From a virus: a stretch of DNA of 27,995 nucleotides. Under the pieces are notes generated by a model. That model saw only the letters and a list, made by a program, of their open reading frames with translations. It was not told where the DNA came from and ran no database searches. The stretch's first letter is position 1, and each line of letters opens with the position of its first letter. The stretch covers positions 1 through 27,995 of IMG/VR virus record IMGVR_UViG_3300012199_000005; one strand, given 5' to 3'. Made by a program: the position numbers and the translations under genes. Positions 1 through 27,995 of this stretch are shown piece by piece.

Positions 1-134
1 AGGAAATCTACGATATTCAGGCAGTAGACGAAGAGACTGCGCTGGCATTCTTTGACGAACTTCATGAAGATCGCACCCAGGATTTCGACTGCCTGTACTT
101 CGATCTCCCCGAAGTGATGGGGGTGCGCTCATGA
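1..134 (+). CDS. Hypothetical protein, 5'-truncated at window edge
   Basis: The window opens inside a reading frame whose codons start at base 3 and end with TGA at 132-134, so only the last 43 residues are visible. They are acidic (many D and E, for example VDEETALAFFDELHED) and end DLPEVMGVRS. The stop overlaps the start of the next gene (ATGA), as expected inside a tightly packed operon. I do not recognise the family and the N-terminus is outside the window. Confidence 0.6.
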   Translation, partial: EIYDIQAVDEETALAFFDELHEDRTQDFDCLYFDLPEVMGVRS

Positions 135-406
135 CCATCGAGCAAATGTCCAGTGCCTTGAAGAGTGTCGGAGCCTGCTTCGCAGTATCGACTGCGAAGA
201 CTATTCTCCCAAATGACCCGTTTGGAAGCAAACCCTCGTATCACATCCATCCCGATTGTAGCTATCCGCATGAGAAGCATATTGAGCGCGTATTCAGTCA
301 AGCTCAGTTCAAGGATTGGATACGCACGATGAAAGCGGCAAAGCGTTGTACAGATCAAGCAGACGCATTTGATCTATGGGAAGCATACAATGGGCGTTGG
401 GATTAG
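131..406 (+). CDS. Hypothetical protein, 91 aa
   Basis: The ATG at 131 overlaps the stop of the upstream gene in an ATGA arrangement, which supports both the frame and the start. The product has several Cys and His residues, but they do not form a clear zinc site. It ends WEAYNGRWD. No signal peptide or membrane segment is visible. I do not recognise the family. It is probably an accessory phage gene in the operon that leads into the packaging genes. Confidence 0.6.
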   Translation: MTIEQMSSALKSVGACFAVSTAKTILPNDPFGSKPSYHIHPDCSYPHEKHIERVFSQAQFKDWIRTMKAAKRCTDQADAFDLWEAYNGRWD

Positions 407-420
407 CACAGTAGCAGCCT

Positions 421-443
421 GCGAGGGCAGCCCGCGAGGGCAG
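421..443 (+). repeat. Short direct repeat between two genes
   Basis: GCGAGGGCAG occurs at 421-430 and again at 434-443, separated by three bases. It lies in the gap just before the ribosome site of the next gene. It could be a replication slippage product or a protein-binding site; nothing further can be said. Confidence 0.5.
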
Positions 444-457
444 AAAGGAATGAGACG

Positions 458-817
458 ATGTTTTTTTGTGAATTCGTTCAGGGCTTCGACATGAAGTCCG
501 AAGTACGTGAAGAGTTAGAAGCCGCGAGGAATCAGGTTGGCTTTGATGGGCCGGATGCCCATGAACACTATCTCATTCATGGGCAGGCGGAGGTGTTGAC
601 TCCCATGCAAAAGAAGCTCATGGGCGCATGGGCCGAAGCAGGGGGCACCTGTTGGGCTACCTACTGCACAGAGGTAGAACGGAGAGCAAGCAACCGTGGG
701 ATGTTCTGGTATATTCTCAGTCGTCCAGCGGCACCTTGTGACAAGGATTATACTGCTGTCCACTCTGACCAGCGTGCCGAATACGCCGACGCCCTGCACA
801 AGCTACGATGGGACTAG
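458..817 (+). CDS. Hypothetical protein, 119 aa
   Basis: The start at 458 has a purine-rich ribosome site (AAAGGAATGAG) at suitable distance; an internal ATG at 491 is a possible alternative start giving MKSEVREELEAARNQVG. The protein is soluble, rich in charged and aromatic residues, with two conserved-looking Trp stretches (GAWAEAGGTCWATYC and GMFWYILSRP). No family is recognised. A hairpin with a T-rich tail follows the stop, so this gene probably ends a transcription unit. Confidence 0.6.
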   Translation: MFFCEFVQGFDMKSEVREELEAARNQVGFDGPDAHEHYLIHGQAEVLTPMQKKLMGAWAEAGGTCWATYCTEVERRASNRGMFWYILSRPAAPCDKDYTAVHSDQRAEYADALHKLRWD

Positions 818-837
818 CCCACATCCCGCAAGCCTTG

Positions 838-863
838 CCCTGGTCGAGAGGCCAGGGTGTTTT
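838..863 (+). terminator. Probable intrinsic terminator
   Basis: CCCTGGTC (838-845) pairs with GGCCAGGG (850-857) around a GAGA tetraloop, giving an 8-bp stem with one G-U pair, followed by TGTTTTC. It lies just after the stop of the 458-817 gene and just before a new promoter. Confidence 0.65.
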
Positions 864-869
864 CATGCC

Positions 870-898
870 TTGCGTATCCTCGCATCATGCGTTATACT
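870..898 (+). promoter_or_regulatory. Sigma-70-type promoter
   Basis: TTGCGT (870-875) and TATACT (893-898) are separated by 17 bases. The box lies between a terminator hairpin and the start codon at 927. The same TATACT hexamer recurs at the other strong promoter candidates in the window. Confidence 0.6.
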
Positions 899-926
899 TA
901 CCATAACAAATCTTGTGAGGTCGCCA

Positions 927-1112
927 ATGCAGCAGGAAGATACCGATAGAACACAGGCCATTTACCTGAAACATCTTTCACCAACCTGGGTCAAGCAGTT
1001 AGACGAAGAGGTTGGCAAGCACGGCATGTTCTGCGATATCAAGGCGATCTTTCGCGGGATGTGTAGACCCATTACCACACTCAAATTGCGATTGAACGAA
1101 AAACAACACTGA
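927..1112 (+). CDS. Hypothetical protein, 61 aa
   Basis: The frame is open further upstream, but the ATG at 927 is the likely start: it follows the promoter at 870-898 and has a GTGAGG ribosome site. The product starts MQQEDTDRTQAIYLKHL and carries a basic C-terminus (LKLRLNEKQH). It is first in a new transcription unit that runs through small membrane proteins towards the packaging genes. Family unknown; no membrane segment or metal site is visible. Confidence 0.6.
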   Translation: MQQEDTDRTQAIYLKHLSPTWVKQLDEEVGKHGMFCDIKAIFRGMCRPITTLKLRLNEKQH

Positions 1113-1153
1113 GCGCCGTCACGTAACGTAAAAAATCGATTTTCGGGCGTATC

Positions 1154-1354
1154 ATGACCTATTTATGGTTATGGTGCGCCTTTTTGTATGGAGTTTTCAT
1201 GGCTGGCATGCTCGTCTACATCCTGATCTCGCTCTTGATCTACTTTGTGTACGTAGATTGGCCCTGGATTGTCTTTAGCGCGGCGACATTCCTCGCTCTC
1301 TTCGCTGGCTACGTGACACTCACGAGGAGGCACTATGCAACATACATCCCCTGA
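1154..1354 (+). CDS. Small membrane protein, 66 aa
   Basis: Most of the protein is hydrophobic, with about two membrane segments (roughly residues 3-31 and 35-56, for example FMAGMLVYILISLLIYFV) and a short basic tail (TRRHYATYIP). The ribosome site is weak. The gene overlaps the start of the next gene by 20 bases, so translation is probably coupled. Just upstream is a 12-base palindrome, AAAATCGATTTT (1132-1143). The function is not known. Confidence 0.55.
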   Translation: MTYLWLWCAFLYGVFMAGMLVYILISLLIYFVYVDWPWIVFSAATFLALFAGYVTLTRRHYATYIP

Positions 1355-1580
1355 CCGTGACGCTCGACTCCTGCCCTGGATTGATGCAACTGGCCTGCAA
1401 GATGGAATACACACTCGCTTCCTCCTTGTAGATGGCAAAGGCGTTTTAGCAGGTGACCCATCTGAGATGCAGGATGCACTGAAATACTGCGCATGGAGCG
1501 AGGGCTTTGCCCGGCTCATGCTCTGCCTGATGCATAGCGATGAGGTACGCTGTGAGGTCTGCAAGGATGACGCGACTTGA
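1335..1580 (+). CDS. Hypothetical protein, 81 aa
   Basis: The start at 1335 is preceded by a strong AGGAGG five bases upstream, inside the end of the previous gene. The product is soluble, with a C-terminal cluster of Cys residues (CAWSEG, LMLCLMHSDEVRCEVCKDD) that might bind a metal. The family is not recognised. Its stop overlaps the start region of the 1567-1683 membrane peptide. Confidence 0.6.
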   Translation: MQHTSPDRDARLLPWIDATGLQDGIHTRFLLVDGKGVLAGDPSEMQDALKYCAWSEGFARLMLCLMHSDEVRCEVCKDDAT

Positions 1581-1683
1581 ACGAGCATTCTACATCGCCT
1601 GCGCCGTCATCCTTGCAGCGTGGATACTCTTCTATTGCTGGTGGCTCTTCGGTGCGACGTATCCAGCCATCTTGGCACCATAA
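1567..1683 (+). CDS. Very small membrane protein, 38 aa
   Basis: An ATG at 1567 opens a 38-codon frame that overlaps the end of the preceding gene. The peptide starts MTRLERAF and continues as one long hydrophobic stretch with several Trp residues (AWILFYCWWLFG), a classic single membrane anchor with a positively charged N-terminus. A longer frame in another register (TTG at 1577, ending 1801) overlaps it, but its sequence looks like a shadow. The 120 bases after this gene (1684-1803) contain no convincing gene. Function unknown. Confidence 0.5.
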   Translation: MTRLERAFYIACAVILAAWILFYCWWLFGATYPAILAP

Positions 1684-1803
1684 AGACGTATCGCTCGGCT
1701 TGTATCTCTTCTGCCTTGTGTTGGATGGTGCCGGATGGCACATGAAGATTTGGGAGAGTTGCGAAGCTCTCGTGTCCTATAAGCCCGTATTGGAGGGGTG
1801 AAT

Positions 1804-2016
1804 ATGGTTTGTCCACATTGCGGAAACGATACCGACGCAAGTACAGTAGTACATCGCGTTACGCTTATCAATAATGCAGGAGCAGCACAACCTGCTATCT
1901 ATCCTGTCGTGAATGTTGCTAATGCCAACGCGCTCAATTATCCCTGGACGCATACCGTATGTGCTGCGGCAAATGGCTGCAACCCTTTCCCACTGGTGAC
2001 TTATATCAAGTTCTGA
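1804..2016 (+). CDS. Small zinc-ribbon-like protein, 70 aa
   Basis: I place the start at ATG 1804, six bases after GGAGGGG; a GTG at 1798 is inside the ribosome site. The N-terminus is MVCPHCGND, a typical zinc-knuckle half (CPHC), and a second Cys pair near the C-terminus (CAAANGC) may complete the site. The middle is uncharged (GAAQPAIYPVVNVANANAL). Proteins of this kind may bind nucleic acid or protein partners, but no role can be assigned. Confidence 0.55.
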   Translation: MVCPHCGNDTDASTVVHRVTLINNAGAAQPAIYPVVNVANANALNYPWTHTVCAAANGCNPFPLVTYIKF

Positions 2017-2023
2017 GGTGATA

Positions 2024-2224
2024 ATGGAAGAACGCGCAAAGATTTGCATGGCTGATGCAGACGACACACTTACACGATGCACAGAGAGCACCAGGAATCT
2101 ATTAGGCATGTTGGATAGAGGCCCAGGCGCAAGAGAAGCGGCATTATGTCTCACGAAGCTACAAGAGGCTCGCCACTGGCTCGAAGACTCAGCGCAAATC
2201 ACCGGCTTCAACGACCAGGAGTAA
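2024..2224 (+). CDS. Acb2/Tad1 hairpin-like protein (possible anti-defence sponge)
   Basis: The 66-residue, mostly helical protein has the stretch REAALCLTKLQEARHWLED after a run of charged helix. This resembles the helical-hairpin signature of the Acb2/Tad1 family, in which a helix of the form xALTKLEEAxxWL is conserved. Known family members are small phage proteins that bind cyclic oligonucleotide or cADPR-type signals and block CBASS or Thoeris defence. The start is either ATG 2024 or GTG 2018, both next to an AGGTG ribosome site. Location among small accessory genes near the start of the late region fits an anti-defence gene. The assignment rests on motif memory only; residues for ligand binding were not checked. 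Confidence 0.5.
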   Translation: MEERAKICMADADDTLTRCTESTRNLLGMLDRGPGAREAALCLTKLQEARHWLEDSAQITGFNDQE

Positions 2225-2228
2225 GCGC

Positions 2229-2543
2229 ATGAACGACAAGAAGACACCCATCCCGCTGCGTGCATCCCGCAAGCACGCAGAACCGACGCCGCTCACCTTT
2301 CCACAGCCAAATCGACATATCAAGACTGGCATTAGCAATACTCTCAGCGATCACACTATCCCTGTAGACATGGCTGGCAATCCGATTGCATTCCCAAATC
2401 CAGATCCTCTTGATCGCCCACTTACTATGCGTGATCTTTGCAAGGCTCTTTATGCCATTGGGCACTATGACTTTGAGCCAAGCATTACGATGTCATTCAG
2501 CGAGTTTGAAGCATTCATGGTGCAAGTATGGGAGGAAGAGTGA
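2229..2543 (+). CDS. Hypothetical protein, 104 aa
   Basis: The start at 2229 follows a GGAGTAAGCGC ribosome site just after the previous stop. The first half is Pro- and polar-rich and probably disordered (IPLRASRKHAEPTPLTFPQP). The second half looks folded, with LTMRDLCKALYAIGHYDF and an acidic end (VQVWEEE). No family is recognised. The stop overlaps the GTG start of the next small gene by three bases. Confidence 0.6.
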   Translation: MNDKKTPIPLRASRKHAEPTPLTFPQPNRHIKTGISNTLSDHTIPVDMAGNPIAFPNPDPLDRPLTMRDLCKALYAIGHYDFEPSITMSFSEFEAFMVQVWEEE

Positions 2544-2671
2544 GACGACTCCTGTACGCGCTCGGCCTGTGGATTTACGTCTGTGGCAACGCGACCAGGC
2601 ACACCGAGCCACGAGAGCCGTTCGCGTGGTTCAAGGCAGCTTACGACAGAAGGCAGGGCAAGTATGAGTGA
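2540..2671 (+). CDS. Hypothetical protein, 43 aa, GTG start
   Basis: GTG at 2540 lies five bases after GGAGG and overlaps the previous stop. The 43-residue product starts MRRLLYALGLWIYVCGNA, a short positively charged and then hydrophobic N-terminus that could be a signal anchor, followed by a charged tail ending RRQGKYE. It ends inside the start of the next gene (ATG 2664). The overlaps at both ends support it as a true gene; function unknown. Confidence 0.5.
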   Translation: MRRLLYALGLWIYVCGNATRHTEPREPFAWFKAAYDRRQGKYE

Positions 2672-2825
2672 AGACGATATCAACTACCTTGCAGCGTATC
2701 GCTTGAAGCCCTATGGCTATGTCCTGATCGGCTATCGGTCCTGCATCTACCTGATGATCTTTGACGACTCACGGGAACAACGGGACATAGGTTCGGCTTG
2801 CGTTCTTGGAGAGGAGCAAGTATGA
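2664..2825 (+). CDS. Hypothetical protein, 53 aa
   Basis: The frame is open from 2583, but the start is most likely ATG 2664, after AAGGCAGGGC. The product starts MSEDDINYLAAYRLKPYGYV and has a Tyr- and Ile-rich middle (YGYVLIGYRSCIYLMIFDD), suggesting a small beta-rich fold rather than a membrane protein. It ends in ATGA overlap with the small terminase gene. Family unknown. Confidence 0.5.
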   Translation: MSEDDINYLAAYRLKPYGYVLIGYRSCIYLMIFDDSREQRDIGSACVLGEEQV

Positions 2826-3292
2826 GTGAGCAATCGGACAGCAATCGGACAGATAAAAAAAGACTCCCAGGACAGCAACTCTCCGATGAGGAGCGCGCGG
2901 TTGCTCAACACAAGTTCCTTCTGTCTTTTGCCAAACGTGCCAATGTCCTTCATGCTGCGAAAGCCGCGAAAGTCCAACGCTCCACTATCTATGAATGGTT
3001 AGAGCACGATGAGGATTTCAGCTTTGCCTATAACCAGGCCAAGGAAGACGCCAAAGACGTGCTGCGTGCTGAAATCTATCGGCGCGGGCATGATGGATGG
3101 AACGAGTCAGTCTATGAAATGGGCGTGCTTACCAGGACGGTACGCAAGTATAGCGATACCCTGCTCATCTTCCATGCCAAGATGCTCATGCCCGAGTACC
3201 GCGAGAAGCAGTCACTTGAAGTCACGACACCCGGGGCAATAGAAATATACAAGGTTCGTATTCCAGACAATGGTCGCAACGAAAGGGGGTGA
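2822..3292 (+). CDS. Terminase small subunit-like protein
   Basis: The 156-residue protein has a charged N-terminus followed by a helix-turn-helix region (AAKAAKVQRSTIYEWLEHD, roughly residues 45-65) typical of small terminase subunits, which recognise packaging sites and feed DNA to the large subunit. The C-terminal half (AEIYRRGHDGWNESVYEMG, then MLMPEYREK) matches the usual layout for HTH-type small terminases in Gram-positive-type phages. I chose ATG 2822, with AGGAG six bases upstream and ATGA overlap with the previous gene. It lies directly before the large subunit, as is standard. Confidence 0.8.
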   Translation: MSEQSDSNRTDKKRLPGQQLSDEERAVAQHKFLLSFAKRANVLHAAKAAKVQRSTIYEWLEHDEDFSFAYNQAKEDAKDVLRAEIYRRGHDGWNESVYEMGVLTRTVRKYSDTLLIFHAKMLMPEYREKQSLEVTTPGAIEIYKVRIPDNGRNERG

Positions 3293-3298
3293 TGCCAT

Positions 3299-4797
3299 AT
3301 GCCAACTGCTACAACTAAGCAAACAGAAATCGTTATTGAACCGCAACCAGGACCGCAAACTCTGTTTCTAAGCACTTCAGCCGATATTTGTGTTTACGGA
3401 GGTGCAGCCGGAGGCGGCTGAGCAAATCATACGGATTACTCCTCGAAGCCTTGCGCCACATCGACAATCCTGAATACGGCGCGGTGATCTTTCGCCGCAC
3501 GTATCCTGAGATCATGAACGAGGGCGGGCTGTGGGGTGAGTCGATGAACATGTATCCCCTGCTTGGTGGCAAATCCTCAGAAGACCCGCCACACTGGACC
3601 TTCCCATCAGGCGCGACCGTTCGTTTTGCTCATATGCAATACGGCAAGGATATGTATTCCTGGCAAGGCTCACAAATTCCGCTGATCGGCTTCGATGAAC
3701 TCACCCTCTTTACCAAAGCACAGTTTTTCTATATGCTCTCTCGTAACCGCTCGACCTGTGGAGTGAAGCCCTACATGCGCGCTACCTGCAACCCTGATGC
3801 TGACTCCTGGGTGAAAATCTTTCTTGCCCCCTGGGTGCATGAGGACTGGCCTATTGAAGAGAGAGCCGAGTCAGGTGAAATCCGCTGGTTTGTGATCGAT
3901 GGCGATGAGTTGGTATGGCTTCCTAAAGATGGCAATTACCCCAACGAGCAATACCCCTATGCCAAGTCGGTAACGTTCATCGAAGCCGATATCTACGACA
4001 ATCCTATCCTGCTTGAGAAAGACCCTGGCTATCTTGCAAACCTCAATGCGTTACCGCTCGTTGAACGTGAACGGCTCTTGCACAAGAACTGGCGTATTCG
4101 AGTCGAGGGAGGCAATAAGTTCAAAAAGCATTGGTTCCCTCTTCTCGATTCCATACCCGATGACATAGAGAAGATTGTGCGCTGGTGGGACTTTGCCGCG
4201 ACTGAGGAAGTACCAGCAAATAGCCAGCGTGATGGCCCTGACTATACGGCATCGGTAAAACTAGCACGCCGCAAGATTGGCGCGTATCCACGCTATATCA
4301 TTCTTGATGCGACGTGGGATAGACTCTCACCCGGCAAAGTTGAGGAGAAGGTGCGTGCTATAGCAGAGCAAGACGGCAGAGAGTGTGAGGTTTTCTTTGA
4401 AGAAGAGCCGGGCAGCGCAGGCAAGTTTAACACGTTCTCATTCAAGACGAGAGTGCTTGAGGGCTTCTCGGCGCATGGCATCAGATCGACTGGCTCGAAA
4501 GAAGTACGAGCAAATACATTTAGTTCGCAAGCTGAAGCCGGGAATGTGGCACTGCTCAAAGCGTGGTGGAATCATGGCTATCTCAACTTCTTAGAGCCAT
4601 TCCCATCGCCAAAGGTGCATGATGACCCGGTGGATGCCGGTAGCGGCGCAATGGAACAATTATTCCAGAGGCGACCAGGCGTGTTCGATCTCACACAGCC
4701 AACAGAAGAAGAGAAAAGGCAAGCTGAGGAAGAAGCGAAAAAGCCTGTAGAGATATTCGAGTGGGCTATGTCTCATGAGGGAGGATGGATAGAATGA
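3299..4797 (+). pseudogene. terL: Terminase large subunit, frame broken in Walker A
   Basis: The large terminase subunit is the ATPase and nuclease motor that packages phage DNA. Translation from ATG 3299 gives 40 residues ending STSADICVYGGAAGGG and then TGA at 3419-3421. The sequence resumes in another frame at 3424 with KSYGLLLEALRH. Removing five bases (TGAGC, 3419-3423) restores the classic loop GGAAGGGKSYG. The rest looks intact: Walker B IPLIGFDEL near 3685-3700, a nuclease region with VRWWDFAATEE near 4175-4205, DYTASVKL and HDDPVDAGSGAMEQL. The downstream part alone could start only at a TTG (3388) and would lack the correct P-loop. A -1 frameshift would join the two parts but put Leu-Ser into the loop. 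It may be a real mutation, a sequencing error or an unusual recoding event. Confidence 0.85.
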
Positions 4798-5375
4798 TTG
4801 CATTTGCCAAGCCTGACAACGTGATAGCGATGCCTACAAAGAGCAACGAGTGGTATACACCTGCTCGCTATGTGGAAGCGGCTCGTGATGTCATGGGTGG
4901 CATTGACTTAGACCCTGCATCAAGTGAGATTGCTAATCAAACGGTAAAAGCTGAGAGGTATTATACAAAAGCTGAGAACGGATTTACTCATCCCTGGTAT
5001 GGAAATGTATGGCTCAATCCGCCATACGGAAAACTTAGCAATAAGAGCATATTAGAGGCATGGATAAGGCGGCTTATTCAGTGCTACAAGTATGGCGATA
5101 TCAAGCAGGCTGTACTCTTGGCTACTACGAACATTGAAGCTCCCTGGTTTAGCTTGTTATGGGAATATCCTATCTGCTTTGTAGACCATGAAATCAGGTT
5201 CATGCATCCTCAAGGCATCAGAAAGTGTCATCTGTTCGGTACAACCTTAACGTATCTTGGCACGAATGAGCAGCGTTTCATCGAAGTCTTCTCAAAGTTC
5301 GGGCGCATCGCACGCGCCATTGATACGCCACGCCAAACAGTGCAACCGCTCTCATTGTGGGAGGTGAGCATATGA
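4794..5375 (+). CDS. Phage DNA N-6-adenine methyltransferase
   Basis: The 193-residue protein has the layout of the phage Dam-type adenine methyltransferase family: an early EWYTP motif (about residues 18-22), IDLDPAS (about 36-42, cofactor-binding acidic loop) and LNPPYGK (about 73-79, the catalytic NPPY motif), then a helical and beta C-terminus. Such enzymes transfer a methyl group from S-adenosylmethionine to adenine in DNA, usually protecting phage DNA from host restriction. The better start is ATG 4794, which overlaps the terminase stop (ATGA) and is about ten bases from GGAGG; ATG 4785 is too close to the ribosome site. Confidence 0.85.
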   Translation: MIAFAKPDNVIAMPTKSNEWYTPARYVEAARDVMGGIDLDPASSEIANQTVKAERYYTKAENGFTHPWYGNVWLNPPYGKLSNKSILEAWIRRLIQCYKYGDIKQAVLLATTNIEAPWFSLLWEYPICFVDHEIRFMHPQGIRKCHLFGTTLTYLGTNEQRFIEVFSKFGRIARAIDTPRQTVQPLSLWEVSI

Positions 5376-5563
5376 AAAGACATCTGATCATTGCCCTTGT
5401 GCTGCTGGTGCTCCTGCTCCTGCTGGCTGTCGGTATCCTATACGTCTCGAGACCATCTCACTCGAACCCGACACCAACTGTGACACCGACACGAGCACTA
5501 CCAACCGTCACGCCAACTCATCCGGCAACACCAATCGTGACGCCAGAGAACGGGAATGGGTGA
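5372..5563 (+). CDS. Small membrane-anchored protein with Pro/Thr tail
   Basis: Start ATG 5372 overlaps the methyltransferase stop and follows a perfect GGAGGTGA site. The 63-residue product has a positively charged start (MKRH), one hydrophobic anchor (IIALVLLVLLLLLAVGILYV) and a tail of repeated TPTVTPT and PTVTPTH units. This suggests a single-pass membrane protein with an extended tail outside the cell membrane. No lipoprotein Cys is seen. The role is unknown; similar short anchor proteins in phages can affect the envelope or superinfection. Confidence 0.6.
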   Translation: MKRHLIIALVLLVLLLLLAVGILYVSRPSHSNPTPTVTPTRALPTVTPTHPATPIVTPENGNG

Positions 5564-5566
5564 TAT

Positions 5567-5761
5567 ATGAGTAGATTTGGCTGTGATGCAGATAGACGTG
5601 GAGCGACGCCTCATGTTACGTCTTGCCCGACAGTTGCATTCTGCTTTGATACTAGCAAAGTTTCACCCAACTCAGCGACGGTCTTGCTTTACCGTTACGG
5701 GATGATGCCCTTCATACGGACAAGCCCTCTACATCACGGAGGTAGTATAGCATATGACTAG
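5567..5761 (+). CDS. Doubtful 64-aa reading frame
   Basis: A frame from ATG 5567 to TAG 5759-5761 reads through the gap between the membrane-anchored protein and the portal gene. It has no convincing ribosome site (GGGTGA is two bases from the ATG), and its product has an odd, Cys-, Ser- and Thr-rich composition without clear secondary structure. The same stretch on the minus strand has a promoter-like box (5744-5752) and strong base pairing, so it is more likely a non-coding element. It is listed so that the space is accounted for. Confidence 0.2.
   Translation: MSRFGCDADRRGATPHVTSCPTVAFCFDTSKVSPNSATVLLYRYGMMPFIRTSPLHHGGSIAYD
5622..5724 (-). ncRNA. Candidate minus-strand structured RNA in front of portal gene
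   Basis: Read on the minus strand, CTTGTCC (5724 to 5718) can pair with GGGCAAG (5628 to 5622), closing a 103-base region. Inside are ATGA/TCAT around AGGGCA, ACGGT/ACCGT around an 8-base loop, and CTTTG/CAAAG around the 7-base loop CTAGTAT. The box TGCTATACT lies about 20 bases upstream, so transcription would start about 13 bases before the closing helix. No known RNA family is recognised, and it is not a normal tRNA (no T-arm). The evidence is base pairing by eye plus the shared promoter box. Confidence 0.35.
5744..5752 (-). promoter_or_regulatory. Minus-strand extended -10 box TGCTATACT
   Basis: The minus strand reads TGCTATACT, a TG-N-TATACT extended -10 element. It abuts the portal start codon (5754) and overlaps the gap after its ribosome site. 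The same nine bases occur at 14498-14506 and 18380-18388, each time on the minus strand at the end of a gap before a structural gene. Confidence 0.5.
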
Positions 5762-7265
5762 ACGGCGTAACCGCTCTCAACGCCAATACACCGAAAAGGC
5801 CGACCCCAACATCGCTGTCGTGGTCGCTCAGCAAGGCGTTGCCGCCCCTGCCACGATGCCAAGGAACATGAGGGCCTACATTCAAGAGGGCTACCGCTCG
5901 TCAAAGACCGTCTTCCGCGTGGTAGGGCATATCGCGCGCGCCGGAGCTGGTATCAAGTGGAAGCATTACACCGACCAGACGAAGAAACGCGAGATGCCCA
6001 ACTCTGAACTGCTGCAACTCTGGAACAACCCCTCGCCTAAGGTCTCTGGAACTGCCTTCCGCGAGGCCATGATTGCCTACTACTGTCTGACTGGCAATAA
6101 CTACTTGCTTGGCATCAATGCGAATATGAACCCCGCAGGCAAGTTTGACGAGCTGTACAACCTCAGACCCGATCTCACCAAGATCAAGGTCGATGAGAAC
6201 GGGCCGCTCTACTACGAGTTTGGCAACTTCTCACCGCCCAGGCGCTACGCGGATCCATTCATCATGCACAACAAATTATTTGCAGGGAACGATGATGTGT
6301 ATGGCATGTCACCCGTAGAAGTGGCGGCTATGCTCGTAGATATCCAGAAAGCCGGGCAAAAGTGGAACCTGGGCCTGCTCTCCAACATGGCACGGCCAGG
6401 TGGCGCGTGGGTGACTGATGCACTGCTCGGCGATACTGAGTACAAGGGCTTGAAAGAGGAGATACGCAAGAAGTTTGCAGGGCCCCGAAACGCTGGTGAA
6501 ACGGCTATCTTGCATGGTGGTGTGAAGTGGCAGAGCATGAGCATGTCACCCTACGAGCTTGACTGGCTTGAGAGCGATACAAAAAGCGACCGTGATATTG
6601 CCGGTATCTTCTTCAACTTCCCACTGTTCTTGTTGGGATTAGCAGACTCGACATACAGCAATCAGGAAGAGGCGCGGTATGCGCTCTACACTGAGATTGA
6701 TTTTCCGATCCTGGATATGTATGAGGATAGTCTCAACATGTGGCTCACGCCGCGTTACGGTGGCTACCTGGGCTACGATCAAGAGGATGTGGAAGCCATC
6801 CAGACGAGGCTACAGCAAGCCAAAGGGCAAGCCTCAGATCGCGCGACAGCAGAATTTACCGCAAGTACGGCAACCTTTCTTGAGGCGCGCGAAATCCAGG
6901 GCAGGCCAAAGCTGCCCGTCAAGGATTTCGTGATTATCAATAGCGTCCCGGTGCATGTGGAAGACCTGGACGACTACATTGCAGCGCTGACAGGCAAGAC
7001 GATCAATCCGCCGCCTCCACCGCCAATGCTGCCATCGCCAGATCAAACGACGGTAACGGAAGTGCCAAACGATACGACTGATACGAGCACAGACAATCCG
7101 CCTCCACCACAGAAGAGTCTGGAGAGTCAGGACGTTGAGCTTGACAGAAAAGGCGAAGAAGACGAGGATGATACCAGCGAGGCATTGAAGAAGTACGTCA
7201 GCACGTTTCCGCAACTGGCGGTGACCAGAGAGCAGTATCGAGCATTGTTGAGGGCTAAGAGATGA
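5754..7265 (+). CDS. Portal protein (HK97-type)
   Basis: The portal is the dodecameric ring at one vertex of the head through which DNA enters and leaves. The 503-residue product matches the HK97-type family: an N-terminal stretch with RAYIQEGYRSSKTVFRVVGH, the AYYCLTGNNYLLG region, PRRYADPFIMH, DVYGMSPVEVAAMLVDIQKA, and DTKSDRDIAGIFFNFPLFLLG followed by the helical stem with YSNQEEARYALYTE. After about residue 415 there is a Pro-rich, acidic, probably disordered tail with two PPPPP-type runs. The start at 5754 is supported by GGAGG eleven bases upstream (longer than ideal). The position after terminase fits. Confidence 0.9.
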   Translation: MTRRRNRSQRQYTEKADPNIAVVVAQQGVAAPATMPRNMRAYIQEGYRSSKTVFRVVGHIARAGAGIKWKHYTDQTKKREMPNSELLQLWNNPSPKVSGTAFREAMIAYYCLTGNNYLLGINANMNPAGKFDELYNLRPDLTKIKVDENGPLYYEFGNFSPPRRYADPFIMHNKLFAGNDDVYGMSPVEVAAMLVDIQKAGQKWNLGLLSNMARPGGAWVTDALLGDTEYKGLKEEIRKKFAGPRNAGETAILHGGVKWQSMSMSPYELDWLESDTKSDRDIAGIFFNFPLFLLGLADSTYSNQEEARYALYTEIDFPILDMYEDSLNMWLTPRYGGYLGYDQEDVEAIQTRLQQAKGQASDRATAEFTASTATFLEAREIQGRPKLPVKDFVIINSVPVHVEDLDDYIAALTGKTINPPPPPPMLPSPDQTTVTEVPNDTTDTSTDNPPPPQKSLESQDVELDRKGEEDEDDTSEALKKYVSTFPQLAVTREQYRALLRAKR

Positions 7266-7537
7266 GTGAAGAGGTGTTCGCCTATATGCAGTGCTGGTCT
7301 GCTACGTTACCGCCACGGTTTCAGGTAGGGTTTCAGAACGAACTAGAGAAGCATTTCGATTGGTATCTTGAGCGCATCAAGCAGTGGGATGTTGAAGTGT
7401 CACCTGTCAAACGCAAAATGCGACTACTGAAAGATGAAGAGGGACATGATTATCTGGTGATGTATGATCAACGAGTGAACGTCACTGGCGAGGACGATGT
7501 GCTCCAGCAGTTGAAAGGGCAGATGAAATGGCAATAA
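7262..7537 (+). CDS. Hypothetical protein, 91 aa
   Basis: The ATG at 7262 overlaps the portal stop in ATGA form, so it is translationally coupled to the portal. The product is soluble, with Trp- and Phe-rich N-terminus (YMQCWSATLPPRFQVGFQNE) and a later beta-rich part (KRKMRLLKDEEGHDYLVMYD). No family is recognised. It overlaps the next gene by ten bases. Confidence 0.6.
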   Translation: MSEEVFAYMQCWSATLPPRFQVGFQNELEKHFDWYLERIKQWDVEVSPVKRKMRLLKDEEGHDYLVMYDQRVNVTGEDDVLQQLKGQMKWQ

Positions 7538-7791
7538 GTGAAGAGAATGGAACCATAGTAGAGCCAGTCACGCCGCCGCCAATTGGCTTGAATATGCAGA
7601 TCACGCCGCAAGGCATTATCCTCTCGTTCCCGGTCAATCTTGGCATCGACAACGAGACGATGGCGCAACTGATACGGGCGTACCTGCAAGCGCATCCTGA
7701 ACTCATGCAAGAGATCGTGCGTGAGTCCATCGCAGCGAAACAGCAGGAATTGGCCGTCATCCAACTGGTGAGACAGAGCAAGAACAATTGA
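7528..7791 (+). CDS. Hypothetical protein, 87 aa
   Basis: The start at 7528 lies within the end of the previous gene. The first half looks beta-rich (LNMQITPQGIILSFPVNLG); the second is a long charged helix (MAQLIRAYLQAHPELMQEIVRESIAAKQQ). Such beta-then-helix small proteins are common between portal and protease genes in this phage type, but the family is not recognised. Confidence 0.6.
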   Translation: MAISEENGTIVEPVTPPPIGLNMQITPQGIILSFPVNLGIDNETMAQLIRAYLQAHPELMQEIVRESIAAKQQELAVIQLVRQSKNN

Positions 7792-7801
7792 GGGGTGAGC
7801 G

Positions 7802-8053
7802 ATGAATAATGAGAGATTACGTGAGATGATACATGAAGCTCTCGTAAGAGAAGGAGCACGCTTAGTCGAGCAGGCAAAGCAGATGAGGCCAGTTATAGTG
7901 GGTGATCTCTGGTATGATGCTCCATTCTATGCATATGGACAATCGCCAGTTGAATGTGGACAGCCGCCAACTATCGTTGATTCTACTGCTATCGTGATTG
8001 ATGAGGACGTGAAAGCATTGCCAGAGCCGAGAACAACTGAGGTGAAGCGATGA
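7802..8053 (+). CDS. Hypothetical protein, 83 aa
   Basis: ATG 7802 follows a GAGGGGTGAGCG ribosome site. The N-terminal half is a charged helix (RLREMIHEALVREGARLVEQ), the rest is Pro- and Tyr-containing (DLWYDAPFYAYGQSPVECGQ). No motif is recognised. It ends in ATGA overlap with the next gene. Confidence 0.55.
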   Translation: MNNERLREMIHEALVREGARLVEQAKQMRPVIVGDLWYDAPFYAYGQSPVECGQPPTIVDSTAIVIDEDVKALPEPRTTEVKR

Positions 8054-8445
8054 ATGAAGACGATCCGTCATTTTTGGAATGGGCATCAGAGTTAGCTACA
8101 CCGCGTAAAGTGCAAGATAATCTGAGAGCAACGTATCTGAAACAAGTAAACGAAATGCTAGAGAGGAAAGCAGCCTTGAAGACTGTCGTCAGAAAATATC
8201 TTACACTACGGGTCATCTCTGATGTTCCTACCGAAATGGCGATAGATGACACGATCAAGCGCGGACTCGACCAATGGCGTGAGCGCCCGATGGTGGTTGA
8301 TGTGCAACTGCATGCTGCTGTACCTGTCTTTCGCTCTGACGATCAAATTTTCATCACCATGATCTTTGATATAGAGTTAGAAGAGCCAGCGCAGAAGGAA
8401 GAATTTTATGTCAGAGGGAAGTGGAACGATACTCATCCACTTTAG
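8050..8445 (+). CDS. Hypothetical protein, 131 aa
   Basis: ATG 8050 overlaps the previous stop. The protein starts with an acidic and then basic helical half (FLEWASELATPRKVQDNLRA; LKQVNEMLERKAALKTVVRK) and ends with a beta-rich half (FITMIFDIELEEPAQKEEFY). No signal, membrane segment or metal motif is present. Family unknown. Confidence 0.6.
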   Translation: MNEDDPSFLEWASELATPRKVQDNLRATYLKQVNEMLERKAALKTVVRKYLTLRVISDVPTEMAIDDTIKRGLDQWRERPMVVDVQLHAAVPVFRSDDQIFITMIFDIELEEPAQKEEFYVRGKWNDTHPL

Positions 8446-8466
8446 TCGAATTGTTGAGGCAAAGCG

Positions 8467-8634
8467 ATGAAGGATTTTCTCTTGTGGCTTGCAACCATAC
8501 TCATCGGTATATCTTTTATCTTGCCTTTTATAATACAGCCATCTATCGCTACTATGATGACCATGCTTACAGGATGTATTGGATTGGTATTATTGGGGTA
8601 TGTTCTTTATCCTGAGTTGAGGGCTAAGCGTTGA
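8467..8634 (+). CDS. Small membrane protein, 55 aa
   Basis: An ATG at 8467, eight bases after GAGG, opens a 55-codon frame with two hydrophobic stretches (FLLWLATILIGISFILPFII, about residues 4-23, and MLTGCIGLVLLGYVLY, about 33-48) and a short basic tail (LRAKR). Another frame across the same DNA (8421-8615) is a shadow. The gene fills the gap between two coding genes and ends in overlap with the next TTG start. Two-helix small proteins of this sort can be membrane regulators, but no function is visible. Confidence 0.6.
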   Translation: MKDFLLWLATILIGISFILPFIIQPSIATMMTMLTGCIGLVLLGYVLYPELRAKR

Positions 8635-8981
8635 ATGAGATACTACCTCGTATTCTTCATAGTGGTGTCAGGTTTAGCGATGAGCAAAAAGCGGAGATCA
8701 AAGCATACGTTGAGGGTAAAGAGATGAGAAAGAATGAAGAGATGGCCCTGGTGCTCTTTCAGGCATGGGCAAAGTATGAGGGCGATAAGAATGCCGATGA
8801 AATAGAGTGGGATGATATAGGCGAATGGCAACAGCAGGGATATCTCGATCAGGTAAATGCCATATTCAAATATCTCTTTGAGCATGGACTTCTAAGTGTC
8901 AGTCTCGACCGTGAACAAATGGAAGCCTATGGAGCAAAGTATGGGGTCTATCTGGCTGAGAAGAATGAGGTGAATCAATGA
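8631..8981 (+). CDS. Hypothetical protein, 116 aa
   Basis: The longest version starts at TTG 8631, overlapping the previous stop, with GAGGG seven bases upstream. The product is acidic and helical (FSDEQKAEIKAYVEGKEM; ALVLFQAWAKYEGDK). A shorter version from ATG 8724 (85 aa) is possible. In that case the DNA before it could carry a 30-residue membrane peptide from ATG 8635 to 8727 (MRYYLVFFIVVSGLAM then a basic tail). Which arrangement is used cannot be decided from sequence. Family unknown. Confidence 0.5.
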   Translation: MNEILPRILHSGVRFSDEQKAEIKAYVEGKEMRKNEEMALVLFQAWAKYEGDKNADEIEWDDIGEWQQQGYLDQVNAIFKYLFEHGLLSVSLDREQMEAYGAKYGVYLAEKNEVNQ

Positions 8982-9187
8982 CAGCGCAAGAATTAGCACA
9001 GCAGATACTTGCCATCGCGCAAAAGGCATTGGATGACGAATTGAAAGTCGCCATTTACATCAATGACGATCCTGGTAAATGTGATGCCCGTAGTGGACTC
9101 GAAGCCATTATCAAGCTCTGCAAGGAAGTGCCGCCATCACAGGACGCCTACAAGCAGTACGAGAAAAAAGAGAGGGTGAAGTCATGA
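8978..9187 (+). CDS. Hypothetical protein, 69 aa
   Basis: ATG 8978 overlaps the previous stop. The first 40 residues look like a compact alpha/beta unit (QELAQQILAIAQKALDDELK then VAIYINDDPG) and the C-terminus is charged. No family recognised. Overlaps of four bases at both ends support it as a true operon member. Confidence 0.55.
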   Translation: MTAQELAQQILAIAQKALDDELKVAIYINDDPGKCDARSGLEAIIKLCKEVPPSQDAYKQYEKKERVKS

Positions 9188-9435
9188 GAATAAACGGATT
9201 TCGTTGTGATGCCTGCTGCAAAGAGCACCTGCTTGATGCCCCTGATTTTATGAGGCTAAGCATGGGAGAGGTACTACCAACCGATTGGTTCTTTGTGAGT
9301 CATGGCAAGCAAGGCAAGGAACCCTTGATGTTCTGCTCTGTGGAGTGCCTTGGAGACTGGGCAAATAAGCAAACCGCAGCCAGAGAACCCAAAGAAGTAG
9401 TGCCTGAAGAGCATGCAAGTTGGAAGGACTGGTGA
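9184..9435 (+). CDS. Small zinc-binding protein, 83 aa
   Basis: The protein starts MRINGFRCDACCKEH and later has MFCSVECLGDW, a CxxC and CxxxC pair that would bind one zinc ion, a treble-clef-like pattern seen in small phage and bacterial zinc ribbons. It is coupled to the gene upstream by ATGA overlap and lies just before the prohead protease. Role unknown. Confidence 0.6.
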   Translation: MRINGFRCDACCKEHLLDAPDFMRLSMGEVLPTDWFFVSHGKQGKEPLMFCSVECLGDWANKQTAAREPKEVVPEEHASWKDW

Positions 9436-9438
9436 GCC

Positions 9439-10602
9439 ATGCCAAGACTAGCAAAGGTTGAACGCGAAGTGAAGCATCTCCTCGGTGGTGGTGAGATCAA
9501 AGCCACCAACGACGCGCAGGGCATTATCGAGGGCTATCTAAACTACATCGGGAATATCGACTATGGCGATGATAGGACGATGAAGGGTGCTTTTCAGCAG
9601 ACGCTCAAGGATAGCTATGCGAGAAAATCTCGACAGGACTTAGATTTTCTGTGGCCCTATCTCTGGAACCACGATTACAGTTCCGACGTGCCACCCGGCG
9701 GCATCTTTGAAGCTGATGAAACAAAGAAAGGATTATATATCAAGGCTCAACTTAATTTGGATATTGAGACAGGCCAGAAAATATATAGCAGCTTTAAAAA
9801 GAAAACATTAAGCAAGCAGAGCATGGGCTATAAAGCCATTCAAGTTGATTGGGTCAAGGAGGATGGCCGCCCTATTCGCAATCTCTTAGAAGTCGCCGTG
9901 ATGGAAGGCTCAGCCGTGGTGTTCCCCATGAACGATTTAGCGCAAGTCGATACCGTGAAGAACGGTAGGAGGAATTTTTACATGCCAGGCAAACTATTGA
10001 CAAAGCAGGAGTATCCTGCAATCACCAAAGACTACGCTGCAAGTTACGCGGCGACAACCCAAATGGATTGGGTATCAGACTTGTGGAACCTCTGGTATCC
10101 CTTGCGTAACGAAATTATTGTTGCCTTCCAAACAGGTGACACACCTGTCGAGGATGTGCAGACAGCCGTGAAGCAATTCAGCGCGGCCCTGATCGCCTAT
10201 GTGCAGCGTGGCGTCGAGCTGGACATGACCGGGTACCTACAGCCCGATGACGATGACACTGCGCCCAATCCCATGTATATGAGTGCTGACGACAATCCTG
10301 AGACGAAAGACACCAAAGAGGGTCGGATGATCTCAGCGGCCAATCATGCGAAACTGACCAAAGCGGCAGAGGGTATTGATGGGCATGTCAAAGTGATGAA
10401 AGATGTACTCAAGTCAGCAGCACAGCGGCAGAACACTATTGCAGGCACCCCGTTGTATTCATCTGCGGACGACCCGACACCTGAGCAGAAACAAGACGAG
10501 AAGCCACCTGAGCAAAAGGACGAGGTTGTCGAGGATGTGCATAGCGTACTGCATGATTTAACATTGCTGTTGTCCGCGGACAACGCGAATCGGGCCTTGT
10601 AA
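9439..10602 (+). CDS. Prohead protease, with C-terminal scaffold-like extension
   Basis: The protease (HK97-type U35 family) cuts capsid proteins during maturation. The N-terminal 175 residues show the family pattern: GYLNYIGNIDYGDDRTMKGA, then LWNHDYSSD with the likely catalytic His at about residue 78, and KQSMGYKA with the likely catalytic Ser at about residue 128, then LEVAVMEGSAVVFPMN. The protein is 387 residues, well above the usual 200 or so. The extra C-terminal half is helical and acidic (VKQFSAALIAYVQRGVELD; EQKQDEKPPEQKDEVVED), and no separate scaffold gene is seen before the capsid gene, so it may serve as the scaffold. The start at 9439 has only a weak ribosome site. Confidence 0.85.
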   Translation: MPRLAKVEREVKHLLGGGEIKATNDAQGIIEGYLNYIGNIDYGDDRTMKGAFQQTLKDSYARKSRQDLDFLWPYLWNHDYSSDVPPGGIFEADETKKGLYIKAQLNLDIETGQKIYSSFKKKTLSKQSMGYKAIQVDWVKEDGRPIRNLLEVAVMEGSAVVFPMNDLAQVDTVKNGRRNFYMPGKLLTKQEYPAITKDYAASYAATTQMDWVSDLWNLWYPLRNEIIVAFQTGDTPVEDVQTAVKQFSAALIAYVQRGVELDMTGYLQPDDDDTAPNPMYMSADDNPETKDTKEGRMISAANHAKLTKAAEGIDGHVKVMKDVLKSAAQRQNTIAGTPLYSSADDPTPEQKQDEKPPEQKDEVVEDVHSVLHDLTLLLSADNANRAL

Positions 10603-10605
10603 CTG

Positions 10606-10614
10606 TGTTATACT
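10606..10614 (+). promoter_or_regulatory. Extended -10 promoter before 10633 gene
   Basis: TGTTATACT, a TG-N-TATACT extended -10, lies 19 bases before a start codon with AAAGGAG. No clear -35 is visible, as is usual for extended -10 promoters. It would give a separate transcript for the genes leading to the capsid. Confidence 0.5.
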
Positions 10615-10632
10615 GTTTTCAAAGGAGAAAAC

Positions 10633-11103
10633 ATGGCAGAGATTATCTCAGAATACACAGGAGAACCGTATGACCCTAGTTGGGGTACGCAGCTACAAAA
10701 GGGTAAGGAACTTCCTTTACGTAAGTGCTTGCAGTGCCACGAAATGAAACGAGAGGACTTCGATGATCGTTGTCAAGCGTGCTACGATGCGAACGAGCAG
10801 GAGTGTCATCGTCAACGTGAAGCGGGGGAACGTTTTCCCCTTGATAGAAACCTCATTGGATGGGCGTATGCCACCTCTCAACCAGGCTTATTTGATTATC
10901 TCTGGTATTTTCTCAAGTGGCTTTTCCGTCAAGAGCCAGTGATTGAAGCAGATCGTCCATATCGTTTTGCCAACGATGGGACACCGATCTATGGCTATCA
11001 ACCGATTGGGCGTTATATTCCTGCAACGAATGTTTGGGAACCTGCGCCGTATGTCAAAGATGAGTATGAGGATGCACAAAATGCCTATATCAGAGGTATG
11101 TAA
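10633..11103 (+). CDS. Zinc-ribbon protein, 156 aa
   Basis: A clean AAAGGAG site supports ATG 10633. The N-terminal part has CLQCHEMKREDFDDRCQACY, a CxxC-CxxC zinc ribbon (about residues 32-52), followed by a Trp- and Tyr-rich region (FDYLWYFLKWLFRQ) and a Pro- and Tyr-rich end. This may bind nucleic acid or protein; no family is known. It is first after its own promoter, between protease and capsid genes, where such insertion is uncommon. Confidence 0.6.
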   Translation: MAEIISEYTGEPYDPSWGTQLQKGKELPLRKCLQCHEMKREDFDDRCQACYDANEQECHRQREAGERFPLDRNLIGWAYATSQPGLFDYLWYFLKWLFRQEPVIEADRPYRFANDGTPIYGYQPIGRYIPATNVWEPAPYVKDEYEDAQNAYIRGM

Positions 11104-11105
11104 CC

Positions 11106-11318
11106 ATGCCTAACAATGAAGAAGTCCAGCAGGCGAGAGCCTGGCTAGAGATACACAAGCCTCGTACCTTCGAAGCACTTGACGCGATGGACGATGAGGC
11201 GAGGCGGCTCTACAAGCAGCATATGGATATCATCAAGGCGCATCTTGATGCATGGCTACAAGAGGTTGATCCTGAAGGATATGCCGCTTTACTGGCTGAA
11301 GTGACGAGGACTGGATGA
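11106..11318 (+). CDS. Hypothetical protein, 70 aa
   Basis: The start is two bases after the previous stop, so ribosome sharing is likely. It is a helical charged protein (EVQQARAWLEIHKPRTFEAL; MDIIKAHLDAWLQEVDPEGY). It overlaps the next gene by four bases. Family unknown. Confidence 0.55.
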   Translation: MPNNEEVQQARAWLEIHKPRTFEALDAMDDEARRLYKQHMDIIKAHLDAWLQEVDPEGYAALLAEVTRTG

Positions 11319-11665
11319 ATGAGATAGATGCTAAAGTGCTTGCAGCAGCGCAAGACTACAATCGGGAACGCGGCAAACCTCCGGCGTTAATTGTCGTTCA
11401 TCCTGAGATAGCAAAGCGTATGACCACTACATGCTTTCGTTTCCCTCAACTGCCTAAGTTGGGTGCGAGCGCATTTATACAAGCTGATATTGATCTGCAT
11501 GATGTGCCCCCGCCTAGCAGTATCAATGTAGTCAGTGTAGAGGTAAAGATACTTGATACCTCTCGCATGGAAATCTTAGAATATTTCCAGTCAAAAGACA
11601 GAATTGATTGCTTGGACGAGTATCAGGTTATGGAGGTAGTTATGAGACGAGGCAAGGACTGGTAG
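11315..11665 (+). CDS. Hypothetical protein, 116 aa
   Basis: ATG 11315 overlaps the previous stop. The protein looks like a soluble alpha/beta domain: an N-terminal helix (KVLAAAQDYNRERGK), then beta-rich PALIVVHPEI, a middle part with PPPSSINVVSVEVKILD, and a helix with MEILEYFQSKDRIDC. No motif recognised. Confidence 0.55.
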   Translation: MNEIDAKVLAAAQDYNRERGKPPALIVVHPEIAKRMTTTCFRFPQLPKLGASAFIQADIDLHDVPPPSSINVVSVEVKILDTSRMEILEYFQSKDRIDCLDEYQVMEVVMRRGKDW

Positions 11666-11670
11666 AAAAT

Positions 11671-11895
11671 ATGTGGTTCTTGAAGCGCTGTGTTGATTGT
11701 AATCATCTCTGCGCGGGTAAATGCCTTCTTTGCAAAAGGCCACTCTGTGCAATCTGTGCTTATACTATCGGTAGCGTGCATATGAGTGGCGGTCATTCGC
11801 CTGGCTTTCAAAAATGTCATGTTTGCAGGGAGGAAATAGACAGGCTAGCTATGAACTCTTTCCCGATAAAGTACCAGGGTAAGGTTTGGAGATGA
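11671..11895 (+). CDS. Cys-rich zinc-finger protein, 74 aa
   Basis: The start ATG 11671 is favoured because the protein begins MWFLKRCVDCNHLCAGKC, with no good alternative. It has about ten Cys and several His residues arranged in CxxC pairs (CVDC, CLLC, CAIC, CHVC) in a layout like a double zinc-binding B-box or RING-type domain. It ends KYQGKVWR. No strong ribosome site is seen. Function unknown; it sits right before the capsid leader. Confidence 0.55.
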   Translation: MWFLKRCVDCNHLCAGKCLLCKRPLCAICAYTIGSVHMSGGHSPGFQKCHVCREEIDRLAMNSFPIKYQGKVWR

Positions 11896-11919
11896 GTACT
11901 TACAAGCTGAATAGTTTTA

Positions 11920-11928
11920 TGTTATACT
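11920..11928 (+). promoter_or_regulatory. Extended -10 promoter for major capsid leader
   Basis: TGTTATACT, the same box as at 10606-10614, lies about 170 bases before the capsid start. A weak -35 candidate, CTTACA (18-base spacing), is present. It would start a separate, highly expressed transcript for the capsid gene. Confidence 0.55.
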
Positions 11929-11960
11929 ACCAATAACGACAGGCGCGGCCTCATCGCCCT

Positions 11961-12093
11961 GTGACCATAACAACCGAATACAACGCTGAGAAGGCGCTGA
12001 ATGTCTACCCTTCTGGCATAGAAAAAACTATGTTCAGAAGGTGAGATAGCAAACAGAAAAGCCTCCTTCTGAACACCACAGAAGGAGGCTTTT
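11961..12093 (+). promoter_or_regulatory. Capsid leader with alternative hairpins (attenuator-like)
   Basis: Four mutually pairing segments are seen. Segment 1 CCTTCTG (12009-12015) pairs with CAGAAGG (12035-12041). Segment 2 TGTTCAGAAGG (12031-12041) is perfectly complementary over 11 bases to CCTTCTGAACA (12065-12075). Segments 3 and 4 (12057-12071 and 12079-12093) form a perfect 15-bp hairpin with a 7-base loop. So 1:2 with 3:4, or 2:3, are exclusive folds. A 27-codon frame from GTG 11961 to TGA 12042-12044 crosses segments 1 and 2, but lacks a clear ribosome site. Upstream is another hairpin (ACAGGCG with CG-C-CCTGT, 11939-11961). The layout is like an attenuator or a ribosome-site switch for the capsid gene. 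Confidence 0.6.
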
Positions 12094-12096
12094 CTT
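12057..12096 (+). terminator. Intrinsic terminator-like hairpin that holds the capsid ribosome site
   Basis: A 15-bp perfect stem with loop AACACCA ends in TTTTCTT. The 3' arm is CAGAAGGAGGCTTTT, so AAGGAGG (12082-12088), eight bases from the GTG start at 12097, is buried in the stem. The hairpin can act as a terminator, as a cover of the ribosome site, or both. Confidence 0.7.
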
Positions 12097-13413
12097 GTGA
12101 ATGAGGAAGTAAAAAACCTTGTAGAAGAAATTCACAAATTAAATCGCCACTTGGACGAAAGAGTCCGCACCATCGAAGATCGGCAAAGCAAGACCGAAAC
12201 GAAGATCAGCCAGGGCGGACCGGTTGCGGCTGAGGCCAGGGCTGAACTGAACAAGATCAACGACAAGATCAGCAGCGAGATCAAAGAATACCGTAAGCTG
12301 GTAGCTGAACAAAAAGAGATGCAGCTTGCCGCACAACGCCCGCCTCCCACGAACGGCTATCGTGGCTCCAATGCTAGTTCGTACAAGCCGCTGGCAACGA
12401 AAGCGCTGGAAAAATGGATGCGCAAGGGCGGCGATGTGCAAGCGCTCACGATGGAAGAGCGCTCCTATATCGATTTCAACCACATGAACTGGGATATGTA
12501 CACCCCTGAGCAAAAAGTTATGGTGAGCGCCGCAGCCGATTTGGGTGGCTTCTTTGCTGGAACTGACCTTTCGGACAAGTTTATCCAAAAGCTGTTCTTA
12601 ATCTCCCCCCTACGCCAATATGCCGACACGGCCACCATCGGCGGTGAGAAGTTACTCATACCGAGCGAGGGGGCCACAGATACGAATATCTTCTGGTCTG
12701 ACGAGCAGACAGGATTCCAGGCCAGCCCTGACCCGAACCTGGGCATGATCGAGATTTACGCGAGAGAACTGAATGGCTATCTCAAACTCTCTAAGCAGAA
12801 CCTTGAGGACAGCGTCTTCGATGTGGAGGGCTACATCCTGAAGCGCCTCACCCGTCAATTTGCTCAGAAGGAAGGCACGGCCTTTATCAACGGGAATGGC
12901 GTAGCACGGCCTGAAGGCATCCTCACGGTGGCGGCGCTCTCAAACTACGGTGGCATGAATGGATTGCTCGGCACCAGCGCATCGCACCTGCTCCTACCAT
13001 CCGACATCATCTCCCTCATGCACGTTGGCAAATCGGGCTATCGTGCCACAGGCACATGGCTCATGAGCAACTCCACCATCGGGATATGCCGGCTGTTTGC
13101 AGATACTACGACACGCCCCTTATGGACTGTGTTTGGAGACGAGTTTAGGGAAACGTTATTCGGTCGGCCTATCGTAGAAATGCCTGACATGCCGAACCAG
13201 AGCGGTACCTTCCCAGCATTTGGAGCAGGTCAATTCCCTGTGATCTTCGGTGATATCGCGCAGGGTTATCAGATCGTTGATCGCGTAGGACTCACGTTCC
13301 AGACGCTCAAAGAATTGTTCGCCATTCAGAATCAGGTGGCTTTCCTGGCGCGTCAACGTGTAGGCGGCAAGGTAGTGCTCCCCGAGGCGATTTCAGTCCT
13401 GAAGATGATCTAG
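12097..13413 (+). CDS. Major capsid protein (HK97-type)
   Basis: The 438-residue product is the main shell protein. The first 75 residues are a charged coiled coil (EEIHKLNRHLDERVRTIEDR; EARAELNKINDKISSEIKEY) like the delta domain that is cleaved off by the prohead protease and acts as a built-in scaffold. The body fits the HK97 fold: ADLGGFFAGTDLSDKFIQKL, SPLRQYADTATIGGEKLLIP, GYLKLSKQNLEDSVFDVEGY, GTAFINGNGVARPEGIL, then TWLMSNSTIGICRLF and LFGRPIVEMPDMP near the end. The GTG start is set by AAGGAGG eight bases upstream, which lies in a hairpin (see regulatory entry). Confidence 0.92.
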   Translation: MNEEVKNLVEEIHKLNRHLDERVRTIEDRQSKTETKISQGGPVAAEARAELNKINDKISSEIKEYRKLVAEQKEMQLAAQRPPPTNGYRGSNASSYKPLATKALEKWMRKGGDVQALTMEERSYIDFNHMNWDMYTPEQKVMVSAAADLGGFFAGTDLSDKFIQKLFLISPLRQYADTATIGGEKLLIPSEGATDTNIFWSDEQTGFQASPDPNLGMIEIYARELNGYLKLSKQNLEDSVFDVEGYILKRLTRQFAQKEGTAFINGNGVARPEGILTVAALSNYGGMNGLLGTSASHLLLPSDIISLMHVGKSGYRATGTWLMSNSTIGICRLFADTTTRPLWTVFGDEFRETLFGRPIVEMPDMPNQSGTFPAFGAGQFPVIFGDIAQGYQIVDRVGLTFQTLKELFAIQNQVAFLARQRVGGKVVLPEAISVLKMI

Positions 13414-13437
13414 TCCACATAGAGAGGAAACACATCC

Positions 13438-13722
13438 ATGTTAGATGCAAATGGGTTGTCAGTTGAAGAGGCAGCACCGGAAGCGGCTCCTATTGAGGAA
13501 GCGGCGCCCGCTCCATCTCGAAGTCGCAAACGGGCAGCACAGGCACAACCGTCCGTAGCAGGGAATTGCACCGGCGAGCTTGAGATGCTTCCCGATGTCG
13601 AGGGAACCACGTACCACGAATACACCTGCAAGGTCTGCGGCCAGGTGGTGCATGTCGGGCTTGAAGACCTGGAAGCAAATGGCTTGCCGCCAGAACACCA
13701 CAAACGTGAGGAGGATAAATAG
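13438..13722 (+). CDS. Small zinc-ribbon protein, 94 aa
   Basis: The N-terminal half is low-complexity, Ala-, Pro- and Glu-rich, then basic (APAPSRSRKRA). The C-terminal half has CTGELEMLPDVEG and YTCKVCGQVVHVGLEDLEAN, with a CxxC pair and further Cys and His, so one zinc site is possible. It lies between the capsid and connector genes, a position where capsid decoration or assembly proteins are often coded. Family unknown. Confidence 0.6.
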   Translation: MLDANGLSVEEAAPEAAPIEEAAPAPSRSRKRAAQAQPSVAGNCTGELEMLPDVEGTTYHEYTCKVCGQVVHVGLEDLEANGLPPEHHKREEDK

Positions 13723-14166
13723 ATGAGCTTTGTTGGACCAACTGGAAAAAACCCGTCCAGGTACTTCTGGACTATCCAGGGGCTTGTCGCGGCGGTCTAC
13801 AAAACCACGCAAACCACTGCCAGTTTTGACCGTTACCGCAACGGCGGCTATGCGGCGTTGACGCTTGAACTGTGTCCTGGCCTCTGGACTGACGGCTCGC
13901 ACAGCTTTGCGATCAACGAGTCGGATGACAACTCGACATGGACGGCGGTTGTAGCGGCTGACTTGATGCCTAATCCTGAGGTTGGCGTGTATGGGACGGC
14001 ATCGACGTTTGTCTCAATCACGGCTGCGACCACTACGGTGCAGCGCATCGATTATATCGGTCGCAAACGCTACGTACAGGTCGTCACAACCGAGTCAGGC
14101 GCAACGGGCGCGGCGTATGCGCTCCTGGGGCATCTGTTCGCGCCGAACATCTTCCCGGCTGCATAG
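13723..14166 (+). CDS. Hypothetical head or decoration protein, 147 aa
   Basis: ATG 13723 directly follows the previous TAG; the ribosome site GAGGAGG lies inside the previous gene. The protein is Ala-, Thr- and Gly-rich and probably all beta (TASFDRYRNGGYAALTLELC; TWTAVVAADLMPNPEVG; RIDYIGRKRYVQVVTTESG). This composition and place just after the capsid gene suit a head decoration or stabilising protein, but that is inference and no family is recognised. Confidence 0.55.
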   Translation: MSFVGPTGKNPSRYFWTIQGLVAAVYKTTQTTASFDRYRNGGYAALTLELCPGLWTDGSHSFAINESDDNSTWTAVVAADLMPNPEVGVYGTASTFVSITAATTTVQRIDYIGRKRYVQVVTTESGATGAAYALLGHLFAPNIFPAA

Positions 14167-14178
14167 GAGGCGGATCGC

Positions 14179-14349
14179 ATGGCAAATCTTGGAGAGGTGA
14201 CCGTCAAAATCAATGCTGAAATGACGGAAACCAGTAGGGAAGTGCTGCGAAATGAGCTGCTGAAAATCTTGAGCGAACCGAAAGTGCTGGAAGAGTTGTT
14301 GAAACTCTTAACGCACGATATCAGGCTCAAGACAGGCGCACGTGTATGA
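14179..14349 (+). CDS. Small helical protein, 56 aa
   Basis: ATG 14179 is eight bases after GGAGG. The product starts MANLGEVTVKINAEMTETS and continues as a charged helix (EVLRNELLKILSEPKVLEEL). It has no signal or metal motif. The stop overlaps an ATG (14346) that opens a doubtful reading frame through the next gap. Role unknown. Confidence 0.6.
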   Translation: MANLGEVTVKINAEMTETSREVLRNELLKILSEPKVLEELLKLLTHDIRLKTGARV

Positions 14350-14413
14350 GTGCAGTGTTCGGTGTGCGCATCACCGTCTCTCCCGGCAAGGTCACACTGC
14401 AAAGACCTTTAGA

Positions 14414-14483
14414 GCAAGTCGACGGGAGTCGAACCCGATTCCGCTGGTATCTCCCAGTGCGCAATCCGAAGCGCTCCGCTTGC
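14414..14483 (-). ncRNA. tRNA-like element with shortened anticodon arm
   Basis: Read on the minus strand, the four arms of a cloverleaf appear in the right order. The acceptor is GCAAG with CTTGC (5 bp, then two mismatches). The D-arm is GCGC-TTCGGATT-GCGC with a GG in the loop. The next arm is CTGG-GAGATA-CCAG. A CGGAAT variable loop follows, then T-arm CGGG-TTCGACT-CCCG; GGTTCGACTCC matches the tRNA B-box exactly. The anticodon arm is three bases shorter than normal, so a usable anticodon is absent. No CCA is encoded. The 5' side can form a competing helix (CCGGTGC with GCACTGG). The minus-strand box TGCTATACT (14498-14506) would start transcription about eight bases before it. It may be a decayed tRNA, or a tRNA mimic. 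Confidence 0.45.
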
Positions 14484-14497
14484 ACCGGCTCAAGGAG

Positions 14498-14506
14498 AGT
14501 ATAGCA
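14498..14506 (-). promoter_or_regulatory. Minus-strand extended -10 box TGCTATACT
   Basis: Identical nine-base box to those at 5744-5752 and 18380-18388. It lies just before the connector gene start at 14508 and points into the tRNA-like element. Confidence 0.5.
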
Positions 14507-14507
14507 C

Positions 14508-15176
14508 ATGACCGATAGCTTGAAACTGGACTGGCAAGTCACGGTCCCGCCAACGGTAGAGCCTGTATCTTTGTCTGATCTCAGATCGACAAGCACAGGT
14601 TCCTACCTGCGTGTGGACTTTACCGACGATGATGCGGTGCTACTGTTCCTGATCCAGCAGTGTCGCGCCGATGCGGAGCGCATGACCGGCAAAGCGTTCG
14701 CGCCACAGACCATTCAAGCGATGTGGACCATGCCTCAGATCTCAGGGAATAATCTCTCGGGTGCGAAGCTGCTCTACGATCAAGACTTTTACCAGTACAA
14801 CGAGTCACTTGGAGCCAACCCGTGGTCACCGGCGCCGTTCGTGTTGCCTATGCCGATGCCGCCTTTAACAGCAGTGAGCTTGTTTGAGTACAGGATCACC
14901 GCGTTTGCAGCGTGGCAGACGTGGCCGCAATCGGTGAGCGGTATCGCCAATTATGTCGTTGACACCTTGCCGACGCCGGGCGTGGTGTACCTGCAATATC
15001 CGCCTCCGGCCTATCAGTACAGGCTGACCTATACTTGCGGGTATTCGACCTTGCCACCGGAGTTGAAATTGATGCTCTTGCAATATATTGCATGGAAGTA
15101 TGAGAACCGCATAGGCGAGGATAAATCGAATGAACTCAGAAACATCTTCCTGGGTAGAAAGTCGTGGGTGCTCTGA
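14508..15176 (+). CDS. Head-tail connector protein (gp6-like)
   Basis: The 222-residue protein matches the phage gp6-like connector family that forms a ring under the portal: N-terminal VTVPPTVEPVSLSDLRSTS, then the typical acidic helix start DFTDDDAVLLFLIQQCRADA with ERMTGKAF, and a long C-terminal helix with ELKLMLLQYIAWKYENR. The middle part (LLYDQDFYQYNESLG, PPPAYQYRLTYTCGYS) is an insert common in longer members. The start ATG 14508 is ten bases after GGAG. Confidence 0.8.
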   Translation: MTDSLKLDWQVTVPPTVEPVSLSDLRSTSTGSYLRVDFTDDDAVLLFLIQQCRADAERMTGKAFAPQTIQAMWTMPQISGNNLSGAKLLYDQDFYQYNESLGANPWSPAPFVLPMPMPPLTAVSLFEYRITAFAAWQTWPQSVSGIANYVVDTLPTPGVVYLQYPPPAYQYRLTYTCGYSTLPPELKLMLLQYIAWKYENRIGEDKSNELRNIFLGRKSWVL

Positions 15177-15562
15177 TGCCTGGTATAGCAAGTCGAAAGA
15201 TCGTTTCAAGCCATGCATCAGGCCGCAAGGCCATTGTGCATATCCAGCAACTCACCGGCGGGAATACGGCGCAAGGCTTTACCGATAGCGGGACATGGGC
15301 AGATGTGCCAGGCTTGTCGAATGTGCCTGTGACGTTCAAAACGTGGAGTCCCTACGAGAAGACTATGGCGGGGCAAGACTTTCAAGGCGTCGGCTCCAGG
15401 GCATACCTGCGCTGGCGGAAAGGCGTCAACATTCGCTCAAACATGCGGCTGGTCTATGGCAATCACATCTACCGCATCACGGAAGCGAGCAACTACGACG
15501 AGGCGAACACTGATATCGTCCTGTACCTGCAAGAGTGGCAACCAACGGGCACGGTGAGGTAG
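15176..15562 (+). CDS. Head closure / head-tail joining protein
   Basis: The 128-residue, beta-rich protein (HIQQLTGGNTAQGFTDSGTW; VPVTFKTWSPYEKTMAGQ; RLVYGNHIYRITEASNYDEA; DIVLYLQEWQPTG) has the length and layout of SPP1 gp16-like head closure proteins, which plug the connector and receive the tail. ATG 15176 overlaps the connector stop (TGATG); a GTG at 15164 is a possible earlier start. Position directly after the gp6-like gene supports the call. Confidence 0.7.
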   Translation: MPGIASRKIVSSHASGRKAIVHIQQLTGGNTAQGFTDSGTWADVPGLSNVPVTFKTWSPYEKTMAGQDFQGVGSRAYLRWRKGVNIRSNMRLVYGNHIYRITEASNYDEANTDIVLYLQEWQPTGTVR

Positions 15563-15583
15563 AGAGGTGAGAGCATGGAAGAG

Positions 15584-16063
15584 TCAAGACTGTTTTCGTC
15601 GTTCGCAATGAACGATATTAGACATGGTTTGGTGGGAAACACCATACTCTCTACTGAGTTGGGCAATCATGCCACGTACAGGAATATATCTCGCTCGGAT
15701 TTCACATACCTGGGCATCAGTAAGACGAGCACGATAATGGCGTTCACCATGAGCCATACGGCCTTTCTGCACTGCATCAAGGGTATTCTCTTTGGGAGTT
15801 CCAAGAAACAGGTGATCGGGACGAACACACAAGCGATTGTCACAATGGTGACATACTTGCAAGCCATCAGGGATTGGGCCATAGACAAGTTCATAGGATA
15901 TGCGATGAACAAGACGAGAACTACCAATAGTTCCCATCAATCCATATCCGCGTATTGTCGTAGCACCTATCCAGGTCCAGCATGCATTGGGGTTAGATCG
16001 GTCAACCTTACACCAAAGGCGCTTAGTGAGGTTACTTTTGCTTGGGGTAGAATGATAGGGCAT
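15584..16063 (-). CDS. HNH homing-type endonuclease 1
   Basis: The 159-residue minus-strand gene interrupts the + strand head-tail operon. It has an HNH core (HRISYELVYGPIPDGLQVCH, HCDNRLCVRPDHLFLGT, about residues 55-95), with WIGATTIRGYG before it, and a C-terminal helix-turn-helix (LTDAQVCEIRARY; IAQLSREYGVSHQTMSNIV). This fits free-standing homing endonucleases that nick or cut a neighbouring site and spread. AAGGAG lies ahead of ATG 16063. The promoter box TGGTATAAT (16134-16142) is about 70 bases upstream. The antisense + strand frames over it are shadows. Confidence 0.9.
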   Translation of the reverse strand: MPYHSTPSKSNLTKRLWCKVDRSNPNACWTWIGATTIRGYGLMGTIGSSRLVHRISYELVYGPIPDGLQVCHHCDNRLCVRPDHLFLGTPKENTLDAVQKGRMAHGERHYRARLTDAQVCEIRARYIPVRGMIAQLSREYGVSHQTMSNIVHCERRKQS

Positions 16064-16133
16064 CTACATAATCTCCTTAACAGATTGGTAGGTGTATGGT
16101 TGGGGCTGGTACAAACAGCCTCAACTCCCCCGC

Positions 16134-16142
16134 ATTATACCA
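16134..16142 (-). promoter_or_regulatory. Minus-strand extended -10 promoter for HNH gene 1
   Basis: TGGTATAAT is a consensus extended -10 on the minus strand, with a possible -35 TAGACG at 18 bases. It is followed by GCGGGGG. The predicted leader is about 65 bases. Confidence 0.65.
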
Positions 16143-16181
16143 CACCAAGCCGCTTCCCGTCTAGCTTTATGGGGGTGCGCT

Positions 16182-16526
16182 ATGTCCTATAATCATTTCG
16201 CAGCAATTGCCAACGCCTTGCCTCAAGCGATTGCTCAGGTTGTCGATGAAACAGCCGACGAGGCTGTGAGCAACATCAAGGGCTTCATCGTCTCCAATGG
16301 GCAGGTGGATACGGGCAATATGCTGAACGGCATTGCGAAAGAGGATGGCCCCGATGAGCAGACCAAAGATATCACCAGTGCCATGTACTACTGGATTTTT
16401 CAGAACTACGGCACGCGTTACCTGCCTGCCCGTCCATTTGTGGAGCCAGGCATTGCGCAGACACAACCAGGCTTTGATGCGAAACTAGCAAGCATTGAAA
16501 GCCACCTTGTGGGGGTCATCGGATGA
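16182..16526 (+). CDS. Tail completion protein (HK97 gp10-like)
   Basis: The 114-residue protein has the common pattern of the gp10-like family: a helical N-terminus (VVDETADEAVSNIKGFIVSN), GQVDTGNMLNGI, YYWIFQNYGTRYLPARPFVE and a short C-terminal helix. Members join the head closure ring to the tail terminator. The start at 16182 is preceded by GGGGGTG. The HNH cassette separates this gene from the head closure gene. Confidence 0.7.
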   Translation: MSYNHFAAIANALPQAIAQVVDETADEAVSNIKGFIVSNGQVDTGNMLNGIAKEDGPDEQTKDITSAMYYWIFQNYGTRYLPARPFVEPGIAQTQPGFDAKLASIESHLVGVIG

Positions 16527-16951
16527 GTGAGACAGCCATGGCGCTGGCATGGATAGCTACCACCATGCAAGGGGATGCACCCTTGATGGCAGCGGCCACA
16601 GGTGGCGTCTATCGGGAATTTGCGCCAGTAGACACACTTGTACCATTTGCGCTAGTTGCTCAGCAGGCAGCAACGGATATCTTGACCGTGAACGCGGTGC
16701 GGATCTGGACAGACATTCTTTTGCAAATCAAAATGATTGGCCCAAGTGGGTCGGGTGGCAACTATGCGGCGCTTGTTGCCGGGGCTGATCGTATCGATGC
16801 TTTATTCGGTCGGGTGGGGCCTATTGGCCTCCCATCGGGAGCTGTGGTGTCCTGTTACAGAGAACAGACGATTGCCTATGGCGAGTTGGTGAATGCCCAA
16901 CCATTTTCGCATCTCGGTGGATTATACAGGATTGCGCTACATGGGAACTAG
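16523..16951 (+). CDS. Tail terminator-like protein (DUF3168-like)
   Basis: The 142-residue protein starts in ATGA overlap with the previous gene. The sequence GGVYREFAPVDTLVPFALVA, the long middle strand region with VRIWTDILLQIKMIG, YAALVAGADRIDALFG and a final RIALHGN fit the DUF3168 tail completion/terminator family that caps the tail tube and sets its end. Order and size agree. Confidence 0.7.
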   Translation: MSETAMALAWIATTMQGDAPLMAAATGGVYREFAPVDTLVPFALVAQQAATDILTVNAVRIWTDILLQIKMIGPSGSGGNYAALVAGADRIDALFGRVGPIGLPSGAVVSCYREQTIAYGELVNAQPFSHLGGLYRIALHGN

Positions 16952-17020
16952 GAAGTGAAAATGCTAAATTATACATTCTTTTTACCCCGCGTAAAAGCGG
17001 AAGGATAGGAGGAGAACGCC

Positions 17021-18316
17021 ATGGCTAACCGCGCCACAGTTAACCAGACCACTCAATTCGGTCTTGAGAGCATACCTGGCACGAATGTAGCAGCCAACAA
17101 GCTCTTGCAATGCTTTGGTATCAAGCTCGGCCCGATGGCTGATGTCGCGCCCTATACGTCAACGGGTCGCAAATATGCATCCATCGCGATTGAAAACTCG
17201 GAGTGGGTCGAGGGTACGCTTGACGGCGTGCTCGACTATAACGGCATCGTGTACGCGCTCTCTGGTGTGGCTGGCGCTGCTACCTCCATCGTCGCGGCAG
17301 GCAACTCATCCACCGCAAAACTCTGGACATTTGTTCCACCGCTCACCGGCTCAGTGCCACCGCAAACCTTTACGATTGAGCAAGGCGAGAACAATAGCTC
17401 TGGCAACGCGATCTATAACCACAAGGTCAACTACGGCCTGATTAGCGAACTTGGCTACAAGGGCAATCGCAAAACCGGCATGACCATCGCAGGCAAGATA
17501 TTTGCTCAGCAGTTGCAACGGGCTATCACCATGACGAGCAGCCCAACAGCCGTAGCCTTGCAGCCATCGGCAGGCAAGCACTTCAATTTCTACCTGGACC
17601 CGACCTTCGGTGCGCTCGGCACAACGCAACTCCTGGACGTGCTTGATATTGATTTCAACTTCGGCAACCTGTACGGGATGTACTTCCCGTTCAACCGTGC
17701 CAATCTTGGCTTTTCGTCGCACGTTGAGCTTGACCCAAACTGCACGATCAAGCTCATGATGCAAGCCAATGCCGTCGGGTTGACGCCGCTCTCCTACCTG
17801 CAAGCAGGGCAAACGGTGTTCCTGGACATCAAAGGCCAGGGCTTGCCGATTGACAACAACCAGACGTTGACCATCGGTGGCGGTGCCACAGGTGGTAACT
17901 TTACGCTCTCGTATAAAGGCCAAACGACCGCCAACATCACCTATGCGGTCGGGCTTACCGCCGCGACCGTCAATACCGCATTCCAATTGCTCTCTACGGT
18001 CGGTTCCGCCTGTACGGTCACGGGCCCTGCTGGTGGACCCTATATCTTCACCTTCACCGGCTTACTCGCAACCGATACCACGGCCATGACGGCAACCAAT
18101 GTCAGCTTATCAGGTGGCACACCGACGATTGTTGTTACGCAAACGCAGGTGTATGCAGGGTTTGAACACCAGCTCGCCGTAAAGGTGCAGAAGCCCAATC
18201 CATTCGAGGACAAGGACGGCGTGTATGCGGAGAACTACGAGTTTGTGGTTGTGGAAGATGCGGGTTGGAACGCTGCACATAAGTTCCTGGTTACCACATT
18301 ATTAACAGCCTTATAG
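17021..18316 (+). CDS. Major tail (tube) protein
   Basis: The 431-residue protein is the tail tube subunit by position, size and beta-rich sequence, starting MANRATVNQTTQFGLESIPG, with GRKYASIAIENSEWVEGTLD and KVQKPNPFEDKDGVYAENYE near the end. Residues about 282-383 (LTIGGGATGGNFTLSYKGQT, VTGPAGGPYIFTFTGLL, VSLSGGTPTIVVTQTQVY) resemble a beta-sandwich insertion often seen as an extra domain in tail and virion proteins; it would project from the tube. The start follows AGGAGGAG. Confidence 0.8.
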   Translation: MANRATVNQTTQFGLESIPGTNVAANKLLQCFGIKLGPMADVAPYTSTGRKYASIAIENSEWVEGTLDGVLDYNGIVYALSGVAGAATSIVAAGNSSTAKLWTFVPPLTGSVPPQTFTIEQGENNSSGNAIYNHKVNYGLISELGYKGNRKTGMTIAGKIFAQQLQRAITMTSSPTAVALQPSAGKHFNFYLDPTFGALGTTQLLDVLDIDFNFGNLYGMYFPFNRANLGFSSHVELDPNCTIKLMMQANAVGLTPLSYLQAGQTVFLDIKGQGLPIDNNQTLTIGGGATGGNFTLSYKGQTTANITYAVGLTAATVNTAFQLLSTVGSACTVTGPAGGPYIFTFTGLLATDTTAMTATNVSLSGGTPTIVVTQTQVYAGFEHQLAVKVQKPNPFEDKDGVYAENYEFVVVEDAGWNAAHKFLVTTLLTAL

Positions 18317-18322
18317 ACGGAT

Positions 18323-18378
18323 GCTAAGAGACCATGTGTACATAGTTGACCCCGTCTCAACACTTGAAGTCTCGTAGC
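18323..18378 (-). ncRNA. Candidate minus-strand hairpin RNA before chaperone gene
   Basis: In the 85-base gap after the tail tube gene, GCTACGAGAC and GTCTCTTAGC (minus strand) form a 10-base stem with one mismatch, closing a 36-base loop with a GTTGA/TCAAC hairpin around a 7-base loop. TGCTATACT lies just upstream (18380-18388), leaving almost no leader. It is too small for a tRNA. It could also be a + strand hairpin that stabilises or ends tail tube mRNA, though no T-run follows. Confidence 0.3.
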
Positions 18379-18379
18379 G

Positions 18380-18388
18380 AGTATAGCA
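18380..18388 (-). promoter_or_regulatory. Minus-strand extended -10 box TGCTATACT
   Basis: Third copy of the nine-base box. It lies just before the ribosome site (AAAGGA) of the chaperone gene and points away from it. Confidence 0.45.
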
Positions 18389-18401
18389 CAAAGGAATAGA
18401 G

Positions 18402-18767
18402 ATGCCCTTAACACTTTCGCAAATTGCCAAGAACACCGCCTCCGTGACGCTCCACGTGGACGAGGAGACCGTCACGGTCGTGTACTATCCTGGCCGCGTC
18501 ACCGAGAAGGCAATCGCGCAGATGCAGAGTTTCGCCACGATGGATGAAAGTAGCATCGTGGCAGGCTTCGCTGGCTTCAATGAGATACTTGCCCATCTAA
18601 TCAAGTCCTGGGATATCTTCGAGGATGACGAGCAGACGGTGATGTTCCCGCTTGACCCGAAACGGCTGGCAGAACTGCCGGTGGGCTTCCGATTAGATGT
18701 GATCAACGCCATCATGAGTGATATCCGCCCGGAAACGATGGCGCCTCAGATGAACGGCGCGCACTGA
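18402..18767 (+). CDS. Tail assembly chaperone, short form
   Basis: The 121-residue protein (LTLSQIAKNTASVTLHVDEE; VTVVYYPGRVTEKAIAQMQ; HLIKSWDIFEDDEQTVMFPL; FRLDVINAIMSD) is in the classic place between the tail tube and tape measure genes and resembles the gpG-type chaperone that coats the tape measure before tube assembly. The start at 18402 follows AAAGGA. Just after its stop, a second frame in -1 register continues (see next entry). Confidence 0.75.
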   Translation: MPLTLSQIAKNTASVTLHVDEETVTVVYYPGRVTEKAIAQMQSFATMDESSIVAGFAGFNEILAHLIKSWDIFEDDEQTVMFPLDPKRLAELPVGFRLDVINAIMSDIRPETMAPQMNGAH

Positions 18768-18958
18768 GGCGATGGTTAGCGACAGAGGGCAAGTACGGCG
18801 AGCCGCCAGAGGATTATGTGCTCATGTCTGCGGCTAAATGGTTGGGGATACCAGTGCCAACCATCCCCGATGTGGGGATGTGGTGGATATACAAGGCGCT
18901 CGATTACATGTCAGCGGAAGCAGAGGCGCAAGAGGACCTAGCGAACAGGAAGAAGTGA
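18722..18958 (+). CDS. Tail assembly chaperone, frameshift extension (gpGT-like)
   Basis: In the -1 frame relative to the chaperone, an open frame runs from 18722 (after a stop at 18719-18721) to TGA 18956-18958. It codes RRWLATEGKYGEPPEDYVLM, then a Trp-rich WLGIPVPTIPD and a helical end with SAEAEAQEDLANRKK, a layout like the T domain fused to gpG by programmed -1 frameshift in many siphophages. The shift must fall between 18722 and 18764. No canonical slippery heptamer is seen; GGAAACG (18731-18737) is the nearest. An independent start at GTG 18818 with AGGA before it is a weaker alternative. The frame stops four bases before the tape measure start. Confidence 0.65.
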   Translation, partial: YPPGNDGASDERRALRRWLATEGKYGEPPEDYVLMSAAKWLGIPVPTIPDVGMWWIYKALDYMSAEAEAQEDLANRKK

Positions 18959-18962
18959 CTAC

Positions 18963-21482
18963 ATGATAATGGCTTCCAGCCTCATTGCAAGGGTATCTGT
19001 CGAGGGCGCTGCCGCCGCTCAGGGTCAGTTGTTAGGCATGGGCAGCGCCGCCGACGCAACGGAAGCGCGTTTCCGCTCGCTCGCCGTGATCGGTTCGGGG
19101 TTGCTCGTGGCGGGCCTCGTTGCCGTGGGGGTCAAATCCGCTGAGATGGCGGCGGATTTCCAGCAAGCGGTCAATCGCCTGCGCACCGGCGCGGGTGATA
19201 CCCAGGACAGTTTCGCCTCGCTCTCCTCCGGTATCCTCAAGGTCTCCACCGATACGGGCATCCTCACGCCAAAACTCACGGCAGCCATGTACGAAATCCT
19301 CAGTAGTAACCAAAGGGGGGCACAAGCCTACGCCACGCTCGCCGCCGCCGCCAAGGGCGCGGTGATCGAGCAAGCCGAAGTCACCGATGTAGCGAACACG
19401 CTTTCGGGCGTCATGACCAATTATGGCACGAAGGTGTTCGGGGCGTCGAACTACATGAACGGCCTGATCACGGCCGTGTCGCGCGGTAAAATCACGCTGC
19501 AAGACCTCTCGGTAGCTATGGGGCCAATCGACCCGGTCGCCCATGCGCTCGGCATCTCCTTCTCTGATCTCGCGGCGGCCATGAGTACCCAAACTAATGC
19601 AATGATTCCGGCGGCACGCGCCGCTACTGGGCTGCGCTTCATGATGCAGGCGCTCGAAGTCCCGACGAATAAGACTAAAGATGCGATGGCAGCGATGGGC
19701 CTCGATAGCGTCAAGGTGGCCGAAGAGATGAAGGTGAGTCTGCCTGGTGCGTTGCAGATGATCTATGATGCTGCAAGGCGCGCCGGGCCGGAGGGTTCAG
19801 TGCCGTTTGACCGAGCGATTTCTGATATGGTCGGCGGGCAACGCAGCCTCTCGACCTTTTTGGCACTCACCGGCGACCACATGAAGCAGTTCAAGGACAA
19901 TGCAAAAGCCGTTGCAGACTCGATGAAAGCAGGTTCAGGCAATGTCGAGGGATGGACGCTCGCGCAAACCAACTTCAATGTAATCATGGACAAGGCCAGG
20001 GCATCGGTAGCGGCGGCGGCTATCGGGCTTGGTATGCTGCTGCTACCCGCCCTCGGGAAGATCGTTGCGGTCGTTCCGCAAATCGTCTCATACTTCACCG
20101 ATTTCTCAGCGCACGCCAATGTCCTCATCCCCATCCTGGCGGGCTTGGGCGCCGTCATTGCAACCGTGCTTGTGCCTGCCATCTGGGCTTTTGCCGCTGG
20201 CATGATTGCCGCCACGTGGCCGGTACTCGCCATCGGCGCGGCAGTGGCCGGCCTGGTCGCCATCTTCATGCATTTCTACTCGACCAATGCAGGCTTTAAG
20301 GCGTTCATCGACAATCTTGTGACAGGCTTTAGAACGCTATGGTCACTTCTTCAAGCCAATTTCATGCCGACCATGCAACGTCTCGGAGCGTTTTTTCAAT
20401 CAACTATTCTCCCTGCGTTACAGCAAGTTGGCAGCTTTCTTGTGAGCACATTTAAGCCAGCGTGGGAACAACTCGTGCAAACCTGGAAAAATACGCTGTT
20501 GCCCGCTCTTCAGATGTTGTGGGGATTGTTCCAAACGATTTTGCCCGTGCTGAAAGTGGTTGGTCTTGTGATTCTTGGCATCGTGGTCGCGGCTCTTGTT
20601 ATTCTGGTCGCGGCGGTTGCGCTTGTTGTGAAGGCTATTGCGCTGCTCATTCAGGGTTTCGCATGGCTGGTATCGTTTACTGGCGCCGCTTTTAGCGCGA
20701 TCGGGACGACTATCACGAATTTCAAAAATCTGGTAGGCAATATATTCAATGCGATCGGCACCTTCATCCATGACAAACTCATCTGGATTTACGATCACAA
20801 CAAATACGTCAAGGCATTTGTTGATTTGCTGGTAAAGTTCTTCAACGACACGAAGAACCAGATCGGGTCGATCTTCAGTGCGATCGGCACCTTCATTCAC
20901 GACCGGCTCACCTGGATTCACGATAGAATCACTGACTTCAAAAATGCGGTAGGTGGAACATTTGATGGCCTCGGGACGGCCATCCACCAGAAAATCACGG
21001 ATGCCTGGAATTGGATAGTTGGTTTCGTGTCAGGGTGGCCGAGTAAAGCTGTTCAATGGGGGATCAATCTGATCCAGGGCTTTATCAATGGCATCGGCTC
21101 TATGTTTTCGGCGGTGGGTGATGCTGTCAGCAATATCATGGGCAATGTGGCCAGTATTCTAGGGTTTCATAGCCCGGCCGAAAAAGGCCCGGGCAAGGAT
21201 GCTGATACCTGGGCGCCCAACCTCATGAAGATGTACACGCAGGGGCTTGCTGCGGCTCTGCCCGACATGCAAGCCGCGCTCAATACCTTGATGGTGCCAG
21301 TCGGGAACACGCTGTCAGGGCATGGGCCAGCAATGGCCGCCCCTAGTAGAGCGGGCGCTGCAGGGCCAACCATCATCGTGCAACCGCCTGCTATCTACCT
21401 GGACGGACAGCGTTTGACACAGGCGCAGATGCCCTACATCACGAACGCTATTCGCAACGCCACGGGCGCACGTGGCTTTTAA
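18963..21482 (+). CDS. Tape measure protein
   Basis: The tape measure sets tail length and enters the cell during infection. The 839-residue protein has the TP901-like core: an Ala-rich N-terminus, DFQQAVNRLRTGAGDTQDSF, then the region AYATLAAAAKGAVIEQAEVT and MTNYGTKVFG, SFSDLAAAMSTQT, followed by several hydrophobic segments (ILAGLGAVIATVLVPAIWAF; VLKVVGLVILGIVVAALVIL). Residues about 576-700 hold four repeats of the type FxAIGTFIHDxL. The C-terminal part is Gly- and Pro-rich (MAAPSRAGAAGPTIIVQPP). If the usual 0.15 nm per residue holds, the tail would be near 125 nm. Confidence 0.9.
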   Translation: MIMASSLIARVSVEGAAAAQGQLLGMGSAADATEARFRSLAVIGSGLLVAGLVAVGVKSAEMAADFQQAVNRLRTGAGDTQDSFASLSSGILKVSTDTGILTPKLTAAMYEILSSNQRGAQAYATLAAAAKGAVIEQAEVTDVANTLSGVMTNYGTKVFGASNYMNGLITAVSRGKITLQDLSVAMGPIDPVAHALGISFSDLAAAMSTQTNAMIPAARAATGLRFMMQALEVPTNKTKDAMAAMGLDSVKVAEEMKVSLPGALQMIYDAARRAGPEGSVPFDRAISDMVGGQRSLSTFLALTGDHMKQFKDNAKAVADSMKAGSGNVEGWTLAQTNFNVIMDKARASVAAAAIGLGMLLLPALGKIVAVVPQIVSYFTDFSAHANVLIPILAGLGAVIATVLVPAIWAFAAGMIAATWPVLAIGAAVAGLVAIFMHFYSTNAGFKAFIDNLVTGFRTLWSLLQANFMPTMQRLGAFFQSTILPALQQVGSFLVSTFKPAWEQLVQTWKNTLLPALQMLWGLFQTILPVLKVVGLVILGIVVAALVILVAAVALVVKAIALLIQGFAWLVSFTGAAFSAIGTTITNFKNLVGNIFNAIGTFIHDKLIWIYDHNKYVKAFVDLLVKFFNDTKNQIGSIFSAIGTFIHDRLTWIHDRITDFKNAVGGTFDGLGTAIHQKITDAWNWIVGFVSGWPSKAVQWGINLIQGFINGIGSMFSAVGDAVSNIMGNVASILGFHSPAEKGPGKDADTWAPNLMKMYTQGLAAALPDMQAALNTLMVPVGNTLSGHGPAMAAPSRAGAAGPTIIVQPPAIYLDGQRLTQAQMPYITNAIRNATGARGF
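20745..20928 (+). repeat. Repeat units in tape measure gene
   Basis: GCGATCGGCACCTTCAT is found at 20751-20767 and 20880-20896, exactly 129 bases (43 codons) apart, within longer similar stretches coding FNAIGTFIHDKL and FSAIGTFIHDRL. Weaker relatives flank them (FSAIGTTI before, FDGLGTAIHQKI after). Confidence 0.7.
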
Positions 21483-21497
21483 GAAAGGAGAACGATC

Positions 21498-21914
21498 ATC
21501 GCAGGCAAGAGTCAATATCTTGAAAATGCATTGCTCAACTGGCTCAAGGGGACGACCTTTCCCGCAGCGCCTGCAACGGTGTACGTGGCGCTCTTTACAA
21601 CGGCACCAACCAACGACGCCGGGGCTAGTGCTGTAGAGGTGTCAGGTGGAAGTTACGCGCGCGCGGCTATCACCACCACGACAGGCTTTTCAGCTATCAG
21701 TGGCGCGCCGTCAGCGCCTGGGCAGATCAGCAATGGCAGCACGGTGACATACGCCACTCCTTCAGCAAATTGGGGCGTTATAGTAGCGTTTGGCGTATAC
21801 GACGCCTTAACGGTTGGGAATTTGCTGTATTGGAGCACTATCGTTTCGCAAACAATAAACTCAGGCGTTGTGGCTAGCTTCAGTGGAGGAACTCTTATAA
21901 TCACCGAAGATTGA
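21498..21914 (+). CDS. Tail tip or fibre protein, probable ATC start
   Basis: The 138-residue product is beta-rich (TVYVALFTTAPTNDAG; SYARAAITTTTGFSA; NWGVIVAFGVYDALTV; VASFSGGTLIITED) and resembles the protein coded at 26788. The first ATG/GTG/TTG codon is TTG 21531, but the coding sense extends upstream as AGKSQYLENALLNWLKGTT, a familiar start of such proteins (usually MAxKSxYLENALL). AAAGGAG (21484-21490) is seven bases before an ATC at 21498. That codon, where an ATG would be expected, is probably the start. The frame is separated from the tape measure by its TAA only, so read-through is a weak alternative. Confidence 0.65.
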   Translation: MAGKSQYLENALLNWLKGTTFPAAPATVYVALFTTAPTNDAGASAVEVSGGSYARAAITTTTGFSAISGAPSAPGQISNGSTVTYATPSANWGVIVAFGVYDALTVGNLLYWSTIVSQTINSGVVASFSGGTLIITED

Positions 21915-21951
21915 TTAATAGTTGAATGATTATACTTACAATGCGGCCATA

Positions 21952-22740
21952 TTAGAAAAGCCTGCCGCCTTGCGGCCACTCGTGAGGAAGCCTGTCATTT
22001 TTGCTCAGGTTGCAGTGAGGGCAGGCAAGCACAACATAACTGGCATCGTGGCGCGGTGTGAATTCAGGACGGGAAATGGGAATCACGTGATCGAGATGAT
22101 AGACATACGTTCCATCCTTACGCTGCTCAAATTTGGCAAAGCAATAATAGCAAGCGTGCTTTTGCGCTTTCAGCTTGGCTTGGATTTGTTGAGCGGTCAG
22201 GGTTCCCTTGAGATCTTTCTTGTGAGCGCGCCGTTTCTGCCAGGCGACTCTAGCCCGCATAAGATGCAGTCCATGTCGATCATAGTATCGCTGCCTGCTC
22301 CGCTTAGTGAGTACTTCCCGATGCATCCTCTGGTATTGTCTGCTCCGTATTCGCTCTTCTTCCAAATGAGCCTCACGGTGCTGTCTTCTTCGCGCGTTCG
22401 CTTCTTCTCGATGGGTCGCGTGGTAGTGCCTGCTCTTTGCAAGATCATGTTCCCGATGTTCCTCACGGTAGTGTCTCTTCCTTATAAGTATCTTTTCTCT
22501 ATGAGATTCATGATAGTGTTTCTGCCATATGCGTATCTCTTCCTCATGCGCCTGGGCATATCGCTTGCTCTCTTCTTTGTGCGCATCGTTATAGATTTTT
22601 CTGTCTTCTTTTCTGCATGCTTTGCAATGAGGCTGCAAGCCATCTCTAGAGTGCTTATTGAAGAATGCTGTGGTTGCAGGAAAGAACTGCTTACACTTGG
22701 AGCATTGCTTTTGTGGGGTATCCAGGGGTATAGTGTCCAT
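21952..22740 (-). CDS. HNH homing-type endonuclease 2 with repeat linker
   Basis: A 262-residue minus-strand gene sits between two tail genes. The N-terminus is a zinc finger (CSKCKQFFPATTAFF, then CKAC). Residues about 45-155 are highly charged repeats of about 15 residues with the core HYREEHREE, likely a long DNA-contacting helix. The C-terminus is an HNH domain: CYYCFAKFEQRKDGTYVYHL, DHVIPISRPEF, VVLACPHCNLSKNDRLPHEW. GGAGG precedes ATG 22740, and a minus-strand box TGGTAAAAT (22817-22825) lies about 75 bases upstream. The + strand frame through the same DNA is a shadow. Confidence 0.9.
   Translation of the reverse strand: MDTIPLDTPQKQCSKCKQFFPATTAFFNKHSRDGLQPHCKACRKEDRKIYNDAHKEESKRYAQAHEEEIRIWQKHYHESHREKILIRKRHYREEHREHDLAKSRHYHATHREEANARRRQHREAHLEEERIRSRQYQRMHREVLTKRSRQRYYDRHGLHLMRARVAWQKRRAHKKDLKGTLTAQQIQAKLKAQKHACYYCFAKFEQRKDGTYVYHLDHVIPISRPEFTPRHDASYVVLACPHCNLSKNDRLPHEWPQGGRLF
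21954..21977 (-). terminator. Possible minus-strand terminator at end of HNH gene 2
   Basis: On the minus strand GCCGC-AAG-GCGGC forms a short hairpin in the last codons, followed by AGGC then TTTTCT that overlaps the stop codon. The stem is only five base pairs, and four bases separate it from the T-run. Confidence 0.45.
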
Positions 22741-22816
22741 ACGGTAGAACCTCCAATTCTATCGTCATGCCTGGGGACGTGCCAACGTCGCTCAGGCAAA
22801 ACATTATTACCCCCCC

Positions 22817-22825
22817 ATTTTACCA
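22817..22825 (-). promoter_or_regulatory. Minus-strand extended -10 promoter for HNH gene 2
   Basis: TGGTAAAAT with TG in the extended position, followed by a G-run (GGGGGGG), closely mirrors the HNH gene 1 promoter (TGGTATAAT then GCGGGGG). The leader is about 70 bases. Confidence 0.55.
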
Positions 22826-22859
22826 TAATTCCGCCTGTAAAGCTAGTCCGGGGGGTATT

Positions 22860-25800
22860 ATGGTCACAAGTTTAACCCTCTATCCAAATAGCTCCTCTGC
22901 TTCAGCAACGATCAGCACGGCCAATCAACTGATAGCCAATGCGACGATTGCCACGAATGCAGGTGTGCCGAAGACGCATGTGGATGCCTCCACAGGCTTT
23001 GGCGAGGTATGCTCGCAAGTGCAGTCTGGCGCGTGGCTAGGGCATGTAGGCGCGATCACCGATGCCGCGTGCAACCCGACAGGCCACGGCTGGTTTTTGG
23101 ATGCCACGACGCTTGACTTGCAGGACATCATTTCGGGCAACTGGACGCCAGCCTTCCGCCATGTGACCTCTGCCAACTCCTACACGTGCGACATGTATTG
23201 TCGCGCATGGATCTATAATCCTACGGGCGGCACCTATGCGCTGATTGGCTCGGCGATGGTGCTCTCAGGGCAGACGATCAATACCACCATCGCCAATTTT
23301 ACCTGGGCGGCTACCTCGCTCCCTACGGCCTCATTTCCGGCTGGCACTAAGCTCTATATCGACCGCTGGGACAATATCCTGACGACAACGTGTGTCTCTG
23401 GCAACACGGTACAGGTCAATCAGAGTAGCCTGGCAGGTGATGGCCTGGCGGCTGTCAATATCATCACACCAGGCTATCAGCCGACGCCGGCGGCGCTCTC
23501 GGGCGAAGTTGACGGCGTCGGCACACTTGCAGGAACCGTCTCACGCTCGACGGCGCTGACCGGCACGCTTGCCGCTGTAGGTACACTTTCGGGCACACTT
23601 ACCGTATCGAGCGGTATATCACTCTCGGGCGAAGTTGACGGCGTAGGGACACTGAGAGGCACGCTCTCGATAGCAGGCGGCGGTGCGCTTCCCACTGACA
23701 ACCCGTATGGATTGACGATTGGACTCAATCCAGGATGCGGCAATGCGGCGTCAAACTATACGCACTGGTCGCAACTCTTTGCCGATATGAAGTCCAAGGG
23801 CATGACGTGGTTACGCTTCCAACTCTCCTGGTGCAGCATTGAACTCACGCAAGGCACCTATTCATGGGGGGCGTTAGACGACGCCGTTTCGCAATGTAAC
23901 GCCGCGGGAATTTCGATATTATACACCCTCAGAGGCGCGCCGACCTGGGCGCTGACAACGACCTCACAAAAAGCTACGACGGAGCCATGGTTTTTGCCTG
24001 ATCCAACGCTCATGGCGGGCTTTGCGACGGCGGTCGCTACGCGCTACGACGGCCATCATGGACATGGGCATATCGATGCATTCGGGTTTAACGAAGACTT
24101 CTCGATTCACTTCACCAACCCCGCCGGTGGTTGGTCAGGCGTCTACAACAATACGCTCTATCCTGGCCTGTACGGTACTGGCGGCGCCGTCACATCTGCG
24201 AACAAGTGGCAGCCCGCGCGTGACTTCCATTTTGCCAGTCCCGTTGTGTTGGCGGTGACACAGGCTATCAGGTCAACCTATCCAGGCGTGATGATCGGCA
24301 TGCCGTGCATCTGGTGGACGCAGCCGATCAACGTCGGAGGACTCCCAAATACGCCGGTATCGAATTATACCGCCTCGCTGCAAACGCTCTATAACGATCT
24401 CGGCACCGGCCTGTTTGATTTCCTCGATTTCCACTACTACAGTAATAGCCAGGCGCCGCTCGTTGGTTCAAATCAGGTGAGCACAATCGGGCAGGCTATG
24501 ACCGATCTACGCACCGTGGCGATTGCCAATGGTGATGCGAATATCCCGATTTACCTCACCGAGTTTGGCTGGCAGGTGCCTACTGACGTAGCAAGCTACA
24601 CGACGCAGGCCACCTACTACCAGCAGGTGCTGGATGCGGTGCGTGCAGGTGGTGCCAACCCTAAAGGAAAAATCTTCTTCTTCACGTTGGACTACGGCAC
24701 AACGCCTGGGGAGTCGAGCCTGGTAAAGTGGAATGGCGCCTCCTATGACTACGAGCCAGCCTGGACGACCTGGGGCAACTACATCACGCAATATCCGACC
24801 TGGGGGCAACCACCAACCGGCACCTATACCGTGCTCATCAATGGGCAGGCCATGTTTGTCATCGCCAGGACGCTCACCTCTGAAGGCTCTGTGGGCAGAC
24901 GCGCAACCGCCAGCTTTACCGTGCTCACCGATACCAACACGCATTTTGCGCAATACCAGCAAGTCTCGATATTCGACCAGAATGCGGTACTTGCCTTCAG
25001 CGGCTACATCACCATTCCCAAAAAGCAAAAGCCGGGCTTCCAACCGTATTTGGTGCATGCCATTCAATGCACCGATCAGCACTTCTTAGCTGACAAGCGC
25101 ATTGTGGCAGCCTCCTATACCAATCAGACGATAGGCTTCATGGTGGCTGACATCCTGGCGAACTACCTGGCCGCCGAGGGCGTCGGCACCGGCCTGATTA
25201 TAGACCCAGGCATCACCATCGCCAGCGCCGTCTTTGCCTATTGCACTGCCGCGCAAGCCCTCGATGCGTTGGTGAAATCCGCCAGTTCCGCCGGTATCCC
25301 CTTTTATTGGATGATCGACCAAAACAAGCAGTTATTTTTTGTGCCATACACAACGGTTATCGGGCCGTCAGTCGATGGGACGACGGTAGACGATGGACAA
25401 CGCTCCGGCGTGCTACCATCGGCAACGCCTGGCAATCCGCTCTATCGCAACACGCAATACCTTCTCGGCGGTGTAGCGCAAACAGCCACGCAGACCAACA
25501 TCAGGCCAGGCGACGGCAATACAACGGCCTGGGTGATGGACTATCCGCTTGCAACCGTGCCAACGGTCAGCACCAGCCTGAATGGTGCGGGCTACGTAAC
25601 GAAGACCGTCGGCATCTCAGGCGTCGATACCGGCAAGGACTTTTATTGGTCCAAGGGAAGCAATGCGATCACGCAGGACAGCGCCGGTACAAAGCTACGC
25701 AAGGACCCAACGCTTGACTTGTTGAAAGTAGTGTATACCGGGCAATATCCGACGCTGGCGACTGACAGCAATGCGGGCCAGATCAGCTATCAGAAAGGCA

Positions 25801-26297
25801 TCGATGGCACCTCTGGCATCATCGAAGAGGTGGAGCAAGATACCACACTGACCGATCTCGCAAGCGGGCTTGCGGAAGTGTCGCAACTCCTGACGCGCTA
25901 CGCCACACAAGGACAGATATTCGAGTTTGCCACCAAGCAAGCAGGGTACGCACCGGGGCAGTTAATCACCGTGAACTATACGCCGTTCAACTTTGCGAAT
26001 GCACAGATGCTAATTGAGAGTGTGATTGCAAGCGATCAGCAAGACGGGCTGAATATTTGGTACACGGTCAAGGCGGTGCAGGGGCCGTATGATACGACCT
26101 GGACGAATTTCTTTAGCACGTTGCTAAAGCAACCACCGCCGGTGAATAGCATCAATATTGGCACCGGGCAAAGTGTGCTGCTCTCGGCATCGGGGACGCT
26201 CACACTGTCAGCGACGATGACGGGCGCGGCGTCCGTATTCGCTTGTCCCTTGCCTTCGACTTCGTTGTTTCCTAGCACCACATTGTATCCATGTTGA
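22860..26297 (+). CDS. Large tail-tip hub protein with inserted glycoside hydrolase
   Basis: I take ATG 22860 (after GGGGGGT) as the start, giving 1145 residues. Residues about 1-205 are a beta-rich Thr- and Ser-rich region. Residues about 206-275 hold a linker with repeated LSGEVDGVGTL and GTL units. Residues about 281-650 look like a TIM-barrel glycosidase of the GH-A clan: MKSKGMTWLRFQLSW, AFGFNEDF (likely acid/base Glu near residue 411), FDFLDFHYYSN and PIYLTEFGW (likely nucleophile Glu near 568). Residues about 655-1145 resemble the tail hub/Tal (gp27-like) domain, with VLINGQAMFVIARTLTSEGS and AYCTAAQALDALVKSASSAG. The enzyme would cut host surface sugars. Confidence 0.75.
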   Translation: MVTSLTLYPNSSSASATISTANQLIANATIATNAGVPKTHVDASTGFGEVCSQVQSGAWLGHVGAITDAACNPTGHGWFLDATTLDLQDIISGNWTPAFRHVTSANSYTCDMYCRAWIYNPTGGTYALIGSAMVLSGQTINTTIANFTWAATSLPTASFPAGTKLYIDRWDNILTTTCVSGNTVQVNQSSLAGDGLAAVNIITPGYQPTPAALSGEVDGVGTLAGTVSRSTALTGTLAAVGTLSGTLTVSSGISLSGEVDGVGTLRGTLSIAGGGALPTDNPYGLTIGLNPGCGNAASNYTHWSQLFADMKSKGMTWLRFQLSWCSIELTQGTYSWGALDDAVSQCNAAGISILYTLRGAPTWALTTTSQKATTEPWFLPDPTLMAGFATAVATRYDGHHGHGHIDAFGFNEDFSIHFTNPAGGWSGVYNNTLYPGLYGTGGAVTSANKWQPARDFHFASPVVLAVTQAIRSTYPGVMIGMPCIWWTQPINVGGLPNTPVSNYTASLQTLYNDLGTGLFDFLDFHYYSNSQAPLVGSNQVSTIGQAMTDLRTVAIANGDANIPIYLTEFGWQVPTDVASYTTQATYYQQVLDAVRAGGANPKGKIFFFTLDYGTTPGESSLVKWNGASYDYEPAWTTWGNYITQYPTWGQPPTGTYTVLINGQAMFVIARTLTSEGSVGRRATASFTVLTDTNTHFAQYQQVSIFDQNAVLAFSGYITIPKKQKPGFQPYLVHAIQCTDQHFLADKRIVAASYTNQTIGFMVADILANYLAAEGVGTGLIIDPGITIASAVFAYCTAAQALDALVKSASSAGIPFYWMIDQNKQLFFVPYTTVIGPSVDGTTVDDGQRSGVLPSATPGNPLYRNTQYLLGGVAQTATQTNIRPGDGNTTAWVMDYPLATVPTVSTSLNGAGYVTKTVGISGVDTGKDFYWSKGSNAITQDSAGTKLRKDPTLDLLKVVYTGQYPTLATDSNAGQISYQKGIDGTSGIIEEVEQDTTLTDLASGLAEVSQLLTRYATQGQIFEFATKQAGYAPGQLITVNYTPFNFANAQMLIESVIASDQQDGLNIWYTVKAVQGPYDTTWTNFFSTLLKQPPPVNSINIGTGQSVLLSASGTLTLSATMTGAASVFACPLPSTSLFPSTTLYPC

Positions 26298-26309
26298 GGA
26301 GGACACATC

Positions 26310-26786
26310 TTGAGATACTTCTATGATTGCGAATTTATTGAGGATGGGAAGACCATCGATCTTATCAGCATCGGCATTGTGGCTGAGGATGGGCGCGAAC
26401 TGTATATGCAATCAACAGAGTTTGATGCAACTAAAGCTAGTGAATGGGTGCAAGAGAATGTGTTGCCTCATTTAGAGGAACTGTATTTTTCGCGGCAAAT
26501 AATGAAGGAAAGAATCCTCTCATTCATGGATCCGCTTTTGTATGGCAAACCCGAATTGTGGGGCTACTACTCTGCATACGATCACGTTGCTTTCTGTCAG
26601 CTTTTCGGTACGATGATGGACCTTCCTAAAGCCTTCCCGATGTACACCAGGGATATCAAGCAATGGTGTGATACTCTCGGCAATCCTCAGTTACCTTCGC
26701 CTGGTAAAGGTGAGCACAATGCGCTTGCAGATGCCCGTTGGAACAAGGTAGCATGGGAATTCTTGCGGGATAGAGAGGTGCAGTAA
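26310..26786 (+). CDS. DEDDh-type 3'-5' exonuclease (Rv2179c-like)
   Basis: TTG at 26310 is seven bases after AGGAGG. The 158-residue protein has the RNase T-like exonuclease residues: YDCEFIEDGKTIDLISIG at the start (the D-x-E pair is Asp6 and Glu8), YYSAYDHVAFCQ in the middle (Asp of motif II), and GEHNALADARWNKVAW (His and Asp of motif III). Family members hydrolyse single-stranded RNA or DNA from the 3' end. Its position between tail hub and fibre genes is unusual and suggests an accessory gene (moron), perhaps for RNA turnover. Confidence 0.8.
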   Translation: MRYFYDCEFIEDGKTIDLISIGIVAEDGRELYMQSTEFDATKASEWVQENVLPHLEELYFSRQIMKERILSFMDPLLYGKPELWGYYSAYDHVAFCQLFGTMMDLPKAFPMYTRDIKQWCDTLGNPQLPSPGKGEHNALADARWNKVAWEFLRDREVQ

Positions 26787-26787
26787 C

Positions 26788-27171
26788 ATGCCAACAATAA
26801 CCTACACCTATACCAATGCTGGACATAACCTGCTCAGAAATGGCATGGAAGGGGCGGATAATCCGAAGATCGTGTATGTGGCGCTCGGCACCAGCAACAC
26901 GGCGCCTGCGGCAAGTGACACGAAGCTCGGCACGGAAGCGTTCAGAAAGGCCGTCACATCTTACACGAACGGCTCAACAGGGGAAGTCATTTTCAATGGC
27001 TATATCGCGCCTTCCGACGCGGTTGGAGTAGGCATACAGGAGGTTGGCTGGTTTGGCGGCAATGGGGCCACGGCCACGGCCAATACAGGCGTACTCCTGG
27101 CGCGTGGATTATACAACCATAGCAAACTTGCAACCGAAAGCATTCAACTGAGTCTAGATTTTACGACCTGA
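26788..27171 (+). CDS. Tail fibre-like protein, 127 aa
   Basis: The beta-rich protein (KIVYVALGTSNTAPAASDTK; EVIFNGYIAPSDAVGVGIQ; EVGWFGGNGATATANTGVLL) looks like the 21498 gene product in pattern (VYVAL followed by T and A-rich text) and is likely part of the tail tip or fibre. The start has GAGGTG eight bases upstream and follows the exonuclease stop by one base. Confidence 0.6.
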   Translation: MPTITYTYTNAGHNLLRNGMEGADNPKIVYVALGTSNTAPAASDTKLGTEAFRKAVTSYTNGSTGEVIFNGYIAPSDAVGVGIQEVGWFGGNGATATANTGVLLARGLYNHSKLATESIQLSLDFTT

Positions 27172-27189
27172 GCGAGGAATAGGAGATAT

Positions 27190-27690
27190 ATGGTCTATAC
27201 ACCTACCGGCCCATTCAATCCAGGCGGTGCGCCAGGCATGTCAGCGGCCTATGGCAATAATCTTGAGAACTGGATTAAGGGGATTGACAACCTGACGCCA
27301 ATCACGCTGAATGGCTCGACATCTGGCACGGCCAAGCTCTACCAGTTCTTGCAGGGCAACTCAACGAATGGTTGGAAATTCACGCTGGTACTGTTCAGCA
27401 ACTTTCGCAATGGTGGTGGCTCTTTGCAAACGATTGCACTCCCACAGGCATACTCGACGGGCTGTCAGTGGGGAACCGGCAATTCACCACCTGGCTCGCT
27501 CACCTCATCTGGTGCGGCGCAATCACTCAACATCATCACTGGCTTATCAGCAGGCGGAGGGTCAATCACGGTACAGACACAATGGGTATCGTATGCCTTT
27601 GGGGAGAGCATGGCGGCCTGGGACACGCTCTCGTTTAACAGTGGTCAGGCTACTGCACGCACCGGCATTGCCTGGTTTAGTGGCATTTGA
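27190..27690 (+). CDS. Tail fibre or receptor-binding protein, 166 aa
   Basis: ATG 27190 is preceded by AGGAG. The product is rich in Gly, Ser, Thr and Asn with a start MVYTPTGPFNPGGAPGMSAA and later stretches such as GSLQTIALPQAYSTGCQW and GITVQTQ-like beta segments (GSITVQTQWVSYAFGES). The composition and place near the end of the tail genes suit a tail fibre. No known receptor-binding fold is recognised. Confidence 0.55.
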   Translation: MVYTPTGPFNPGGAPGMSAAYGNNLENWIKGIDNLTPITLNGSTSGTAKLYQFLQGNSTNGWKFTLVLFSNFRNGGGSLQTIALPQAYSTGCQWGTGNSPPGSLTSSGAAQSLNIITGLSAGGGSITVQTQWVSYAFGESMAAWDTLSFNSGQATARTGIAWFSGI

Positions 27691-27702
27691 GAGGAGAGGA
27701 CA

Positions 27703-27912
27703 ATGCAACTGCTGCTCATGATCTTTTACATTTTCTGGCTCATTACCGTACCGGGTCTCTTATTCCTGATCTTTCTCCTGACCTATCGCTATATTCATAA
27801 GATGGAAGAGACGATGATAGCGAGTCGCGCGATCTCAGCAGAGGCGGCGCTCAAATCAGCGGAGGTGGCTAATCGATTAGCCACCTTGCTAGAGAGTGGG
27901 CACCATGCCTGA
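27703..27912 (+). CDS. Small single-pass membrane protein, 69 aa (possible lysis protein)
   Basis: Start ATG 27703 follows GAGGAGAGG. The first 30 residues are a hydrophobic anchor (LLLMIFYIFWLITVPGLLFL and following IFLL), then a charged helix (RYIHKMEETM; ISAEAALKSAEVANRLATLL). Such an anchor plus coiled helix may be a spanin- or holin-helper protein, or a tail-length regulator; inference only. The next gene overlaps its end. Confidence 0.55.
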   Translation: MQLLLMIFYIFWLITVPGLLFLIFLLTYRYIHKMEETMIASRAISAEAALKSAEVANRLATLLESGHHA

Positions 27913-27995
27913 TTTCGGTGCCATCTTGCCACTCCTCAGTATCGTGATTGCGCTTGGCGCAGCAGTTGGTGTGGTGATTGCATTTGTAGGCAATC
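27905..27995 (+). CDS. Membrane protein, truncated at window edge (holin-like)
   Basis: ATG 27905 overlaps the previous stop. The 30 visible residues start MPDFGAILPLLSIVIALGAA, a strongly hydrophobic segment, followed by VGVVIAFVG. The gene runs off the window. A holin is a natural candidate after the tail fibres, but not proven. Confidence 0.45.
   Translation, partial: MPDFGAILPLLSIVIALGAAVGVVIAFVGN

Follow-up and report, generated by a model that had tools for sequence, protein, structure and literature searches.

The leader of the major capsid protein gene in this phage genome probably acts in cis as an RNA switch which is off by default and is turned on when a trans factor stabilises a set of tandem hairpins. 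This reading is drawn from leader sequences and folding models, and all of its support is comparative and computational. The analysed DNA, hereafter called the window, comprises the 27,995 bases of an IMG/VR virus record; portal, terminase, and head-protease genes are situated 5' of the capsid gene. Capsid relatives at 55-94% identity were taken from IMG/VR together with their upstream DNA, and their leaders were read for comparison. The window leader and the gene it precedes contain the following features:

11899-11929, plus strand: promoter-like site (-35-like CTTACA, 18-nt spacer, extended -10 element TGTTATACTA at 11920-11929)
11939-11962, plus strand: motif copy 1, ACAGG-[CGC]-GGCCTCATC-[GC]-CCTGT (descriptor scan; 26.3 bits with model R1; covariation)
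11961-12044, plus strand: 27-codon frame (proposed leader peptide), not conserved
11989-12014, plus strand: motif copy 2, the last one, AGAAGG-[CGC]-TGAATGTCT-[AC]-CCTTCT (27.5 bits for 11990-12013)
12009-12021, plus strand: segment 1 (CCTTCTGGCATAG), barred from the 1:2 hairpin once motif copy 2 folds
12028-12041, plus strand: segment 2 (CTATGTTCAGAAGG), partner of segment 1 or, via 12031-12041, of segment 3
12055-12075, plus strand: segment 3, with 12055-12071 as the 5' arm of 3:4 and 12065-12075 pairing with segment 2
12079-12096, plus strand: segment 4, with 12079-12095 as the 3' arm of 3:4, which includes AAGGAGG, and the U-rich CTTTTCTT at 12089-12096 reaching up to the GTG
12097-13413, plus strand: major capsid protein gene, GTG start (PHROG_10 match, E 3.7e-51)

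Alternative helices and promoter-like site of the window leader

As a whole, the leader folds at z -6.6, a value which none of 200 shuffles equals. An earlier note on this DNA had described a 1:2 hairpin and a perfect competing helix of 11 bp between segments 2 and 3, and both are present, the former with 13 pairs and one bulge (12009-12021 with 12028-12041; -16 kcal/mol, z -5.4), the latter between 12031-12041 and 12065-12075. Concerning the 3:4 hairpin, the same note had counted 15 perfect pairs; the hairpin is real, but the perfect inverted repeat extends over 17 bp (12055-12071 with 12079-12095; -28.6 kcal/mol, z -9.1). Its 3' arm contains the ribosome site AAGGAGG (12082-12088, at a distance of 8 nt from the capsid GTG at 12097) and is followed by the T-rich tail, just as had been stated. 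Segment 4 thus has the appearance of a terminator-like element that would also hide the ribosome site, and the U-rich run 3' of the 3:4 stem is compatible with a terminator.

Since the 3' strand of motif copy 2 constitutes at the same time the start of segment 1, motif copy 2, 1:2, 2:3, and 3:4 form a chain in which each structure excludes the next. Each of the three helices between the segments is maintained across 13 distinct long leaders, with 94% of the cells paired for 2:3 (at most 57% when slid) and 86% for both 3:4 and 1:2. Furthermore, the 2:3 helix exhibits a double change from U-A to C-G at one position in five sequences.

The note had also assigned to the leader an extended -10 promoter of its own. 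The element is located as listed above and is promoter-like by sequence; 0.18 such patterns per window are expected by chance, and two are seen. The second, TGCTATACTA at 5743-5752, lies on the minus strand and points leftward just before the start of the portal ORF. In the promoter-type relatives, TATA(C/A)TA stands 5' of the first motif copy, and we infer that transcription proceeds from the leader promoter.

A tandem internal-loop hairpin in the capsid leaders

The tandem motif, which had escaped the earlier note, consists of an outer stem, 5'-CGC or GCC, an inner stem-loop, RC, and the outer stem again, such that an asymmetric internal loop is formed. All of the 29 distinct leaders examined in this clade of uncultured soil phages possess it (curated copies), 23 of them in two and six in three tandem copies, the first copy of L038 being read by eye with an outer stem of 3 bp, as the script did not locate this copy as written. 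Conserved positions are C6 G7 C8 and R18 C19 of the internal loop; terminal loops vary, and the inner part measures between 6 and 16 nt in the curated copies. Each leader always contains only one type of the motif (CGC or GCC). The idea that these types mark different trans factors was dropped, because they interchange between close capsids. A reading of the motif as DNA operator is disfavoured, given that the outer stems vary with compensation and the loops vary in length.

A descriptor scan yields 54 motif matches in 8.25 kb of capsid leaders, whereas the other 177 kb of these loci contain 41, which amounts to a 28-fold enrichment. Among 17 curated copies, double changes are found in 8 of 10 pairs with a covariation score of 0.45 versus 0.21 when shuffled (0/500), a test which is partly circular, because the copies were chosen by pattern fit; the same applies to the pairing statistics in general, as the motif was first spotted by eye in these same leaders. 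In the records searched, the covariance model has its credible matches grouped at the capsid leader, the exception being one extra match in L004 before a cargo gene. At this place (L004:2558-2867), a cargo ORF (2625-2867) has a TATACTA promoter-like site of its own and a motif copy upstream (2580-2603), and a further copy is situated inside its 3' coding end (2836-2859).

Beyond this phage family, no credible occurrence of the motif was found by sequence search, neither in 39 loci of distant capsid relatives (28-34% identity) nor over viral contigs, where promoter-plus-motif patterns led, apart from the known leaders, to one new leader of the same family (L194) and to others that looked unrelated.

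This tandem hairpin is more likely to be the sensor than a leader peptide. The earlier note had suggested that translation of a 27-codon frame across segments 1 and 2 decides which fold is adopted. The frame indeed exists and ends just 3' of segment 2; however, its GTG lacks a ribosome site, and the frame is kept in neither position, phase, nor sequence. Short frames in the relatives differ in position, phase, and length and are likewise without ribosome sites, and four of the promoter-type leaders (L033, L035, L038, and L041) contain no frame of at least 6 codons. Attenuation by a ribosome that chooses the fold from this frame thus appears very improbable. Of the earlier overall interpretation, the exclusive folds are retained, and the leader peptide gives way to the tandem hairpin.

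Proposed mechanism and leader layouts

In growing-chain folding of the free RNA, motif copy 2 forms first, followed by 1:2 and then by 3:4. When motif copy 2 is locked, 2:3 forms (11/11) before segment 4 is made. At equilibrium, 3:4 of the long layout is so stable that forcing the motif does not open the ribosome site. Since 3:4 wins in the full-length RNA, this layout leaves room for control only while the RNA is being transcribed, as in attenuators; we therefore have to assume a kinetic effect and infer a co-transcriptional timing of the events.

Accordingly to this order of folding, motif copy 2 would be the first structure in the unbound window RNA. In the OFF state, segment 2 would invade it to build 1:2, and the 17-bp hairpin of 3:4 would form next to the U-rich stretch, such that transcription would end, AAGGAGG would be hidden, or both. 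In the ON state, a trans factor would keep motif copy 2 folded and segment 1 unavailable; segment 2 would pair with segment 3 as soon as the latter emerges, 3:4 would be prevented or delayed, and the capsid gene would be transcribed and translated. Capsid protein is probably made only when something holds the last hairpin folded.

The short leaders of relatives would reach the same ON sign in a simpler way. In these, the 3' strand of the last motif (typically UCUACC) pairs directly with the ribosome site, a pairing that beats shuffles in most of them, and forcing the last motif opens the site in most, the predicted openness typically rising from 0-0.3 to 0.5-0.9.

A third layout is found in an outlying clade (L028, L029, L031, L036, and L039), where 28-35 nt separate the end of the head-protease gene from the capsid start and the 3' coding end of this protease gene harbours the motif copies. 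The ribosome site is complementary to the last copy in each of these phages (p <=0.022); in the folding model, the forced motif opens the site in this clade only for L029 and L036, and it leaves the site unopened in L028, L039, and L031 as well as in L019. The protease 3' end bears the motif in five out of five distinct phages in which the protease abuts the capsid gene. Among the other listed phages, in which a greater distance separates the protease 3' end from the capsid gene, a descriptor match exists only in L018 and is of chance-like quality (the entry of L012 in this list is a differently read frame). This contrast constitutes a natural control against a protein-coding explanation.

This proximity of protease and capsid gene, with the motif copies in the coding end, would suit a switch without ligand, in which the hairpins set only the order of folding and ribosomes arriving from the upstream gene open the site. 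Such a translation-coupled or kinetic switch is nevertheless unlikely: the promoter-type leaders have no conserved translated frame, and a purely kinetic role would explain neither the conserved internal loop nor the constant retention of upstream copies that overlap nothing. Because of these same two properties, a default-OFF leader with a hairpin-stabilising factor is the simplest account, and it is the conserved internal loop and the extra copies that point to a trans factor.

In the window, promoter, hairpins, and terminator-like hairpin form a closed unit, as would be the case for a small RNA gene, the product of which (around 160 nt) would act in trans, e.g., as a protein sponge, while the capsid ribosome site merely overlaps its terminator. 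This is a rather improbable explanation, slightly more so than the translation-coupled one, given that a close promoter of this kind is missing in L004, L017, L018, L019, and L024 as well as in the outlying clade, that the latter has its copies inside the protease gene, and that pairing of the motif with the ribosome site is kept in layouts of differing sequence.

In the capsid tree, the outlying clade forms one group. The other kinds of leader, namely short, long type-1, and long type-2 (8, 7, and 5 changes), are dispersed over capsids that are close to one another. Leaders seem to be swapped as cassettes, with the ON logic kept. In each of the layouts, folding of the last copy should, according to the models, either free the ribosome site or prevent the terminator. 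The claim of the earlier note that exclusive folds control the ribosome site or terminator of the capsid gene gains support both from the conservation of the helices and from this equal outcome in short and coding-embedded leaders. Comparison and computation show the motif in its tandem arrangement as well as the alternative helices and the way in which these exclude one another.

Comparison with known systems and genomic setting

Structural genes of dsDNA phages are usually described as being under the control of promoters and processive antitermination. A literature search, in which few subscription journals were covered, yielded no case of a major capsid gene under a conserved RNA switch. 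There is about an even chance that the leaders represent a new class of RNA, one that senses a ligand by tandem hairpins, serves specifically the major capsid gene of a phage clade, and keeps the same ON logic across direct-pairing, four-segment, and coding-embedded architectures. With a conserved tandem RNA element on the capsid gene, phage assembly would gain a new point of control, and the search for a new RNA-binding factor would gain a starting point; regulatory logic would be retained while the architecture is swapped between phages.

Judged by analogy, the closest mechanism is that of the ANTAR dual hairpins. In the targets of EutV, NasR, and AmiR, tandem leader hairpins precede an intrinsic terminator; in the ANTAR model, a dimeric factor binds to them, the terminator is prevented, and the gene is switched on (PMC3369931). 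The capsid leader equally possesses tandem hairpins upstream of a terminator-like hairpin, and by computation its last copy excludes either 1:2 or the helix at the ribosome site. However, the hairpins of ANTAR targets end in hexanucleotide loops, in which position 1 is A and position 4 is G (PMC3369931), whereas the capsid motif lacks this signature, its conserved part being the internal loop and its terminal loops being variable. The ANTAR domain (PF03861) gave no match in 10 phage records, and the control genomes gave no match either.

The RAT antiterminators of BglG, SacY, and LicT are small hairpins with asymmetric internal loops, the stabilisation of which excludes a terminator. By description, the capsid motif resembles them as a small hairpin with an asymmetric internal loop and an antitermination-like logic; in contrast to them, it is always present in two or three copies. 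The corresponding RNA-binding domain (PF03123, CAT_RBD) was matched in four genomes of the control and in none of the 10 phage records, some of which are fragments.

The put RNA of phage HK022 is likewise a phage leader, with two stem-loops carrying bulges; it suppresses termination by acting on RNA polymerase and does so over long distances (PMC9378689). A cis antitermination RNA of this kind, which acts directly on the polymerase and needs no separate ligand, would agree with the phage context, with the presence of two hairpins shortly 3' of the promoter, and with the terminator-like hairpin that the last of them abuts. We nevertheless regard it as highly unlikely: the last hairpin of the capsid leader physically overlaps a competing helix and excludes it by base pairing, which put would not need, copies also occur inside the protease gene with no close promoter, and copy number and spacing vary.

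With trp-type attenuators, the window leader shares the division into four segments, the conserved helices 1:2, 2:3, and 3:4 that exclude one another, and the terminator-like character of 3:4, but it differs from them in having no conserved leader peptide and in possessing an additional tandem hairpin upstream, which is the likely sensor. Riboswitches encoded by phages are known as well, e.g., the glutamine riboswitch at ssrA (PMC9004378). The capsid leader is similar to them as a structured cis-RNA in a phage and differs in the gene concerned and in its standing in Rfam, where no family reached its gathering score and lax thresholds gave weak sub-threshold matches only.

Concerning the nature of the trans factor, our guess is a phage late protein, because an integrase-family gene is present in two relatives (L003 and L024), which may be temperate; alternatively, the factor may be a host protein or a small molecule. 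A temperate life, with silencing of the capsid gene in the prophage, is plausible from the same gene. The shared genes that were tested revealed no known RNA-binding domain. Searches for a host by capsid in species-representative bacterial and archaeal genomes found best relatives at no more than 37% identity and thus no host, and the terminase likewise led to none.

Some further genes of the window may be mentioned. A Dam-like N6-adenine methyltransferase gene (PF05869; 4785-5375) is situated between terminase and portal. Between head protease and capsid there is a variable cargo region (10633-11895), which includes a Cys-rich, zinc-ribbon-like ORF (11608-11895); in the upstream DNA of the examined relatives, nothing matches the cargo ORFs of the window, and the cargo of these relatives differs in length. 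Directly 3' of the capsid gene follows a small gene (13438-13722), the homologue of which in the L024 phage sits elsewhere, on the minus strand of L214.
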